The notes beneath the pieces are model-generated. The model was given only the letters and a program-made list of their open reading frames with translations. It ran no database searches and was not told where the DNA came from. Positions 1 to 64,000 of a DNA stretch of 64,000 bases are shown piece by piece. The translations under genes were made by a program, and so were the position numbers. Numbering within the stretch: position 1 is the first letter of the stretch; every line of letters begins with the position of its first letter. The stretch is taken from positions 62,001-126,000 of the forward strand of contig JAGWZE010000002.1 in assembly GCA_018969015.1 (NCBI GenBank), given 5' to 3'. This DNA is from Alphaproteobacteria bacterium. Its GTDB lineage: Bacteria; Pseudomonadota; Alphaproteobacteria; Caulobacterales; Aquidulcibacteraceae.

Positions 1-1
1 C

Positions 2-1225
2 AAGCCGGTGACGCTCGACCCGTATGCAGAGCGGTTCGTCAAACTGACGCTCGAGATCGGCGAGATCGAGCCGGGCTATGTCGACGCCTATCACGGGCCG
101 CCGGCCTGGGCCGAGGCCGTCAAAGGCAAGGCGCGCGCGATCGACGTGGTGGCCGCCGACGTCGCGGCCCTGAAGGCGGAGATCGATGCGCTGCCGGCGA
201 GCCGGCTCGATGCGGATCAGGCGAAGCGGCGCGCGTACCTCTCGGCGCATCTGCGCGCGGCGGCCTTCCGCCTGCGCATGGCCAAGGGCGAACGCGCCGC
301 GTTCGCGGACGAGGCGGAGGCGTTGTTCGGCGTGCGCCCGAACATCCGTCCGCTGACTGACTTCGATCCCGCGCTGGCGCGCATCGAGGCGCTCGCGCCG
401 GGCGAGGGCCCGCTGTCGGAGCGCGTCGCGGCGTTGCGCAAACGCTACGAGATCCCGGCCGACAAGCTCGACGCGGTGATGCGCGCGGCGATCGCCGAGT
501 GCCGCACCCGGACGATCCGCCACATCGCCATGCCCGCGGGCGAGGCGTTCACGCTGGAGTTCGTCACCAACAAGCCGTGGGGCGGGTACAACTGGTACCA
601 GGGCGGCGCCCAAAGCCTCATCCAGGTGAATGTGGATCAGCCGGTCTTCATCGATCGCGCCGTCGATCTCGGCTGCCACGAAGGCTATCCGGGCCACCAT
701 GTGCACAACTCGCTGCTGGACGTGCGCCTCGCGCGCGGCAAGGGGTGGGTGGAGTTCTCCGTGTTCCCGCTGTTCGCGCCGATCGGGTTCATCGCCGAGG
801 GCACGGCAAACGCGGGGATCAAGCTCGCGTTCCCGGGCGGGGAGCAGCTCGCGTTCGAGCAGGCCGTTCTGTATCCGCTGGCCGGGCTCGATCCGGCGAC
901 GGCGCCCAAGCTTGCCGAACTGACGGCGGCGACGGCGGCGCTCTCGGGCGCGCAGTACGCGGTGGCCGATCAGTACCTCTCCGGGAAGATCGACAAGGCC
1001 GAAGCCGTCGCACTCCTGCAGAAGTATCAGCTCACGAACAAGGCGCGCGCCGAGCGCAGCCTGCGCTTCATCGAGACCTATCGCAGCTACATCATCAACT
1101 ACGGCCTGGGCCGCGAGATGGCGGCGGCCTACATCGACAAGGCCGGCGCGAGCCAGTCCGCGCGCTGGGCGGCGATGGAGACGATCCTCTCCACGCCGTT
1201 CCTGCCGGCCGACTACACGAAGTGA
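2..1225 (+). CDS. DUF885 family protein, 5' truncated by the window
   Basis: Belongs to the DUF885 family of secreted or membrane-associated bacterial proteins thought to be zinc metallopeptidases. The motif HEGYPGHH, near bases 676-702, is the family's HExxPGH signature and the likely metal site. The reading frame is open to the left edge. A GTG at 8 is available, but family members normally start upstream with a signal peptide, so the N-terminus is probably missing. About 405 residues are visible, covering most of the domain, including the N-terminal VDAYHGPP segment. The next gene starts 4 bases after the stop, so the two are probably co-transcribed. Peptidase activity is inferred from the family and has not been shown for this protein. 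Confidence 0.85.
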   Translation, partial: KPVTLDPYAERFVKLTLEIGEIEPGYVDAYHGPPAWAEAVKGKARAIDVVAADVAALKAEIDALPASRLDADQAKRRAYLSAHLRAAAFRLRMAKGERAAFADEAEALFGVRPNIRPLTDFDPALARIEALAPGEGPLSERVAALRKRYEIPADKLDAVMRAAIAECRTRTIRHIAMPAGEAFTLEFVTNKPWGGYNWYQGGAQSLIQVNVDQPVFIDRAVDLGCHEGYPGHHVHNSLLDVRLARGKGWVEFSVFPLFAPIGFIAEGTANAGIKLAFPGGEQLAFEQAVLYPLAGLDPATAPKLAELTAATAALSGAQYAVADQYLSGKIDKAEAVALLQKYQLTNKARAERSLRFIETYRSYIINYGLGREMAAAYIDKAGASQSARWAAMETILSTPFLPADYTK

Positions 1226-1229
1226 GCCC

Positions 1230-2252
1230 ATGAACTTCGCGTCCGACAACGCCGCGCCTGCGCACCCGGCGATCCTGGAGGCGATGGCGCGCGCGAACGC
1301 CGGCGCGCTGGCGAGCTATGGCGGCGACGCGCTGACGGCGCGGGCGGTCGAGGCGGTGCGCACCGTGTTCGAGCGGGACTGCGACGTCCTGTTCGTCGCC
1401 ACGGGCACCGCGGCGAACGCGATCGCGCTCGCCGCGCTCACGCCGGCGTGGGGCGCGGTATTCTGCCATCGCCACGCCCACGTGGCCGAGGACGAGGCAG
1501 GCGCGCCGGAGTTCTATACCGGCGGGGCCAAGCTGCTTCTGCTCGACGGCCCGCATGGCAAGATCGCGCCGGACACGCTGCGCACGGCCGCAGCCGGCTA
1601 TTCACGCGGCAACGTGCACGGCGCGCAGCCCTTCGCGGTGACGATCACGCAGGCGACCGAGTCCGGCGCGAGTTGGACGCCCGCGGAGGTCGGCGGTCTT
1701 TGCGAAGCGGCGCGTGGCGCGGGCCTCAAGGTCCACATGGACGGCGCGCGGTTCGCCAATGCGCTGGCCTTCACGGGCGCCTCGCCGGCGGACGTCACGT
1801 GGCGGGCCGGGGTGGACGTGGTCTCGTTCGGCGCGACGAAGAATGGCGCGCTGGCGGCCGAAGCGATCGTGAGCTTCGATCCCGCGGTCTCGGCCGTTCT
1901 GCCGCATCTGCGCAAGCGCGCGGGGCATCTCGTATCCAAGCACAGGCTGCTCGCCGCACAGATGGCGGCCTATCTCGACGACGGCCTCTGGATGAGGCTC
2001 GCCGCGCACGCCAACGCACAGGCGCGGTCCCTGGCGAGCGCGCTCACGGCGGCCGGCGCGACGCTGCTGCATCCCGTCGAGGCGAACGAGGTGTTCGTGC
2101 GGGCGCCGGAGGCGCTGGCTGCGCGATTGCGCGCGGCCGGCGCGGCGTTTCATCCCTGGGCGAGTGATGGACCCGACGCCTACCGCTTCGTCGCGAGCTG
2201 GGCGACGACGGCGGACGAGGTGGCTGCGCTCGCGGCTGTGGCGCGTGGCTGA
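1230..2252 (+). CDS. Low-specificity L-threonine aldolase family, PLP enzyme
   Basis: Fold-type I pyridoxal-phosphate enzyme that cleaves L-threonine or allo-threonine to glycine and acetaldehyde in the cytosol. The N-terminus MNFASDN is typical of the family. HMDGAR at residues 169-174 holds the PLP-contacting Asp, and SFGATKNG has the Schiff-base lysine at about residue 204. At 340 residues it has normal length. It starts 4 bases after the DUF885 gene and overlaps the next gene's probable GTG start by 8 bases. Related beta-eliminating lyases cannot be excluded from sequence alone. Confidence 0.85.
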   Translation: MNFASDNAAPAHPAILEAMARANAGALASYGGDALTARAVEAVRTVFERDCDVLFVATGTAANAIALAALTPAWGAVFCHRHAHVAEDEAGAPEFYTGGAKLLLLDGPHGKIAPDTLRTAAAGYSRGNVHGAQPFAVTITQATESGASWTPAEVGGLCEAARGAGLKVHMDGARFANALAFTGASPADVTWRAGVDVVSFGATKNGALAAEAIVSFDPAVSAVLPHLRKRAGHLVSKHRLLAAQMAAYLDDGLWMRLAAHANAQARSLASALTAAGATLLHPVEANEVFVRAPEALAARLRAAGAAFHPWASDGPDAYRFVASWATTADEVAALAAVARG

Positions 2253-3024
2253 CGCGCTGACGCGGTTCGCGGCGTTCGCAGCGCTGTTCGCGCTCTTCGC
2301 GCTGGCCGAGACGCTGGCGCCGGATCGTCAGGGCGCCGCCCTGCGCGCGCGGCGATGGCCGACCAATCTGGCGCTCGTGGCAATCGGGACCGGATTGGCG
2401 CGGCTCATGGGGCCCGTCAGCGCCGTTGGCGCGGCGCTCTGGGCGGAGCAGGCGGGCGTTGGCCTGTTCAACACGCTCGACGCGCCGGCGTGGGCCGTGG
2501 TGATCGTCTGCGTCCTGGCGCTCGATCTTGGGCTCTATCTGCAGCATCGCGCGCTGCATGCCGTGCCGCTGTTGTGGCGTCTGCATGCGCCGCACCACGC
2601 CGATCGCCATCTCGACGTGACGACGGGCGTGCGGTTTCACCCGGGCGAGCTCGTCGTCTCCGCGGTCTGGAAGGCGGGCGTCGTCGCCGCGCTCGGCGCG
2701 CCGGCGGCGGTGGTGGCGGCGTTCGAGATCGCGCTCAACGGGTTCTCGCTCTTCACGCATGCGAACTGGCGCCTGCCCGCGGCCGCGCAACGCGCGATCG
2801 GCGGCGTGATCGTCACGCCGCGCACGCACCGGCTGCATCACGATCGCGACGCCGGGCGCGCCAGCGGCAACTACGGCTTTTCGATCACGCTCTGGGATCG
2901 CGTGTTCGGGACGTGGCGGGTGGCGCCGGAGCCCGTGCGGCTGGGGATCGAGGGCGGGCCCGACGATCCGGCCCGCCTCGGCCCGACGCTGGCGCAACCC
3001 CTGACGGACGCGCCCGCCCGCTAG
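2245..3024 (+). CDS. Sterol desaturase / fatty acid hydroxylase family membrane protein
   Basis: Integral membrane di-iron oxygenase of the fatty acid hydroxylase superfamily. Three histidine clusters are visible in the usual order: HRALH, HAPHHADRH and HRLHH. Hydrophobic stretches flank them, including AAFAALFALFALAE near the start and VVIVCVLALDLGLYL. I chose the GTG at 2245, which overlaps the aldolase stop. The longer start at 2164 adds an Arg-rich segment lying entirely inside the aldolase gene. The substrate (lipid, sterol, hopanoid or carotenoid) cannot be told from sequence. It converges on the CHAD gene with one base between the stops. Confidence 0.8.
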   Translation: MADALTRFAAFAALFALFALAETLAPDRQGAALRARRWPTNLALVAIGTGLARLMGPVSAVGAALWAEQAGVGLFNTLDAPAWAVVIVCVLALDLGLYLQHRALHAVPLLWRLHAPHHADRHLDVTTGVRFHPGELVVSAVWKAGVVAALGAPAAVVAAFEIALNGFSLFTHANWRLPAAAQRAIGGVIVTPRTHRLHHDRDAGRASGNYGFSITLWDRVFGTWRVAPEPVRLGIEGGPDDPARLGPTLAQPLTDAPAR

Positions 3025-3025
3025 G

Positions 3026-3811
3026 TCAATCGCGCCGCGCCTTGCGATGGACGGCGCGGCCGAGCCGATTGGCGCGGTCTGCGAGCGCGCGGGCGCGCGC
3101 GTGAAGATGGGCCACGCCGTGTTCGCCGGCGCATGCGGCCAGCTCGGCGTCGTCACCCAGGCGAGCAAGCAGCAGCAGCACGTCGCGCTCCGCGCCGAGG
3201 GCGCGCGCGAGGCGCTTGCCCGATCTGCGTCGACGCCGCAGCGTCGAGGGCCAGGCCGGGCCGAGCGCGATGAGCGCGTGCAGGCGGTCCTTTTCGCGTT
3301 TGCGCCACGTATGGCGGGTCTCGGGATCGTCCTCGCGGTCGTGGCGGGCGGCGGCGAAGGCCTTGCGGGCGCGCCGCATCAGGCGGCGCACGCCGGCTTC
3401 GATGTCGGCCTCGGTCAGCGGCGGGATCTTGGCGACGGCGCGGGTGACGGCGACGAACCGGCGCCGCGCAGCGGCGAGAGGCGGGGCGCCGAGGGCCTCG
3501 CGGCGGGCGGCGAGCGCGTCGGCGAGGGCGACGAGGCCCGCGCGGCGCGCGACGGTTTCCTGGGCCGCAAGATCGCGGGCGTCCGATAAACCGGCCATGG
3601 CGGCGCGTGCGGCGGCGTTGAGGGCGCGGGCGGCGTCGCGGTCTTTGGGGGCGGCAAGGCGGGCGAGCGCGCGCAGGCGCTTCAACCGCACGCGCCCCTG
3701 GTGGACGGCCGTCGTGGCGTCCTCCAGCGCAAAGGCGGCGCGGGCGGCGTCGAGTTCGCGCGCCAAAGCGGCGTGGATGTCGAACGGCCCTCCGGCCTCA
3801 GCGTCGCTCAT
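3026..3811 (-). CDS. CHAD domain protein
   Basis: All-helical CHAD domain protein of 261 residues, rich in Arg and Lys. The N-terminal HQGRVRLKRLRALARL matches the conserved basic helix of the family (VHxxRVxxRRLR type). A second basic repeat, RHTWRKREKDRLHAL, begins the second half, as in the internally duplicated CHAD fold. CHAD proteins bind polyphosphate, and some associate with polyphosphate or PHB granules. No CYTH triphosphatase domain is fused or adjacent. The thioesterase gene lies 73 bases upstream on the same strand. Confidence 0.85.
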   Translation of the reverse strand: MSDAEAGGPFDIHAALARELDAARAAFALEDATTAVHQGRVRLKRLRALARLAAPKDRDAARALNAAARAAMAGLSDARDLAAQETVARRAGLVALADALAARREALGAPPLAAARRRFVAVTRAVAKIPPLTEADIEAGVRRLMRRARKAFAAARHDREDDPETRHTWRKREKDRLHALIALGPAWPSTLRRRRRSGKRLARALGAERDVLLLLARLGDDAELAACAGEHGVAHLHARARALADRANRLGRAVHRKARRD

Positions 3812-3884
3812 GCCCCCTCACGGCGCGAGCATGTCAGCGCCGTGTGACAGATGCGCGACGGTTCTCCGGTCAGGCGACCGCCGC

Positions 3885-4346
3885 TCAGCCGCGCGACTTC
3901 AACTTCTTGAGAACGCCGGAAAAGGCGAGCAGCGTCACGCCCTTCTGCTTCAGCACGCCGCGGACGAAGATGATCGACTTCGTCTCCTTGATCACCTCGC
4001 CTTCGGCCTCGACCCAGCCGTCGATCCCGCCTGCGGCGATGAACTCGCTGTTGCAGGTCAGCGTGACGGCGGTCGTCTCGATCAGGCTGTGGTGGGCGAT
4101 CGCGAACAGGGCGAAGTCGGCGAAGCTCATCAGCGCGCCGCCGTGCAGGGAGCCCATGCCGTTGAGATGGTGGGGCTGGGGCTCGAAGGCGGCCCGGATG
4201 CGGCCGTCCGCCTCGACCTTGTAGCAGAAGGGGCCGCAGTGGGTTTCGTAGGGGTCGCGCCCCAGACCCCACGTCATCCAGCCGGCGAACGGCCCCGTCT
4301 CCAGGATGGTTGCGCCGCCATATGCGTTGCCGTCGCCGTCCGCCAT
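3885..4346 (-). CDS. PaaI family acyl-CoA thioesterase (hotdog fold)
   Basis: Single hotdog-domain protein of 153 residues. The segment NGMGSLHGGALMSFADFA is the PaaI/YbgC-type signature, in which the HGGA loop binds CoA and Asp acts in catalysis. It probably hydrolyses acyl- or aryl-CoA esters in the cytosol. It is divergent from the acyl-CoA dehydrogenase that starts about 100 bases away, which fits a shared role in acyl-CoA metabolism. The substrate is unknown. Confidence 0.85.
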   Translation of the reverse strand: MADGDGNAYGGATILETGPFAGWMTWGLGRDPYETHCGPFCYKVEADGRIRAAFEPQPHHLNGMGSLHGGALMSFADFALFAIAHHSLIETTAVTLTCNSEFIAAGGIDGWVEAEGEVIKETKSIIFVRGVLKQKGVTLLAFSGVLKKLKSRG

Positions 4347-4442
4347 GCCTTGCCCTTCGCCGCGAGGTCTGGAAGATCGCGCCAGACCGAGCTTCGCCCC
4401 TGAGAGGCGACGCCAGTAAAGCCAATGTCAGGAAACGTCCAT

Positions 4443-5594
4443 ATGGCCCTCGATCCGGAAACCCGTTCGCAGTTCCTCGCCACCATCCGCCGGTTCGTGG
4501 ACGAGCGGCTGCGGCCGCTGGAGGCCAAGGTCGCCGAAGACGACGCCGTGCCGGACGACGTCCTCGCCGAAATGAAGGCGCTGGGCCTCTACGGCGTCTC
4601 GATCCCGGAGGCCTATGGCGGCCTGGGGCTGTCGATGGAGGAGGAGTGCCTGACGGCGTTCGAGCTCGGGCGCTGCTCGCCGGCGTTCCGCTCCGCGTTC
4701 GGCACCAATGTCGGCATCGGTTCGCAAGGGCTCGTGATGTTCGGCACCGACGAACAGAAGGCGCGCTACCTGCCGGGCATCGCGTCGGGCGAGATCGTGA
4801 CGAGCTTCGCGCTCACCGAGCCGGAAGCCGGCTCTGACAGCGGCGCGGTGCGCACGCAGGCGATCTGGGACGGCTCGGCCTACGTGCTCAAGGGCGGCAA
4901 GCGCTACATCACCAACGCCAACAAGGCGCATCTCTTCACGGTGATGGCGCGCACCAATCCGGACGTGAAGGGCGGCGGCGGCGTCTCCGCTTTCCTCGTG
5001 CCGCGCGACTCGAAGGGGCTGAGCATCGGCAAGCCCGAAAAGAAGATGGGCCAGCAGGGCGCGCACATCTGCGACGTCAATTTCGACGACGTGCGGGTGG
5101 GGCCTGAGCAGCGGCTGGGGAACGAGGGCGAAGGCTTCAAGGTGGCGATGCAGGTGCTCGATCGCGGGCGTCTGCACATCGCGGCGGTGTGCTGTGGCGT
5201 CGCGGAGCGGCTGATCGAGGAGTGCGTGCGCTATGCCGGCGAACGCAAGCAGTTCGGCCAGGCGATCGCGAGCTTCCAGATGATCCAGGCGCAAATGGCC
5301 GACAGCCGTACGGAAGCCTACGCCGCCCGCTGCATGATCCTCGACGCCGCCAAGCGCCGCGACGCCGGCGAGAACGTCACGATGCTGGCCTCGTGCGCGA
5401 AGCTGTTCGCGTCCGAGATGGTCGGGCGCGTGGCCGATCGCGCAGTGCAGATTTTCGGCGGCGCCGGCTATGTCGCCGACTACGGCATCGAGCGCTTCTA
5501 TCGCGACGTGCGCATTTTCCGCATCTATGAAGGCACGAGCGAGATCCAGCGTCTGGTGATCGCCCGCGAGATGATGAAGGGAGCGCAAGCGTGA
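4443..5594 (+). CDS. Acyl-CoA dehydrogenase
   Basis: FAD-dependent acyl-CoA dehydrogenase of about 383 residues, catalysing alpha,beta-desaturation of an acyl-CoA in beta-oxidation or amino-acid catabolism. The signature ALTEPEAGSDSG and the C-terminal QIFGGAGY and RIYEGTSEIQ segments are present; the last includes the usual catalytic glutamate. I prefer the ATG at 4443 (MALDPETR), because AGGAAA at 4430-4435 lies 7 bases upstream. An in-frame ATG at 4425 has no such site. Its stop overlaps the next gene's GTG start (GTGA). Confidence 0.93.
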   Translation: MALDPETRSQFLATIRRFVDERLRPLEAKVAEDDAVPDDVLAEMKALGLYGVSIPEAYGGLGLSMEEECLTAFELGRCSPAFRSAFGTNVGIGSQGLVMFGTDEQKARYLPGIASGEIVTSFALTEPEAGSDSGAVRTQAIWDGSAYVLKGGKRYITNANKAHLFTVMARTNPDVKGGGGVSAFLVPRDSKGLSIGKPEKKMGQQGAHICDVNFDDVRVGPEQRLGNEGEGFKVAMQVLDRGRLHIAAVCCGVAERLIEECVRYAGERKQFGQAIASFQMIQAQMADSRTEAYAARCMILDAAKRRDAGENVTMLASCAKLFASEMVGRVADRAVQIFGGAGYVADYGIERFYRDVRIFRIYEGTSEIQRLVIAREMMKGAQA

Positions 5595-6082
5595 CGAGAT
5601 CGGCTCTGCTGGCCGCTGTGGCGGTTCTGTTCTGCACGACGGCGCTGGCGCAGACCGCGCCCGCGACGCCGCCGCCCGAGGATGATCAGGACGCCTTCAT
5701 CCTGCAGATCGACGTCGGCCGTCACGGCGTGCTCATCGATCGCGCGTTCGAGGGCGCGGGCGTCACGATCCCGATTGTGTTTTCAGAGAACGGCGGTATC
5801 GGCGCCGATGCGCCCGACATCTGGCGCGGCCTGCGCGAAATCGGCCGCGACGGCGTGATCCTGAAAGAAATCCTCTGCGCCAAAGGGCTCGTCGGCCCGA
5901 AGACGTGCAAGGCCTTCAAGGCGCCGACGTGGATCTCCGCCCAGCCGACGCCGACGCCCTCCCTTGTGACGCTGCGCACCTACGAGGAAGAACTCGGCGT
6001 CGCGTTCGGGCCGTTCGTCGAGGCGGGCTGCAAGGCCGGCAAGCGCCGCACGCAGGACGACATGTTCTGCTCGGTGGAATAG
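5591..6082 (+). CDS. Secreted hypothetical protein
   Basis: No family recognised. The 163-residue product begins with a clear Sec signal peptide (LLAAVAVLFCTTALA, then QTAPATPPP), so it is probably periplasmic. Four cysteines remain after cleavage: in ILCAKG, KTCKAF, AGCKAG and MFCSVE. Two disulfides are therefore possible. The GTG start overlaps the acyl-CoA dehydrogenase stop by 4 bases, implying translational coupling, although no functional link is evident. Confidence 0.7.
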   Translation: MTRSALLAAVAVLFCTTALAQTAPATPPPEDDQDAFILQIDVGRHGVLIDRAFEGAGVTIPIVFSENGGIGADAPDIWRGLREIGRDGVILKEILCAKGLVGPKTCKAFKAPTWISAQPTPTPSLVTLRTYEEELGVAFGPFVEAGCKAGKRRTQDDMFCSVE

Positions 6083-6101
6083 GGGCGGAGCCGCCGCGCG
6101 C

Positions 6102-6383
6102 ATGACGCTGGAAGCCGTGATCCTGGACCTCACCGCCGAACGCGGGCCGGACAAGTCGATCTGTCCGACGGACGCCGCACGCGCGTTCGCCGGCGAGAAC
6201 TGGCGCAAGGTGCTGGGCGAGGTCCGCAAGACCGCCGTACGCCTCGCGCAGGAGGGGCGGATCGTCATCACGCGCAAAGGCAAGCCGGTCGATCCGCTGA
6301 CGTTCAAGGGCGTCTACCGGCTAAGGGCGGTGGCGGGGCTGGCCGCAAGCGCTGCGGCCGACACGTCGATCGAGAGCCAATGA
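6102..6383 (+). CDS. DUF3253 domain protein
   Basis: Small 93-residue protein that matches the DUF3253 pattern. It has the conserved ICPTDAAR segment, a central W (ENWRKVLGEVR) and the basic turn RKGKPVDP near the C-terminus. The arrangement suggests a winged-helix-like fold, but no function is established. It follows the secreted protein by 19 bases on the same strand. A palindromic repeat lies just downstream. Confidence 0.8.
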   Translation: MTLEAVILDLTAERGPDKSICPTDAARAFAGENWRKVLGEVRKTAVRLAQEGRIVITRKGKPVDPLTFKGVYRLRAVAGLAASAAADTSIESQ

Positions 6384-6394
6384 CCTTCGTCGCC

Positions 6395-6488
6395 GTCATC
6401 CTCGACGCATCGAAGATGCGGCGGGGATCCAGGTGGGTGCGCTGCGGCCTCTGGATCCCCGGCACGCCTGCGGCGCGCCGAGGATGAC
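6395..6488. repeat. Palindromic intergenic repeat, copy 1
   Basis: Nested inverted repeat. The outer arms are GTCATCCTCG (6395-6404) and CGAGGATGAC (6479-6488). The inner arms are GGGGATCCAG (6423-6432) and CTGGATCCCC (6451-6460). Both pairs are perfect. A third small hairpin, GCATC-GAA-GATGC, follows the left outer arm. It has the architecture of the dispersed palindromic repeats common between genes of GC-rich alphaproteobacteria. A related but different copy is at 57976-58108. Confidence 0.75.
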
Positions 6489-6519
6489 GGAAAGACATCT
6501 CGCTCCAGTACGTCGCGCC

Positions 6520-7101
6520 ATGCCCCTCGACGCGCTCGTCGACGAGATCCGCGCCTGCCGCGTGTGTGCGGGCGCGCTGCCGCACGAGCCGCGGCCGATC
6601 GTGTGGGTGCATCCGGAGGCGCGTATCCTGATCGCGGGGCAGGCGCCGGGGCGGCGGGTGCACGAGAGCGGCGTGCCCTGGAACGACCCGAGCGGGGATC
6701 GGCTGCGCGCCTGGATGGGGCTCGATCGCGACGCCTTCTATGACCGGCGCAACGTCGCGGTGGCGGCGATGGGTTTCTGCTATCCGGGCACGGTGAAGGG
6801 CGCGGATCTGCCGCCGCGGCGCGAGTGTGCGCCGCTGTGGCGACCGCGGCTTCTACCGCTGCTCTCGCAGGTGCGGCTGACGCTGCTCGTCGGCGGCTAT
6901 GCGCATCGCTGGCATCTCGGCGCGGCGGCGGCCCGGCGGGGAACGGGCGCGCTCGTGGCCTCCTGGCGGGAGTTTCCGGAGAGCGTGATGGTCCTGCCGC
7001 ACCCGTCCTGGCGCAATTCCGGGTGGCTGAAGCGCAATCCCTGGTTCGAGACGGACGCCGTTCCGGCCCTTCGACGACGCGTGGCGGCTGCGCTATCCTG
7101 A
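6520..7101 (+). CDS. Uracil-DNA glycosylase family protein
   Basis: Cytosolic protein of about 193 residues in the uracil-DNA glycosylase superfamily. The N-terminal CRVCAGALPHEPRP holds two of the family's conserved cysteines. The uracil-pocket strand is ILIAGQAPGRRVHESG with WNDPSGDRL after it, and the C-terminal loop is VLPHPSWRNSGW. This is the lineage often annotated only as UDG-like, so true uracil excision is not certain. I start at ATG 6520 (MPLDALVDEI), the usual family start. The in-frame ATG 6484 lies inside the right arm of the palindromic repeat and would add a repeat-derived tail. Confidence 0.8.
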   Translation: MPLDALVDEIRACRVCAGALPHEPRPIVWVHPEARILIAGQAPGRRVHESGVPWNDPSGDRLRAWMGLDRDAFYDRRNVAVAAMGFCYPGTVKGADLPPRRECAPLWRPRLLPLLSQVRLTLLVGGYAHRWHLGAAAARRGTGALVASWREFPESVMVLPHPSWRNSGWLKRNPWFETDAVPALRRRVAAALS

Positions 7102-7125
7102 CGCCGCGTGAGAGCGGAGAGGCGG

Positions 7126-8160
7126 ATGCGGCGGCTGGCGATTGGGCTCGTGGCGATGATGACGACGCTGCTCGCCGCCTGTGCGCCGACGGTGCAGAAG
7201 CCCATGGTCGGCATCGCGATGACGCAAGGCCCACACTTCGAAAAGGACGCGTTCGTCTCGTTCGACGGCGCCCGTTTGGGCGCGACGGTTTGGCCGGCGG
7301 AGGGGGGCGCGCCGTGGGCCGTCATCGTCGCCGTGCACGGGATGAACGACTACGCCGAGGCCTTCTATCTCGCAGCGCCCCATTGGGCGAAGGCCGGCGT
7401 GACGACCTATGCCTACGACGCGCGCGGTTTCGGGCGCAGCCCCAATCGCGGGCTGTGGCCCGGTGAGGCGCTGCTGACGGAGGATCTGCGCACCGCCGTG
7501 GCCGTCGCCCGGCGCGCGCACCCGGGGGCGATCGTCGCGGTCGTCGGAGATTCGATGGGCTCGGCCACGGCCATCGCCGCATTCGGTTCGGACCGGCCGC
7601 CGGACGCCGATCGCGTCGTCCTGACTGCGCCGGCCGTGTGGGGCTGGTCGACCTTGCCGGACCTCTACGCCGTCACGCTATGGACCGGCGCGCACACGTT
7701 TCCCTGGCGCCCGGTGACCCCGCCGAAGGGCGTCCAGCGGCGCATCGCGGCGTCGGACAATGACGACATGCTGCGTAAGATCGGGCGCGATCCGAACATG
7801 CTGTTCAGTACACGGATCGACGCGATCTACGGGCTCGTCAACCTCATGAACAGCGCCTCCAAGAAGATCGGACGGATCGAGGCGCCGGTGGCGTTTCTCT
7901 ACGGAGCCAAGGATCAGGTGATCCCGCCCAACGCGGCCCGCACGGCAGCTTTGGCGCTGCCGCCCGGCGCGCGCACCGCCTATTATCCAAACGGTTACCA
8001 TATGCTTCTGCGCGACCGGTCGGCGCCGGTCGTCTGGGATGACGTGCTGGCCTTCGTGCGCGATCCCGCGGGGCCGCTGCCGTCCGGGGTCGGACCATGG
8101 CCGCCGCAGGACAAGCCGCAGCCGCCGGCCGCACGCGAAACGTTAACCGTAGCCCGCTAG
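7126..8160 (+). CDS. Alpha/beta hydrolase lipoprotein (lysophospholipase-like)
   Basis: About 344 residues. ATG 7126 is preceded by GGAGAGGCGG and begins a lipoprotein signal (MTTLLAACAP, lipobox LAAC), so the enzyme is probably membrane-anchored in the envelope. The fold shows VAVHGMNDYAEAF (oxyanion region), YDARGFGRS, the nucleophile elbow GDSMGSA, the acid segment YGAKDQVIP and the catalytic His in GYHMLLRD. This matches monoglyceride lipase/lysophospholipase hydrolases. The tail is Pro-rich. The substrate is unknown. Confidence 0.85.
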   Translation: MRRLAIGLVAMMTTLLAACAPTVQKPMVGIAMTQGPHFEKDAFVSFDGARLGATVWPAEGGAPWAVIVAVHGMNDYAEAFYLAAPHWAKAGVTTYAYDARGFGRSPNRGLWPGEALLTEDLRTAVAVARRAHPGAIVAVVGDSMGSATAIAAFGSDRPPDADRVVLTAPAVWGWSTLPDLYAVTLWTGAHTFPWRPVTPPKGVQRRIAASDNDDMLRKIGRDPNMLFSTRIDAIYGLVNLMNSASKKIGRIEAPVAFLYGAKDQVIPPNAARTAALALPPGARTAYYPNGYHMLLRDRSAPVVWDDVLAFVRDPAGPLPSGVGPWPPQDKPQPPAARETLTVAR

Positions 8161-8196
8161 GGTGCCGCCCGTTCTTTTCGCCAGAAAGGCGCGGAC

Positions 8197-9168
8197 GTGG
8201 CCGCTTCTCCGCTCGCAGTGCTGTTCGACAAGCGCGCCCGCGCGCTGTCCACCGCGCGGTTCAAGGCGTGGTGGGACGGCAAGACGTTCGACCAGGCCGC
8301 CTTCGACGCCGAAATGGAGGCCGCCGCGGCCGCCGCCGCGAACGACGCCGCCGGCGCGCCCGCCAAACCGGGCGGGAGCGGCGACCCGGCCTCGGCCGGC
8401 GACGCCGACCTGTTCGACCCCGAGCCCGATCCGCGGTTGACCGCCCTGCAACTGGTCTGGGGCGACGCGCGACTGACGCCCGGCGACGACACCATGGAAG
8501 AATTGGCCGCCGCCCGTCTGGCGACGCCGGACGACGGCCTGTTCGGGGTTTCGGGGGTGGGCCTTGCCGCGCCTGTCCTGGCCGTGGCCAGTGGCTTTGC
8601 GGGCCAGCTCGCCGTGTTCGAATGGCGCGCCGAGACGCGGGCCGCGCTGACGGCGCGCCTGAAGGCCGCCGGGCTTGCCGAGCGCGCGCCGGTCAAGGCG
8701 TTCGATCTCGAGACCGGCCATTTCGGCGACGACACGCTCGACGGCCTCTTGAGCGTCGACGATTTCACTTTCTGCGAAAACCCGGCGCGGTTCGCCGTGC
8801 AGATCGCGCGGGCGCTGAAAGCGGGGCGGGGCGCGGTGATCGAGGCCTATGCGGCGACGCCGGGGCCTGATCTCGCGCCGGCCTTCGCATCGGCCTTTGC
8901 GGAGCCGCAGCTGCACACCGCCGCGAAGATCGGCGAGCTGCTGTTCGAAGCCGGGCTCCGCATCGAGGAAGAAGAGGACCTCACCGAGCTCCACATCGAA
9001 TGGGCGCGGGCCGGGTTTCAGCGGCTGAAAGCCGGCCTCGACGGCGTGTCGCTGAAGCCGCGCGGCCTGCAGGAGCTGGCGTGGGAAATGGAGACGTGGC
9101 GGGCGCGGCTGCGCCTCCTTGATGCGCGCCGCATGGAACGGCGCGCGTGGCGCGTCATCCGCCGCTGA
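8197..9168 (+). CDS. Uncharacterised methyltransferase-like protein
   Basis: 323 residues from a GTG preceded by AAAGG. I do not recognise a named family. An Ala/Pro-rich linker (about residues 40-70) separates a short N-terminal helix pair from the rest. The segment LAAPVLAVASGFAGQLAVFEW followed by AFDLETGHFGDDTLDGLLSVDDFTFCENP resembles a class I SAM-methyltransferase core with degenerate motifs; GxGxG is absent. The C-terminus is basic. Its last 14 bases overlap the convergent iron-transporter ATPase gene. Confidence 0.6.
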   Translation: MAASPLAVLFDKRARALSTARFKAWWDGKTFDQAAFDAEMEAAAAAAANDAAGAPAKPGGSGDPASAGDADLFDPEPDPRLTALQLVWGDARLTPGDDTMEELAAARLATPDDGLFGVSGVGLAAPVLAVASGFAGQLAVFEWRAETRAALTARLKAAGLAERAPVKAFDLETGHFGDDTLDGLLSVDDFTFCENPARFAVQIARALKAGRGAVIEAYAATPGPDLAPAFASAFAEPQLHTAAKIGELLFEAGLRIEEEEDLTELHIEWARAGFQRLKAGLDGVSLKPRGLQELAWEMETWRARLRLLDARRMERRAWRVIRR

Positions 9169-10210
9169 CCGGAAAACAATGCACGCCGCGGGGGCCGAAA
9201 GCGACCGCCGTGGCGGCGCCGATGGCAAGCGGTGAGGCCGGATCGACCGCGCCGCGCCAAGTGACGCCCTGCGATTCCAGACGCACGAGATCGACCGCGC
9301 CTTGGGGCCGGCGATCGATGACGCGCGCGACGGCGGTCCCCGTGCCCGCTGGCGTTGCGATCGAGCGAAGCGCTTCGGCGCGCACCACGACGTCCGCCGG
9401 GCCATCCGCGCAGCCCGCGGCGTCGATCGCTCCGAACGGCGTCTGTGCGATGCCGGCCTTTACCTGCGTGCGCAGCACGTTGATCGGGCCGAGCGCGGCG
9501 GCGGCGGCGGCGCACGCCGGCGTGTCGTAGACGGCGCGCGGCGTATCCAGTTGCAGGACGCGGCCGTCCTTCAGGATGGCCAGAAGATCCGCCACGTAGA
9601 GCGCCTCGTCGGCGTCGTGGGTGACGAACACGGCGGTGGCGCCTGCTTCCCGAAGTACGGTCAGCGTGGTTTCGCGAAGCTCCGCGCGCAGGCCCGGATC
9701 GAGCCCGGAAAAGGGTTCGTCGAGCAGGAGCGCGCGCGGACGCGGCGCGAGCGCGCGTGCAAGCGCAACGCGCTGCTGCTCGCCGCCGGAGAGCATGTGC
9801 GGGAAGGCGTCGGCGCGCCCTGCAAGGCCGACGAGGTCCAGCAGGCGCATCGCCTCGGCGCGTCGCTCCGGCTTCGGACGATCCTTCAACCCGAACGCGA
9901 CATTGTCGGCGGCGCTCAGATGCGGAAACAGCGCGAAGTCCTGGAACACCATCCCGACGCGGCGCAGTTCTGGCGGCGTCGTCACGCCCGGCGCGGAGAC
10001 ACGCGCCTCGCCGAGGCGGATCTCGCCGGCGTCGACCGGCTCGAGCCCGGCGATGAGGCGCAACAGCGTGCTCTTGCCGGAGCCGGAGGCGCCGAGCAAA
10101 GCGGTGATGCGGCCGGCGGGCAGGGCCAGGCTGACGTCGTCGAGCGCGAGGCGTGCGCCGTAGCGCCGCGTCACGCCGGCAATTGTGATCGCCGCAGTGG
10201 GAGCGCTCAT
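9155..10210 (-). CDS. fbpC: Ferric iron ABC transporter, ATP-binding protein
   Basis: ATPase of an FbpABC-type importer, 351 residues. It has Walker [11 protein letters not shown]-loop [10 protein letters not shown], signature LSGGEQQR, Walker [13 protein letters not shown] and the switch His in [14 protein letters not shown]-like regulatory C-terminus follows (about residues 240-351). It is the last gene of a three-gene minus-strand operon and overlaps the permease stop by 4 bases. The iron assignment rests on the neighbouring permease and binding protein; polyamine or thiamine importers have similar ATPases. Confidence 0.88.
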
Positions 10211-11850
10211 GCGCCGTCGCTCCGCGCCTCGGCGGCGGCGCCGGGGCGGCCGGCGGCGATGCGCCGGCTCAAGGCGATGACGGGGCCGACGCTCGCCAGC
10301 GCGATCAGCAGCGCGGGCGCCGCCGCCTGCGCGAGGCGGTCATCGGAGGCGTAGACATGCGCACGGATCGCGAGCGTGTCGAAGTCGAACGGGCGCAGGA
10401 TCAGCGTGGCGGGGAGTTCGCGCAGGATCTCGACGAAGAGGATCAGCGCGGCGGCCGCGAGGCTCGGCGCGGCGAGCGGCGCCTCGATGCGCCAGAGCCG
10501 CGTTTCTGCGGATGCGCCGAGCGTGCGCGCGGCGCCATGGATCGAGGGCGTGATGCGCGCGAGGCCGGCGTCGACGGGGCCGATTCCGGCGGAGGCGAAC
10601 CGCGCGGCGTAGGTCCAGATCAGGGCGGCGATCGCCACCGCGCCGGTGAGGCCGCCGATGAGCCCGGCGTCGCGCAGCGCGGCGAACACCGCAAGCGCGC
10701 CGAGCGCGGCCACCGCGCCGGGTGCGGCGTATCCCGCGCCGGCGGCCAAAGCGGCGTAGCGCCCGATCGTCTTCGACGCGCGCGCGAGGCGGGCGATGGC
10801 GAAGGCGAGCGCCAGCGTCACGATCGCGCCGCCGGCGGCGAGCAGAACCGAGCGCGTCAGCGGCGCGGCGAGCGCGGCCCAGTCGCTCGCAGGGCGCAGG
10901 CTCGCGAGCCAGGCGAGATAGCCGAACGGCAACAACGCTCCCAGAACCAGCACGACGGCGCATACGGCCGTCGCCGCGAGGCCCGCGCCAGGCGGCAGGG
11001 CGTAGCGCGGCAGTGGGCGCCAGCGCGCCGAGCCGCCCGCGACGCCGCCAAGACTGCGCGCATGGCGCTCGAGGGCGAGGAACACGAACGCGGCGAGGAG
11101 AAGCGCGGCGGCGAGCTGCAGCGCGAGCGCCTTGTCGCCACGGGCGAACCACGCGTGGAAGACGCCGGTCGTCATCGTCTCGGCGCCGAAATAGGCGGCG
11201 GCGCCGTAGTCCGCCGCGATCTCCATCAATGCGAGCGCTGCGCCGGCGGCGATGGCCGGGCGCGCCAGCGGCGCGGCGACAGTGGCGAAGGTTTCCCAGG
11301 GCGTGGCGCCGAGCGCGCGCGCGGCTTCGAGCGCACACACCGATTGGCTCGCGAACCCGGCGCGCGCGGCGAGATAGACATACGGGAAGAACGCGAACGC
11401 ATAGACGAACGCGGCGCCCCAGAATCCGGTGATCTCGAAGGGGATCAGACCAAAGGGGCCGCTCAGGCCGCCATAGGCGTAGGCCATCACGTAGGCCGGG
11501 AGGACGAGCGGCGCGACGAGCGCCCATTCGAACTGCCGACGGCCGGGAAATTCGCACACCGTGACGAGCCAGGCCGTCGCGACGCCGATCAGCGTGGCGC
11601 CGCCGCCGCCGACGAGCAGGAGCCCGGCAAGGCCGAGCGCGGAGTCGCGCACGAGGCGCGCCATGCCGTCGTCCCAGCGCGCGTCCCCCGCGGTGAGCGC
11701 CGCGACGAGAACGCCGAGCACGGGCGCAAGGCACACCGCCGCCGCCACGAGACCAAACGCGCCGCCGCGCAGAACGCGACGGCGCGGGGCCGCGGCGGCG
11801 TCAGAGGGCGCGCGTGCGAAGGTCTCCGTGGCAGGGGCGGTCAGCGCCAT
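10207..11850 (-). CDS. fbpB: Ferric iron ABC transporter, permease
   Basis: Fused two-domain inner-membrane permease of 547 residues with about 12 hydrophobic segments. Each half carries an EAA-type cytoplasmic loop: ALEAARALGATPWETFATVAAP in the first half and GAARTLGASAETRLWRIEAP in the second. This duplicated architecture is typical of FbpB/SfuB iron permeases. It overlaps the ATPase gene by 4 bases and the binding protein gene by 10 bases, so the three are very probably translated from one message. Confidence 0.9.
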   Translation of the reverse strand: MALTAPATETFARAPSDAAAAPRRRVLRGGAFGLVAAAVCLAPVLGVLVAALTAGDARWDDGMARLVRDSALGLAGLLLVGGGGATLIGVATAWLVTVCEFPGRRQFEWALVAPLVLPAYVMAYAYGGLSGPFGLIPFEITGFWGAAFVYAFAFFPYVYLAARAGFASQSVCALEAARALGATPWETFATVAAPLARPAIAAGAALALMEIAADYGAAAYFGAETMTTGVFHAWFARGDKALALQLAAALLLAAFVFLALERHARSLGGVAGGSARWRPLPRYALPPGAGLAATAVCAVVLVLGALLPFGYLAWLASLRPASDWAALAAPLTRSVLLAAGGAIVTLALAFAIARLARASKTIGRYAALAAGAGYAAPGAVAALGALAVFAALRDAGLIGGLTGAVAIAALIWTYAARFASAGIGPVDAGLARITPSIHGAARTLGASAETRLWRIEAPLAAPSLAAAALILFVEILRELPATLILRPFDFDTLAIRAHVYASDDRLAQAAAPALLIALASVGPVIALSRRIAAGRPGAAAEARSDGA

Positions 11851-12911
11851 CCGGCCTCGTCATAGAGCTTCTGCGCTTCGGCCTGGCGCTCGCCGTAGAC
11901 GGCGAGCGGGGTGTCGTCTTCCTTGAAGGCGCCCAACGCTTTGAGTTCGGGCCCGACCTCGGCGTTGGCGACGACGGGGAATTCCTCGTTGAGCTTGGCG
12001 AAATCGCCTTGCGCCTGCGCGCTCACCAGGAATTCGAGCAGCTTCACGGCGTTGGCTTCGTTCGGCGCGTACTTAGCCACACCCGCGCCGGAGACGTTGA
12101 CGTGCGCGCCCGGGCCCGCCTGATCGGGGAAGACGAGGCCGACCCGTTCGGCGGCCGCGCGTTCGGCAGGGTCCGCCGAGGCCTGCATGCGGATGAGATA
12201 GTAGTGGTTCACGAGCGTGGCGTCGCAGAGGCCCGCGGCGACGGCCTTGATCTGCTCGATGTCGTTGCCCTGCGGATCGCGCGCGAAGTTCGCGGTCACG
12301 CCCTTCGCCCAGGTCAGCGCCGCGCCGGCGCCGTAGCGCTCGATGCGGGCCGCCATCAGCGACAGGTTGTACACCGACGTCGAGGTGCGCATGCAGACTC
12401 GGCCCTTCAGTTGCGGCGCGGCCAGCGAGTCGTAGGTCGCAACGCTTGCCGGATCGATACGGCCTTTGGCGTAGACGATGACGCGTGCGCGCTTCGAGAA
12501 GCCGTACCACTGGCTGTCTGGGTCGCGCAGGTTCGCGGGAATGGCGGCGTCCAGCACGCTCGAGCGGACCGGCTTGAGGAGGCCCTGGTCCTTCAGGCGC
12601 CAGAGGTTGCCGGCGTCGACCGTGAGGATCACGTCCGCGGGGCTTGCGTCCGCCTCCGCCTTGAGGCGCTCGATCAGCTGGTCGCCCTGGGCCTCGATCG
12701 TCTGCACCCGGATGCCGGTCGCTTTCGTGAAGGCTTTGAACACCTCGGCGTCGGCGTCGTAGTGGCGCGCGGAATAGACGTTGACGACGCCCGCGTCGGC
12801 CGGGGCGGTCGCCGACGTCCCGGCGGGTTGGCAGGCGGCAAGGGCGAAGGCCGCGAGGACCGCCGTCAAGGGCGCCGCGATCGGGGCGAGAAAGCCAGGG
12901 CGAACGGACAT
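11841..12911 (-). CDS. fbpA: Ferric iron ABC transporter, substrate-binding lipoprotein
   Basis: Periplasmic iron-binding protein of about 356 residues. I start at the ATG at 12911 because GGAG lies 6 bases upstream and the product then begins with a lipoprotein signal (LAAFALAACQPAG). The binding-protein fold starts NVYSARHYDAD, and the paired tyrosines of NHYYLIR match the Fe3+ ligands of FbpA/FutA proteins. A hydroxamate or polyamine ligand is less likely given these tyrosines. It is the first gene of the operon, with a 7-3-7 palindrome 37-53 bases upstream. Confidence 0.88.
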   Translation of the reverse strand: MSVRPGFLAPIAAPLTAVLAAFALAACQPAGTSATAPADAGVVNVYSARHYDADAEVFKAFTKATGIRVQTIEAQGDQLIERLKAEADASPADVILTVDAGNLWRLKDQGLLKPVRSSVLDAAIPANLRDPDSQWYGFSKRARVIVYAKGRIDPASVATYDSLAAPQLKGRVCMRTSTSVYNLSLMAARIERYGAGAALTWAKGVTANFARDPQGNDIEQIKAVAAGLCDATLVNHYYLIRMQASADPAERAAAERVGLVFPDQAGPGAHVNVSGAGVAKYAPNEANAVKLLEFLVSAQAQGDFAKLNEEFPVVANAEVGPELKALGAFKEDDTPLAVYGERQAEAQKLYDEAGWR

Positions 12912-12947
12912 CGACATCTCCAGCGCGGTGCGCGCGCCCCTTAGGTA

Positions 12948-12964
12948 TTGCGAACGCTTCGCAA
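12948..12964. promoter_or_regulatory. Candidate iron-responsive operator (palindrome)
   Basis: TTGCGAA-CGC-TTCGCAA is an interrupted perfect palindrome (arms 7, spacer 3), 37 bases upstream of the fbpA start. It resembles alphaproteobacterial Fur-type boxes, which are TTGC(A/G)AA-like palindromes of similar size. Its position before an iron importer supports the reading. The regulator is inferred; no fur gene is in the window. Confidence 0.4.
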
Positions 12965-13057
12965 GAGCAAGCGACGTGCGGTCGCGGCGCGCCCGGGCTT
13001 CGATCACGCCGTTGACCACGGAAGTGTCGGCGCCTATGGTCCCGCCTCCTCGAATGG

Positions 13058-13132
13058 GGGCGCGTAGCTCAGCGGGAGAGCACCTGCTTCACACGCAGGG
13101 GGTCACAGGTTCGATCCCTGTCGCGCCCACCA
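13058..13132 (+). tRNA. tRNA-Val (anticodon CAC)
   Basis: Complete cloverleaf. The acceptor arm GGGCGCG pairs with CGCGCCC. The D arm is GCTC/GAGC. The anticodon stem CCTGC/GCAGG encloses the loop TTCACAC with CAC at 13090-13092. The variable loop is 5 nt, and the T arm ACAGG/CCTGT has loop TTCGATC. The discriminator is A and CCA is encoded (13130-13132). It decodes GUG. Confidence 0.96.
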
Positions 13133-13591
13133 TCCTGGTTCCCTCCAAAATGCAAAGCTGGCTTCGTTGAACGCATGGGGCGACGGCGTTCCGCGGTCAT
13201 TGCCGAGTATTCATTACATGCCGTGCATGCATTTCGAAGCATAACGCATGTGCGTCAGGGCTCCGGATGGTTAACTTCGCGGCGCGTTTAGCCCCGAATT
13301 GAGCAATAATCTGCCTTGCTTGAGACATGAACAGAGCTTCATTCGACCGCAGGCGGTGAGATGACAAAAAAATGTCTCTCGTCGAAGGCGATTGCAGGGA
13401 CCGGCCGGAAACCGTTACTCCGCCGCTCCCGGTCGTCGAAGACCGTCGTCCGGCAAAGTTCTCGAACTTCGTCGGGCATATTCGGGGCGGTGACGCGTTG
13501 TCGTTACCGCGGGGAGAAGGGCTGAAGCCGGCGCGGCGGTGTCCCGCGCAGTCCTGGCGACGTTTCGGCGTCGCACTCGGAGGTGAACGGT
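13133..13591. other. Intergenic region between tRNA-Val and small protein gene
   Basis: 459 bases without a convincing gene. The stretch 13200-13370 is visibly richer in A/T than the surroundings, with short palindromic words (ATGCATGC, GCATTTCGAAGC) and an A7 run at 13365-13371. It probably holds the promoter and leader of the following small gene, but I cannot assign -35/-10 boxes with confidence. A weak 6-bp inverted repeat (GAACGC 13169-13174, GCGTTC 13186-13191) could end the tRNA transcript. Confidence 0.4.
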
Positions 13592-13789
13592 ATGGATAAC
13601 GATTTCTGCACCGTCGACGGCGCCCGCCGTCTCAAGCAGAAGATCGAGGAGTATTGGCGCGATCGAGGATACGACGTCTCGATCAAGCTCGTCGATGCGG
13701 GCTTCATGGCCGCCATGCGCTCGGCGCGGACGGATGTCCGCTCGGACATGGTCAACGGCATGCCCCGCAAATCACGCGAGGCCGCCTAG
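13592..13789 (+). CDS. Small conserved hypothetical protein, 65 aa
   Basis: Starts at ATG 13592 with a strong GGAGG 8 bases upstream. The 65-residue soluble protein has a helix with A-RL--KI-EYW-DRG and ends in VRSDMVNGMP followed by a basic tail. I recognise this pattern (RL...I..YW..RG...VRSDL/M.NG.P) as a small unnamed protein widespread in alphaproteobacteria. Its function is unknown. It stands alone, convergent with the phosphatase gene 37 bases away. Confidence 0.75.
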   Translation: MDNDFCTVDGARRLKQKIEEYWRDRGYDVSIKLVDAGFMAAMRSARTDVRSDMVNGMPRKSREAA

Positions 13790-13826
13790 GACTCAGTGAC
13801 CTGCACGGCGCGGCGTGGCGCTGGGA

Positions 13827-14519
13827 TCAGCGTCGCGCCGCCGCCAGCTTCAGAAGGGCGGCGTCCAGATCGTCGTAGTGATCGATGAGGGCGTCGGCGC
13901 CGAGCGCGTCGGGATCCCCGCCGGAATAGCCGAACCGTACTACGACACAGGGGGCCCCCGCAGCCTGTGCGCTTTGCACGTCGGCCGCGCTGTCGCCGAC
14001 CATGAAGGCCCGATCGATCGCGCCGCCGACGGCGGTGACCGCAGCCCGGAAATGATCCGGATGCGGCTTGCGGGCCGGAACCGAGTCTGCGCCGACGATC
14101 GCCGCAAACCGGTCCGCCAGACCCAACGCCTGCAGCAACTCGATCGACAGGTCCGTGCGCTTGTTCGTGCAGACCGCCAGGCGCGCGCCGGCGGCCGCGA
14201 GGCGATCGAGCGCGGCCTCGACGCCCGGGAAAGGCGCGCTCGCGCTGGCGATGTCGGCCCGATAGATCTCGATGAACATCGACGTCGCCCGGTCGAGCCG
14301 ATCGGGCGCGAAGGTGACGCCCTCGCGGGCGGCCGCCCGTTCGATCAGGACGCGCGCGCCGTGACCGACCATGCCGCGCAGCGCATCCGCCGGCGGACGC
14401 GGCAGGCCTTCGAGGTCCATCACGGCATCCAGTGCGCGCAACAGGTCCGGCGCGGTGTCGACGAGGGTGCCGTCCAGGTCGAAGGCGATCGCGGCGCCGC
14501 GGAGGGCGGAGGGGTCCAA
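13827..14519 (-). CDS. gph: Phosphoglycolate phosphatase-type HAD hydrolase
   Basis: 230-residue HAD hydrolase that removes phosphate from 2-phosphoglycolate. The nucleophile motif is FDLDGTLVDTAPDL, motif II is CTNKR, the lysine is in ARKPHPDHF, and the metal motif is MVGDSAADV. I choose a TTG start at 14519 because AAGGAG lies 6 bases upstream. The longer frame back to 14612 would reach into glmU and add an Arg/Pro-rich tail. It is divergent from glmU with about 90 bases between starts. Confidence 0.85.
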   Translation of the reverse strand: MDPSALRGAAIAFDLDGTLVDTAPDLLRALDAVMDLEGLPRPPADALRGMVGHGARVLIERAAAREGVTFAPDRLDRATSMFIEIYRADIASASAPFPGVEAALDRLAAAGARLAVCTNKRTDLSIELLQALGLADRFAAIVGADSVPARKPHPDHFRAAVTAVGGAIDRAFMVGDSAADVQSAQAAGAPCVVVRFGYSGGDPDALGADALIDHYDDLDAALLKLAAARR

Positions 14520-14610
14520 GCACGGCTCCTTCGGTGGCGGGGCGGGCCCGCGCGGGGTAGAACGCGGGCGAATCCCCCGCAAGCGCGGGCCAAGAGAACG
14601 GGATCGCCGC

Positions 14611-15975
14611 ATGAGCCGTCAACGCGCCGCCGTCATTCTCGCCGCCGGGCAGGGAACGCGGATGAAGTCGCGCACGCCCAAGGTGCTGCACAAGGTCGGC
14701 GGCCGGACGATGGTCGACTGGGCGATCGATACGGCGCAGGCGCAGGGGTGCGCGCGGATCGTGGTGGTCGTCGGCACGCATTCGCCGGAGGTGCGCGCGC
14801 ATGTCGAGGCGCGTCTCGGCGCGGGCGCGATCGCCGTGCAGGATCAGCCGCTCGGCACGGGCCATGCCGTGCGTGCGGCGCAAGCGGCGCTCGCCGGTTT
14901 CGAGGGCGACGTGGTGGTGAGCTACGCCGACGCCCCGCTCGTGCGGCCCGAGACGATCGCGCGGCTGTTCGCGTTGCGGGACGCGGGCGCCGGCATCGCC
15001 GTGCTCGGCTTCGAGGCGGACGATCCAACGGGGTACGGCCGCTTACTGCTCGACGAGTCGGGCGTGCTGACGCGCATCGTCGAGCACAAGGACGCGACGG
15101 ACGCCGAGCGCGCGGTTCGGCTCTGCAATTCCGGCGTGCTGGCGGCCGATTGCGCCGTGCTGTTCTCGCTCCTGTCGATGGTGCGCAACGACAACGCCAA
15201 GGGCGAATACTATCTGACCGACGTCGTGGGGCTCGGGCGGTCCTCCGGCTTTTCCGCGCGGGTCGCCACGGCGCTCGAGGCGGAAGTGCTCGGCTGCAAT
15301 TCGCGCGTCGAGCTTGCACAGGCCGAAGCCGCGTTCCAGGCGCGGGCGCGGCGGGCGGCGATGGACGGCGGCGCCACGCTGATCGATCCGAACACGGTCT
15401 ATTTCAGCTGGGACACGCGGATCGGCCAGGACGTCACGGTGGAGCCCGGCGTGTTCTTCGGGCCGGGCGTCGTCGTCGAGGACGGCGCGACGGTGCGGGC
15501 GTGGAGCCATCTCGAGGGCGCACGCGTCGGGCCGGAGGCGAGCGTCGGGCCGTTCGTGCGGCTGCGGCCGGGCGCGGATCTGGCGCGCAAGGTGAAGATC
15601 GGCAACTTCGTCGAGATCAAGAACGCCACGTTCGCCGAGGCGGCGCAGGCGAGCCACCTCACCTATGTGGGCGACGCCGACGTCGGCGCCCGCGCCAATC
15701 TCGGCTGCGGCACGATCACCTGCAATTATGACGGGTTCGACAAGTACCGGACCGTGATCGGCGAGGATGCGTTCATCGGCTCGGATACGGCCCTGGTGGC
15801 GCCCGTGACGGTCGGCGCGCGCGCCTTCACGGGATCGGGCAGCGTCATCACCAAGGACGTTCCCGCCGATGCGCTCGCGGTGGCGCGCGGACGGCAGAAA
15901 GAGGTCGAGGGCTGGGCGGCGGCGTTCCGCGCCCGCAAGGCCGCCGAAAAGGCGGCGCGAAAGGCGAAGCCATGA
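14611..15975 (+). CDS. glmU: Bifunctional UDP-GlcNAc pyrophosphorylase / GlcN-1-P acetyltransferase
   Basis: Makes UDP-N-acetylglucosamine, precursor of peptidoglycan and lipid A, in the cytosol. At 454 residues it has normal length. The N-terminal nucleotidyltransferase shows [11 protein letters not shown] and QPLGTGHA. The C-terminal half is a left-handed beta-helix with many hexapeptide repeats and the acetyltransferase segment [19 protein letters not shown] 14611 gives the usual N-terminus. It overlaps rpiA by 4 bases (ATGA), so the two are translationally coupled. Confidence 0.96.
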
Positions 15976-16679
15976 GCGCGGACGAGGCGAAGGCGGCGGC
16001 GGCGCGGGCGGCGCTTGCCGAGGTGAAACCGGGCATGCGGCTGGGGATCGGCACCGGATCGACGGCGGCGCATTTCGTGCGCCTGCTCGGCGCGGAGGTG
16101 CGCGCCGGGCTCGACGTGGCGGGCGCGCCCACCTCCGAAGCGACGCGACGGCTGATGGAGACGCACGGCGTTCCGCTGCTGGACATCGACGCCGTCGACG
16201 ATCTCGATCTCGCCGTCGACGGCGCCGATGAGGCGGACTCGCGCCTCACGCTGATCAAGGGCGGCGGCGGCGCGCTGCTGCGCGAGAAAATCGTGGCGGC
16301 GGCGGCGCGGCGGTTCGTGGTGATCGCGGACGCGTCCAAGCACGTCGCCCGGCTCGGCGCGTTTCCGCTGCCGGTGGAGGTGACGCCGTTCGCCGTCGGC
16401 CAGACCACACGCAAGGTGGCGCGCGCGCTGCGCGAGACGGGCTGTGCGGCCGACGCGGTGTCGCTGCGCATGGCGGGGCCCGCTGGCAAGCCGTTCGTCA
16501 CCGACGGCGCAAACTACATCCTCGATTGCGCCGCGCGCGTGATCCCGGACGCCGCTGCGCTGGCGGCGGCGCTGAAACGCATCCCCGGCGTCGTCGAGGA
16601 CGGGCTCTTCATCGGCATGGCCCAGCGCCTGATCCTGGGGCGCGCGGACGGCGGCGCCGACATCATCGACGTCGCCTGA
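15972..16679 (+). CDS. rpiA: Ribose-5-phosphate isomerase A
   Basis: Interconverts ribose 5-phosphate and ribulose 5-phosphate in the pentose phosphate pathway. The 235-residue protein carries [16 protein letters not shown], the catalytic DGADEAD segment and [12 protein letters not shown], all diagnostic for RpiA. It is coupled to glmU through an ATGA overlap. The downstream M1 aminopeptidase is convergent, with 19 bases between stops. Confidence 0.95.
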
Positions 16680-16698
16680 CCCGCACGATCCTTCGTCT

Positions 16699-19290
16699 TC
16701 AGTTCCCGGCCGCGAGCCAGGCGTCGACGTCGGACAAGCGCTCGGCGCGGATCTTCGCGCGCACCCGCACGCTTGCGGCCGCGGCCGTCGCCTGCGCGCG
16801 CGATCCTTCCGCGAAGGCCTTCGTCGCATAGGCAAGCATCGCGTCGGCAAGCGCCGGATCGTACGCCGACGACACCAGGTTCGGGATGAAGACGTTGCGC
16901 TGCAGCGGATCGAGCATGCCGGTGATCTTGGCCTCGTTGGCCTCGAACGTGCTCCAGGCCAGACCAGGATGCTCGCTGGCCACCGCGCCGATGATCTGCG
17001 CGCGCAGCTGTCGCGGCGGGGCCGGATCGTTGAGCGCGAGATCCAGGGTGCGCTTGGCGAGCGCGGGATCACGCGCGCCGGCGAGCGCGAAATAGAACGA
17101 CTGCTTCTCGATGAAGGACGGCGTCGCCGCCGCGCGTTTCGCAAGCTGCTCCCACGTCGCCGCATCCGCATGTTCGCCGACGACGGTAAGCACCGCATCG
17201 CGCAGGGCGGCGGGCGCGCTGTCCTTGGCGTACATCTCGCGCGCTTTGGCCACGACGTCGGCGTCGTCCGCGCCCGCCAGCGTGCGGATCAAGGCGGTGC
17301 GCAGAACCGCGTCGTTCTCCGGCTCTCCCGGCTTTGCGTCCCAGCCGACCCGCGCCAGGGCCGGCGCCAGCGTGCGGCGGACGAACGCCTTGTAGGCAGC
17401 TTCACTCGGACGGCCGGTCTCGACCCAGCCGATCGTGTCGAGGCCGCCGGCGATCTGGCGCGTGACCAGCGGATCGGCCGAGGCCGGCGTCGCCTTCGCG
17501 AACGCGAGATACTCCGACAAAGGCTGATCGCCCGCGCGGCCGAGCGCGAGGAAATCGTAGAGCAGGCCGAGTTGATCGACGGCCGGCAGTTTGGAGAACG
17601 CGCCGGCCAGCGCCGCGCGATCGGCGGGCGCATAAGCCACCCGCAGATAGGAGTTCTGCCCGGCATTGATGAGAACGGGACCGCAGGCGCCGGGCACGTC
17701 GATCGTTTCGTCCCCGCGCACGACGATACGGGTCGTCTTGTCCGACGCCAGGGCGCGCACGGTCAGCGGCAGGGGCCATGATCCCGCGCCGCGCGTGTCG
17801 TCGAAGGCGAAGCGCGATTGCTTGATGGCGACCTTCGCGGACGTCGCGCCCGGCGCGCATGGCGCGCTCGCGACCGTGGCGAGCGGCACGCCGGCGCGGC
17901 GGGTGTAGGCGTCGGCGATCTCGCGGATAGGCTGGCCGGACGTCGTCTCGATGGCGCGCCACAGATCGTCCGTGACCGTGTTGCCGTAGGCGTGCGCCTT
18001 CATGTAGGCACGCACGCCGTCGCGGAACGCGTCATGGCCCACATGCGATTCCAGCATGCGGATGATCGCCTGGCCCTTCTGGTAGGTGATGTCGTCGAAG
18101 GCGAGGTTGGCCTCCTCGATCGTGTCGACCTTTTGAACGATCGGGTGCGTGCCCGCGCGGCTGTCGCGCGCCATGCCGCGATCGCGCTCGGCGGCGGCTG
18201 CGAGCCAGGGGGCCCATTCGGGCGTCAGCGCTTCGCCCGAGCGCGCCTCCATCCAGGACGCGAAGCCCTCGTTGAGCCACAGATCGTCCCACCACTGCAT
18301 CGTGACGAGATCGCCGAACCATTGGTGCGCCATCTCGTGCGCGACGACGCCGAAGACGTTCATCTTGTCGTCGGTCGATGCGGTCTTGGGATCGAGCAGG
18401 AGAAGGCGTTCGAAATAGAGAATGGCGCCCCAGTTCTCCATGGCGCCGAAGCCGCCGCCGCCGGGAACGGCGAGCATGTCGAGCTTGGGCAGCGGATAAT
18501 CGACGCCGAAATAGTCGTTGTAATAGGTCAAAAGGCGCGCGGCGCTTTCGAGTGCGTAGCGGCCCTGTTCGGCGGCGCCGCGACGGGCGACGACGCCGAT
18601 CTCGGTGGCGCCGACCTTGGTCGTGATGCGCTCCAGATCGCCGACCGCGAGGAACAGCAGGTAGCTCGACATCTTCGGCGAAGGCGCGAAGGCGTAGCGC
18701 GTGGCGCCCGATTTCAGCGCGGTTTTCTTGACGACCGGCATGTTGGAGATCGCCGTTTCGCCTTTCGGCGCATCGACGGTCACGGTGAACACCGCCTTGG
18801 CGTCGGGCTGATCCACCACCGGCAGGAGACGGCGGGCGTCGGCCGGTTCGAACTGCGTCGCGAGCATGCGCCGCTTGCCGCCATTGGCGTCGTACTCGAC
18901 GCGGAACAGGCCGTAGGCCTCGTCATAGATCTTGCCGGAATAGGCGATCGTCACCGAATGCGCGCCGGGCTTCAGAAGCGCCTTCGAGGCCGGCGTGATG
19001 GTGATGGTCTGTGCCGCGGCGTCGATCGTGGCGACGGCGGGCGCGCCGTCGATCGAGGCGCTGGCGACCTTGAGATCGAGGCCGTTGAGCACGATCGCCG
19101 GCTTGGGGGCCTTGGTCTCGAAGGACGCCGTGACCCGGCCGGTGAACGTGCCGGCGGCGCCGTCTGGCCGGATCGCCACCTCGTAATGGCTGGGGGCTGC
19201 GTCGAGCGGCAGGGCCTGTCGGGCGGCGAGGGCCGGGCTGGCGGCAAGGACGAGGGCGGCGGCGGCAAAGCCGAGGAGGCGCTTGAACAT
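16699..19290 (-). CDS. M1 family aminopeptidase, secreted
   Basis: 863-residue zinc aminopeptidase of the M1 (PepN/ERAP-like) family. A Sec signal peptide (AAAALVLAASPALAARQA) directs it to the periplasm or outside. The exopeptidase motif GAMENWG and the zinc site HEMAHQWFGD with downstream NEGFASW are intact. A C-terminal helical ERAP1-like domain covers roughly the last 350 residues. It probably trims peptides for nutrition. It is divergent from glutathione reductase. Confidence 0.93.
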   Translation of the reverse strand: MFKRLLGFAAAALVLAASPALAARQALPLDAAPSHYEVAIRPDGAAGTFTGRVTASFETKAPKPAIVLNGLDLKVASASIDGAPAVATIDAAAQTITITPASKALLKPGAHSVTIAYSGKIYDEAYGLFRVEYDANGGKRRMLATQFEPADARRLLPVVDQPDAKAVFTVTVDAPKGETAISNMPVVKKTALKSGATRYAFAPSPKMSSYLLFLAVGDLERITTKVGATEIGVVARRGAAEQGRYALESAARLLTYYNDYFGVDYPLPKLDMLAVPGGGGFGAMENWGAILYFERLLLLDPKTASTDDKMNVFGVVAHEMAHQWFGDLVTMQWWDDLWLNEGFASWMEARSGEALTPEWAPWLAAAAERDRGMARDSRAGTHPIVQKVDTIEEANLAFDDITYQKGQAIIRMLESHVGHDAFRDGVRAYMKAHAYGNTVTDDLWRAIETTSGQPIREIADAYTRRAGVPLATVASAPCAPGATSAKVAIKQSRFAFDDTRGAGSWPLPLTVRALASDKTTRIVVRGDETIDVPGACGPVLINAGQNSYLRVAYAPADRAALAGAFSKLPAVDQLGLLYDFLALGRAGDQPLSEYLAFAKATPASADPLVTRQIAGGLDTIGWVETGRPSEAAYKAFVRRTLAPALARVGWDAKPGEPENDAVLRTALIRTLAGADDADVVAKAREMYAKDSAPAALRDAVLTVVGEHADAATWEQLAKRAAATPSFIEKQSFYFALAGARDPALAKRTLDLALNDPAPPRQLRAQIIGAVASEHPGLAWSTFEANEAKITGMLDPLQRNVFIPNLVSSAYDPALADAMLAYATKAFAEGSRAQATAAAASVRVRAKIRAERLSDVDAWLAAGN

Positions 19291-19388
19291 GGCCGCACGC
19301 TAACGTCGCAGGCGCGTGCTCGCAATCTCGTGATCGCATCGGTTGGAGGGGGCTCGCACCCCGCCCGTCGGCGCCCTACATCGGAGCC

Positions 19389-20750
19389 ATGGCCATCTAC
19401 GACTTCGACCTCTTCACCATCGGCGCCGGGTCCGGCGGGGTCCGCGCGGCGCGGATCGCCGCCCTCGCCGGCGCCCGCGTCGCGATCGCGGAGGAGTACC
19501 GCATCGGCGGCACGTGCGTAATCCGCGGCTGCGTGCCGAAGAAGCACCTCGTGTTCGGCGCCCGCTACAGCCAGGAGTTCGAGGACGCCGCCGCCTATGG
19601 CTGGACGGTGCAGGCCTCGTTCGACTGGGCCACGCTGCGCGACAACGTGCAGAAGGAGGTCGGCCGGCTCTCGGGCATCTACGCGACCAATCTCGGAAAG
19701 GCCGGTGTCGAGATCATCGAGCAGCGCGCCGAGATCGTCGATCCCCACACCGTGCGGCTCGGCGACGGCCGCACGATCACCGCGGAGCGCATCCTGGTGG
19801 CGACCGGCGGGCGCCCGACGCCCCTGGCGATCCCGGGCGGGGAGCACGCGATCTCGTCGAACGAGGCGTTCCTCCTGGAGCGTCTGCCGGAGCGTGTGCT
19901 GATCATCGGCGGCGGCTACATCGCCGTCGAGTTCGCCACGATCTTCGACGGCCTCGGCGCAGCGACAACTCTCGCCTATCGCGGCGCCACGATCCTCAAC
20001 GGCTTCGACGACGACGTGCGCGCGCACGTGCAGGCCTCGCTGGCGGAGGCCGGGGTCAATGTGATGACCAACGCGACGCCCGCCGCGATCGAGAAGGTCG
20101 GCGCGGCCTTCCGGGTGAGCTTCGCGGACGGACGCAGCCTCGAGGTCGATCTGGTCATGGCCGCGATCGGGCGTATGCCGCACACGGATGGTCTTGGGCT
20201 CGAGGCCGCGGGCGTGCAGCGCGACGCCGCCGGCGCGGTGATCGTCGACGCCTATTCGCAGACCAACGTCCCCTCGATCTATGCGGTCGGAGACGTCACC
20301 AATCGCGTGAACCTCACGCCCATCGCCATCCGCGAGGGCCACGCCTTCGCCGACACGGTCTACAACAATCGGCCGACGAAGGTGGATCACGCCATGATCC
20401 CGACGGCCGTGTTCGGGCACCCCCCGGTCGGCACGGTCGGCCTGACCGAGAAGATGGCGCGCGCGTCGCACGACGTCGTCCACGTCTACAAGGCCGTGTT
20501 CCGCCCGATGAAGCATGTCGTCGCCGGCAATCCCGAACGCACGCTGATGAAGATCGTCGTCGACGGCGTGACGGACCGTCTGCTCGGCGTGCACATCGCC
20601 GGCCAGGACGCGCCGGAAATGATCCAGCTCGCCGCGGTCGCAGTGAAGGCCGGGCTCACGAAAGCGGTGTGGGACCAGACGGTCGCGCTGCACCCGACGG
20701 CGGCGGAAGAACTCGTGCTCATGAAGACGCGCGAGCCCGATCCGGCCTGA
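19389..20750 (+). CDS. gor: Glutathione-disulfide reductase
   Basis: NADPH-dependent flavoenzyme that reduces GSSG, 453 residues. The FAD-binding GAGSGGVRAAR opens the protein. The redox disulfide is in GGTCVIRGCVPKK, the NAD(P)-binding fold GGGYIAVEFA is in the middle, and the C-terminal HPTAAEE carries the catalytic His-Glu of the dimer partner. These separate it from dihydrolipoamide dehydrogenase and mercuric reductase. It is convergent with the cytochrome gene, 6 bases apart. Confidence 0.95.
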   Translation: MAIYDFDLFTIGAGSGGVRAARIAALAGARVAIAEEYRIGGTCVIRGCVPKKHLVFGARYSQEFEDAAAYGWTVQASFDWATLRDNVQKEVGRLSGIYATNLGKAGVEIIEQRAEIVDPHTVRLGDGRTITAERILVATGGRPTPLAIPGGEHAISSNEAFLLERLPERVLIIGGGYIAVEFATIFDGLGAATTLAYRGATILNGFDDDVRAHVQASLAEAGVNVMTNATPAAIEKVGAAFRVSFADGRSLEVDLVMAAIGRMPHTDGLGLEAAGVQRDAAGAVIVDAYSQTNVPSIYAVGDVTNRVNLTPIAIREGHAFADTVYNNRPTKVDHAMIPTAVFGHPPVGTVGLTEKMARASHDVVHVYKAVFRPMKHVVAGNPERTLMKIVVDGVTDRLLGVHIAGQDAPEMIQLAAVAVKAGLTKAVWDQTVALHPTAAEELVLMKTREPDPA

Positions 20751-20756
20751 CGCGGC

Positions 20757-21833
20757 CTACTTCATCTCCGCGATCCACTGCCGGATGACGGCGAGGCCGT
20801 CGTCGTCGACGAGCGAGCGGCCGAGTTCGGGCATCATCACGCCGGGGTCGGTCGACGCGAGGCGGTGGACGAGGATCGAGCGGTCCGGCGCGCCGGGCGC
20901 GATGTCGAACTCGAGATCCGCGGACGCCCGCCCCGCCGCGACGGGGCGCTTCTCCACGCCGTAGCGGACCGGATCGGACTGGCTCCAGCGCAGGTCGAGC
21001 CCGCTCGTATCGGCCGGGCCGCCGGGGCGGTGACAGTGGGCGCAGTTCACGTCGAGATAGGCGCGGGCCCGCAGCGCAACCGGGCTTGCCGCCTCCTGGA
21101 GCGCCGGCGCGCGCGGGGCGGCGGCGGGAGGCGGCGCGTCAGCGAGCAGGCCAAGACGTGTCCAGCGGGCGAGCTGGTTCTCGGCGCCGTCCGCGTACGG
21201 ATAGTCCGTGTTGAGATTGCGCGCCTTGGGGCCGATCGGGGTGAATGCGCCGTTCAGCGAATGACAGCCCTTGCACTGGTTGCGGTTCGGCGCCTGCCAG
21301 GTCAGCGTGCGCGCTACGCCATCCGCGCCGGTATACGCCACGGGAATGGTCGCGCCGATGGGGCTGAGGCGCGCCTGCGTGCCTTCGGCGTTCCAGACAT
21401 AGGGCAAAGCCGCCCAGCCCTCGGCGCGGCGCACGAGCAGGCGCGTCTCGAGAAGGCGTTGCGGGCCCTCCGGCGCGCGCACGTCCAGCGGATAGGCGAA
21501 CGTCTTCACCAGAACGGCGCCGACGGGAAAGTCGAACGCCTCTTCCGCGTCGTAGCGCGCCGGCGCGCCGGCGGGGACGTAGACGTAGCGATGCTTGATC
21601 GCGCCATCCGAATAGAGCGCGGTGGCGAGCGCGTAGGGCGTGACGCCGGGCGAAGGCTCGCGCGCAGCGGCGTCGCGGAAAAGGCCGGTGGCCTGGAGGG
21701 TCTGCGGCGGATCGTCGGAAAGGAGCGCCGCCGTTTGCACGCCCGCGCCCTTGCCGGAGGCCAGCGGCGCAGCGAGCGCAAGGGCGATGACCGCGGCGAC
21801 GATCGCTGCGGCGCGGGCGCGGAGCCGCATCAC
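20757..21833 (-). CDS. SO2930/HNE_0200 family diheme c-type cytochrome
   Basis: 358 residues with an N-terminal signal or membrane anchor (AAIVAAVIALALAAPLASG). There are two haem c motifs: CKGCH in the central region and CAHCH toward the C-terminus. A MMPELG segment near the end may supply a distal methionine. This corresponds to the family named after SO_2930 and HNE_0200, whose genes are typically paired with a beta-helix protein gene, exactly as here (10 bases upstream). It is probably a periplasmic electron carrier or redox partner, with function unknown. Confidence 0.85.
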   Translation of the reverse strand: MMRLRARAAAIVAAVIALALAAPLASGKGAGVQTAALLSDDPPQTLQATGLFRDAAAREPSPGVTPYALATALYSDGAIKHRYVYVPAGAPARYDAEEAFDFPVGAVLVKTFAYPLDVRAPEGPQRLLETRLLVRRAEGWAALPYVWNAEGTQARLSPIGATIPVAYTGADGVARTLTWQAPNRNQCKGCHSLNGAFTPIGPKARNLNTDYPYADGAENQLARWTRLGLLADAPPPAAAPRAPALQEAASPVALRARAYLDVNCAHCHRPGGPADTSGLDLRWSQSDPVRYGVEKRPVAAGRASADLEFDIAPGAPDRSILVHRLASTDPGVMMPELGRSLVDDDGLAVIRQWIAEMK

Positions 21834-21843
21834 CGCAAGGCCC

Positions 21844-23067
21844 TCACCGCTGCGGCAGCTTGACGGGCGCCGGCTCGGGGATCGGCGTCACCGGCGGGAT
21901 GGTCGCGGAGGGTTGGGCTTCCGTCAGCGGGCCGCCCGCGATGTCGACGCCGAGCGACAGCACGGTCACGGCCGACTTGTCCTTGCGGACGTTGTCGCGA
22001 ATGTCGATCCGGACCGGTTCGGCGCGCGGCGCGCCGGCCGCGACATAGGTCGTCGCGCCGTCCCACAGGATGTCCGGCAGCGTCACGCCGGCGGCGGCGA
22101 GCGCCGCGAGATCGCCCGCGGGCTTGAAGCCGGTCGGTCCGAACACGTTGGCGCGCACGACGATGTCGCGCGGCAGCGGGTTGTAGGCGGCGTCCTTGAT
22201 CTCGTCGCGATAGGCGGTGATGAGGACGTTCGCCGTGCCATTGTCGCCGATGACGTTCTCGAAGACGTGGACGTTGCGGTTCGCCATCACGAGCACGCCG
22301 GTGCCGGTGGGCACCGTGCCGACGATGTTGCCCTTGGGCGCGAAGTTCGGCGTGTCGTTCGCGGACACGACGTTCTTGAACACGCGGATGTCGCGGCCAC
22401 CCTGTTGCGGCAGGCCGGGCAGGTCGAACACGAGGATACCGCCCGTGTTGCGCGTCGCGGTGTTGCCGTAGACGTCGGCGTTGAAGGAGTTCTCGATCTC
22501 GATCCCGGCCACGTTGAACATCGCGACGCTATCGCGCACCACGATGTTGCGCGACTGGCCGACATAGATGCCGGCGTCGGACGCGCCTTTCACGACGACG
22601 CCCTCGATCAGCACGTTGGTCGATTGCACCGGATAGACGCCATAGGCGCCGTTACGCGTGTCGGGGCCACGGGTCCATTCGACGCGCAGGTTGCGGAACG
22701 TGATCTGGTCCGCGCCCTTGGATTTGATGCCGTCGCCCTTGGCGTTCTCGACGGCGAAGTCCCGCAGGAGCACGCCGTCCGAGGTGACGAGCAGCCCTTC
22801 CGCGCCCTGGGTCTGGCCGGTGAAGTCGAGGATGGACTTGTCCGCGCCTTCGCCTCGGATGACCACACGATCGACGTCGAGGGAGACCCCGCCGGCGAGC
22901 GCGAAGCGGCCTTTGGCGAGCTGGACGGCGTCGCCCGGCTTGGCGGAGAGCAGCGCGGATTGCAGGTCGGTCTGCGCGTTGGGCCCTGGCTTGACGCGCC
23001 ATGTTTTCGCGTCCGCCACGCCGGTGAGCGCCAGAACGGCCACCGCCGCGATCGCCAAACTCCGCAT
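21844..23067 (-). CDS. Secreted parallel beta-helix repeat protein
   Basis: 407 residues from ATG 23067, which follows a purine-rich AGGGGAGAG and starts a Sec signal (AIAAVAVLALTGVADA). The body is a right-handed parallel beta-helix of the NosD/pectate-lyase type, with recurring segments such as NIVVRDSVAMFNVAGIEIENS and NTGGILVFDLPG. The C-terminus is Pro-rich. It is the standard partner of the HNE_0200-type diheme cytochrome gene that follows. A carbohydrate or lyase substrate is possible, but no active site is assigned. Confidence 0.85.
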   Translation of the reverse strand: MRSLAIAAVAVLALTGVADAKTWRVKPGPNAQTDLQSALLSAKPGDAVQLAKGRFALAGGVSLDVDRVVIRGEGADKSILDFTGQTQGAEGLLVTSDGVLLRDFAVENAKGDGIKSKGADQITFRNLRVEWTRGPDTRNGAYGVYPVQSTNVLIEGVVVKGASDAGIYVGQSRNIVVRDSVAMFNVAGIEIENSFNADVYGNTATRNTGGILVFDLPGLPQQGGRDIRVFKNVVSANDTPNFAPKGNIVGTVPTGTGVLVMANRNVHVFENVIGDNGTANVLITAYRDEIKDAAYNPLPRDIVVRANVFGPTGFKPAGDLAALAAAGVTLPDILWDGATTYVAAGAPRAEPVRIDIRDNVRKDKSAVTVLSLGVDIAGGPLTEAQPSATIPPVTPIPEPAPVKLPQR

Positions 23068-23175
23068 CCGTCTCTCCCCTCGACCACTGGTCGTTCGCTG
23101 CAGCATCCGCTGCGCGGCCCGCCCTGGCAAGCCGCCCCTGTTCGTGCGCCGTATCCGTCGAACCGCGGCCCGATC

Positions 23176-23961
23176 TCAGAAGATCGAGTAGCCGCCGTCG
23201 ATGATCAGCAGGTCGCCGGTGTGGAAGGACGAGGCGTCGCTGGCGAGATAGACGGCCAGACCGCCGAAATCCTTCGGTTCGCCCCAGCGACGCAGCGGCA
23301 CGCGCGGGATGACCTTCTCGGCGAAGGTGGCGTTGTTCTGCGCGGCGGACGTCATGTCGGTCGCGATCCAGCCCGGCAGGATGGCGTTGGCGCGCACGCC
23401 GAAGCGGGCGTGCTCGACGGCGATCGACTTGATCATCGAGATCACCGCGCCCTTCGTGGCGGCGTACGCCTCGTTGCGCGCGGCGCCCTCGATGGCGGCC
23501 AGCGAGGCGATGCCGACGAGCGAACCACCGGACTTGTCGCCGGCGCGCGCCCGCTCGACCATGTGCCGGCAGGCTTCGCGCAGCGTGAAGAACACGCCGT
23601 CGAGATTGACGGCGAGCGTCTTGCGGTAGGTCTCGGTCGTCATGTCGACGAACGAGGGCGAGCCGTACCCGACGCCGGCGTTCGCGATCACGGTGTCGAT
23701 GCGCCCGAAGTCGGCCGCGGTCTGCTTCATGGCGTCGGCCACGGCCTTCTCGTCGGCGACGTCGACCGTATAGGCTTTCACCGTGCGTCCGTGGGCGGCG
23801 AGCTCTTCGGCGGCTTCCGTATTGCGCTTGGCGTCACGGCCCCAGATGGCCACCGAAGCCCCCGATTGGGCCAGCGCTTCCGCCATGCCATAGCCGATGC
23901 CGCGATTGCCGCCGGTCACCAGCGCGACTTTGCCGGTCAGGTCGAAGGGGATGTAGGCCAT
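23176..23961 (-). CDS. SDR family oxidoreductase
   Basis: 261-residue classical short-chain dehydrogenase/reductase. The cofactor loop is TGGNRGIGYGMAEAL, NAG is in VIANAGVGYG, and the active site is Ser in VGIASLAA with YAATK (Y-x3-K). The Ser-Tyr-Lys set is complete. ATG 23961 has GGGAGGAA just upstream; the frame continues open far upstream but without coding character. The substrate is unknown. The end (SSFHTGDLLIIDGGYS) is typical of the family. Confidence 0.9.
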   Translation of the reverse strand: MAYIPFDLTGKVALVTGGNRGIGYGMAEALAQSGASVAIWGRDAKRNTEAAEELAAHGRTVKAYTVDVADEKAVADAMKQTAADFGRIDTVIANAGVGYGSPSFVDMTTETYRKTLAVNLDGVFFTLREACRHMVERARAGDKSGGSLVGIASLAAIEGAARNEAYAATKGAVISMIKSIAVEHARFGVRANAILPGWIATDMTSAAQNNATFAEKVIPRVPLRRWGEPKDFGGLAVYLASDASSFHTGDLLIIDGGYSIF

Positions 23962-24075
23962 GGGTTCCTCCCGAAGATCGTGGGGGCCGGTTCGGGACCG
24001 GCCACGTATCGGGCCATAGACAATCGCCAGGGCGGCGCGGTCAACTGCACCCGACGGCAAGGTCAGGGGCGTTGG

Positions 24076-24693
24076 ATGACGGTTCAAACGAGCGATGGGG
24101 TGGGCGGCGCGCGGGACGGGGTGCGCCTCGCGGGCTCGATCCTCGTCAATCTCGTGCCGCTGGCCGGCGTGATTCTCTTCGGCTGGTCGGCGTTCGCCGT
24201 GCTGCTGATCTACTGGATGGAGAACGTGGCGATCGGTGTCGCGCAGGCGGTGCGGATCGCCGTCTCCGGCGTCCGCAACAAGACGCCGGAAACGCTCGTG
24301 CTGCTCCCGTTCTTCTGTGTTCACTACGGCATGTTCACGGCCGTGCACGGCGCGTTCGTGGTGGGGATGTTCGGCTCGGAAGCCCTCAACGGAACGCACG
24401 GCGTGGTGACGCCGGGCCTGCTGGCCGCGGTGGCGGTGATCGCGATCTGGCAGGCGGCGCTGGTGCTCGTGGACGCGCAGCGCACCAACGGGTTCGCCGG
24501 GATCGAGACGAAGACCCTGATGTTCGAGCCGTACGGGCGCGTGATCGCGCTCCACGTGACCATCATTCTCGGGGCGATGCTGATCGCCATGCTCGGCGCG
24601 CCGGCCTGGGCGATTGCGGTCCTGACCGTGATGAAGCTCCTGATCGAACTTGGCCTGTTGATCGTTCAGCCGAGGCGGGCGGCGCGGGCCTAG
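24076..24693 (+). CDS. DUF6498-type integral membrane protein
   Basis: 205-residue protein with five or six hydrophobic helices. The second helix, GWSAFAVLLIYWMENVAIG, carries the YWxEN signature I associate with DUF6498 membrane proteins. No enzymatic motif is visible. ATG 24076 follows CAGGGGC. It is divergent from the SDR gene and overlaps the convergent DUF3775 gene by 4 bases at its end. Confidence 0.75.
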   Translation: MTVQTSDGVGGARDGVRLAGSILVNLVPLAGVILFGWSAFAVLLIYWMENVAIGVAQAVRIAVSGVRNKTPETLVLLPFFCVHYGMFTAVHGAFVVGMFGSEALNGTHGVVTPGLLAAVAVIAIWQAALVLVDAQRTNGFAGIETKTLMFEPYGRVIALHVTIILGAMLIAMLGAPAWAIAVLTVMKLLIELGLLIVQPRRAARA

Positions 24694-25118
24694 TCCTTCG
24701 GCGCCCCGCGCATCTGCGCGTCGGCGCGGGCAGGCGGCAGGTCTTCTTCTTCCGTCATCATGGCGAGCCCTTCGTCGACGAGGTCGCCGACGTTCGGGAT
24801 GCCGAGCAGATAGCGCCAGGTGGGCGGGCCGCTGCGGTCGCGCGCCGTGGCGCGGGCGTCTGCCCACTCCCCGGCGTCGTAGTCGCCGCGCCCCAGCCAC
24901 ACCAGCGCGACGAGCGTGGCGCGCTCGTCCTGGTTCAGGGCGGCGATGAAGGCGCGCAGCTCCTCTTCCGTGGGATCGTCGGGCGTGTCGGTGAGCACAT
25001 CCGTCATGCCGTCGTCGACGGCGTTGGAGCCGGTGTCGAGGTCGGTCACGCCTTCCTTCCCGTCGAAGGCGCGGACGCGGTCGATGAACTGGGCGACTTT
25101 GTCGACGGCGATGTCCAT
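24690..25118 (-). CDS. DUF3775 domain protein
   Basis: 142-residue acidic soluble protein. The pattern DTGSNAVDDGMTDVLTD, then LNQDERATLVALVWLGRGDYD, then WRYLLGIPNVGDLVDEGL, fits DUF3775, a family of short alphaproteobacterial proteins with no known function. It lies 24 bases downstream of the Nudix hydrolase stop on the same strand and may be its operon partner. Confidence 0.85.
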   Translation of the reverse strand: MDIAVDKVAQFIDRVRAFDGKEGVTDLDTGSNAVDDGMTDVLTDTPDDPTEEELRAFIAALNQDERATLVALVWLGRGDYDAGEWADARATARDRSGPPTWRYLLGIPNVGDLVDEGLAMMTEEEDLPPARADAQMRGAPKD

Positions 25119-25142
25119 GGGCGGGCAACGCCGCCGCGCGGC

Positions 25143-25598
25143 TCAGGGTCCGAGGCGGCTGCGGGCGAGGTCGATGATGCGACGGGTTTCATCCCAGAGC
25201 GGCACGTCGGCGAGTTCGTCCGGCGCGAAGAAGCGGGCCTCGGCGGCGTCGTCGCCGGCGGCGGGTTCGCCAGCGGTCCAGCGCGCGGCGTAGTCGATCA
25301 GCACGTAGTGGCCCCAGACCTGCCCATCCGTCCGGGAGCGGAACACGCCGTCGACGACGTCGAGCAGCCCGGCGAGCTCGGCGGTGACGCCGGTTTCCTC
25401 GCGCAGTTCGCGCAAGGCCGCGTCGGCGGCGCGCTCGCCCCATTCGATGCGGCCGCCGGGAATGGACCAGTCCCCCAGCCGCGGGGGCGTGCCGCGCCGG
25501 ATCAGCAGAACGTCCGCGCCGCGCAGGCAGACGACGCCTACGGCGGGCACGGGGCGGGTCGGCGGCGCGGCGGGCGCGGGCGGCGGCGGTTCGGTCAT
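25143..25598 (-). CDS. Nudix hydrolase
   Basis: 151-residue Nudix protein. The box GGRIEWGERAADAALRELREETG contains the full Gx5Ex7REUxEExGU consensus, so it should hydrolyse a nucleoside diphosphate-X substrate in a Mg-dependent way. I start at ATG 25598 (MTEPPPPAP). The upstream extension would overlap the divergent gene and is Arg-rich, non-family sequence. The Pro/Ala-rich N-terminus is a short linker. Substrate not assignable; ADP-ribose or oxidised nucleotides are typical. Confidence 0.88.
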   Translation of the reverse strand: MTEPPPPAPAAPPTRPVPAVGVVCLRGADVLLIRRGTPPRLGDWSIPGGRIEWGERAADAALRELREETGVTAELAGLLDVVDGVFRSRTDGQVWGHYVLIDYAARWTAGEPAAGDDAAEARFFAPDELADVPLWDETRRIIDLARSRLGP

Positions 25599-25648
25599 GG
25601 CCGCGAATTCGCCGCATGCGCGCGGTTCTGTAAAGGCGGAGGGTTCGC

Positions 25649-26101
25649 ATGCGCCGTCTCGCCAAGGATCGCCTGGGAAGGCTTCGGGTCGCTGCGGCGC
25701 TGTGCGCCGTGCTCGCGCTGGCGGGCGCCGCCGCCGCCGCAACGGGCCGCCCGCTCGATGCGGCGGAGGCCAAGCTCACCTTCTTCGGCGTCGACATGAG
25801 CGGGGTGATGCCCCGCGAGACGGGCGGCGATGTGGCCTGGCGCGAGTGCGTCGATCCCGCCGGAGAGACGGTCTACTGGTTCGCCGGCGAGTTGGACCGT
25901 GGCCGCTTGCGCATCCGGGAGGATGGCGCGCTGTGCTTCTCCTACAAGTCTACTGGCTATGCTGAGGAAGGCTGCTTCGCCGCCTACGCAGAGGCCAAGG
26001 GCCAGTACCGGTTCGTCGGCCTCGACGGCGAGTCCACCTTCCTGACCAAGCGGCTGCGCAAGGGCGTCAAAGCTTGTTCGGCGCAAGAGATGGTTTCATA
26101 G
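25649..26101 (+). CDS. Secreted hypothetical protein, 150 aa
   Basis: No family recognised. A signal peptide (VAAALCAVLALAGAAAAA) follows a basic N-terminus, and GGAGGG precedes the ATG. The mature part has conserved-looking FFGVDMSGV, W-ECVDP and GALCFSYKSTGY segments and four cysteines, so a small disulfide-stabilised periplasmic domain is plausible. It lies 7 bases before the SRAP gene on the same strand. Confidence 0.65.
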   Translation: MRRLAKDRLGRLRVAAALCAVLALAGAAAAATGRPLDAAEAKLTFFGVDMSGVMPRETGGDVAWRECVDPAGETVYWFAGELDRGRLRIREDGALCFSYKSTGYAEEGCFAAYAEAKGQYRFVGLDGESTFLTKRLRKGVKACSAQEMVS

Positions 26102-26108
26102 ACGCCGG

Positions 26109-26774
26109 ATGTGCGGGCGTTACGTCTATACCTTGCCACCGGACGCGATGGCGCAGCTGTTCCGGCTGGAGCGCACGCCGGACTATGCGCCGCACTGGAA
26201 CATCGCGCCGACGCAGATGATCCCGATCGTGCGCACCGGCGCGGACGGCGCGCGGGAAGGCGTAATGACGCGTTGGGGCCTGCATCCCGGCTGGATGAAA
26301 GAGCCGCCCGGCGCGAAGTCCATGATCAACGCGCGCAGCGAAGGCGCCGCCGAGAAGCCCTTTTTCCGCGACGCCTATCGGCGCCGCCGCGCCATCGTGC
26401 CAGCCGACGGCTTCTACGAATGGCGGCGCGAAGGCGCGGTGAAGACGCCCTATTTCATCCGCCGTGTCGACGGCCTGCCGATCGCCTTCGCCGGGTTGTG
26501 GGAGCGCTGGCGCGGCGCCGAAGGGGGCGCGGTCGAGACCGCCGCGATCCTGACGACGGCGGCGAACGGCGACGTCGCCCATCTCCATGATCGTATGCCG
26601 GTGATGCTCGCGCCGGAGGACGTCGATCTCTGGCTCGATCCCGCCGCGCCGCGCGCGGCGCTGGATCTGCTGTTGCGCGCGCCGCCCGAAGCCCTGCTCG
26701 AGGCCTATCCGGTGTCGCGCGCGGTGAACTCTCCGGCGAACGACGCGCCCGGATTGATCGCGCCGGCCGCCTGA
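26109..26774 (+). CDS. SRAP family protein (abasic-site DNA-protein crosslinker, YedK/HMCES)
   Basis: 221 residues starting MCGRY, where Cys2 becomes the catalytic N-terminus that forms a thiazolidine crosslink with abasic sites in single-stranded DNA. Other hallmarks are WGLHPGW, NARSEGAAEKPFF, RRAIVPADGFYEW and HDRMPVML (active-site His and Glu present). It protects replication forks and is often part of the SOS response, although no LexA box is evident here. Confidence 0.94.
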   Translation: MCGRYVYTLPPDAMAQLFRLERTPDYAPHWNIAPTQMIPIVRTGADGAREGVMTRWGLHPGWMKEPPGAKSMINARSEGAAEKPFFRDAYRRRRAIVPADGFYEWRREGAVKTPYFIRRVDGLPIAFAGLWERWRGAEGGAVETAAILTTAANGDVAHLHDRMPVMLAPEDVDLWLDPAAPRAALDLLLRAPPEALLEAYPVSRAVNSPANDAPGLIAPAA

Positions 26775-26784
26775 GCCGCGGCGC

Positions 26785-27564
26785 TCAGCCCTTCACGGGT
26801 TTCGGCTGCGGGCGGGAGAATACCCATTCGGTGTCGGAGGACGCCGCGCGGTCGAGCTTGTAGCCGCCGCCGGAGAAGCGCTGGAGCGTCGCGACGTCGG
26901 CGGCGCGCGTCTCGATCGCCCAGCGCGCCATCAGCCCGCGGGCGCGCTTCACGAACATGAAGACCGGGCGCGCCTTGCCGTCTTTCACGTCGAGGAACTT
27001 CGGCGTGATGATGGTGGCGCCGAGCGCCTTCTGGTCGACGGCAGAGAAGTACTCGTCGCTGGCGAGATTGAGGACGAGGCGGTCCGGGCCAAGATCGGCG
27101 CGGAGGGTCTTGGCGATCTTGTCGCCCCACCAGTCGTAGAGATCCTCGCCGCGCTTGGTGGCGAGTTTCGTGCCCATTTCCAGACGGTAGGGCTGGATGA
27201 CGTCGAGCGGCCGCAGCACGCCGTAAAGACCCGAGAGGATGCGCAGGTGGTCCTGCGCCCAGGCGATATCGGCGGGCTTCAGCGTCTTGGCCTGCAGGCC
27301 TTGATAGACGTCGCCGTTGAACGCGAACACCGCCTGCTTGGCCTCCTCTGGCGTCGCTTTGGCGAACGCCTGGAAGCGCTGGTGGTTGAGCTCGGCCAGC
27401 TTGTCCGAAAGGTCCATGAGGCGGGAAAGGTCGCCGCGGGTCAGCCGCTTGGCGACGGCGGCGAGGGCCTGCGCCTCCTTGGCGAGGGCGGGTTCTGTGC
27501 GGGCGGCATGCGCGGGCGGCGCGGACCAGTCGAGGTTCTTGGCGGGCGACAGCAGGATCAGCAT
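26785..27564 (-). CDS. yaaA: Peroxide stress protein YaaA
   Basis: 259-residue YaaA/DUF328 protein. The start MLILLSPAKNLDW and the internal RILSGLYGVLRPLDVIQPYRLEMGT and KFLDVKDGKARPVF segments are diagnostic. In E. coli it limits intracellular iron and DNA damage during H2O2 stress, and the fold binds DNA. It is convergent with the SRAP gene, 10 bases between stops, placing two genome-protection genes together. Confidence 0.94.
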   Translation of the reverse strand: MLILLSPAKNLDWSAPPAHAARTEPALAKEAQALAAVAKRLTRGDLSRLMDLSDKLAELNHQRFQAFAKATPEEAKQAVFAFNGDVYQGLQAKTLKPADIAWAQDHLRILSGLYGVLRPLDVIQPYRLEMGTKLATKRGEDLYDWWGDKIAKTLRADLGPDRLVLNLASDEYFSAVDQKALGATIITPKFLDVKDGKARPVFMFVKRARGLMARWAIETRAADVATLQRFSGGGYKLDRAASSDTEWVFSRPQPKPVKG

Positions 27565-27639
27565 GGGCGCGATGTAGGGCGCCTTGGCCGTCGCGTCACG
27601 CGGCGCCCGTCCGGCGCGCCGATCTCGGCGGCGGCGCGC

Positions 27640-28545
27640 TCAGGCGATGCGCCGTGCGGCGTAGACCGCGCCGTTCCACAGGGCAAACGGCTGTTGGCCC
27701 AGCGTGACCGGCACGAGGCCATGGGCGGCGCACCCGGCCGCAAAGGCGATGCGGTCGGATTCGGCGTCGCCCCGGTAGGAATAGTTCATCACCACCAGGG
27801 CGCCGCCCGGCGACAGAATCCGCGCGGCTTCGGCGATGTGGACCTCGTCCACGCCCGAGGCGACGAGATACGGGAAGCTATCCACCGCCAAGGCGAGATC
27901 GAACGCGCCGTCCCGGAAGACGCGGAGGTTTCGCCCGTCCGTCCGCAGGAAGGCGAGGTTGCCGTGGTGACGGGAGCCGGCCAGCATCTCGGCCGAGATG
28001 TCGACGCCGACGCCGAACCCGATCCAGGGCGACAACGCATCGAGGATGCGCCCGCCGCCCGCGCCGATGTCGAGCACGCGGGTTCGTTCCGCGATGAAGC
28101 CGGCGGCGTCGAGATAGGCGCAGACTTCCTGCGTCGCGGCCTGGAGGCGGCCGGGATCGCCCAGCGCATAGAGGGCGGAGGCGGCGTCCCGGTCGATCCG
28201 GGCGGCCTGATCGAACGCGGCGGCCCAGTGGCCGACATCCGTCAGCCCCTCGCCCGCCGGGATCGGCGCGGCGCCGGCGGCGGCGACGGCGCGCAACGCC
28301 GGGGCTCGGCGGCGCGCGTCGGCCAGAAGCTCGACCAGCGCGGTCAGGCGCGCCTGCGCCTTTCGGTTTGCGCTGCGCAGGGCGCTGGAGACGGCTTCGT
28401 CGACGTCGTGATCGTTTTCGTGCAGCAGCAGGCGCAAGGCGACGACCGTTGGGCGTTCCTCCCCACGTGCGGCAGACTCGATCACAGTGGACAGCCAGCG
28501 CTGGGACATCAACGAACTACTAGACGAGCGGGGCATTTGTTCCAT
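27640..28545 (-). CDS. Class I SAM-dependent methyltransferase
   Basis: About 301 residues. A helical N-terminal region of some 140 residues precedes a methyltransferase domain with motif I RVLDIGAGGGRILDAL, motif II GVGVDISAEM and motif IV DLALAVDSFPYL. The start is uncertain: ATG 28545 or 28536 are both possible and neither has a clear ribosome binding site. A 7-1-7 inverted repeat (AGCCCAA-T-TTGGGCT, 28554-28568) lies just upstream. Substrate unknown. It is divergent from ispA. Confidence 0.75.
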   Translation of the reverse strand: MEQMPRSSSSSLMSQRWLSTVIESAARGEERPTVVALRLLLHENDHDVDEAVSSALRSANRKAQARLTALVELLADARRRAPALRAVAAAGAAPIPAGEGLTDVGHWAAAFDQAARIDRDAASALYALGDPGRLQAATQEVCAYLDAAGFIAERTRVLDIGAGGGRILDALSPWIGFGVGVDISAEMLAGSRHHGNLAFLRTDGRNLRVFRDGAFDLALAVDSFPYLVASGVDEVHIAEAARILSPGGALVVMNYSYRGDAESDRIAFAAGCAAHGLVPVTLGQQPFALWNGAVYAARRIA

Positions 28546-28553
28546 CTCGTCAG

Positions 28554-28568
28554 AGCCCAATTTGGGCT
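28554..28568. repeat. Short inverted repeat before methyltransferase gene
   Basis: AGCCCAA-T-TTGGGCT, arms of 7 with a one-base centre, 9 bases before the probable start at 28545. It could be an operator half-site pair overlapping the leader. Its size is also compatible with chance. Confidence 0.3.
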
Positions 28569-28795
28569 TGAACTTCCGATGTTTCGGCGAATCGGCTGGT
28601 AAACATCGAGAAGGCACAAAGACGTCGCACAACAATGCTGACAGGCATCCATGTCGCGGCGTTACAACGAGGCAATGCTTCATCTGGTGGTTGCGCCAGC
28701 GCGGGCCGATGCGGGACCATGGGCGAACGTGAGGCGGCCGGGACGGTCCCGGGGGCGCCCATTGCGCCGCCGTCGCAGCCGGACTAGCAGAGCAT

Positions 28796-29689
28796 ATGGC
28801 CCAAACGCTCGAACACCGGCTGCGTGAAGCCGCCGATCGCGTGACCGTCGCGCTGGATGCGCTGTTGCCACGGGTGCAGGGGCCCGAGGGCGTTCTGTTC
28901 AGCGCCATGCGCTATGCGGCGCTCGCGGGCGGCAAGCGCATGCGCCCGTTCTTTACGCTCGAAGCCGGACGTCTGTTTGACGCGGACGAGCAGGCTTTGT
29001 TGCGCACGGCGGTCGCTGTCGAGTGCGTGCATACCTATTCGCTCGTCCATGACGATCTGCCCTGCATGGACGATGACGATCTTCGCCGCGGACAACCGAC
29101 GACTCACATCCAGTTCGACGAGGCGACGGCGCTTCTGGCGGGCGACGCGCTTTTGACCTTCGCCTTCGAGATCCTGTCCGATCCCGCCACGCATCCCGAT
29201 CCGCAGATGCGGTGCCTGCTCATCTCCGGGCTCGCGAAGGCCTCTGGCCCGACGGGCATGTGCGCGGGGCAGATGATCGACATGCGCGGCGAAAGCCTCT
29301 CGCGCGAGGACATCGCCGCCATCACGCGCATGAACCGGCTGAAAACGGGGGCGCTGATCTCCTATTCGGTCGAGGCGGGCGCGCTGATCGGCGCCGCCTC
29401 CGAAGACGCCCGCACAGCACTCTCCCGGTTCGCGACCGATGTGGGCCTCGCGTTCCAGATGGTCGATGATCTGCTCGACGTCGAAGGCGCCGAGGACGAG
29501 GTGGGCAAGCGGACGGCCAAGGACGCCGACGCCGGCAAGGTCAATTTCGTGACGATCCTGGGCGTCGAGGGCGCCCAGGCGCGCGTGCGCCTTCTCGCCG
29601 CACAAGCGAAGCAACACCTCGCCATTTTCGGCCCACGGGCCAAAGTGTTGTGTGAGGCGGTCGATTTCGTCCTCGACCGGCGTTATTGA
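28796..29689 (+). CDS. ispA: Farnesyl diphosphate synthase (short-chain polyprenyl synthase)
   Basis: Condenses IPP with DMAPP and GPP to make farnesyl diphosphate. The 297-residue protein has the first Asp-rich motif [14 protein letters not shown], the second FQMVDDLLD, and GGKRMRP for substrate phosphate binding. Length and motifs fit bacterial IspA. It precedes dxs on the same strand, forming an isoprenoid module. No xseB gene lies in front of it; that position has a divergent methyltransferase. Confidence 0.94.
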
Positions 29690-29718
29690 AGAAAGTTCAC
29701 CCGCCGGAAAGGCGCGCC

Positions 29719-31626
29719 ATGGCCATCGCTACCCCTCTGCTCGACACTGTTTCGCTCCCGTCCGATCTCCGCAGGTTGGACGAAAGCCAGTTGCGCCAAT
29801 TGGCGGACGAACTGCGCGCCGAGACGATCGACGCCGTCAGCGTCACGGGCGGCCATTTGGGCGCCGGGTTGGGCGTCGTCGAGCTGACGACAGCGCTCCA
29901 CTACGTCTTCGATACGCCAAAAGACATCCTGATCTGGGATGTCGGCCACCAGGCCTACCCCCACAAGATCCTCACGGGCCGCCGTGACCGCATCCGCACC
30001 CTGCGCCAGGGCGGCGGGCTTTCGGGCTTCACCAAGCGCGCCGAGAGCGAATACGACCCGTTCGGCGCGGCCCATGCGGCCACCTCGATCTCGGCCGCGC
30101 TCGGCTTCTGCGCCGCCCGTGACCAGGTCGGCGGGAACAATCACGTCATCGCCGTGATCGGCGACGGGTCGATGTCGGCGGGCATGGCCTACGAGGCCAT
30201 GAACAACGCGGCCGTCACGACCAAGCGCCTGATCGTGATCCTCAACGACAACGACATGTCCATCGCGCCGCCGGTCGGCGGGATGAGCAACTATCTCGCG
30301 CGGCTGGTTTCCGGCGGCGCGTACCAGAAGGTCCGCAAGGTCGCGAAGAAGATGGCGGCGCGCCTGCCGCAGCCGATCCACGACGCGGCCAAGAAGGCTG
30401 AAGAATACGCGCGGGGCATGGTCACGGGCGGCACGTTCTTCGAGGAGCTCGGCTTCTACTATGTCGGCCCGATCGACGGGCACGATCTCGAGACGCTGGT
30501 GCCGATCCTGCGCAACGCGGCGTCGATCCAGGACCGCCCCGTGCTGGTCCACGTGATCACGAAAAAGGGCAAGGGCTACGCGCCGGCCGAGAACGCCGCC
30601 GACAAGTATCACGGCGTGACAAAGTTCAACGTCGTCACCGGCGAGCAGCAGAAAGGCAAAGGCGGGCCGCCGAGCTACACGAAGGTGTATGCCGAAAGCC
30701 TGATCGAGGTCGCCAAGGCCGATCCGAAAGTGTGCGCGATCACCGCGGCGATGCCCTCGGGCACCGGGCTCGACCTCTTCGGGCAAGCCTTCCCGGACCG
30801 CACCTACGATGTCGGGATCGCGGAACAGCACGCTGTGACGTTCGCCGCCGGTCTCGCGGCGGACGGCATGAAGCCGTTCTGCACGATCTATTCGACGTTC
30901 CTGCAGCGCGGGTACGATCAGGTCGTGCACGACGTGGCGATCCAGTCGCTGCCGGTGCGGTTCGCGATGGACCGCGCGGGTCTCGTGGGCGCCGACGGCG
31001 CCACGCACGCCGGCACCTTCGATATCGGCTATCTGGGCGCGCTGCCCGGCTTCGTGCTGATGGCCGCGGCCGACGAGGCCGAGCTTGGCCGCATGGTCGC
31101 CACCTGCGCCGCGATCGACGATCGTCCGAGTGCGGTGCGTTATCCGCGCGGCGAAGCGCTCGGCGTGGAGCGCCCCGCGGTGTTGACGCCGCTCGAGATC
31201 GGCAAGGGCCGGATCGTCCGTGAAGGGACGAGCGTGGCGCTGTTGTCTTATGGCGCGCGCCTCGGCGATGCGCTGAAAGCGGCCGACAAGCTCGGCGCCA
31301 TGGGCCTGTCGACGACGGTGGCCGATGCGCGTTTTGCCAAGCCGCTCGACGAGGATCTGATACGCCGTCTCGCGCGCGAGCACGAGGTGATGCTGACGAT
31401 CGAGGAAGGCGCCGTGGGCGGGTTCGGCGCGTTCACGCTGCACTTCATGGCCGCGGACGGCCTGCTCGACCGCGGCGTGAAGATCCGTACGCTGACCTTG
31501 CCCGACATCTTCCAGGACCAGGACAAGCCGGAAGCGATGATCGCCGAGGCGGGGCTCGACAGCGAAGGCATCGTGCGGGCCGCGTTGGCCGCGCTCGGCC
31601 GCGCCGCCGTCGGCGCGCGCGCCTGA
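29719..31626 (+). CDS. dxs: 1-deoxy-D-xylulose-5-phosphate synthase
   Basis: Thiamine diphosphate enzyme that makes DXP from pyruvate and glyceraldehyde 3-phosphate, the first step of the MEP isoprenoid pathway. About 635 residues. It has [15 protein letters not shown], the ThDP motif [17 protein letters not shown], and the transketolase segment [16 protein letters not shown] use ATG 29719 with a GGAAAGG upstream, 30 bases after ispA. A strong hairpin follows the stop directly. Confidence 0.95.
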
Positions 31627-31666
31627 TCACGGGCGCGGCGTGCGTCGCGCGCCGCATCGCCCGTGA
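31627..31666. terminator. Bidirectional terminator-like hairpin
   Basis: TCACGGGCG (31627-31635) pairs perfectly with CGCCCGTGA (31658-31666), and an inner GCGGCG/CGCCGC stem extends it. It sits between the convergent ends of dxs and the retron gene. There is no clear T-run, so the call rests on stem strength and position. Confidence 0.55.
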
Positions 31667-31683
31667 CGCCAAACCCGTGACGT

Positions 31684-33489
31684 CTAGCCGAAGCCGAACA
31701 GGAACGCGGCGGCGGCAAGCGCGGCGGCGAGGGCGGCCCACAGCGCCGTCACGAACCAGCGCCCGCCGCTTTTCGATTTGCGACGGATCTCGAACGGCTT
31801 CGGCGCGGTCGATTGCCAGCCGGGCGTCCACCCCTGCGCCGCGCCCCGGCTGCTCTCTGCGCGGGCGGCGACGGCCGGGCCCGGCGCGCCGGTGGCTGCA
31901 GGCGCCGGCGCGAGGCCCCCGTCGGGCGTGCGCCGCTGCTTGACGCCGACGCGGCCTTCCACCGCGGCCTTGAGGTTCTTCGCCACGAACATCGCATCGC
32001 CCGTCCAGACGAGTTGATCCTTCGTTTTGATGAGCGGCAGCTTCGACAGGTCCGGCTTGCCCACGATCAGCGGCACGACGGTCTTCTCGCCGGAGACTTC
32101 CAGCGCGAGGGCCGTGTTGACCTCGAGCACGGGCCAGTCCTTCGCGACGGAGGCGGGCGAGACGATCGTCAGAACCGTGCGCGCCGATCCGAGCGCGACG
32201 TTGATTTTCTCCGTGAACGAGGCGCCCCAGGCGATGTGCGCCTCGTCGAGGAAGGCTTTCAGGCCGAGCTTCTCGCAGGCCTCGAAGATCGGGCGCGCGA
32301 TGGTGTCCTTGTCCTCGCTCGCGTGGCTGATGAAGACGTCGTAGTCGGCCGCGCCGAACGCCATCTCGCGCACGAATTTGGACGGGTTCGGATCGAGCGC
32401 GAGCACCTGGGCGCACAGCTTCAGGAAGACGGGATCCTCCCGGCCGCGGATCATCTTGACGAAGGCCAGCTCGCCATAAACGACATTGCGAAACGCCGTG
32501 CCCGCCGTGCCGTCCTTCACTTTCGGTTTCGCCCGGCGCCAGCGGCGGAAGTGCTCCTCCCCCGCGGCTTCGAGGCCGAACTTCGACCACGCGTGGAGCA
32601 TGGCGCGGATCCGGCGGACGCGCGCGCGCTCGATGTTCGGCATCGCATTGACGACGAGCCCGGTGACGCTCTGGCGTTCATGGCGCGTCTGCAGGCGCAC
32701 CTTGCCGAAATTCACGGCGAAGCCGCTGTCCGCGATGGCCTTGGCGAGCGCGTCGCCGACGACGGCGCGGCGTTTCTCGCCGTCCTGCTCGAACGCGACG
32801 ATCGCGGCGGGAAAGCCCGTCTGGTTCGTCGAGAAGGTGATGTCGTCGGCATAGCGGGAGTAGCGCACGCCGTTCTCGCGGGCGAGCCTGGTGAGGCGGC
32901 GATCGAGCGCCGTGGCGACGAAGTTGGACAGCACGGGCGAGGTGGGCGCGCCTTGCGGCAGGCCGTTCTTGTGCGTGCAGACCTGCGCCATGATCGTTGC
33001 GGCCGCCGGCCCCATGAAGAAGGGCGAGGCCATGAACAGCCCGCGCACACGGCCGAAATTCACCGTCGGGAAGAAGTCCTTCAGATCGACGTTAAAGACG
33101 AGCCGCTGGCCCGCATGGGCCTTGGCGTTGGTGAGGATGCTCCGTTCCGGGATGAAGCCGTGCGCGCCGGGATGGGCGCGGTAGGCGGCCAGCAGCAGCG
33201 GCGCGAGCTTTTCCTGGCAGTCGCGCACGACCCCGATTGGCGCGTTGATCTCGCGCACGCCGCCGGACCGCTTCGGGATCTCGAACGCGCGGTAGCGCTG
33301 GCTCTCGTCGGCCCGGTACAGCACGTAGGTGAGCCAGCTCGCCGACACGTCGAACAGCGCGGCGACGTCGCTCGCGGATTGCGGCGCGCGGCCCGAGACC
33401 AGGATGGCGGGGGCCTGCGGAGGCGCATCGTCGGGGCGGCGATCGGCGTGCATGTCCGCTTGGTTAGCGTCTGCGCTGCGGTTCGTCAT
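31684..33489 (-). CDS. Retron reverse transcriptase fused to TIR effector, with C-terminal membrane helix
   Basis: About 601 residues from ATG 33489. The N-terminal two thirds is a retron reverse transcriptase. It has the retron-specific NAxxH as NAKAH (about 121-125), motif A VDLKDFFPT (Asp about 135), LPQGAPTSP (177-185), the catalytic YADD (213-216) and VTG (275-277). From about 383 a TIR domain follows: YDVFISHASEDK opens it, and the Glu in WPVLEV (about 456) is at the NADase position. A Pro/Ala-rich linker leads to a predicted transmembrane helix (about 578-599). A longer start at 33558 would run into the msd hairpin and is rejected; ATG 33453 is an alternative. Expected role: abortive phage defence in which msDNA restrains or triggers NAD+ depletion by TIR. 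RT-TIR retrons are known; the terminal membrane anchor is unusual to me. Confidence 0.9.
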   Translation of the reverse strand: MTNRSADANQADMHADRRPDDAPPQAPAILVSGRAPQSASDVAALFDVSASWLTYVLYRADESQRYRAFEIPKRSGGVREINAPIGVVRDCQEKLAPLLLAAYRAHPGAHGFIPERSILTNAKAHAGQRLVFNVDLKDFFPTVNFGRVRGLFMASPFFMGPAAATIMAQVCTHKNGLPQGAPTSPVLSNFVATALDRRLTRLARENGVRYSRYADDITFSTNQTGFPAAIVAFEQDGEKRRAVVGDALAKAIADSGFAVNFGKVRLQTRHERQSVTGLVVNAMPNIERARVRRIRAMLHAWSKFGLEAAGEEHFRRWRRAKPKVKDGTAGTAFRNVVYGELAFVKMIRGREDPVFLKLCAQVLALDPNPSKFVREMAFGAADYDVFISHASEDKDTIARPIFEACEKLGLKAFLDEAHIAWGASFTEKINVALGSARTVLTIVSPASVAKDWPVLEVNTALALEVSGEKTVVPLIVGKPDLSKLPLIKTKDQLVWTGDAMFVAKNLKAAVEGRVGVKQRRTPDGGLAPAPAATGAPGPAVAARAESSRGAAQGWTPGWQSTAPKPFEIRRKSKSGGRWFVTALWAALAAALAAAAFLFGFG

Positions 33490-33516
33490 CCGCTGACGAC
33501 AGGGAATGGCGCGCGC

Positions 33517-33647
33517 AGGAAAAGAGCATCCCGCCCCTCGTACCTTAGGCAAGGCCATGGGCCTTGGCCCATGGCCTTGAAGATGGGCGTTTGACTTTCC
33601 GCCGCAGGATCGACAGCGGACTTAGACGGGCGGGATGCTCCTTCCCC
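33517..33647 (-). ncRNA. Retron msr-msd RNA
   Basis: Minus-strand element directly upstream of the RT gene. Arm a1 is GAGCATCCCGCCC (33640-33628) and arm a2 is GGGCGGGATGCTC (33536-33524), 13 perfect pairs. Seven more outward pairs (three of them G-U) extend the helix to 33647/33517. Between them are an msr-like segment (33627-33580) with a CCGC/GCGG stem (33619-33602), then a perfect 14-bp hairpin, CAAGGCCATGGGCC-AA-GGCCCATGGCCTTG (33579-33550), as the msd stem. The branch guanosine is expected just after a1; its exact position is not determined. The RT start lies 27 bases after a2. Confidence 0.8.
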
Positions 33648-33678
33648 CAACGTGGCTGAGCCGGCGCCGGGCTGTCAA
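33648..33678 (-). promoter_or_regulatory. Candidate retron promoter
   Basis: On the minus strand a perfect -35 hexamer TTGACA (33678-33673) is followed after 17-18 bases by a weak -10 (CACGTT-like). Initiation would then fall at or near the first base of the a1 arm, as expected for an msr transcript. The weak -10 keeps confidence low. Confidence 0.3.
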
Positions 33679-33820
33679 CGCCGCCGCCCCGGCGGGCGGG
33701 CGCCGGTCGAGCGGACCGTGTTCACCCGACTGGGACTTCCCTCGGCGCGCGCGACATGCTTCTCACAAGCGCAATGACCGCGCGCCACGCGAGCGCGCCG
33801 CACTTGCCTGGGAGAGCACA

Positions 33821-35596
33821 ATGTCCGCCGCCGACGCCCGTACGCCCGATCTCCGCCTTGCCGATGGCCGGCCCTGGCCGGCGATGTCCATCGCTCAGGC
33901 GCACGCGCTTTTGACCGCCCCCGGCACGATGTTCGAGGTGGGCGAGGCCGAGGTCCGCGGCGTCAAGCTGAAGGTCTGGAAGAACGCGCCGCCGCATCTC
34001 GGGATCATCTTCGATCTCGGCCAGATGCACGCCGCCAAAACCTACAACGTCTATGAAGGCCAGCGCGTCACGTTCGACCAGCACCGCGCCGCCGTGCTGC
34101 GTCTCGCCGCCCAGCTGCAGAAGGACGGCGTCGCCAAGGGCGATCGCGTCGCCATCATCATGCGCAACATCCCCGAGTGGTCGGTGGCGTTCTGGGCCGC
34201 GGTGCTCGTCGGCGCGATCGCCACGCCGCTCAACGCGTGGTGGACGGGGCCCGAACTCGAATACGGCCTGCAGGACTCGGGCGCCAAGATCGCGATCATG
34301 GACCAGGAGCGGTGGGAGCGCGTGCGTGAGCATGCCGACGCCTGCCCGGACCTGCGCAAGATCTATGTCGCGCGCGCGCCCGAGGAGATCGCCGATCCGC
34401 GCGTGGCCAAGATGGAGGCCATCCTCGGCGAGATCGAAACCTGGCCCGGCACGCAGCCGGGGGACGCCCCGCCCGTCGTCGATCTGCAGCCCGACGACGA
34501 CGTTACGATCTTCTACACCTCGGGCACGACGGGGAAGCCGAAGGGGGCCGTGATCACGCACCGCAACGTGATCTCCAACTTCTTCAACTCCGCTTCCGCC
34601 CAGGCGCGCGCCTATCTGCGCCGCGGCGAGCAGCCGCCGCAGCCCGATCCGACCGCGCCGCAGAAGGCGTTCCTCGTCTCGGTGCCGCTGTTCCACGCGA
34701 CCGGCTGCTTCGCGATCATGATCCCGGCGATGTTCCAGGGCTTCAAGCTCGTGTTCCAGCGCCGCTGGGACGTGGAGCAGGCGCTGCCGCTGATGGAGAA
34801 GGAGCGCGTCACGCATTTCGGCGGCGTCCCGACCATCGCGTGGCAGGTGATCGAACATCCGCGGTCGTCCGAGTTCGATCTTTCCAGCGTCGAGAGCGTC
34901 TCCTATGGCGGCGCGCCGTCCGCGCCCGAGCTCGTGAAACGCATCAAGGAGCGTTTCCCGCAGGCGGCGCCCGGCCAGGGCTGGGGCATGACGGAAACAT
35001 CCGCCACCGCGGTCTCGAACTTCGGCGAGGATTACCAGAACCGCCCGGCAAGCTGCGGCGTGCCGAGCGCGACGGGTGAGGTGCGGATCGTGCGCGCGGA
35101 CGGCTCGACCGCCGACACCGGCGAGGTGGGCGAACTCTGGTATCGCGGCCCGATCGTCGTGCGCGGCTACTGGAACAAGCCGCAGGCCACCGCCGAGACG
35201 TTCGTCGACGGCTGGGTGAAGACGGGCGATCTCGCCAAGGTGGACGAGGAAGGCTTCGTCTTCATCGTCGATCGCGCCAAGGACATGCTGATCCGCGGCG
35301 GCGAGAACATCTATTGCGTCGAGGTCGAGAACGCTCTGTACGACCACCCCGCCGTGATGGACGCCGCCGTCGTGGGCGTGCCGCATCGCACGCTCGGCGA
35401 GGAGCCGGCGGCCGTCGTGCATTTGAAGCCCGGCATGTCGGCCGATGAGCAGGAGCTGCGCCAGTGGGTGTCGCAGCGCCTGGCGGCGTTTAAGGTGCCC
35501 GTGAAGGTGGTGTTCTGGCCGGAGACCCTGCCGCGCAACGCCAATGGCAAAATCATCAAGCGCGACCTGAAAGCGGTCGTCGCGGGAGACGCATGA
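33821..35596 (+). CDS. AMP-dependent acyl-CoA synthetase (fatty acid CoA ligase)
   Basis: Class I adenylate-forming enzyme of 591 residues that activates a carboxylic acid to its CoA thioester through an acyl-AMP. The P-loop is FYTSGTTGKPKGAVI, A5 is GWGMTETSA, A7/A8 are WVKTGDLAKVDEEGFVFIVDRAKDM, and the catalytic Lys is in NANGKIIKRDL. ATG 33821 follows GGGAGAGC. It overlaps the crotonase gene by 4 bases (ATGA). A medium- or long-chain fatty acid, or a steroid side-chain acid, is a plausible substrate. Confidence 0.9.
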   Translation: MSAADARTPDLRLADGRPWPAMSIAQAHALLTAPGTMFEVGEAEVRGVKLKVWKNAPPHLGIIFDLGQMHAAKTYNVYEGQRVTFDQHRAAVLRLAAQLQKDGVAKGDRVAIIMRNIPEWSVAFWAAVLVGAIATPLNAWWTGPELEYGLQDSGAKIAIMDQERWERVREHADACPDLRKIYVARAPEEIADPRVAKMEAILGEIETWPGTQPGDAPPVVDLQPDDDVTIFYTSGTTGKPKGAVITHRNVISNFFNSASAQARAYLRRGEQPPQPDPTAPQKAFLVSVPLFHATGCFAIMIPAMFQGFKLVFQRRWDVEQALPLMEKERVTHFGGVPTIAWQVIEHPRSSEFDLSSVESVSYGGAPSAPELVKRIKERFPQAAPGQGWGMTETSATAVSNFGEDYQNRPASCGVPSATGEVRIVRADGSTADTGEVGELWYRGPIVVRGYWNKPQATAETFVDGWVKTGDLAKVDEEGFVFIVDRAKDMLIRGGENIYCVEVENALYDHPAVMDAAVVGVPHRTLGEEPAAVVHLKPGMSADEQELRQWVSQRLAAFKVPVKVVFWPETLPRNANGKIIKRDLKAVVAGDA

Positions 35597-36375
35597 TGGT
35601 CATCCAGGTCGACAAGAAAGACGGCGTCGCGCTCGTCACCTTCAACCGTCCCGAAGCGATGAACGCGCTGAACAAGGCGCTGCGCGCCGCGATCGCGGAC
35701 ACCTTCGCCGCCCTCAACGACGATCCCGAGGTGCGCGCGGTGGTGCTCACCGGCGCGGGCAAGGCGTTCACGGCGGGCCTCGATCTGAAGGAGCTCGGCT
35801 CCGACGCCGGCGCGCTCGGCGCGGCTAATGCGCAGGAGCCGGAGCGCAATCCCGTCAAGGCGATCGAGCGCTGCGCGAAGCCGGTGATCGGCGCGATCAA
35901 TGGCGCGGCCATCACTGGCGGATTCGAGGTCGCGCTGGCGTGCGACATCCTCATCGGTTCGACGAACGCGAAGTTCGCCGACACGCACGCGCGCGTGGGC
36001 ATCATGCCGGGCTGGGGCCTGTCGCAGAAGCTGTCGCGTCTGATCGGCATCTCGCGCGCCAAGGAGCTTTCGCTGTCCGGCAACTTTCTCGATGCGAAGA
36101 CGGCCGAAGCGTGGGGCCTGCTCAACCGCGTCGTCGAGCCGGAGCAGCTCGTGCCGACGGCGCTGAAGCTCGCCGCCGACATCGCCACCGCGCCGCCCGA
36201 AAAGGTGCAGGCCTACAAGCGCATCATCAATGACGGTTTCGCCGTGAGCTTCGGCGACGGCATGAAGCTCGAGCACGCGCTGTCCTCGGCCGCCAATTCG
36301 CAGGTGACGCCGGATTCGGTCGCGCAGGCGCGCGAGGGCGTCATGGCGCGCGGGCGGACGCAGACGGGCAGCTGA
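35593..36375 (+). CDS. Enoyl-CoA hydratase/isomerase family protein (crotonase)
   Basis: 260-residue crotonase-fold enzyme. The start VALVTFNRPEAMNAL, the oxyanion segments AFTAGLDLKELG and GAAITGGFEVALACD, and FADTHARVGIMPGWG are all present. The Glu expected at the end of the last segment for hydratase chemistry is not obvious, so isomerase or another crotonase reaction is possible. It is coupled to the acyl-CoA synthetase gene, suggesting consecutive steps on one acyl-CoA. It is convergent with the MGMT-like gene. Confidence 0.88.
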   Translation: MMVIQVDKKDGVALVTFNRPEAMNALNKALRAAIADTFAALNDDPEVRAVVLTGAGKAFTAGLDLKELGSDAGALGAANAQEPERNPVKAIERCAKPVIGAINGAAITGGFEVALACDILIGSTNAKFADTHARVGIMPGWGLSQKLSRLIGISRAKELSLSGNFLDAKTAEAWGLLNRVVEPEQLVPTALKLAADIATAPPEKVQAYKRIINDGFAVSFGDGMKLEHALSSAANSQVTPDSVAQAREGVMARGRTQTGS

Positions 36376-36379
36376 GCGC

Positions 36380-36874
36380 TCAGCGCTCCAGCGCTCGCTT
36401 CGGTCGCCGCGCCTCGTAGTCGAACACCGCGAGCTGCTTGCGCAGGGGGCTTGCTTTCACGCCCTCTGCCGCGAGCAGCGCGGCCTGGCGTTCGACGCCG
36501 CCGGGCAGTTTCGGGTTGAGGAAGCCGCCTTTCTTGAGCACGCGCCACCAGGGCGTGAGCTCGGCCGCGGGCACGCCGGCATGGCGCATCTCTTCGGCGG
36601 CGCGGGCGCTCATGTTGGCGAAGATCGCCGTCGAGACCGGGCAGGCCACGGCGACGCCGTGACGGCGGGCCAGCGCGGCGCGCAGATCGTCCAGCGTGAC
36701 GACCTCGCCCGGCTTGATCTTGCGCACCATCGCGTCGACCTCGGCCGGGCTCGAAACCACCATCGCCCCGCCATTGGCCTCACGGTACCCGGGCGCGCCC
36801 GGCGGGATCATGGTCACGATGTGCGGCTCGCGCCCGCTGTTGAGGTGATCCAGGGCGGACTTCGCTTTCGGCAT
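36380..36874 (-). CDS. MGMT-like family protein without the alkyl-acceptor cysteine
   Basis: 164 residues. The C-terminal half follows the O6-alkylguanine-DNA alkyltransferase pattern: KPGEVVTLDDLRAAL, then WWRVLKKGGFLNPKLPGG and QAALLAAEGV. The usual PCHR active site is replaced by TPWWRVL, so the acceptor cysteine is missing. The only cysteine is in VACPVSTAIF. An N-terminal segment of about 60 residues precedes it. This fits the MGMT family proteins and ATL-like DNA-lesion binders rather than a transferase. Function is inferred only. Confidence 0.7.
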   Translation of the reverse strand: MPKAKSALDHLNSGREPHIVTMIPPGAPGYREANGGAMVVSSPAEVDAMVRKIKPGEVVTLDDLRAALARRHGVAVACPVSTAIFANMSARAAEEMRHAGVPAAELTPWWRVLKKGGFLNPKLPGGVERQAALLAAEGVKASPLRKQLAVFDYEARRPKRALER

Positions 36875-37043
36875 GCGTCGTGGCTCCTCCTTCGCCCGCG
36901 AAGCTAGCGGGCGCGCCGCCGCCGGAGAATAAGGCGCGTTTGTTCCCGGTCCGTTCGGTCATGCGCGCGGTCGCGCTTGTGGGGCGGGCGCCGATTTCCC
37001 ATCTTGGGAGCGCCGGTGCGCCGGCCTCGCAGGGGATGAGCCA

Positions 37044-37880
37044 ATGGGCCGGCGGTGGCGGCGTGACGCCGAAGAATTCCGAAGCTTCGCCTACGAGGCT
37101 GCGCGGGCCGCCCGCGCCGCCGGCGATGTGCTGTCGGCCAATTCCGGCGTTGATCTGGACGCCGTCGAGCGCGCCCGCGAGGAGCGACGCGCCGCCCGTG
37201 TCGAGCGGCGTCGTCAGGCCATGCAGCGGCAACTCGCGACGGTCGGCGTCGGCCTGCTCGTCGGCGGCCTCGTGGCGTCCATGGGCGTGTTCACGCCGGC
37301 AGCGGTCGGCGCGGGGCTCGTCGCGGCCGTGTTCGCCGGCGCGATCCTGCGCTGGCTCGGCGACGTCGCGGGCCGGTTCTCGGGGCCGGCCGCGCCGCAG
37401 CCCACCCGCATCGAAACGCCGCGCGTCGACACTGTCGGCATGGCGGACGCGCGCGCAGATCTCGTGCGCAAGGTGCTCGACGAGGCGACGGCCGATCTGC
37501 GCCGCCTCGACGCCGCCGCGGCGAAGCTCGCCGACGGCGAGGCGCGCACGATCGCGCAGCGTCTCGTGCAGGCCGGCGGGCGCCTCGCGCAGGCCGTCGC
37601 CGCCGCGCCGGACAAGTTCGCCCTCGCGCAGCGCGCCTTCACCTATCACCTCCCGAAGGCCGTCTATCTCGCCGAAACGCTCGGCTCGCTCGACGCCGCC
37701 GGCGCGGACGAGAAGCGCCGCGCCGCCGCACGCCACGTGCTGGCGCGCATGGAGAACCTGTTCGAAAAGACCGCGCTCGATCTCGCAAATGTCGACGCGC
37801 GCGAAATGGACGTCGAACTGCGCCTGATCAATCAGGCGCTCGACGAGGACCTGGACCGCACGACCGCGCCGAAGGCCTGA
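37044..37880 (+). CDS. XpaC-like membrane protein, orphan copy
   Basis: 278 residues. A basic N-terminal region precedes two membrane segments (about 71-105: VGVGLLVGGLVASMGVF and AAVGAGLVAAVFAGAIL). The cytoplasmic helical C-terminal half contains YHLPKAVYLAETL and LARMENLFEKTALDL, matching the XpaC/halogen-hydrolysis family (PF10112). A second copy with the same motifs lies beside telA at 45067-45705. This copy has no TelA neighbour. Function is unclear; XpaC proteins are usually linked to TelA-type stress resistance. Confidence 0.75.
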   Translation: MGRRWRRDAEEFRSFAYEAARAARAAGDVLSANSGVDLDAVERAREERRAARVERRRQAMQRQLATVGVGLLVGGLVASMGVFTPAAVGAGLVAAVFAGAILRWLGDVAGRFSGPAAPQPTRIETPRVDTVGMADARADLVRKVLDEATADLRRLDAAAAKLADGEARTIAQRLVQAGGRLAQAVAAAPDKFALAQRAFTYHLPKAVYLAETLGSLDAAGADEKRRAAARHVLARMENLFEKTALDLANVDAREMDVELRLINQALDEDLDRTTAPKA

Positions 37881-37917
37881 GAAGCCCCATAGCCTGGCGG
37901 CGCCGGGCGCGCCTGCG

Positions 37918-39330
37918 TCAGCCGGCCCAGACGGGCGGCGTCCGCGCGCGCCAGGGCGCGGCCTCTTCCAGCTGGTAGGCGAGTTCGAGCAGCAGCGCGT
38001 CCTGCCCTTTCGCCGCCGCGAAGTGGACGCCGATCGGCAGACCGCCGCTGCTCATGCCGAGCGGCACGGACATCCCCGGCGCGCCGGCGGCGTTCATCAG
38101 CGCGGTGTAGCCGACATAGCGGGCGATCACTTCGCCAGTCTCCTGGAGCGGCCGCAGCGGGCCGATCTCGCCGAGCTTCACGGGCGGCAGGCCGAGCACA
38201 GGCGTCAGCAGCACGTCGATGTCGTCGAACAGGCGCGCATAGTCGGCCTCGACCTTCTTCAGGCCGGCGACCGCATCCGGATAGGCCGAGGCCGGCGCGG
38301 CCTTGAACCGCTCGGCATAGAACAGCGTCAGCGGCTCCAAGAGGTCCTCGAGCTTTTCGCCCGGGCGTTCCGCGGCGACCTGATCGGTGACGGCCGCCGC
38401 TTTGCGGGCCCAGTTGATGCCGAACGCGCGCGCAAAGCCGGCGCCGTCGAGCGCGGGCGTGTACGGCGTCACCGCGTGGCCGAGGCGTTCGCACAGCACT
38501 GCGGCCGCCTCGACGGCGGCGCGCACCTCCGGGTGCGGCGGCTGGCCGGACGTGAAGCTGTCCGTCACCAGTCCGATGCGCAGCGGCCGCGCGAGCGGGC
38601 GCGTCACGTGGCCCATGGGCGGGAGCACCGCGTCGGCGCCGGTGCGCTCGGTGGCGGCGAGCCAGGCGGCGACGTCCCGCACCGTACGTGCGACGGCGCC
38701 GTGCACGGACACCGGCACCGGATCGTCGACGTCGCGGTCGCCGATCAGGCGGAAGCGCGAGGGCTTGAGGCCGAACAGGCCGCAGCACGCCGCGGGAATG
38801 CGGATCGAACCGCCGCCGTCGGTGGCGTGCGCGAGCGGCACGACGCCCGCGGCCACGAGCGCCGCGGCGCCGCCGGAGGAGCCGCCCGACGAGTGCTCAA
38901 GGCTCCAGGGATTGCGGGTCGCGCCACCGAGCAGCGGCTCCGTCGTCGCGGTGAAGCCGAACTCCGGCGTCGAGGATTTGCCGAGCGGGACGAGCCCGGC
39001 GCGCAGGACGGCGGCGACGTGCGGCGAGGTGCCCTTTGCGATGTTGCCGGCATAGGCGCGCGAGCCGTGCGCGGTGCGCACGCCTTCGATGTCGAACAGG
39101 TCCTTGATGAACGTCGGCGCACCGGCGAGCGGGCCGGGCGCCTTCGCGGCCGCATCTGCCCCGGCGCGCGCGGCGTCGAACAGCGGCGTGACGATCGCGT
39201 TGAGCCGCGGCTCGACGGCCTGCGCCCGCGCGATCGCGGCCTCGGCGGCCTCGCGTGCAGTGTAGTCGCCGGCCCGGATGCGCGCTGCGATCTCGATGCC
39301 GTCTGACGTGCCCAGAATGTCGGTGGCCAT
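37918..39330 (-). CDS. Amidase, cytosolic
   Basis: 470-residue amidase-signature enzyme. The Ser-cisSer-Lys triad is visible as Lys in PLGKSSTPEFGF and the Gly/Ser-rich EHSSGGSSGGAAALVAAG. ATG 39330 has GAGGAGA upstream; there is no signal peptide. It probably hydrolyses an aryl or aliphatic amide. It lies 10 bases after a closely similar amidase on the same strand, with near-identical stretches such as ATDGGGSIRIPAACCGLFG, implying a tandem duplication. Confidence 0.88.
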   Translation of the reverse strand: MATDILGTSDGIEIAARIRAGDYTAREAAEAAIARAQAVEPRLNAIVTPLFDAARAGADAAAKAPGPLAGAPTFIKDLFDIEGVRTAHGSRAYAGNIAKGTSPHVAAVLRAGLVPLGKSSTPEFGFTATTEPLLGGATRNPWSLEHSSGGSSGGAAALVAAGVVPLAHATDGGGSIRIPAACCGLFGLKPSRFRLIGDRDVDDPVPVSVHGAVARTVRDVAAWLAATERTGADAVLPPMGHVTRPLARPLRIGLVTDSFTSGQPPHPEVRAAVEAAAVLCERLGHAVTPYTPALDGAGFARAFGINWARKAAAVTDQVAAERPGEKLEDLLEPLTLFYAERFKAAPASAYPDAVAGLKKVEADYARLFDDIDVLLTPVLGLPPVKLGEIGPLRPLQETGEVIARYVGYTALMNAAGAPGMSVPLGMSSGGLPIGVHFAAAKGQDALLLELAYQLEEAAPWRARTPPVWAG

Positions 39331-39340
39331 GATCGTCTCC

Positions 39341-40882
39341 TCAGCCTGCCCAGACCGGCGGATGCTTGCGCGCCCAGGGCGCGGCCTCTTCGAGCTGGTA
39401 GGCAAGCCCGTAGAGCAGCGCGTCCTCGCCCTTTGCGGCGGCGAACTGCACGCCGATCGGCAGGCCGGATGCGCTCCAGCCCAGCGGAACCGACATCGCC
39501 GGCGCGCCGGCGGCGTTTTCCAGCGGCGTGTAGGCGACGTACCCGTTCACCAGCGTCCACATCTCGTCGAAGTTTCGCGTCGGCGCGATCTCGCCGATCT
39601 TCAGCGGCGGTCGCGAGAGCACCGGCGACAGCAGAACGTCGATGTCGGCGGCGAACATCGCCGCATAGGCGGCGTCCGTGGCCTTCAGTGTTTCGATCGC
39701 CTTCTCGGCCGAGCCCGCCGGCGCGGCCTTGAACATCTCCGTCAGCTTCAAGGTCAGCGGCTCTAGAAGCTGATCGATCGGCACGTTCGGCGCCATCCTG
39801 GCGACCGCCGCCGTGATCTGCGCGGCGCCGGAGGCCCAATAGAGGCTGAACGCGTTGGCGAAGGCCTGGCCATCGAGCTTCGGCGCGTACTCGAACACCT
39901 CGTGGCCGAGCGATCGGCAGAGCTTCGCCGCCTTTTCTGCCGCCGCGCGCACCTCCGGATCGGCCTTCTGACCAGGGATGAGCCCCTCGATCGCGACGCC
40001 GATCCGCAGCTTGCGTTTCGTGGGCGCGGCGACGAGACCGACGGCGGGATAGGCGGCGTCGGCGCCGGTGTTTTCGCCGGCGGCGAACCAGGTGGCGCTG
40101 TCGCGCACCGAGTGCGAGACGCAGTTGTTGACCGAGATCGAGACGGGTTCGCTGGCGTCGCGGTCGCCGATCATGCGGAAGCGGGAGGGCTTGAAGCCGA
40201 ACAAGCCGCAGCAGGCGGCGGGGATGCGGATCGAACCGCCGCCGTCGCTCGCGTGCGCCACGGGCACGACGCCGGCCGCGACGAGCGCCGCCGCGCCGCC
40301 GGACGACCCGCCCGACGAATGGTCGAGGCTCCAGGGATTGCGCGTCGCCCCGCCCAGAAGCGGCTCGGTGGTGGCCGTGAAGCCGAATTCCGGCGTCGTG
40401 GATTTGCCGATCGCGATCGCGCCCGAACGCAGCACGGCGGCGACATACGGGGAGGTCGACTTGGCCACGTTGTTGGCGAAGGCGCGCGAGCCGTTCTTGG
40501 TCGGCACGCCCTCGACGTCGGCGAGGTCCTTGATGAAGGTGGGCAGGCCGGCAAACGGCCCGGCGGGCGCAGTCAGGGCTTTGGCCTGCCCGCGGGCGCG
40601 GTCGTACATCGGCGTGACGATGGCGTTGATCTTCGGGTTCACGGCCTCGGCGCGGGCGATCGCGGCCTCGACGGCCTCGAGCGGGGTGATCTCCTTGGCC
40701 CGGATGCGGGCGGCGACGCCGACGCCGTCGAGATCGCCCAGTGCGTCGCTCTTGGGTTTTCCTTTGCCGCCCTTGTCCTTGCCGCCCTTGGCGGCGGTCT
40801 TGGCGAAGGCCGGCGCCGACGTGAGCGCGACAAGACTGGCGGCCGCCTGCATCATGCGGCGGCGCGCGATGTGGGACGTCAT
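39341..40882 (-). CDS. Amidase, exported paralog
   Basis: 513-residue amidase-signature enzyme with the triad in AIGKSTTPEFGF and DHSSGGSSGGAAALVAAG. The N-terminus (ARRRMMQAAASLVALTSAPAFA) looks like a Tat or Sec signal, so unlike its neighbour it is probably exported. A Lys/Gly-rich linker (KTAAKGGKDKGGKGKPK) follows. GGGGAGGAAACC precedes ATG 40882. It is the upstream gene of the amidase pair and is divergent from tlyA. Substrate unknown. Confidence 0.88.
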   Translation of the reverse strand: MTSHIARRRMMQAAASLVALTSAPAFAKTAAKGGKDKGGKGKPKSDALGDLDGVGVAARIRAKEITPLEAVEAAIARAEAVNPKINAIVTPMYDRARGQAKALTAPAGPFAGLPTFIKDLADVEGVPTKNGSRAFANNVAKSTSPYVAAVLRSGAIAIGKSTTPEFGFTATTEPLLGGATRNPWSLDHSSGGSSGGAAALVAAGVVPVAHASDGGGSIRIPAACCGLFGFKPSRFRMIGDRDASEPVSISVNNCVSHSVRDSATWFAAGENTGADAAYPAVGLVAAPTKRKLRIGVAIEGLIPGQKADPEVRAAAEKAAKLCRSLGHEVFEYAPKLDGQAFANAFSLYWASGAAQITAAVARMAPNVPIDQLLEPLTLKLTEMFKAAPAGSAEKAIETLKATDAAYAAMFAADIDVLLSPVLSRPPLKIGEIAPTRNFDEMWTLVNGYVAYTPLENAAGAPAMSVPLGWSASGLPIGVQFAAAKGEDALLYGLAYQLEEAAPWARKHPPVWAG

Positions 40883-40978
40883 GGTTTCCTCCCCGCTTTT
40901 GGTATTGTTTCGCCTACCGTCTCCGCCCCGCGGGCGGTTGGCAAGATGATTGACGGTTCGGGGTTGGGAGGCGGCGAC

Positions 40979-41710
40979 GTGCGACGACGTGCGGATCTCG
41001 TTCTGGTGGAGCGCGGCGTCGTCGAAACCCGCGCCAAGGCCCAGGAGGCGATCGCCGCCGGCGGCGTCACGGCGGATGGCGTGAAGGTCGCGAAGGCCTC
41101 CGATCTCATCGACGAAAAGGCCGTTCTCGAGCTCGTGCGGCCGCATCCGTGGGCGTCGCGCGGCGGCCTCAAACTGGCGCACGCGCTCGACGTGTTCGGC
41201 GTCGATCCGGCCGGCCTCGTCGCGCTCGACGTGGGCGCCTCGACGGGCGGGTTCAGCGACGTTCTGCTGACGCGCGGCGCGCGGCGCGTTTATGCCGTCG
41301 ATGTCGGCCGCGGCCAGCTGCACCCCAAGTTCAAGAACGAACCGCGGATCGTCTCGCTGGAAGGCGTCGACGCGCGCACGCTCACGCGCCACGAAATCGC
41401 CGAGGCGCCCGACCTCGTCGTCTGCGACGCGAGCTTCATCGGGCTCCTCAAAATCCTGCCGAAGCCGCTCGAACTTGCCGCGCCGCATGCGCGCCTGGTC
41501 GCGCTCGTGAAGCCGCAATTCGAGGCGGGCCCCGGGCGCAAAGGCAAGGACGGCGTGCTCGACGAAACGCTGGCGCGACGTGTCGCGGAGGCCACCGCAG
41601 AGGCGCTCGACGGCCTCCAGGGCTTCCGTGTCGCCGAGCTTGTATCTAGCCCCGTGAAGGGCGGCGACGGCAATCGGGAATTCCTGCTGCTGGCGAAACG
41701 CCCGACATGA
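40979..41710 (+). CDS. tlyA: TlyA family rRNA 2'-O-methyltransferase
   Basis: 243 residues. An S4 RNA-binding domain (RRRADLVLVERGVVETRAKAQEAI) precedes a FtsJ-type methyltransferase with LDVGASTGGFSDVLL and YAVDVGRGQ. TlyA methylates 16S and/or 23S rRNA and affects capreomycin sensitivity. GTG 40979 is preferred over ATG 40946: GGGAGG lies 7 bases upstream and the S4 domain normally starts at once. In many alphaproteobacteria it directly follows dxs. Confidence 0.92.
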   Translation: MRRRADLVLVERGVVETRAKAQEAIAAGGVTADGVKVAKASDLIDEKAVLELVRPHPWASRGGLKLAHALDVFGVDPAGLVALDVGASTGGFSDVLLTRGARRVYAVDVGRGQLHPKFKNEPRIVSLEGVDARTLTRHEIAEAPDLVVCDASFIGLLKILPKPLELAAPHARLVALVKPQFEAGPGRKGKDGVLDETLARRVAEATAEALDGLQGFRVAELVSSPVKGGDGNREFLLLAKRPT

Positions 41711-41711
41711 A

Positions 41712-41735
41712 AACGCCCCCGGAGCCGGGGGCGTT
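41712..41735. terminator. Strong terminator hairpin after tlyA
   Basis: AACGCCCCCGG and CCGGGGGCGTT, 11 perfect pairs with a 2-base loop, starting two bases after the tlyA stop. A short T-containing tail follows. It can serve both tlyA and the convergent glycine-zipper gene. Confidence 0.8.
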
Positions 41736-41798
41736 CGCTACAGGGATTTCGCGGCGGTCGGCCCATCTCGTCGGCAGCCGAGATGGGCCGTGCCGTGG

Positions 41799-42323
41799 TT
41801 ATTGCCGGCGCCAGATGCCGTCGGAGCCGCGGCACATGTAGACGCTCTCCTTCATTTCGCGGCCGTCCGGGTCGCGCGTGGTCGTCACGCCCCAGCGGCA
41901 ATCGCCGCGCGGCGCGCCGTAGCCGTAGTCGCCGCCCGAGGTGCGCGTCGGGCCGCCGGCGAGGCCGTACTGGTCCTGGCCGTAGCCGTTTCCATAGCCG
42001 TATGCGTCACGCTGCCCGACGTCGCACTTCGCCGTCGCCCGGCCGATGGCCGCGCCCGAGGCCGCGCCGATCGCGCCGCCGAGGACCGAGCCCTCCGTTT
42101 GCGCGTTGCGGGCCGCGACGTTGTTGCCGAGCACCGCGCCCGCGACCGCGCCGATGGCGCCGCCGAGCAGCATGCGGTTCTGCTTTTTCTGGGCGCAGTA
42201 GGGATCGTAGGACTGCGACCCGTACGTCGCCGGGGCCCGGTAGGGATCCGCCATCGCCGGCGCGGCCGCGCCCAGCGAGGTCGCCATCAGCACGCCCGCG
42301 AGCAGCAAAGCTTGACCACGCAT
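41799..42323 (-). CDS. Glycine-zipper outer membrane-type protein
   Basis: 174 residues with a Sec signal (LLAGVLMATSLGAAAPAMA) and a strong GGAGG before ATG 42323. The central segment LLGGAIGAVAGAVLGNNVAARN...GSVLGGAIGAASGAAIG is a classic glycine zipper (SlyB/Rick_17kDa-like), able to insert in membrane. A Tyr/Gly-rich linker (YGYGNGYGQDQYG) and a C-terminal Cys-containing RWGVTTTRDPDGREM domain follow. Probably an envelope integrity protein. Confidence 0.8.
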   Translation of the reverse strand: MRGQALLLAGVLMATSLGAAAPAMADPYRAPATYGSQSYDPYCAQKKQNRMLLGGAIGAVAGAVLGNNVAARNAQTEGSVLGGAIGAASGAAIGRATAKCDVGQRDAYGYGNGYGQDQYGLAGGPTRTSGGDYGYGAPRGDCRWGVTTTRDPDGREMKESVYMCRGSDGIWRRQ

Positions 42324-42411
42324 AGAAACCTCCATCTTTGGGCGGACCGTCGGGCCGAAGGGCGCGTCGCCGCCATGACCCAGAGAAAAGCAGAACGAAG
42401 CTGAACCCAGC

Positions 42412-43755
42412 ATGAAGCGTTTCGATCGCTCCGCCCGCGGGCGCAAACCCGGCGCCTCCGCGCCTTCCGGCCGCCGTGGCGCGCCGGGGGCGGACGAGGC
42501 GGCGCGCCCGCTCGCGCGCGTCGAAACCCTCACCATCGCCGAGGTCGGCGCCCGCGGCGACGCCCAGGCCGAGGGGCCGGACGGCCCGATCTATGTTCCC
42601 TATGCGCTGCCGGGCGAACGCATTACCGCGCGCGTCTCCGGCGACCGCGGCGCGCTCGTCGAGGTGCTGGAGCCGAGCCCGGAGCGGCAGGCGCCGGCGT
42701 GCCGCCATTTCGGGACCTGCGGCGGATGCCAGCTGCAGCAGTGGCGCGAGGCCGCCGTGCTCGCGTGGAAACACGATCAGGTGGTCAAGGCGTTCGCGCG
42801 CCGCGGCATCGACACCCCCGTCGATCCCATCATCGACGCCACGGCGGGCGGGCGCCGTCGCGCGGCGTTCCACGCGGTCCGCACCGGAAGAAGCGTGCGC
42901 TTCGGCTTCATGGCGCGGGGCTCGGCCTCGCTCGTTCCGGTCTCGGAGTGTCCCGCACTCGCGCCGGCGCTGGCGGCCGCGCTGCCGGCGCTGCAGGAGA
43001 TCGCCGCCGCCTTCGCGCCCGCGCGCGGCGAGATCACGATGCCGACGCTGCTCACCGAAACCGGGCTCGACGTCTCGATCAAGGGCGCCGGCCGCGCAAC
43101 CGACGTGCCCGCCGCCGCGCTCGAGGGGGCGGCGGCGCTGCTCGATCGCCTCGACGTCGCGCGGCTTTCCTTTGCGGAGGAGCCGTTTCTCGTCCGCCGC
43201 ACGCCGAGGGTGGCGATCGGGCGCGCTCAGGTCGCGCCGCCGCCAGGCGCATTCCTGCAGGCCACGAAGGCGGGCGAAGAGGCGCTCGCCGCGCTCGCGC
43301 TCGCCGCCGTCGCCGGCGCGAAGCGCACGGCTGATCTTTTCTGCGGCGTGGGCACGTTCGCGCTGCGCCTCGCCGAAACCGCCGAGGTGCTCGCCGTCGA
43401 AGGCGACGCGGCGATGCTGGCGGCGCTATCCGCGGCCGCCGACGCCACCAGCGGCGCGCTCAAGACCATCACGACGCAGCGGCGCGATCTTCTGCGCACG
43501 CCGATCTCGGCGCTGGAGCTGAAGCACTGCGACGCCGTCGTGTTCGATCCGCCGCGATCGGGCGCGCGCCAGCAGGCCGAGCAGATCGCCAAATCCAAGG
43601 TGGAGCGCGTCGCTGCGGTGGCGTGCGATCCCGCGACACTGGCGCGCGACGTGCGCGTCCTCGTCGACGCCGGGTTCGCCATCACCCGCATCACGCCCGT
43701 CGACCAGTTCCGCTGGTCGCCGCATATCGAGATCGTCGCCGCCCTGCAGCGCTAG
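42412..43755 (+). CDS. RNA m5U methyltransferase, TrmA/RlmD family
   Basis: 447 residues. After a basic, disordered start comes a TRAM-like domain, then the 4Fe-4S ligands CRHFGTCGGC with a further Cys in VSECPAL. The methyltransferase domain has ADLFCGVGTFALRLA, FDPPRSG and the catalytic cysteine in VACDPATLARD. It methylates C5 of a uridine in rRNA or tRNA. Which subtype (RlmD or RlmC) cannot be fixed. It often follows tlyA in related genomes. Confidence 0.9.
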   Translation: MKRFDRSARGRKPGASAPSGRRGAPGADEAARPLARVETLTIAEVGARGDAQAEGPDGPIYVPYALPGERITARVSGDRGALVEVLEPSPERQAPACRHFGTCGGCQLQQWREAAVLAWKHDQVVKAFARRGIDTPVDPIIDATAGGRRRAAFHAVRTGRSVRFGFMARGSASLVPVSECPALAPALAAALPALQEIAAAFAPARGEITMPTLLTETGLDVSIKGAGRATDVPAAALEGAAALLDRLDVARLSFAEEPFLVRRTPRVAIGRAQVAPPPGAFLQATKAGEEALAALALAAVAGAKRTADLFCGVGTFALRLAETAEVLAVEGDAAMLAALSAAADATSGALKTITTQRRDLLRTPISALELKHCDAVVFDPPRSGARQQAEQIAKSKVERVAAVACDPATLARDVRVLVDAGFAITRITPVDQFRWSPHIEIVAALQR

Positions 43756-43779
43756 ACATAAATGTCAGAGGGGAAACGC

Positions 43780-45060
43780 ATGTCCGACGCCGCCATTCTC
43801 GCCCAGCCCTTGACGCTGCCCGCCGAAACGCTCCGCAACCGGATCGTCAAGGCGGCGATGACGGAAGGGCTCGCCGATCGCGAGGGCCGGGCGACGCCCG
43901 CGCTGGAGCGCCTGTATCGGCTCTGGGGCGCCGGCGGCGCGGGCCTGCTGATCAGCGGCAACGTGATCGTCGACAAGGACCATCGCGAAAAGCCCGGGAA
44001 CGTCGTGATCGAGGCCGAACCGGACGCCGAGGCGCGCGCCGCGTTGACGCGCTGGGCGCAGGCCGCGCGCGCCGACGGCGCGGGCTTCTGGATGCAGATC
44101 AGCCATGCGGGGCGCCAGACGCCGGCGCTCGTCAATCAGGCCCCGAAGGCGCCGTCGCCGATCGCGGTGAACCTGCCGGGGAACCGGTTCGGCCGTCCCG
44201 TCGCGCTGACGGAAGCCGAGATCCTCGACCTCGTGCAGCGGTTCGCCCGCGCCGCGCGCGTCGCGCGCGAGACCGGCTTCACGGGCGCGCAACTGCACGC
44301 CGCGCACGGCTATCTCGTGTCCGAGTTCCTGTCGCCGCGCGCCAATCAGCGCACCGACGCCTGGGGCGGATCGCTCGAGAACCGCGCGCGCTTCCTGCTC
44401 GAAAGCGTGAAGGCCGCGCGCGCGCAGACGGGCCGGGACTTTACGCTCTCCGTCAAGCTGAACAGCGCCGACTTCCAGAAAGGCGGTTTCGCGCCGGAGG
44501 AAAGCCTGATCGTCGCCGATTGGCTCGCGCAGGCGGGCGTCGACGTGATCGAGATTTCCGGCGGCAACTACGAGCAGCCGCGCATGGCCGATCTCGATGG
44601 CGCGGAAAAGCCGGACCTCTCCGGTCTCCCCGCTTCGACCGCGGCGCGCGAGGCGTATTTCCTCGATTTCGCGGTGGAGATGCGCAAGCGCGTGAAGGTT
44701 CCGCTGATGGTCACGGGCGGGTTCCGGACGGCCGCCGCAATGGCGCGCGCCGTGCGCGACGACGGCGTCGCGCTCGTCGGCCTCGGGCGCCCGATGGTTG
44801 TCGACACGGATGCGCCGAAGCGCCTTCTCGCCGGCGCCGCCGAGCTCACGCGCTGGGAGAACATCCTGCGCGTCGGCCCGGGGCTCTTCGGGCCGAAATC
44901 GCCGATCATGCTGATCAAAGCGGTGAACGGCTTCGGCGCGATGTCCTGGTACTACCAGCAGATCCGCCGCCTCGGCGCAGGCGAGGCCCCGGACGTGAAG
45001 CTGGGGCTTTTGAAGGCGCTTTCGGTCGAGGAGAAGACGCAGAAGGCGATGCTGGGCTGA
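43780..45060 (+). CDS. NADH:flavin oxidoreductase, old yellow enzyme family
   Basis: 426-residue FMN TIM-barrel enzyme. RIVKAAMTEGLAD near the start, WMQISHAGRQ and GAQLHAAHGYLVSEFLSP (His pair for substrate binding), then GGSLENRARF and the C-terminal VALVGLGRPMV mark the family. It should reduce activated alkenes, nitro-compounds or similar at the expense of NAD(P)H. AGAGGGGAA lies just before ATG 43780. The downstream xpaC-telA pair is convergent with 6 bases between stops. Confidence 0.9.
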   Translation: MSDAAILAQPLTLPAETLRNRIVKAAMTEGLADREGRATPALERLYRLWGAGGAGLLISGNVIVDKDHREKPGNVVIEAEPDAEARAALTRWAQAARADGAGFWMQISHAGRQTPALVNQAPKAPSPIAVNLPGNRFGRPVALTEAEILDLVQRFARAARVARETGFTGAQLHAAHGYLVSEFLSPRANQRTDAWGGSLENRARFLLESVKAARAQTGRDFTLSVKLNSADFQKGGFAPEESLIVADWLAQAGVDVIEISGGNYEQPRMADLDGAEKPDLSGLPASTAAREAYFLDFAVEMRKRVKVPLMVTGGFRTAAAMARAVRDDGVALVGLGRPMVVDTDAPKRLLAGAAELTRWENILRVGPGLFGPKSPIMLIKAVNGFGAMSWYYQQIRRLGAGEAPDVKLGLLKALSVEEKTQKAMLG

Positions 45061-45066
45061 TGCCGT

Positions 45067-45705
45067 CTACGGGCGGCCGAGGTCTTCCTTCAGCGCGGCG
45101 TCGATCAGCTTGAGATCGGCGTCGAGGCTGCGCAGGTCATCGTCGGCGAGCTTTTCCGCGAAATGCGCGAAGGCGCTCTCCATCTTCGCGAGCACGTCCT
45201 GGATCGCGGCGAGACGCTCCGTGTCCGGCGTTTTGCGTTCGCGCAGATCGACATAGGCGCTGGCGAGCTCCGCCGTGCGCGGGAGGTAGTAGGTCAACAG
45301 GCGCTGCACGGCGCCAAGGCGCTCGGGCTCGGCCTCGATCGCCGCGATCACCTCGGTCGCGATGGTCGCGATCGTTTCGAGCCGATCGCGCACGGCGTTC
45401 TTCGGCGTCGCCGCAAGGGCCTGCTGGATGGCGCCAAGCGCGGGGCGCGCGTCCGCCATCACCGCATCGAGCACCGCGCGCTGGCCCTGGGCGAGGCGCT
45501 GCGCCTGCACGCGTGCGGCGCGCGGCCGCTGCACCGCGGCGAACAAGGCAAGGCCCACGAACACGATCGCCGCCGAAAGGACGCCGATCCACAAGGGCTG
45601 CGCCAGGCCGAGCACGAGCGTCGGCAGAACGACGAGCGCGGCGCCGAGCGCGAGCGCATAGCGCACGCCAAGGCCGCGTGTCTCCGGTGCGATTTCCCGC
45701 GCCAT
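45067..45705 (-). CDS. XpaC-like membrane protein paired with TelA
   Basis: 212 residues. Two hydrophobic helices (about 15-60) are followed by a helical cytoplasmic domain with YYLPRTAELASAYVDL and VLAKMESAFAHFAEKL, matching the XpaC family. It starts 7 bases after the telA stop, the usual telA-xpaC order. Similar motifs occur in the orphan copy at 37044-37880. Probably cooperates with TelA in toxic-anion or envelope-stress tolerance. Confidence 0.82.
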   Translation of the reverse strand: MAREIAPETRGLGVRYALALGAALVVLPTLVLGLAQPLWIGVLSAAIVFVGLALFAAVQRPRAARVQAQRLAQGQRAVLDAVMADARPALGAIQQALAATPKNAVRDRLETIATIATEVIAAIEAEPERLGAVQRLLTYYLPRTAELASAYVDLRERKTPDTERLAAIQDVLAKMESAFAHFAEKLADDDLRSLDADLKLIDAALKEDLGRP

Positions 45706-45712
45706 AGTGTGT

Positions 45713-46888
45713 TCAGGCGCCGTAGCGCGTGTCGGTCAGGGCCGCGCGCAGCTCGCCCGTCATCTGTTCGAGCCGCGCCTCGACTTCCGCCCGCGTGCGA
45801 CGGCCGTCCTCCTGGATGCGAACGACCGATTGGATCGTGTCGATCAGGTCGGTGTTCGTCTTTTCCAGCGTTTCGAGATCGACGATGCCGCGCTGGCTCG
45901 CCTCCTCGATCTCCACGGCCTGACCTTTCATCATGTCGGAGGTCTGGCGCAGCATCTGGTTCGTGGCGTCCGTCACCGTCTTTTGCAGGTCGAGCGCGTC
46001 CTTCTGGCGCTGCAGGCCGAGCAGCAGCACCATCTTCTGCTTCCAGAGCGGGATCGTCAGGCGCGTCGACGCCTGCAGCTGCTCCATCAGCGTTTCGTCA
46101 CTGGCCTGCACGATGCGGATCTGCGGCAGCTGCTGGATGCCAACCTGCCGCGCCTGCTGCAGGTAGAAGACGCGCTTGTCGAGGCGATCGAGCGCCTGCT
46201 GCGCGTCCTGGTATTCCTGCGCCTCCATGAGGCCTGCGCCATGACCGCCGGCCGCCGCGGCCTGATCCGCGCGCGCCTTCAGAGCGGGCAGCTCCCTGGT
46301 GCGGAACTCCTCGGCGAACGCCTTGCCGGCGGCGATGTAGGCGTCGAGTTCGCGGATGCCCTGCTTGGTTTCCTCATGGAGGTCGTCGAGCATCGCGATG
46401 TCGCGGCGCAGCGTCTCGCGCCGGCGGTCGAGCTCGATGCCGACGGCGTCGATCTGCCCGGCGACGTCGTCGAACCGGGCCTTGAACTTCTCGATCTGCG
46501 CGCGGGCGCCGCCGAACAGCTTGGAGAAGAAGCCTTCCTTCTCCAGCGCGGCGGGATCGAGCTGCTTGGCCTTGAGGATGATGTCGGTGAGGAGCTTGCC
46601 GGTCTCGCCGATGTCCTTGTTGCGGGTCTGGGCGAGGATGCGGTCGGCGTAGCCGGTCACGCTGCGCTGGGCGCGATCGCCGAAGGTGGAGATCTTGGAC
46701 CGGTCGTCGAGCTGGATTTCGGCCCGGATCCGCGCCACGGCGGCGGTGTCCACGGCGGGCTCGGCGATCGGCGGCACGGTCGCGCTCGCCGCGGCAAGGG
46801 GCGTCGCCGGCGTCGAGGCAGACGGCGGCACGGACGACGATACAGGCGGCTCGGACGGTTCGGGCACCTTCAGCTCTCCCAGTTCCAC
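45713..46888 (-). CDS. telA: TelA family toxic anion resistance protein
   Basis: 391-residue, largely coiled-coil TelA protein. Conserved stretches are GDRAQRSVTGYADRIL, FFSKLFGGARAQIEKFKARFDDVAGQID and the C-terminal NQMLRQTSDMMKGQAVEIEEASQRGIVDLETL. TelA homologues are linked to tellurite, nisin or antibiotic tolerance; the mechanism is unknown. It starts at GTG 46888 with GGAAGG upstream. The Pro/Ala-rich first 60 residues are probably disordered. Confidence 0.9.
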   Translation of the reverse strand: MELGELKVPEPSEPPVSSSVPPSASTPATPLAAASATVPPIAEPAVDTAAVARIRAEIQLDDRSKISTFGDRAQRSVTGYADRILAQTRNKDIGETGKLLTDIILKAKQLDPAALEKEGFFSKLFGGARAQIEKFKARFDDVAGQIDAVGIELDRRRETLRRDIAMLDDLHEETKQGIRELDAYIAAGKAFAEEFRTRELPALKARADQAAAAGGHGAGLMEAQEYQDAQQALDRLDKRVFYLQQARQVGIQQLPQIRIVQASDETLMEQLQASTRLTIPLWKQKMVLLLGLQRQKDALDLQKTVTDATNQMLRQTSDMMKGQAVEIEEASQRGIVDLETLEKTNTDLIDTIQSVVRIQEDGRRTRAEVEARLEQMTGELRAALTDTRYGA

Positions 46889-46929
46889 CGGCCTTCCTTA
46901 CCACGACATTGGGCCGGAAGGTGGCCGCA

Positions 46930-47841
46930 TCAAGGTGGGGAGGCGCCCGCCAAACCGGAAGCCCGGGCGAAGATCGCCGTGGAAAGAAGCCGGTCGTCGT
47001 GCGCGTGGGGCAGGCACATTTCGCCCGTTTCCCAGGCGCCGTCGTCGCCGAAGGCGTCCCGCGCCGCCGCGGCGAGGGACAGTGCGGAGAGCCGCACGGC
47101 GTAGACGGTGACGATCACCGCGCCGCCCGGCGCCAGGATGGCGGCGCAGGCGTCGAGCAGGGCGCCCAGACCCTCCTCCAGCCGCCAGACCTCGCCATTG
47201 GGCCCACGCCCGTATTTGGGCGGATCGAGAATGATCAGGTCGTAGCGGCGTCCGCGGCGGCCTTCGCGGCGGACGAAGGTCAGCGCGTCGTCGGCGATCC
47301 AGCGGATCGGCGCGTCCGCCAAACCGGCTTCCGTCTGGTTGTCGCGCGCCATGCCGATCGCCTTTTTCGAGGCGTCGACATGGGTCACCTTCGCGCCGGC
47401 CTGCGCGCAGGCGAGCGTGGCGAGCCCCGTGTAGCCGAACAGATTGAGCGCTTCGGCCTGCGGCGCGCCGGCGGGCCGGGCGCGCAAATGCGTCTGGGCG
47501 AAGCGCCAGTGGACGGCGTGCTCGGGAAAGAACGCCAGATGGCGAAACGGCGTCGGCCGAGAAAGGAAGCGCAGGTCGCGCCAGCGCAGCGGCCAGCGCT
47601 CCGGCAAGGGGCGTTGGAACCGCCAGCGTCCCGCGTCGTCGTCATCGCCGCCATTCTGGGGGGCGAACACCGCATCGGCCTTGTCCCAGTCCGCGGCGGG
47701 GCGGCGCGGCCGCCAGAGCGCCTGCGGCTCGGGGCGCACGAACGTGTAGCCGCCGGCGCGCTCGAGTTTGCGGCCTTCGCCGCTGTCGAGCACGGCGTAG
47801 TCGGTCCAGTCGTCGGCGATGAGGATCGAATAATCGGTCAC
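46930..47841 (-). CDS. Class I SAM-dependent rRNA methyltransferase (RlmI/RlmK-like)
   Basis: 303 residues from a GTG. The catalytic domain shows ALNLFGYTGLATLACAQAGAKVTHVDASKKAI, then ADDALTFV, and IILDPPKYGRGPNGEVW, the order seen in the RlmI/RlmK methyltransferases that modify 23S rRNA cytosine or guanine. The usual PUA domain is absent or highly diverged. It lies upstream of telA on the same strand, and after the SpoU gene by 18 bases. Confidence 0.85.
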   Translation of the reverse strand: MTDYSILIADDWTDYAVLDSGEGRKLERAGGYTFVRPEPQALWRPRRPAADWDKADAVFAPQNGGDDDDAGRWRFQRPLPERWPLRWRDLRFLSRPTPFRHLAFFPEHAVHWRFAQTHLRARPAGAPQAEALNLFGYTGLATLACAQAGAKVTHVDASKKAIGMARDNQTEAGLADAPIRWIADDALTFVRREGRRGRRYDLIILDPPKYGRGPNGEVWRLEEGLGALLDACAAILAPGGAVIVTVYAVRLSALSLAAAARDAFGDDGAWETGEMCLPHAHDDRLLSTAIFARASGLAGASPP

Positions 47842-47859
47842 AGTCGGTCTTCGGCGCGG

Positions 47860-48675
47860 TCAGTCTTTGGCGCCGGCATAACCCTGGCGGCGCCAGACGT
47901 CATACAGCATCACCGCGGTCGCGGCGGCGAGATTCAGGCTGTCGGCCCGGCCGCGCATCGGCAGCTTCACGAGCGCGTCGCACGCGGCCTCCATCTCCGG
48001 CGGCAGGCCAGACTGCTCGTTCCCCATCAACACGACCGTCCCCCGCGGGGCGGCGCTCGTTTCGGGCCGGGCGCGGGCCTTGAGGGACGTGCCGACGAGC
48101 TCCAGCCCGCCCGCACGGCGCCAGGCGTCGAACGCGGCGAACTCGGTGCGAACGACCGGGACGGCGAACAGGCTGCCCATCGTCGCGCGCACGGCCTCGA
48201 CCGAGAACGGGTCGCAGGTCTGGCCCAGAAGGATCACCCCGCCGGCGCCGACGGCGTCGGCCGTACGCCAGATCGTGCCCAGATTGCCGGGGTCGCGCAC
48301 GCCCTCCAGCGCCACGAACAGTCCCGCGCCGGCCGGATCGAGGGACGAGAGCGGCCGCGGGAACGGCCGGTAGGCGGCGATCAGCGTCTGCGGATTGTCG
48401 CGCTTGGAGATCTGTTCGAGCAGCGCCGGCGTGGTCTCGACGCACTTCACGCCAGCCTGGCCGGCGCGGGTGACGAGATCGCGCGTCTGCGGCCGCTCCA
48501 GCGCGGCGGCGGCGATAACCATGAATTCCGGCCAAATCCCGAGGTCTGCGCCTTCGGCGGCCAGACGCGCGCCCTCGGCCAGGAAGAGCCCGCTTTCCTG
48601 GCGCCCCTTGCGGGTGTGCAGGCTCTTCAGGGTTTTAACGAGCGGATTGCTGGCGCTTGTGATTTTGTGGAGCAT
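47860..48675 (-). CDS. SpoU/TrmH family RNA 2'-O-methyltransferase
   Basis: 271-residue SPOUT methyltransferase with an N-terminal RNA-binding SpoU_sub_bind domain (RQESGLFLAEGARL). The knot motifs are GVRDPGNLGTIWRTADA, VVLMGNEQSGLP and LPMRGRADSLNLAAATAVMLYD. It probably methylates rRNA ribose. I take ATG 48675 rather than the preceding TTG. It heads the short minus-strand run with the RlmI-like gene. Confidence 0.9.
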   Translation of the reverse strand: MLHKITSASNPLVKTLKSLHTRKGRQESGLFLAEGARLAAEGADLGIWPEFMVIAAAALERPQTRDLVTRAGQAGVKCVETTPALLEQISKRDNPQTLIAAYRPFPRPLSSLDPAGAGLFVALEGVRDPGNLGTIWRTADAVGAGGVILLGQTCDPFSVEAVRATMGSLFAVPVVRTEFAAFDAWRRAGGLELVGTSLKARARPETSAAPRGTVVLMGNEQSGLPPEMEAACDALVKLPMRGRADSLNLAAATAVMLYDVWRRQGYAGAKD

Positions 48676-48835
48676 CAAGGGACTGTCGCCGCAGGCGAAA
48701 CGGCTTTCCTTTTCGTCCGCCTTTCCGCTCAGGTCTAGCCTGGGCGGCGTGCGGAGCGAAGACGCGCGCGGCGACCGGTGATCCCGAACGCAGGCGGCCA
48801 GGCGGTCGCCCGAGGGGATCTGGCGGGAGAAGCGA

Positions 48836-49015
48836 ATGACGAGCCTGGTTCTGGCGTACGCGTTCCTGTTCCTGATCGCCGGGGCGGTCGGTTTCGGCGC
48901 CGGCTACGGCCTGCGCCGCGCGGCGATGCGCGCGCGCGATCGCGTGGTCGAGGCCGACATCGCCGCCTACAGCCGCCGGCTCGACGAACTGCGCGCCCGG
49001 ATGGCGCGGGACTGA
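48836..49015 (+). CDS. Small single-pass membrane protein, 59 aa
   Basis: A short gene with GGGAGAAG immediately before ATG 48836. The product begins MTSLVLAYAFLFLIAGAVG, a clear transmembrane helix, followed by a Gly-rich turn and a basic, amphipathic helix (LRRAAMRARDRVVE...RRLDELRARM). It ends 6 bases before the OmpA-like gene, so it is probably the first cistron of that envelope operon. No named family; it may act as an adaptor for the large coiled-coil protein two genes on. Confidence 0.6.
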   Translation: MTSLVLAYAFLFLIAGAVGFGAGYGLRRAAMRARDRVVEADIAAYSRRLDELRARMARD

Positions 49016-49021
49016 GGCTGC

Positions 49022-50320
49022 ATGAGCGAACCGTCGTCCTCCCCTGGCGAACGGGCGCCACTGGCGGCCGTCGAGGTCACACCGGCCGAGCCGACGGCGG
49101 CCGTCACGCCGGACGCGCCCGCCGATCCCAACCTGTTTCCCGGCGAAGACGCCGCGGTGGTCGCCGCGCCCGTTCGGTCGACGCGGCCCCGACCGCGTCT
49201 GGCCCTGCCGTTCGACGTGTCGGCTGATCCGCGCGGCGGGTTCGGCGCCTCCGTGGGCGCCTGGCTCGTCATCGCCGTCCTGACGCTGGTCGGCGCCCAC
49301 TCCTGCGCGCCGGCCCAGGTCGAGGCGCGCCTGAAGCGGCAGGTGGAAGTGGCGCTGCGCGACGCGGGCGTCGGGTACGTGACGGTCGGCATGCGGGGCC
49401 AGACGGTCGTGCTCGGCGGCGTGGCGCCGTCTGCGGACGCGAAGTCGACCGCCGGCGCCGCAGCGCTGCGCGCGGCCGGGCCGGGCGGGGCATGGTCGGG
49501 CGGCGTCACGCGCGTGGAGAACCAGATCGTCATCGGCGCGCCGGTGTCGCCCTACACATGGAGCGCCACCCGCGACGGGACCGCCGTCCGCCTCAAGGGC
49601 CATGCGCCGAGCCCCACCGCACGCGCCGCGCTCGCCGCGCGCGCCAAGGCCTTGTTCGGAACGGTCATCGACGAGACCGCCGTCGCGCCGGGCGCGCCGC
49701 CGGAGCAGGCCTGGCAGGCGGTGGCGTCCGATGCGCTCGGCCGTCTCGCGTCGCTGAAATCGGGCGCGGTGCGCCTGTCCGATCGCCGCCTCACCATTCT
49801 CGGCGAAGCCGATCCCGCCGCCGCCGCCGAACTGCGCACCTTCTATGCGCAGCCGATGGCGGAGGGCTTCTCCGCGCTGCTCGACGTCACCGCGCCCGGC
49901 CAGGCGCTCGACGTGCCGGGCGTCAGCGGCGTGAAGCTGACCGCCAACGCCGCCGCTGACACCTGCCAGAAGGCGTTCGCCGGCCTGCTTTCGCGCAACG
50001 TCATCAACTTCGACACCGGCTCTGCCGAAGTGTCGGCCTCGAGCCAGCAGATCCTCGACGATCTCGGCCGCGTCGCGCGGCGCTGCGACCAGTACTCCAT
50101 CGAGATCGCCGGCCACACCGACGATCGCGGCGATCGGGCCGCCAACATGAAGCTGTCGCGGGCCCGTGCTGAGGCCGTCGTGCGTTACCTCGTCGGGCTC
50201 GGCGTCGCGCCGGAGCGTCTGGAGGCGGCGGGCTTTGGTCCCGATCGTCCGCGCGCCAGCAACGCGTCCGCGGCCGGGCAGGCGCAGAACCGTCGCATCG
50301 AATTCACCGTGAAGAGCTGA
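49022..50320 (+). CDS. OmpA family protein with membrane anchor
   Basis: 432 residues. A Pro/Ala-rich cytoplasmic N-terminus (about 1-75) leads to one membrane helix (GAWLVIAVLTLVGAHSC). Then comes a periplasmic region with BON-like repeats (VGMRGQTVVLGGVAP and similar), and a C-terminal OmpA-like peptidoglycan-binding domain: NFDTGSAEVS, GHTDDRGDRAANMKLSRARAEAV and NRRIEF. It is therefore an inner-membrane protein tethered to peptidoglycan, like MotB/OmpA hybrids. Spacing of 6 and 3 bases to its neighbours indicates an operon. Confidence 0.88.
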   Translation: MSEPSSSPGERAPLAAVEVTPAEPTAAVTPDAPADPNLFPGEDAAVVAAPVRSTRPRPRLALPFDVSADPRGGFGASVGAWLVIAVLTLVGAHSCAPAQVEARLKRQVEVALRDAGVGYVTVGMRGQTVVLGGVAPSADAKSTAGAAALRAAGPGGAWSGGVTRVENQIVIGAPVSPYTWSATRDGTAVRLKGHAPSPTARAALAARAKALFGTVIDETAVAPGAPPEQAWQAVASDALGRLASLKSGAVRLSDRRLTILGEADPAAAAELRTFYAQPMAEGFSALLDVTAPGQALDVPGVSGVKLTANAAADTCQKAFAGLLSRNVINFDTGSAEVSASSQQILDDLGRVARRCDQYSIEIAGHTDDRGDRAANMKLSRARAEAVVRYLVGLGVAPERLEAAGFGPDRPRASNASAAGQAQNRRIEFTVKS

Positions 50321-50323
50321 CCC

Positions 50324-52231
50324 ATGGCCTACCTCATCGCTCAACTCGCCTGGCCGCTCGTTTTGCTCGCCCTAGCAGGCGCCGCCGCCGGCTGGTTCTG
50401 GCACGCGATGCGCACCGCCGCTGACGTGCAGGCGCGCGATCGCGCCCGGTCCGACGTGCGCGCCGCCGTGTTCGCGCTGCAGGACGAGATGGCGCCGCTC
50501 GATGCGGACGCGGCCGAACTCACCGCCCGTCTGCGCGCCGCCGAGCGGGACGCCGCCGACTGGCGCCGCCGCGCCGGCGAATTCGAGGCGCTGGCGGCTG
50601 AACGCGATGATCGCGTGGTCGAACTGCGCAACGCGGTCGTCGAGGCGGATGCGTTGCGCGCGCGCGTGGCGGATCTCGAAGCGCGCGCCGCGGCGGCGCC
50701 CGAGGCGCCTGAGGCCCCTAAGGCCCCTGAGGCGCTCGTCGCGCCCGTCGATGTCGCTCCCTACGAAGCGCGCATCGCCGCGCTCGAAGCCGCGCGAGAC
50801 GAGGCGCTCGCGGCCGCCTCCGCGCAGGCGCCCGATCCTTCGCCGGCATGGCGGCTGCGCTATCTGGAGCACCGTCTCTCCTGGGCGGAGCGGCAGGTGG
50901 CGGCGGCGCGGCGCCCCGCGATCGATCCCGCCGTCGTCGCCGAGCGCGACGCCGCCCGCGCCGAGGCCGAAGCGCTGCGCGGCAAGCTCGCCGAGGCTCT
51001 GGCCGTGACGCCGATCACGCCGTCCGAAGACGAATTGAACGTGCTGCGGTGGCGCACCCGCTATCTCGACGGCCGCGTCCGCTATCTCGAAACCCGTGCG
51101 CTGGAGGCGACGTCGCCCGCCGCGCCGACGCCGCTCGAAGCCGAACCCGACGCCGAAGACGCCGCCCGGGCGAAGTGGCGCCTGCGGTATCTGACGTCGC
51201 GGGTGGCCTATCTCGAACAGCGCGAGAAGGAGCTTCTCGCGGCCCCGAAGCCCGTCGGCGCCGATCCGGCGGCACTCGCGGCGGCGCAGGCCGAAATCGT
51301 CCGCGTGCGGACGGCCTATACCCAGCTGCACGGGCAGGCGCAGATGGCGGTCAATGCCGCCAACGAGCGTCAGGCCAAGATCGCCGCGCTGGAGAGCGAT
51401 CTCGCCGCCGCGCTCGAGATGGCCGGCGAAGCGGATACGCTCCGGGCGCGCCTGCGCGAGCTCGAAACCGCACAGGCCACAGCGGTCGATCCGGCCGACA
51501 TGACCCGCATGGGCTGGAAGGCGCGGTACCACGAGGCCCGCGTCCGTTGGCTCGAGCCCCGCCTGGCCGAACTCATGGCCGAGAAGGCCGAGCTGGAGGC
51601 GCGCCTGGCGGCGCAACCCGCGCCGCAGCCGGTCGCGGCCGTCGCGCCTGCCCCTGCGCCAGAGCCAGCGCCGGAACCTGCGCCCGAGACCGCCCCCGTC
51701 CAGGATGAGGCCGTCGAACGGCGCGCGCCGCGCGGCTTCGCGGCGGAGCCGCAGGCCGAGCCGCGCTACGTGTGGCGCCGCGTGCGCGTCCTTGACGATC
51801 CCACGCCGAGCCCGCGCGATCGCATCGTCTGGCGGCGCGCGCCCGCGCAGGAAGAGCCGGTTCCGGCCCGCGCCGCGCCTGCGCCGGCGCCCGTCGCTGC
51901 GCCGCCGCGCCCGCCACGCCCCGCGCCCCACACGATGCCCACCATCGCCGATCGCCCGCCGGGCCTTCCTGCGCCCCGTGGCGGCGCGCCGGACGATCTG
52001 CGCATGATCGCCGGCGTCGGCCCCAAGATCGAGAGCACGCTCAACTCGCTCGGCGTCTACCATTTCGATCAGATCGCGGCCTGGACGCCGGAACAGATCG
52101 CGTGGGTCGACAACTATCTCTCGTTCCGCGGCCGCGTGTCGCGCGAGAGCTGGATCGATCAGGCCCGCGCCCTTGCGCGCGGCGAGGAGACGGACGGCAA
52201 GCGGCGCTACCTGCAAGGCGAACATGTCTGA
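50324..52231 (+). CDS. Membrane-anchored coiled-coil protein with WRxRYL repeats and C-terminal HhH domain
   Basis: 635 residues. An N-terminal membrane helix (about 5-27) is followed by long Ala/Glu/Arg coiled coil. Within it one motif, W(R/K)xRY(L/H)xxR(V/L)xxxE, recurs four times at about residues 176, 243, 285 and 398 (for example WRTRYLDGRVRYLETR). A Pro-rich linker (about 430-545) leads to a helix-hairpin-helix domain, DDLRMIAGVGPKIESTLNSLGV to about 635, of the type found appended to alphaproteobacterial NuoE proteins. No named family for the whole. Its stop overlaps the thioesterase start by 8 bases. Confidence 0.75.
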   Translation: MAYLIAQLAWPLVLLALAGAAAGWFWHAMRTAADVQARDRARSDVRAAVFALQDEMAPLDADAAELTARLRAAERDAADWRRRAGEFEALAAERDDRVVELRNAVVEADALRARVADLEARAAAAPEAPEAPKAPEALVAPVDVAPYEARIAALEAARDEALAAASAQAPDPSPAWRLRYLEHRLSWAERQVAAARRPAIDPAVVAERDAARAEAEALRGKLAEALAVTPITPSEDELNVLRWRTRYLDGRVRYLETRALEATSPAAPTPLEAEPDAEDAARAKWRLRYLTSRVAYLEQREKELLAAPKPVGADPAALAAAQAEIVRVRTAYTQLHGQAQMAVNAANERQAKIAALESDLAAALEMAGEADTLRARLRELETAQATAVDPADMTRMGWKARYHEARVRWLEPRLAELMAEKAELEARLAAQPAPQPVAAVAPAPAPEPAPEPAPETAPVQDEAVERRAPRGFAAEPQAEPRYVWRRVRVLDDPTPSPRDRIVWRRAPAQEEPVPARAAPAPAPVAAPPRPPRPAPHTMPTIADRPPGLPAPRGGAPDDLRMIAGVGPKIESTLNSLGVYHFDQIAAWTPEQIAWVDNYLSFRGRVSRESWIDQARALARGEETDGKRRYLQGEHV

Positions 52232-52637
52232 TCCGGACGCGTTCGTTCCGCAGTTCGCCTTCGACGTCACGGCGGAGCCCGCCCACATCGACGAACTCGG
52301 CCACGTGAACCACAAGGTTTACGTCGCGTGGGCGGAAGAGGCCGGCGTGCGCCATTGGCGCGCGATCGCGGACGCCGACGATCAGGCCCGCTGGATCTGG
52401 GTCGCTTCGCGGCTCGAGGTCGATTTCCTGCGCGAGACGCTCGCCGGCGAAACGCTGCGTGTCGAGACGCGCGTGGGCGCGCCGCGCGGCGCGCGCTTTG
52501 ATCGGCACGTGCGCATCGTCGGCGCCGACGGCAAGCCGAAAGCAAAGGTGCTGTACACCTGGGCGCTGATCGACGCCGTGACGCGCCGCCCCGCGCGCGT
52601 GCCGCCCGCGCTTGCCGCGCAGTTCACTCAGGCCTGA
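52224..52637 (+). CDS. Acyl-CoA thioesterase, 4-hydroxybenzoyl-CoA thioesterase family
   Basis: 137-residue hotdog protein. ELGHVNHKVYVAWAEEAG is the 4HBT/YbgC-type active segment (DxxxHVNN-like with Asn-His), and SRLEVDFLRET matches the second strand. It begins inside the end of the coiled-coil protein gene (8-base overlap), so the two are translationally coupled although the roles differ. Converges on csaA with one base between stops. Confidence 0.85.
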   Translation: MSDPDAFVPQFAFDVTAEPAHIDELGHVNHKVYVAWAEEAGVRHWRAIADADDQARWIWVASRLEVDFLRETLAGETLRVETRVGAPRGARFDRHVRIVGADGKPKAKVLYTWALIDAVTRRPARVPPALAAQFTQA

Positions 52638-52638
52638 G

Positions 52639-53007
52639 CTAGAAGAGCCGCCCGCCGTTCGGCACGGGCTGATCGGGCGCGAACAGCATCACTTCGCCGT
52701 CCGCGCCGGGAAAGCCGAGCGTCAGGACTTCGGACATGAACTTGCCGATCTGGCGGGGCGGGAAGTTCACCACCGCCGCGACCTGGCGCCCCACCAGCGT
52801 GGCCGGATCATAGTGCGCGATCTGCGCGCTGGAGCGCTTCGCGCCGATCGTCGGGCCGAAATCGATGGTGAGCTTGAGGCTCGGCTTGCGCGCCTCGGGA
52901 TAGGGCTCGGCGGCGACGATCGTGCCGACGCGGATGTCGACCTTGAGGAAATCGTCGAACGAGATCGTGGGCGCCGCCGGCGCGGCGGGATCGTGCAGGA
53001 GGTGCAT
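52639..53007 (-). CDS. csaA: tRNA-binding protein CsaA-like
   Basis: 122-residue OB-fold protein. FLKVDIRVGTIVAAEPYPEARKPSLKL and the C-terminal VVNFPPRQIGKFMSEVLTLGF are the CsaA/EMAP-type tRNA-binding pattern. CsaA has been proposed to act as an export chaperone and binds tRNA. It follows meaB with a 1-base stop/start overlap (TGATG), so it is translated from the same message. Confidence 0.9.
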   Translation of the reverse strand: MHLLHDPAAPAAPTISFDDFLKVDIRVGTIVAAEPYPEARKPSLKLTIDFGPTIGAKRSSAQIAHYDPATLVGRQVAAVVNFPPRQIGKFMSEVLTLGFPGADGEVMLFAPDQPVPNGGRLF

Positions 53008-53993
53008 CAGTCAGTCCCCAGAAACAATGCGGCGAGATCGTCGGCGGCGGCGCCGGCAGGCAGTCGTCCGGCGGCGACGTCGGCTTCCAGATGCGGCAGG
53101 CGCGCGGCGATCGCCGGATGCGCGCGAAACGCCTCGCCCAGACGCTCGCGGATGAGGTCGTGCATCCAGCGCACCTGCTGCGCGGCGCGGCGCTGGGCCC
53201 GCTCGCCCGCGGCGTCCAGCGCGGCGCGGTGGTCCTGCACCGTCCGCCACAAGGCGTCGAGTCCCGCGCCCGTTGCGCCGGACGCAGACAATACCGGCGG
53301 TGACCAGGCCGGGCTAGCCGGCGCGAGGATGTGCAGCGCATCCCTGTAGGTGCGAACCGCGCGTTCGGCCGCCTTCGGATCGAGATCGGCCTTGTTCACG
53401 ACGATGGCGTCCGCCACCTCGAGCAGGCCCTTCTTGATGCCCTGCAGTTCGTCGCCGGCGTTCGGCAGCATGAGCGCGATGAAGATGTCCACCATGTCCG
53501 CGACGACCGTTTCGGATTGGCCGACGCCGACGGTCTCGACGATCACGACGTCGAACCCCGCCGCCTCGCACAGCAGCAGTGTTTCCCGCGTCTTGCGCGC
53601 GACGCCGCCGAGCGTGGCGCCCGCGGGCGAAGGTCGGATGAAGGCGGACGGATGCACCGAGAGCTGCGCCATGCGCGTTTTGTCGCCCAGGATCGAGCCG
53701 CCCGATCGTTGTGACGTCGGATCGACGGCGAGCACGGCGACGCGGCGGCCCGCTTCCGCCAGCATCAGCCCGAAGCTCTCGATCGTCGTCGATTTGCCCA
53801 CACCCGGCACGCCCGTCAGGCCGATCCGATCGGCGCCACCGGTCGCGGGCATCAGTCGTTCGAGCAGGGTCCGCGCCGCGCGTGCATGATCGGCGCGCTT
53901 GCTTTCCACCAGCGTGATCGCGCGCGCCAGGCTCGCACGATCGCCGGCGCGCACGCCGGCCTCCAGCGTCTCCACGTCCACGGCCGGGCGCAT
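53007..53993 (-). CDS. meaB: Methylmalonyl-CoA mutase-associated GTPase MeaB
   Basis: 328-residue G3E P-loop GTPase. Walker A is [12 protein letters not shown], switch segments are [29 protein letters not shown] is Walker B-like, and NKAD is specific for guanine. MeaB guards methylmalonyl-CoA mutase, gating cobalamin loading and rescuing inactive enzyme. The mutase subunits are about 4-9 kb away at 58150-62566 on the same strand, not in the same operon. Confidence 0.94.
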
Positions 53994-53994
53994 G

Positions 53995-54756
53995 TCAGGC
54001 GCTCATCACGAAGGTGGCGAGCCCCGCGCGCGGGCGCCACGCGTGCAAGAGATAGCCGGGCGGATCGTCGGCGGCGGGGGCGCTCTCGTCGTCGAAATTC
54101 GGCGTGAAGGCTTGCGCCGTCGAGGGGCAGGTCATCACGTCGGCGTGGGCGACGCGCCCGATCACGGCGCGATGCACGTGGCCGCACACGATGCGGCGCA
54201 CCTGCGGGTGGCGCTCGATCACCGCGGTGAAGAGGTCGGCGCCGTCGAGGCCCACCTCGTCGAAGCGCGTGTGCATCAGGAACGGCGGATGATGCAGCGC
54301 CACGATCGTCGGCGTCGCCGGATCGGCCGACAGCGCCGCGTGCATCCACTCCGCATGCTCGGGCATGAAAAGCCCGCCTTCGAGGCCCGGAAAGGTCTGG
54401 TCGACTGCGACGACGCGCAGGGGCAGATGCTCGAGCGTGAAGCAGAGCGGCGGCTGTTCGGGCAGATAGGCGTGTTCCAGGAACGCGCGACGCAGGGCGG
54501 AGGCGTCGTCGTGGTTCCCGGGCAGCAGAAACACTGGCGCGGGGGCGTCGGCCAGGATCTCGCGGAGCAGCGCGTATTCGGAGGCGGAGCCTTCGTCGAC
54601 GAGGTCTCCCGTCGCCAGGATCGCATCGGGGCGGTGCGCCGCGAGCGCGCCAAGCACCCGCTGCAAGCGCGCGGCGGCGTCCGGCGTCTTGGCGCCCGGG
54701 CGATCCGTCACGTGCAGGTCCGAGATCTGGGCCAGGAGGAAGGGGCGGTCCGTCAT
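53995..54756 (-). CDS. Metallophosphoesterase (cyclic nucleotide phosphodiesterase-like)
   Basis: 253 residues. The calcineurin-like metal motifs are in order: [29 protein letters not shown] and CGHVHRA. This arrangement matches CpdA/GpdQ-type phosphodiesterases. Start is ATG 54756 (MTDRPF) or possibly 54765; neither has a strong ribosome binding site and the recQ stop is within 14 bases, suggesting coupling. It lies between recQ and meaB on the same strand. Substrate unknown. Confidence 0.87.
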
Positions 54757-54769
54757 CGACCGCATGTCG

Positions 54770-56641
54770 TCACGAGGCGGCGTCGCGCACAAGAGCCAGG
54801 ATGTCGTCGCCGTAGCGTTCGATGCGCTTTTCGCCCATGCCCGAGATGCGGGCGAGGTCCGCGCGCGAGGCCGGGCGGGCTTCGGCGAGCGCCAGGAGCG
54901 TGGCGTCGGGGAACACGACATAGGGCGGCGCGCCCTGCGCGGCGGCCGTCTTGCGCCGCCAGGTGCGGAGCCGGGCGAGGAGCCCTTCGTCGGCGTCGTG
55001 GCTGGAGCCCCCGGCGGCGGCGGCGCGGCCGGCCGCACGGGCGCGCGGCGGCCGCTTGCCGCCAGCATCCAGGCGCAGGCGCAGCTCGCGCTCCTTCCGG
55101 AACAGGGCCCGGACGGCCTCGGCGTCGCCGATCTGCAGAACCGGGCGGAGGTCGTCGCCGGCCTCCGTCAGGACGCCGTCGATCAGCAGGCTCTCATACA
55201 CGGCCCGCCAGCGCGCCTCCGGCACGTCGGCCCCGCAGCCATACGTCGTTTTGTCCGTGTACTGAGCGTCGAGGCCATCGCGCGGCGGCTTGCCGAGCAG
55301 GTGATCGACGAGGCGACCGCGGCCGACGCGCTGGTCCATCCGCAGCACCGCCGAGATGGCCTTTTGCGCCCATTCGGTGGCGTCCACGCTCGCGGGCGGA
55401 TCGGTGCAGACGTCGCAGGCGCCGCACGGCTCGGGATCGACCTCGCCGAAATAGCGCCGCACCGACGCGCGCCGACAGCTCATGCCGTCCAACAGCGAGA
55501 AGAGCTGACGCGCCTTGCGCGCCTGCACGGCCTTCACCGCCGGATCGGCCTCGCCTTCCTCGGCGAAGCGCAGCGCGCGGCGCAGATCGCCCGCGCCGAA
55601 CAGCGTGACGGCTTCCGCTGGCGCGCCGTCGCGTCCCGCACGGCCGACCTCCTGCCAATAGGCCTCTACGCTTTTCGGCGCATCGAGATGCAGCACGAAG
55701 CGCACGTCCGGCTTGTCGACGCCCATGCCGAACGCGATCGTGGCGGCCATGACGACGTCATCTTCCGCCTGGAAGCGGCGCTGACGCTCGGCGCGGACGC
55801 CGGCGTCGAGCCCGGCGTGATAGGCGAGCGCGGGAAGCCCCGCCTCGGCGAGGGCGGCGGCCATCGTCTCCGTTCCGTCGCGCGTCGCGCAATAGACGAT
55901 GCCGGACGTTCCCTTCCGCGCTTTCGCGAGTTCGACGATGCGCTTTTGCGGCGCGGTCGTCTTGCGCTCGGCGGCAAGCGCCAGGTTGGGGCGGTCGAAC
56001 GAGGCGACGAATACGCGCGCCTGTGTCAGGCCGAGCTGGGCCTGGATGTCGGCGCGCGTCTGCGGATCGGCAGTGGCGGTGACGGCAAGGCGCGGCACGC
56101 CGGGAAACGCGCCGGCGAGGCGGCCGAGCGCGCGATACTCGGGCCGGAAATCGTGGCCCCATTGGCTCACGCAGTGGGCCTCATCGATCGCGATGAGCGC
56201 GATGTGCGCCTGGTCGAGCAGCTGCATCGTCGCCGGCGTGAGCAGACGTTCCGGAGAAACATAGAGCAGGTCGAGGCGATCCTCGCGCATCGCTTCGAGC
56301 GCGGACAGGCGCTCGCCCGCATCGAGGCTCGAATCGAGGCGCGCCGCAGCGACGCCTGCTTGCCGGAGCGCCGCCACCTGATCCTGCATCAATGCGATCA
56401 GCGGCGAGACGACGACGGCCACGCCCGGCCGTAGCAAGGCGGGGATCTGGTAGCACAGGCTCTTGCCGCCGCCCGTGGGCAGGATCGCGAGCGCGTCGCG
56501 CCCCGCGAGCACTTCGCGGATCACGTCGGCCTGCAGCCCGCGGAAGTCCTCATGGCCGAACACGCGCTTCAACGTCGCGCGCGCGGCGTCGAGCGGATCG
56601 GGTCCGTCCTGCGGGGCTGAGCGAATCGCTGCGGGGTTCAC
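54770..56641 (-). CDS. recQ: ATP-dependent DNA helicase RecQ
   Basis: 623-residue 3'-5' helicase of recombination and replication repair. Motif 0 FRGLQADVI, Walker A LPTGGGKSLCYQ, DEAH box IDEAHCVSQWGHDFRPEY and motif VI QEVGRAGRDG are present. The RQC zinc site is RRYFGE...CGACDVC, and an HRDC domain (VFPDATLLALAEARP...YGDDILALV) ends it. It starts at GTG 56641. It leads a run with the phosphoesterase, meaB and csaA. Confidence 0.95.
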   Translation of the reverse strand: MNPAAIRSAPQDGPDPLDAARATLKRVFGHEDFRGLQADVIREVLAGRDALAILPTGGGKSLCYQIPALLRPGVAVVVSPLIALMQDQVAALRQAGVAAARLDSSLDAGERLSALEAMREDRLDLLYVSPERLLTPATMQLLDQAHIALIAIDEAHCVSQWGHDFRPEYRALGRLAGAFPGVPRLAVTATADPQTRADIQAQLGLTQARVFVASFDRPNLALAAERKTTAPQKRIVELAKARKGTSGIVYCATRDGTETMAAALAEAGLPALAYHAGLDAGVRAERQRRFQAEDDVVMAATIAFGMGVDKPDVRFVLHLDAPKSVEAYWQEVGRAGRDGAPAEAVTLFGAGDLRRALRFAEEGEADPAVKAVQARKARQLFSLLDGMSCRRASVRRYFGEVDPEPCGACDVCTDPPASVDATEWAQKAISAVLRMDQRVGRGRLVDHLLGKPPRDGLDAQYTDKTTYGCGADVPEARWRAVYESLLIDGVLTEAGDDLRPVLQIGDAEAVRALFRKERELRLRLDAGGKRPPRARAAGRAAAAGGSSHDADEGLLARLRTWRRKTAAAQGAPPYVVFPDATLLALAEARPASRADLARISGMGEKRIERYGDDILALVRDAAS

Positions 56642-57110
56642 GCTCGAACCTTACCACAGCCCGCCGCGCGCGGATGTGGGTGCGGCGCAGTGGCGGCGAC
56701 GGCGGCTATTCACTGTAAAATCAATCGTCGCATTTTTTAAACGAGCGCGGGCGAGCAATAAAAATAAATTTCCCGAATGCTTGAGCGGACGTTTCCGTAT
56801 TTCTGCGTGCTATCTCGCATTGCAAAATAGTTTGGAAAAATCCTGAAGCGAGATCGCTTAGACTTTACCGATTCAATTTCCGGGCGTACTCTTCATTATC
56901 CCTGGGGGCGGGCGGCAAAACTTCCGCTCCGCCTTCGATTGCCGGGGTCCAAGCGTCATCGGCGCAATCGCTTGCGCCGCAAAAGCCATTCTGCGCACGC
57001 AGCCCCTCTGCAAACGCGGACGTTCCAAAAAACAAGACTGTCGTGATCGGCGCCCCATGCCGGGAGCGTCGTCATGTCTGCGCACCCGCGCCCGTTACGA
57101 GGAGAGAAGA
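56642..57110. other. A/T-richer intergenic region between recQ and the 101-aa gene
   Basis: 469 bases without a supported gene. The stretch 56710-56880 is strikingly A/T-rich for this chromosome (TTTTTTAAACG, AATAAAAATAAATTT). A short palindrome AAGCGA-GA-TCGCTT lies near 56847-56860. It probably contains the recQ and downstream promoters. The composition could also mark imported DNA. No repeats or RNA fold were identified with confidence. Confidence 0.4.
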
Positions 57111-57416
57111 ATGATTGGCATCGGCAGATCCATTCGCATTTCCGGGGATCCGATGGCGGCCATGTCCTTTGCGAAGGACATGGTGGAGCACATCAAGAAG
57201 TGGCCGGGCGTTTCGCGCGCGGTCTGCTGGGAGAGCATGGGCGGCGCCACCGGTACGCTGGTGTTCTTTTCCGAATGCGCCGACCTGGCGACGTTCGACA
57301 AGATCAACGCGCACATGATGGAAGATAAGGTCTATTGGACGAAAATTGCGCACGCGCGCGACAAAGGGCTATTCGACCTTTCGTCCTCGCAGGACATGAT
57401 AATGCGCACGCTCTAG
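57111..57416 (+). CDS. Small hypothetical protein, 101 aa
   Basis: Starts at ATG 57111 behind a strong GAGGAGAG. The 101-residue soluble protein has an alternating beta-alpha pattern (SIRISGDPMAAMSFAKDMVEHIKKWPGVSRAVCWESM...GTLVFFSECADL) that suggests a ferredoxin-like dimeric alpha/beta barrel (ABM/NIPSNAP-like). I do not recognise the family. Codon use looks less GC-rich than the neighbours, and an A/T-rich region precedes it. Confidence 0.65.
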   Translation: MIGIGRSIRISGDPMAAMSFAKDMVEHIKKWPGVSRAVCWESMGGATGTLVFFSECADLATFDKINAHMMEDKVYWTKIAHARDKGLFDLSSSQDMIMRTL

Positions 57417-57426
57417 AGCGTGGCGC

Positions 57427-57456
57427 GCGTCGGCCGGACGACACGCCGGCCGACGC
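57427..57456 (+). terminator. Terminator-like hairpin after 101-aa gene
   Basis: GCGTCGGCCGG pairs perfectly with CCGGCCGACGC over an 8-base loop, 10 bases after the stop. No T-run, as is common in GC-rich genomes. Confidence 0.5.
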
Positions 57457-57521
57457 AGTCTGCGCGTCGTGCACGACGCTGCGCACACGACGCTGCGGAC
57501 GTCGCGGTGCAGCCTCTCCAT

Positions 57522-57842
57522 TCAGCCGAGTCGGACCGCGGTTCCCGAAGCCGCCACCATCAGCATCGTCCCCTGGCTCACGCCGCCCTCATAGACGATC
57601 GACACGCCGACGACCGCATCGGCGCCGAGGCGGCGGGCTTCGTCCTCCATTTCGCGCAGCGCGGTTTGGCGCGCTTCCCGGAAGACCTCCTCGTAGGAGC
57701 CCGAGCGGCCGCCGATCACGTCACGGATGCCGGCGAACAGGTCGCGAAAAATGTTCGCGCCGATCACGGCCTCGCCGGACACGACACCGAGATAGTTTTT
57801 CACCGGACGGCCTTCGACGATGCCGGTCGTGGTGATGATCAT
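57522..57842 (-). CDS. YbjQ family putative heavy-metal-binding protein
   Basis: 106 residues of the YbjQ/UPF0145 family. [44 protein letters not shown] and [12 protein letters not shown] are the conserved blocks. Members form pentamers; a metal role is suggested but unproven. The gene stands alone, between a hairpin and a palindromic repeat. Confidence 0.93.
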
Positions 57843-58149
57843 GGACTGACGGCTCCTGTTGTTGCGCGCATCAATTGGGAAGCGCCTAACGCTGCGGCAA
57901 GGGGGCGCGGACGCTCGTCATTCCTGGACGGCGATGGAGCCGCCTGCCAACCTTTGTACCGTCGCTGGAACCGGCGTCATTCCGGGGCGCGCGGCACGCG
58001 CGAACCCGGAACCCAGAGGACTGGGTGCACCATGCGGGCGCACGCTGCTGAAATCGTCTGCCCGGTCGCCTGGGTTCCGGGTTCGGCCTTCGGCCGCCCC
58101 GCAATGACGAACGGAGTGGCGGACTGCTGAGCAAAATGGCGATCGCCCG
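57843..58149. other. Intergenic region with palindromic repeat
   Basis: 307 bases between the YbjQ gene and the mutase large subunit. It contains the palindromic repeat at 57976-58108 and, before it, a second GTCATTCC start (57917-57927) that looks like a decayed half copy. No open frame here has coding character. Confidence 0.6.
57976..58108. repeat. Palindromic intergenic repeat, copy 2
   Basis: The outer arms GTCATTCCGGGGCG (57976-57989) and CGCCCCGCAATGAC (58095-58108) pair with one mismatch. The inner arms GAACCCGGAACCCAG (58002-58016) and CTGGGTTCCGGGTTC (58070-58084) are a perfect 15-bp pair. It has the same nested design as the element at 6395-6488. GTCATTCCGGG/CCCGGAACCCAG elements are frequent between genes of GC-rich alphaproteobacteria. 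Confidence 0.8.
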
Positions 58150-60300
58150 TTAAGCCGCGTGCCCGAGCCGCCCGCCCAGCGTCGTCAGCAGATCCTGCGC
58201 GGCGTCCGCGATCACCGTGCCCGGCGGATAGACCGCGCTTGCGCCCATCTGCTTGAGCGTCGGCACGTCGTCGGGCGGGATCACGCCGCCAACGATGATC
58301 ATGATGTCGCTGCGGCCTTCCTTCGAGAGCGCCTCGCGCAGCGCCGGCACGAGCGTGAGATGCCCCGCGGCGAGCGAGGAGACGCCGACGACATGGACGT
58401 CGTTCTCGACGGCCTGCCGCGCGACTTCCTCCGGCGTCTGGAACAGCGGCCCGATATCGACGTCGAAGCCGAGATCTGCGAACGCGGAGGCGATCACCTT
58501 CTGCCCGCGGTCGTGGCCGTCCTGGCCCATCTTCGCGACGAGGATGCGCGGGCGGCGGCCCTCGGCCTCCTCGAACGCCGCCGTCATCGCCCGTGTCTTC
58601 GAGAGCGCGCTTTCGCCGGCCTGCATGGCTTCCTTCCCATAGACGCCCTGGATCGATTGGATGCGCGCCTGGTGGCGGCCGAACACCTTCTCGAGCGCGA
58701 ACGAGATTTCGCCCACGGTGGCTTTCGCGCGGGCGGCGTCGACGGCAAGCGCGAGGAGATTGCCGCCGCCGGACGCCGCCGCCGTGAGCGCCTCGAGTTT
58801 CGCCGTCACGTCGGCCTCGTTGCGCTCGCCGCGGAGACGCTTGAGCTTGTCGATCTGCAGCGTCCGGACGGTCGCGTTGTCGACCTTGAGGACAGGGACG
58901 TCCTCCTTCTCATCGAGACGGAATTTGTTGACGCCGACGACGGTCTGCACGCCCGTATCGATGCGCGCCTGCGTGCGCGCGGCCGCCTCTTCGATGCGCA
59001 GCTTCGGCAGGCCCTGTTCGATCGCTTTCGCCATGCCGCCGAGGCTTTCGACCTCCTCGATATGCGTCCAGGCCCGCGCGGCGAGATCGGCCGTGAGCCG
59101 CTCCACGTAGTAGGAGCCGCCCCAGGGATCGACGGGCCGCGTCACGCCGCCTTCGTTCTGCAGGAAGATCTGCGTGTTGCGCGCGATGCGGGCGGAGAAG
59201 TCCGTCGGCAGCGCGAGCGCTTCGTCCAGTGAATTGGTATGCAGCGACTGCGTGTGGCCATAAGCCGCCGCCATCGCCTCGACGCAGGTGCGCACGGCGT
59301 TGTTGAACACGTCCTGCGCGGTAAGCGACCACCCCGACGTCTGCGAGTGCGTGCGCAGCGCGAGAGAGCGGTCGTCCTTCGGCCCGAACGGCTTCACGAG
59401 CTTCGCCCACAACAGACGCGCGGCGCGCATCTTGGCGATCTCCATGAAGGGGTTCATGCCGATCGCCCAGAAGAACGACAGACGCGGCGCAAAGGCGTCG
59501 ATCGAGAGGCCCGCCGCCATGCCGGCGCGGATATAGTCGACGCCGTCGGCGAGCGTGTAGGCGAGCTCGAGATCGGCCGTCGCTCCAGCCTCCTGCATGT
59601 GGTAGCCGCTGATCGAGATCGAATTGAACTTCGGCATGTTCGCCGCCGTATAGGCGAAGATGTCCGAGATGATCCGCATCGAGGGCGCGGGCGGGTAGAT
59701 GTACGTGTTGCGGACCATGAACTCCTTGAGGATGTCGTTCTGGATGGTCCCGGCGAGCTTGGCGGGCGCGACGCCCTGTTCTTCCGCCGCCACGATGTAG
59801 AGCGCGAGGATCGGCAGAACCGCGCCGTTCATCGTCATCGAGACGCTCATCTGGTCGAGCGGGATTCCGGCGAACAGCGTGCGCATGTCGTAGATCGAAT
59901 CGATCGCGACGCCCGCCATACCGACGTCGCCGACGACGCGCGGATGGTCACTGTCGTAGCCGCGGTGCGTGGCGAGATCGAACGCGACGGAGAGGCCTTT
60001 CTGCCCCGCCGCGAGATTGCGACGATAGAAGGCGTTGGAATCCTCGGCGGTCGAAAAGCCCGCATACTGACGAATGGTCCAGGGCTGCTGGACGTACATT
60101 GTCGGGTAAGGACCGCGGCCGAAGGGCGCGAGCCCAGGGAAGCCGTCGAGATGATCGAGGCCCGCGCGGTCCGCCGCGGTGTAGACCGTCTTCACGTCGA
60201 CGCCTTCGGGCGTGGTCCAGGCGGCGCCGGCGGGCTTGGGCGCCAGGCTGTCCTTGGCGATGCCGAACTCGACCTTGGTGAAATCGGGGATGCGGGTCAT
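58150..60300 (-). CDS. mutB: Methylmalonyl-CoA mutase, large (catalytic) subunit
   Basis: 716 residues. Adenosylcobalamin enzyme converting methylmalonyl-CoA to succinyl-CoA in propionate and odd-chain catabolism. The TIM barrel shows [23 protein letters not shown] and the C-terminal B12 domain has the DxHxxG lower-ligand motif in [14 protein letters not shown] 60300 ([12 protein letters not shown]) overlaps the stop of the small membrane protein gene by 4 bases. MeaB is encoded about 4 kb further along. Confidence 0.95.
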
Positions 60301-60671
60301 GAGGGCGTTCCCGTGCGGGATTGAACGGCGAGGGCGCCGGCGATCTGGCGCCAGCGGTTGCGGGCGGAGGTGATCCGCCATTCGGGCGAACGTCGGCGCG
60401 CGACGAGGCGAGCGACGCCGAACAACAGAAGGCCTGCGCCCACGGCGGCGAAGCTGACGCCGGAGTTGGGGATCAGCGCGCGCTCGATCGCGAGCCAAGC
60501 CAGGACGAGCCCCGCCCAGATCGCGAAGCCGAGAAGGACCTCCAGCACGACGGCGGCGCCTTTGAGGTCCTTGAGCGCGCCGAGCGCGGCCTCGCCGGCG
60601 GCGTAGTCGCGCGTCGTTTCGAGCGTGTGCAGCGCCTGTTCCTGGTCCGGCGTGAGCGACGCGCGGGTCAT
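60297..60671 (-). CDS. Small membrane protein between mutase subunits
   Basis: 124 residues from ATG 60671. A soluble N-terminal helix region ([28 protein letters not shown]) precedes two hydrophobic helices ([23 protein letters not shown] and [18 protein letters not shown]), then a basic tail. It overlaps both mutase genes by 4 bases (ATGA on each side), so it is embedded in the mutase operon. No family recognised. It could tether the mutase or be a passenger. Confidence 0.7.
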
Positions 60672-62566
60672 GCCTTCACCCCCAGCGCCGCGTGCAGCGT
60701 GGTGAGCGCGTCGAGCGCATCCTGGCCGGCGAAGATGAACTGGTCGAAGCCCTTCGCGCGCACCGCGGCCTCGTCGGCCGGCTTGCCGGCATGGATGAGC
60801 CACGTGCAGCCCGCGGCCTTGAGCGCCGTTGCCGCCTCCAGGCTTTCGGCGGCGTAGCGCGTGTCGGAGCCCGTCAGCACGGCGACGGTGAGGCCGCTCG
60901 CCTTGAACGCCGCCGCCAGGGCCGCATGGTCCGCATACGGCGTATCGGCGCCGAACGCGGCGACGCCGCCGGCCGCGAAGAGGTTCTGCGCGAAGTTCGA
61001 GCGCGCCGAGAACTCCGCCAGCGGGCCGAGATTGGCGAAGAACACCGCCGGGCGCTTCGCCTGGGCGTCGGCGACGTCGCGCAGCGCCTCGAACGGCGCG
61101 GCCCAGCGGATCGGCGCCAGCGCCTTCGCCGTCGTGACGGCGCCACGCGGTGCAGGCGCCTCGCCACGGCGTGCCGGTGCGACGGCGGGCGCGAGCGGCG
61201 GAGCCCGCTCGTCCAGCAGCGGGAAATCCGTCACGCCGGTGATCGTCTCGCGCCGCGTCGCGATCGCCTTTTCGCGCCGGGTCCGGACGATCTCGATCTC
61301 GGACTGCAGCGCGCCGCCGAGCAACGCCTCGATGATGCCGCCCTGCGCCTCGATGCCCTGGAACTCCTTCCATGCGGCTTCGGCGAGGTCGCGCGTCATC
61401 GCCTCGACGAACCAGGCGCCGCCCGCGGGATCGACGACGTGGCCGAGGCGGCTCTCCTCCATGAGGATGATCTGCGTGTTGCGCGCGATCCGGCGCGCGA
61501 ACGGCGAGGGCGGGCCGAGCGCGTCCGTGAGCGGGCGCACGGTGATCGCCTCCGCGCCGCCGACGGCCGCAGCAAAAGCCGCCGCCGTGGTGCGCAGAAT
61601 GTTCGACCACGGATCGCGCCGCGTCATCATGCGGCGCGAGGTCGTGGCGACGACGCGCGCAGCGCGATCGGCCGGGGCCGCGCCCGCCGCCTCCATCACC
61701 CGCGCCCACGCGAGGCGCAGCGCCCGCAGCTTCGCAGCCTCGACGAGCACGTCGGGCCCGACCGCGAGGGTGAACGAAATCGCGGCGTTGGCCTCATCCA
61801 GCGCCGCGCCGGCCGCCGTCAAGGCGCGCAGATAAGCGACGCCGGTCGCGAGCGCCGCGGCGATCTCCTGCGCTTCCGATCCGCCGGCTTCGTGCACGGG
61901 CCGCGCATCCGCGCGCAGCATCGCCGCGCCGGGGAACGTGTCGGGCCACGCGCGCGCGAACGCGACGGCGGCGGCGAGATCGTCGGCGCCGATGCGGCCC
62001 GTCGTCATCAGCGCGCCGATCGGATCGACGTTGAACGCCGGCGGCGCGGCGGCCTGGCCCGCGTCGCGCAGATAGTCGGCGACGAGCTCGGCGGCGCGCA
62101 GTCCGTACGCCCCCGCATCGAGTGACACTGGCGCAAGATCGACGAGCAGGCCGTCGAGCGCGCGCGCGACGTCCCGCGTCTCCAGCAGGGCGACGCCGCT
62201 CGCGCCCGTCGGATCGACGACGAGCTCGATCGAGGACGCGCCGCCGCGCAGCTCGTCGAGAATTTCGGCGTTGGCGCCGGCCGGATCGGCGTGCGCGACG
62301 GCCTGCCGGATATGCCACGGCAGAAAGGCGTCGCGCGTCGCTGTGCGGCCGCGGGCGAACGGCGCCTGGCCCGGTGCGCCGAACGGCTCGCCGGCGGCGG
62401 CGATGTCGGTCTCGCGGTAGACCGGCTGGATGCGCAGGTCGTCCGCCGTGCGCTTGACCAGACGATCCCATGGCGCGCCGGCGAGCGCCTTCTCCGCCAA
62501 CGCGCGCCACCGCGCCTCGTCGACCTCGGGGAAATCGGCCGCCAGGGCCGTCAGGGGCGTATTCAT
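60668..62566 (-). CDS. mutA: Methylmalonyl-CoA mutase, small subunit
   Basis: 632 residues. Same barrel fold as the large subunit but with degenerate cobalamin domain: no DxHxxG appears, and the C-terminus ([20 protein letters not shown]...[18 protein letters not shown]) only retains the fold. [25 protein letters not shown] is shared with MutB. ATG 62566 ([13 protein letters not shown]) is chosen; upstream residues lack family support. First gene of the mutase operon and divergent from nitronate monooxygenase. Confidence 0.9.
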
Positions 62567-62744
62567 GGGCGGCAAAAGATGCGGGGCCGGGCCCGTCGTC
62601 AAGCGTTCCGGCTTTCCGTTGGGGCGGGCGCGGGGCGGAGCAAAGGCCGTGTCCGAAGCGCGGCCCCGGGGGTACGCCTTTTCACGCGGGCGGCTGCGGG
62701 CTAACGTCCAGCCCAGAATTGACGCTCACGTTAAGGGGAACGCC

Positions 62745-63728
62745 ATGGCGCTGCCGCCTGTCCTGCAAAACCTCCGCATCCCGGTCGTCGGCTCGCCCCT
62801 TTTCATCATCTCGAACCCGGACCTGGTGATCGCCCAGTGCAAGGCGGGCGTCGTCGGCTCGTTCCCGTCGCTGAACGCGCGGCCCGCGCCGGCCCTGGAA
62901 GACTGGCTCAAGCGCATCACCGAGGAGCTCGCCGCCCACACCGCCGCCCACCCCGATCGCCCGGCGGCGCCGTTCGCGGTCAACCAGATCGTGCACAAGT
63001 CGAACGACCGCCTGCAGCACGACGTCGAGATGTGCGTGAAGTACAAGGTTCCGGTCGTCATCACCTCGCTCGGCGCCCAGCCCTGGCTCAACGACGCCAT
63101 CCATTCCTATGGCGGCATCGTGCTGCACGACATCATCAATATCCCGCACGCCAAGAAGGCACTTGAAAAGGGCGCCGATGGCCTCATCGCGGTGTGCGCC
63201 GGCGCGGGCGGCCATGCCGGCGCGCTCTCGCCGTTCGCGCTGATCGAAGAGATCCGCGAGTTCTTCGATGGCCCGCTGCTGCTTTCCGGCGCGATCGGCA
63301 CCGGTCGCGCAATCCTGGCGGCGCAGGCGATCGGCGCCGATCTCGCTTATGTCGGCTCGGCCTTCATCGCCACGAAAGAGGCCAACGCGGCCCAGGGCTA
63401 CAAGGACATGATCGTCGCCAGCAGCGGCGAGGACATCGTCTATTCCAACCTCTTCACCGGCGTGCACGGCAACTATCTCAAGCCGTCGATCATCGCGGCG
63501 GGCCTGGATCCCGACAACCTCCCCGAAAGCGATCCCTCGAAGATGAATTTCGGCTCGGGCGGCAACACCGAAGCCAAGGCCTGGAAAGACATCTGGGGCT
63601 GCGGGCAGGGCATCGGCGCCGTCAAGGAGATCCCGACGGCCGCGGGCCTCGTCGAGCGCTTCGAGCGCGAATACAACGCCGCCAAGGCCCGTCTTGGCGG
63701 CGCGCCGGCGCGCGTCGCGGCCGAATAG
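62745..63728 (+). CDS. Nitronate monooxygenase family protein
   Basis: 327-residue FMN TIM-barrel enzyme of the NMO/2-nitropropane dioxygenase family. PVVGSPLFIISNPDLVIAQCKAGVVGSFPS opens it, VCAGAGGHAG contains the active-site His region, and GAIGTGRAILAAQAIGADLAYVGSAFIATKEA binds FMN phosphate. It probably oxidises nitronates or acts as an NAD(P)H:quinone reductase. AAGGGGAA precedes ATG 62745. Confidence 0.9.
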   Translation: MALPPVLQNLRIPVVGSPLFIISNPDLVIAQCKAGVVGSFPSLNARPAPALEDWLKRITEELAAHTAAHPDRPAAPFAVNQIVHKSNDRLQHDVEMCVKYKVPVVITSLGAQPWLNDAIHSYGGIVLHDIINIPHAKKALEKGADGLIAVCAGAGGHAGALSPFALIEEIREFFDGPLLLSGAIGTGRAILAAQAIGADLAYVGSAFIATKEANAAQGYKDMIVASSGEDIVYSNLFTGVHGNYLKPSIIAAGLDPDNLPESDPSKMNFGSGGNTEAKAWKDIWGCGQGIGAVKEIPTAAGLVERFEREYNAAKARLGGAPARVAAE

Positions 63729-63809
63729 CCGCGACGACGACAATCCCCGCCGCAACCCGACCGGGTCCGGCGCCCGCCTAGTCTTCGTGTCGACAGCACG
63801 GAGGCTGCC

Positions 63810-64000
63810 ATGTCGCTCTCATCGTCCCTTCCGGTCGCGCCGTCGCCCGATGGCGGCGCGCCCTCAACCGCGCGCGGGCCGCGCTCGGCGTTCCACTCCC
63901 TGACCCTGCGCGGGGCGGTCGCCATGGCGATCGCCTATGTCGCCGGCCGGTTCGGCGTCGATCTCGGCGCCGACGCGGCGCAGGAGCTCGCCGCCCGTCT
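63810..64000 (+). CDS. Hypothetical protein, 3' truncated by the window
   Basis: Open to the right edge from ATG 63810, with GGAGG about 5 bases upstream. The 63 visible residues have a Ser/Pro-rich start, then SLTLRGAVAMAIAYVAGRFGVDLGADAAQELA, possibly a membrane or membrane-associated helix. Too little is visible to name it; a peptidoglycan-related or holin-like protein is possible. Confidence 0.55.
   Translation, partial: MSLSSSLPVAPSPDGGAPSTARGPRSAFHSLTLRGAVAMAIAYVAGRFGVDLGADAAQELAAR

Follow-up and report, generated by a model that had tools for sequence, protein, structure and literature searches.

The window, a stretch of 64,000 nucleotides, contains what looks like a divergent, type XII-like retron, a bacterial antiviral element, in which a reverse transcriptase (RT) is fused to a TIR domain. 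It is very probably a complete alphaproteobacterial retron of this type, with RNA-templated msDNA, control of the TIR domain, and an RT-TIR start codon that in relatives is buried in the a2 arm of the retron RNA; this start within a2 is a feature of the relatives that has been lost or bypassed in the window. The gene, RNA fold, covariation, promoter-like element and in-frame a2 start of the relatives described below were all computed. A preliminary description of this DNA had read positions 33517-33647 as an msr-msd RNA. The RT-TIR gene next door, a fold conserved over 23 loci and a match to a model trained with the window held out support that reading as right, as far as sequence can tell.

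The predicted retron non-coding RNA (msr-msd) runs from 33647 to 33517 on the minus strand, and its 131 nt agree with the length of about 131 nt first proposed. Folding the minus strand, a check named in the preliminary description, gave a stable structure with a minimum free energy of -84.2 kcal/mol, against a mean of -49.9 (sd 3.9) for dinucleotide shuffles (z -8.73); none of 200 shuffles reached this stability. The assignment to the minus strand likewise held, with an RNA covariance model scoring 106.7 bits on that strand versus 23.1 on the plus strand. In the fold, the 20-nt a1 arm (33628-33647, minus strand) pairs with the a2 arm (33517-33536, minus strand) over 20 contiguous positions, a1 being read 33647-33628 and a2 33536-33517. 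The 13 perfect pairs and 7 further pairs originally counted are both visible there, as a Watson-Crick block of 13 pairs (GAGCATCCCGCCC with GGGCGGGATGCTC) and 7 outer pairs with G-U among them.

Between the arms lie the remaining parts expected of a retron RNA. Beside a1, the G of a UA[C/A/U]G motif is invariant in all 23 loci, and this nucleotide (33621, minus strand) is a candidate 2'-5' priming guanosine; the priming role of a conserved G is taken from the retron literature (PMC8989520). An msr hairpin of 8 bp with a 7-nt loop follows (33598-33620, minus strand), between a1 and msd. It was absent from the preliminary description, which also did not notice that in relatives a2 overlaps the start of the RT gene. 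The msd hairpin (33550-33579, minus strand), the predicted reverse-transcribed template, had been described as a perfect 14-bp hairpin with a 2-base loop, which is true of the DNA inverted repeat 33579-33550; in the RNA fold the innermost pair is open, leaving 13 bp and a 4-nt loop. The msd is indeed short, as had been remarked, but this is no peculiarity of the window, since a short msd is the norm in the group. Searching Rfam with the window RNA gave no match at the gathering score, and the two weak matches below threshold fell far short of it; four relatives and four comparison loci likewise had no match. This RNA class is one without an Rfam match.

Conservation of the fold was assessed in an alignment of 23 distinct RNA sequences (A3), in which 27 pairs of a1/a2 and msr were scored. 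Over these pairs 96.1% of cells were paired, and sliding the partner by 1 to 3 columns reduced pairing to 39.6-53.5%. Compared with shuffles, which ignore relatedness, changes on both sides occurred in 8 pairs (shuffled mean 3.8; 1 of 500 as high) and in 23 cells (mean 6.6; 0 of 500), and the covariation score was 0.163 (mean 0.107; 0 of 500). Further pair types were no more frequent than in shuffles (19 versus 18.6; 275 of 500). The msr hairpin was paired in 99.5% of cells of A3, with both-side changes in 2 of its 8 pairs. RNAalifold independently recovered the a1/a2 and msr helices and added msd pairs, in which as many as 10 sequences carry both-side changes. At the msd position all 23 loci are predicted to form a hairpin, though its sequence takes several different forms, with z between -1.4 and -8.2 against simple shuffles; in L003, L005, L008 and L017 the fold is only weakly better than its shuffles (z -1.4 to -2.1). 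The stems of a1/a2, msr and msd are kept through compensatory changes. Such changes in the arms were what the preliminary description had proposed to look for in related loci, naming arms that do not pair in homologues or a missing msd hairpin as outcomes that would count against it; the arms pair and the hairpin is present throughout.

One claim survived only in part. The a1/a2 helix had been called unusually long, and this applies to its outer pairs, which are in large part a peculiarity of the window; the group as a whole shares the inner helix. Columns 10-25 of A3 are paired in 22-23 of the 23 sequences at each position, columns 8 and 9 in 19 and 13, and columns 3-7 in 5-12 sequences only.

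As an independent measure, a covariance model (R2) was trained on 17 loci of the family with the window held out. R2 found the window at 95.3 bits (E 7e-27) and all five of the other held-out loci (L043-L046 and L019) at 82-103 bits. Its weak matches to L049, an RT-TIR locus in a KSB1 metagenome-assembled genome (MAG; 24.7 bits), and to L022, an RT-protease locus (24.2 bits), hint at a wider RNA family. A second model, R1, matched 19 of 398 genomes of the order, at one place each, these being the genomes of L002-L020; it matched none of the 7 other RT-positive genomes of the order, whose RTs are more distant, and in the class it matched 1 of 342 genomes, the window's own. R1 was trained on the loci it finds, so that its informative part is the lack of other matches, while the independence of R2 comes from the hold-out. 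The 23-locus alignment provides a ready covariance model for this class of RNA.

Directly downstream of the RNA lies the RT-TIR fusion gene (31684-33489, minus strand), which encodes 601 aa if translation starts at 33489; 33453 is an alternative start. Domain profiles place RVT_1 at aa 71-277 and TIR_2 at aa 385-488 of the 601-aa protein. The top PADLOC profile was RT-TIR_XII (E 8.9e-158), followed by the family RT-Protease_XI (9e-118). With the NCBIfam model NF042941 (Retron_TIR_antiphage), the window protein scored 579.9 bits, below the curated cut-off of 600, and we therefore file it as a type XII-like variant and not as an NF042941 equivalog; of three relatives, one scored above the cut-off (631) and two below (588.7 and 545.2), and the E. 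coli protein scored 671.7. N121-H125 (NAxxH), YADD at 213-216, VTG at 275-277 and W452-E456 (WxxxE) are invariant in 18 of 18 proteins of the protein alignment (A1). We take the first three to be hallmark motifs of retron RTs and WxxxE to be a TIR motif. The gene is the sole RVT_1 match in the window's genome. A structure model built from A1 (mean pLDDT 76.2) had retron Eco2 as its closest solved structure, and Eco2/Ec67 came first by sequence too; the TIR part also matched the TIR domain of AbTir. The fused TIR domain is the associated, presumably toxic, effector. The neighbouring genes, for an AMP-binding enzyme and for DXP synthase (dxs), are both on the plus strand. None of four neighbour genes tested was found within the short flanks of the other loci searched. 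We did observe dxs, which lies beside the retron at 29686-31626 of the window, in the relative L051 as well (6386-7438), about 1.8 kb from the RT.

Relatives were recovered by alignment-based scans and a genome search; scans with the single window protein found none. Of 60 genomes from the GTDB family of the window, 21, among them the window's own, had a protein match at E <= 1e-40, and 19 of these were window-type loci (L002-L020). Three of the 19 are cut by a contig end, namely L008, L018 and L020, the last of them before the TIR domain. Across the order, 26 of 398 genomes had a protein match at E <= 1e-60. At E <= 1e-90, NF042941 was seen in just 2 genomes of a sample of 385 from the class and in 2 of 398 from the phylum; each pair includes the genome of the window, and none of the matches in these two samples was above the cut-off. 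The RT-TIR protein is rare beyond the family. Named relatives were mostly Hyphomonadaceae or Caulobacterales MAGs. Of the 80 loci kept from the alignment-based scan of named genomes, 11 duplicated loci found above, and four new ones were taken in: L043 (Bradyrhizobiaceae MAG), L044 (Filomicrobium MAG), and L045 and L046 (Alphaproteobacteria MAGs). We dropped L048 and L050 as partial loci without upstream DNA, and left out L052-L113, whose matches lay in or around the TIR domain. Also left out of A3 were L049, a distant RT-TIR with different arms, and L021 and L022, the latter carrying a trypsin-like domain. Five loci from an alignment-based viral scan (L114-L118; 29-44% identity over the RT) were used for arm comparison only. 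The RNA lies upstream of the RT in 23 of 23 loci, namely the window, 18 others of its family and 4 in other named alphaproteobacterial MAGs; 19 of the 23 thus come from one GTDB family, and all named records matched or added are metagenome-assembled genomes.

Upstream of the RNA, all 19 family loci have TTGAC[AT] 54-59 nt before the invariant G, a motif expected in 0.3 of 19 anywhere within the 69 nt examined when the upstream sequence is shuffled. In the window this predicted -35 element of the retron promoter, TTGACA (33673-33678, minus strand), lies 57 nt upstream of the G. The motif was found in 0 of the 4 loci outside the family sample, and scans of the window for E. coli-consensus promoters and terminators returned nothing, including no consensus -10, the consensus being of E. 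coli type. The position of TTGAC[AT] places the predicted transcription start near the 5' end of a1, and the RNA probably opens the transcript. A terminator reading was considered for a2 followed by a run of T in the window and in L043.

In 19 of the 23 loci (L003-L018, L020, L045 and L046), the Shine-Dalgarno sequence and an in-frame ATG of RT-TIR lie within a2. There a2 reads GAGGG(A/G)CGGGATG or close to it, with GAGG 6 nt upstream of the ATG, which is in the RT frame with no intervening stop. For 16 of the 19, this is the only ATG, GTG or TTG before the first residue aligned to the window protein, a stretch of 6-75 nt; beyond that point, some loci offer other non-ATG or internal start candidates. 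Opening the 13-nt segment that holds the Shine-Dalgarno sequence and start would cost 17-27 kcal/mol in 22 leaders with a1 and 5-13 kcal/mol without it, and the cost at the E. coli RT-TIR start is 4.3 kcal/mol. With both signals inside a2, formation of the retron RNA is expected to impede synthesis of its own effector. At a cost near 24 kcal/mol translation would be almost silent, so that some escape route must exist. Titles and abstract openings on RT-TIR retrons, retron ncRNA, and retron starts or Shine-Dalgarno sequences describe no start codon placed within a2; as these do not extend to the main classification papers (Mestre et al. 2020 and the census of Khan et al.), it is uncertain whether such a start has already been described.

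Four of the 23 lack this arrangement: the window, L043, L044 and, at L019, the RNA that lies upstream. The window's a2 also contains an ATG, preceded by GAGGGG, offset from the RT frame by 1 mod 3. It opens a 21-codon reading frame (33464-33529, minus strand) that overlaps the RT start at 33489 in a different frame and terminates 10 nt short of 33453, where the RT frame has its next ATG. This short frame might be translationally coupled to the RT start; a one-base assembly error could also be the source of the offset. With its start outside the helix, the window's a1/a2 would be free to lengthen, and this may explain its length. At L019, the full RNA (3443-3582, reverse complement) ends about 0.3 kb before the RT start at 3132, where a second, degenerate a2/start segment sits exactly at the start, as though the RNA had been tandemly duplicated. 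This a2-like copy suggests that the a2 segment serves as a translation start. In L043 (L043:381-800), the RT lies about 300 nt away from the retron RNA, across a stretch in which direct repeats were noted by eye; the a2 ATG of this locus runs into a stop after four codons, with a run of T.

Comparison with known systems places the locus nearest type XII, the RT-TIR retrons, to which the 'Retron-TIR' of Gao et al. 2020 (PMC7699616) corresponds. Like the E. coli 'TIR domain-containing anti-phage reverse transcriptase' (NF042941), it has an RT with a C-terminal TIR domain in one gene, inverted arms directly upstream and the PADLOC profile RT-TIR_XII. The E. coli protein differs in sequence, with 41.4% identity over 77% of the window protein, and in the E. 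coli locus 53 nt separate the end of the candidate a2 from the annotated start; R2 found nothing at the E. coli loci L139 and L031 up to E 1. RT-TIR is annotated as two overlapping genes on the E. coli plasmid NZ_CP019281 (L031) and as one gene in the listed E. coli chromosomes (L139); copies at >=99% occur in 82 of 5426 E. coli genomes. Type XI retrons (L022, L027 and L028) also have a fused effector, a trypsin-like protease whose domains were found, in place of TIR, and their arm sequences differ from ours. In L022 the candidate a2 reaches the start codon, and in L027 and L028 it falls within the first gene codons; in the latter two, a 13-bp arm pair with compensating differences seemingly lies inside the first RT codons. 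Retron Eco2 (Ec67; type I-C, RT-Toprim; 9lm3 and 9i2f) shares the fused effector, which in Eco2 is Toprim. In 12 loci with arms of Eco2 appearance, a possible start lies downstream of a2 in 10, L116 also having one inside a2; L023 has only a GTG nearby, at the a2 edge, and L118 has no candidate start listed. Overlap of start and a2 may therefore not be exclusive to the TIR clade. The AbTir TIR domain (7uxu) shares the TIR fold (TM-score 0.83, normalised by target), and we know of no link between AbTir and any retron.

By analogy with retron biology, from which priming, msDNA, toxin control and NADase activity are carried over, transcription would begin at or close to the first base of a1 and its product would fold into the msr-msd RNA, and the RT would bind it and prime from the 2'-OH of G33621. 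Copying the msd hairpin would yield a short msDNA of at most about 60 nt, and the RT-RNA-msDNA complex would keep the fused TIR domain inactive. Phage interference with the complex would free the TIR domain, NAD+ would be destroyed and the infected cell would stop growing. In the 19 loci with the start in a2, the same folding would bury the Shine-Dalgarno sequence and start codon of RT-TIR, so that a single transcript would serve either as template RNA or as effector mRNA. The start in the window would have shifted just downstream, possibly coupled to the short frame from a2. Sequestration, coupling and membrane anchoring (see below) are all read from sequence alone. We tentatively extend this to a proposal that we regard as plausible but somewhat less than probable: in this alphaproteobacterial RT-TIR clade, the non-coding RNA may act as the 5' leader and also switch the translation of its own toxin, template folding and effector synthesis being mutually exclusive because the Shine-Dalgarno sequence and AUG lie in a2, and a window-like lineage may have escaped by shifting its start to a place outside the helix, lengthening the helix and adding a membrane anchor to the TIR effector. 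In retrons with fused effectors, the toxin must stay silent while enough RT is made for its own inhibitor. If the proposal is true, the start codon in a2 is a simple answer: the inhibitor-forming RNA also limits toxin translation. The short, variable msd stem may be of interest for retron-based DNA production in cells.

Three other explanations deserve weighing, of which decay of the window's retron is the least improbable, though still unlikely. A small indel would have removed the frame between a2 and the RT, leaving RT-TIR made poorly or not at all; the in-frame a2 start of 19 of 23 loci, set beside the window's out-of-frame ATG with its stop after 21 codons, fits this. Yet the 601 codons are still open, the RT and TIR motifs are intact, the RNA is well preserved by its R2 match, opening an in-frame ATG at 33489 would take 10.1 kcal/mol, and Filomicrobium L044 shows a similarly detached start with the same offset.

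The burial of the Shine-Dalgarno sequence and start codon by a2 in 19 of 23 loci is also what a translational or transcriptional attenuator would produce, with the structure acting as a leader of RT-TIR mRNA without reverse transcription. We consider this quite improbable, as a leader could do without a distinct msr hairpin, an invariant G by the helix and a variable yet paired msd; moreover, the whole RNA is kept in the 4 of 23 loci whose RT starts outside it, and the adjoining gene is that of a retron RT. GC-rich DNA forms hairpins readily and Rfam offers no match, so the inverted repeats might be ascribed to chance or to a repetitive element with no tie to the RT. This we regard as virtually dismissed by the z of -8.7 against dinucleotide shuffles, by a single copy per genome beside the RT in 19 of 19 matched genomes, and by the covariation and the held-out R2 match, which contradict it.

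The protein of the window's RT-TIR retron differs from those of its relatives at its C-terminus, where a hydrophobic helix (31696-31758, minus strand; aa 578-598 in the structure model) is a predicted membrane anchor. The highest 19-residue hydropathy of this tail is 2.18, against at most 1.16 in the tails of 15 relatives, these being the 15 of the 17 relatives in A1 that reach their C-terminus. The relatives' ends instead consist of a low-complexity, mostly Pro-rich linker and a short hydrophobic-basic motif (e.g. FFELLFGRRKR), and the E. coli RT-TIR protein ends shortly past the TIR domain without such a tail. Unlike its relatives, the window's RT-TIR may therefore be anchored by a membrane helix, and the predicted tail raises the possibility that some TIR retrons work at the membrane.
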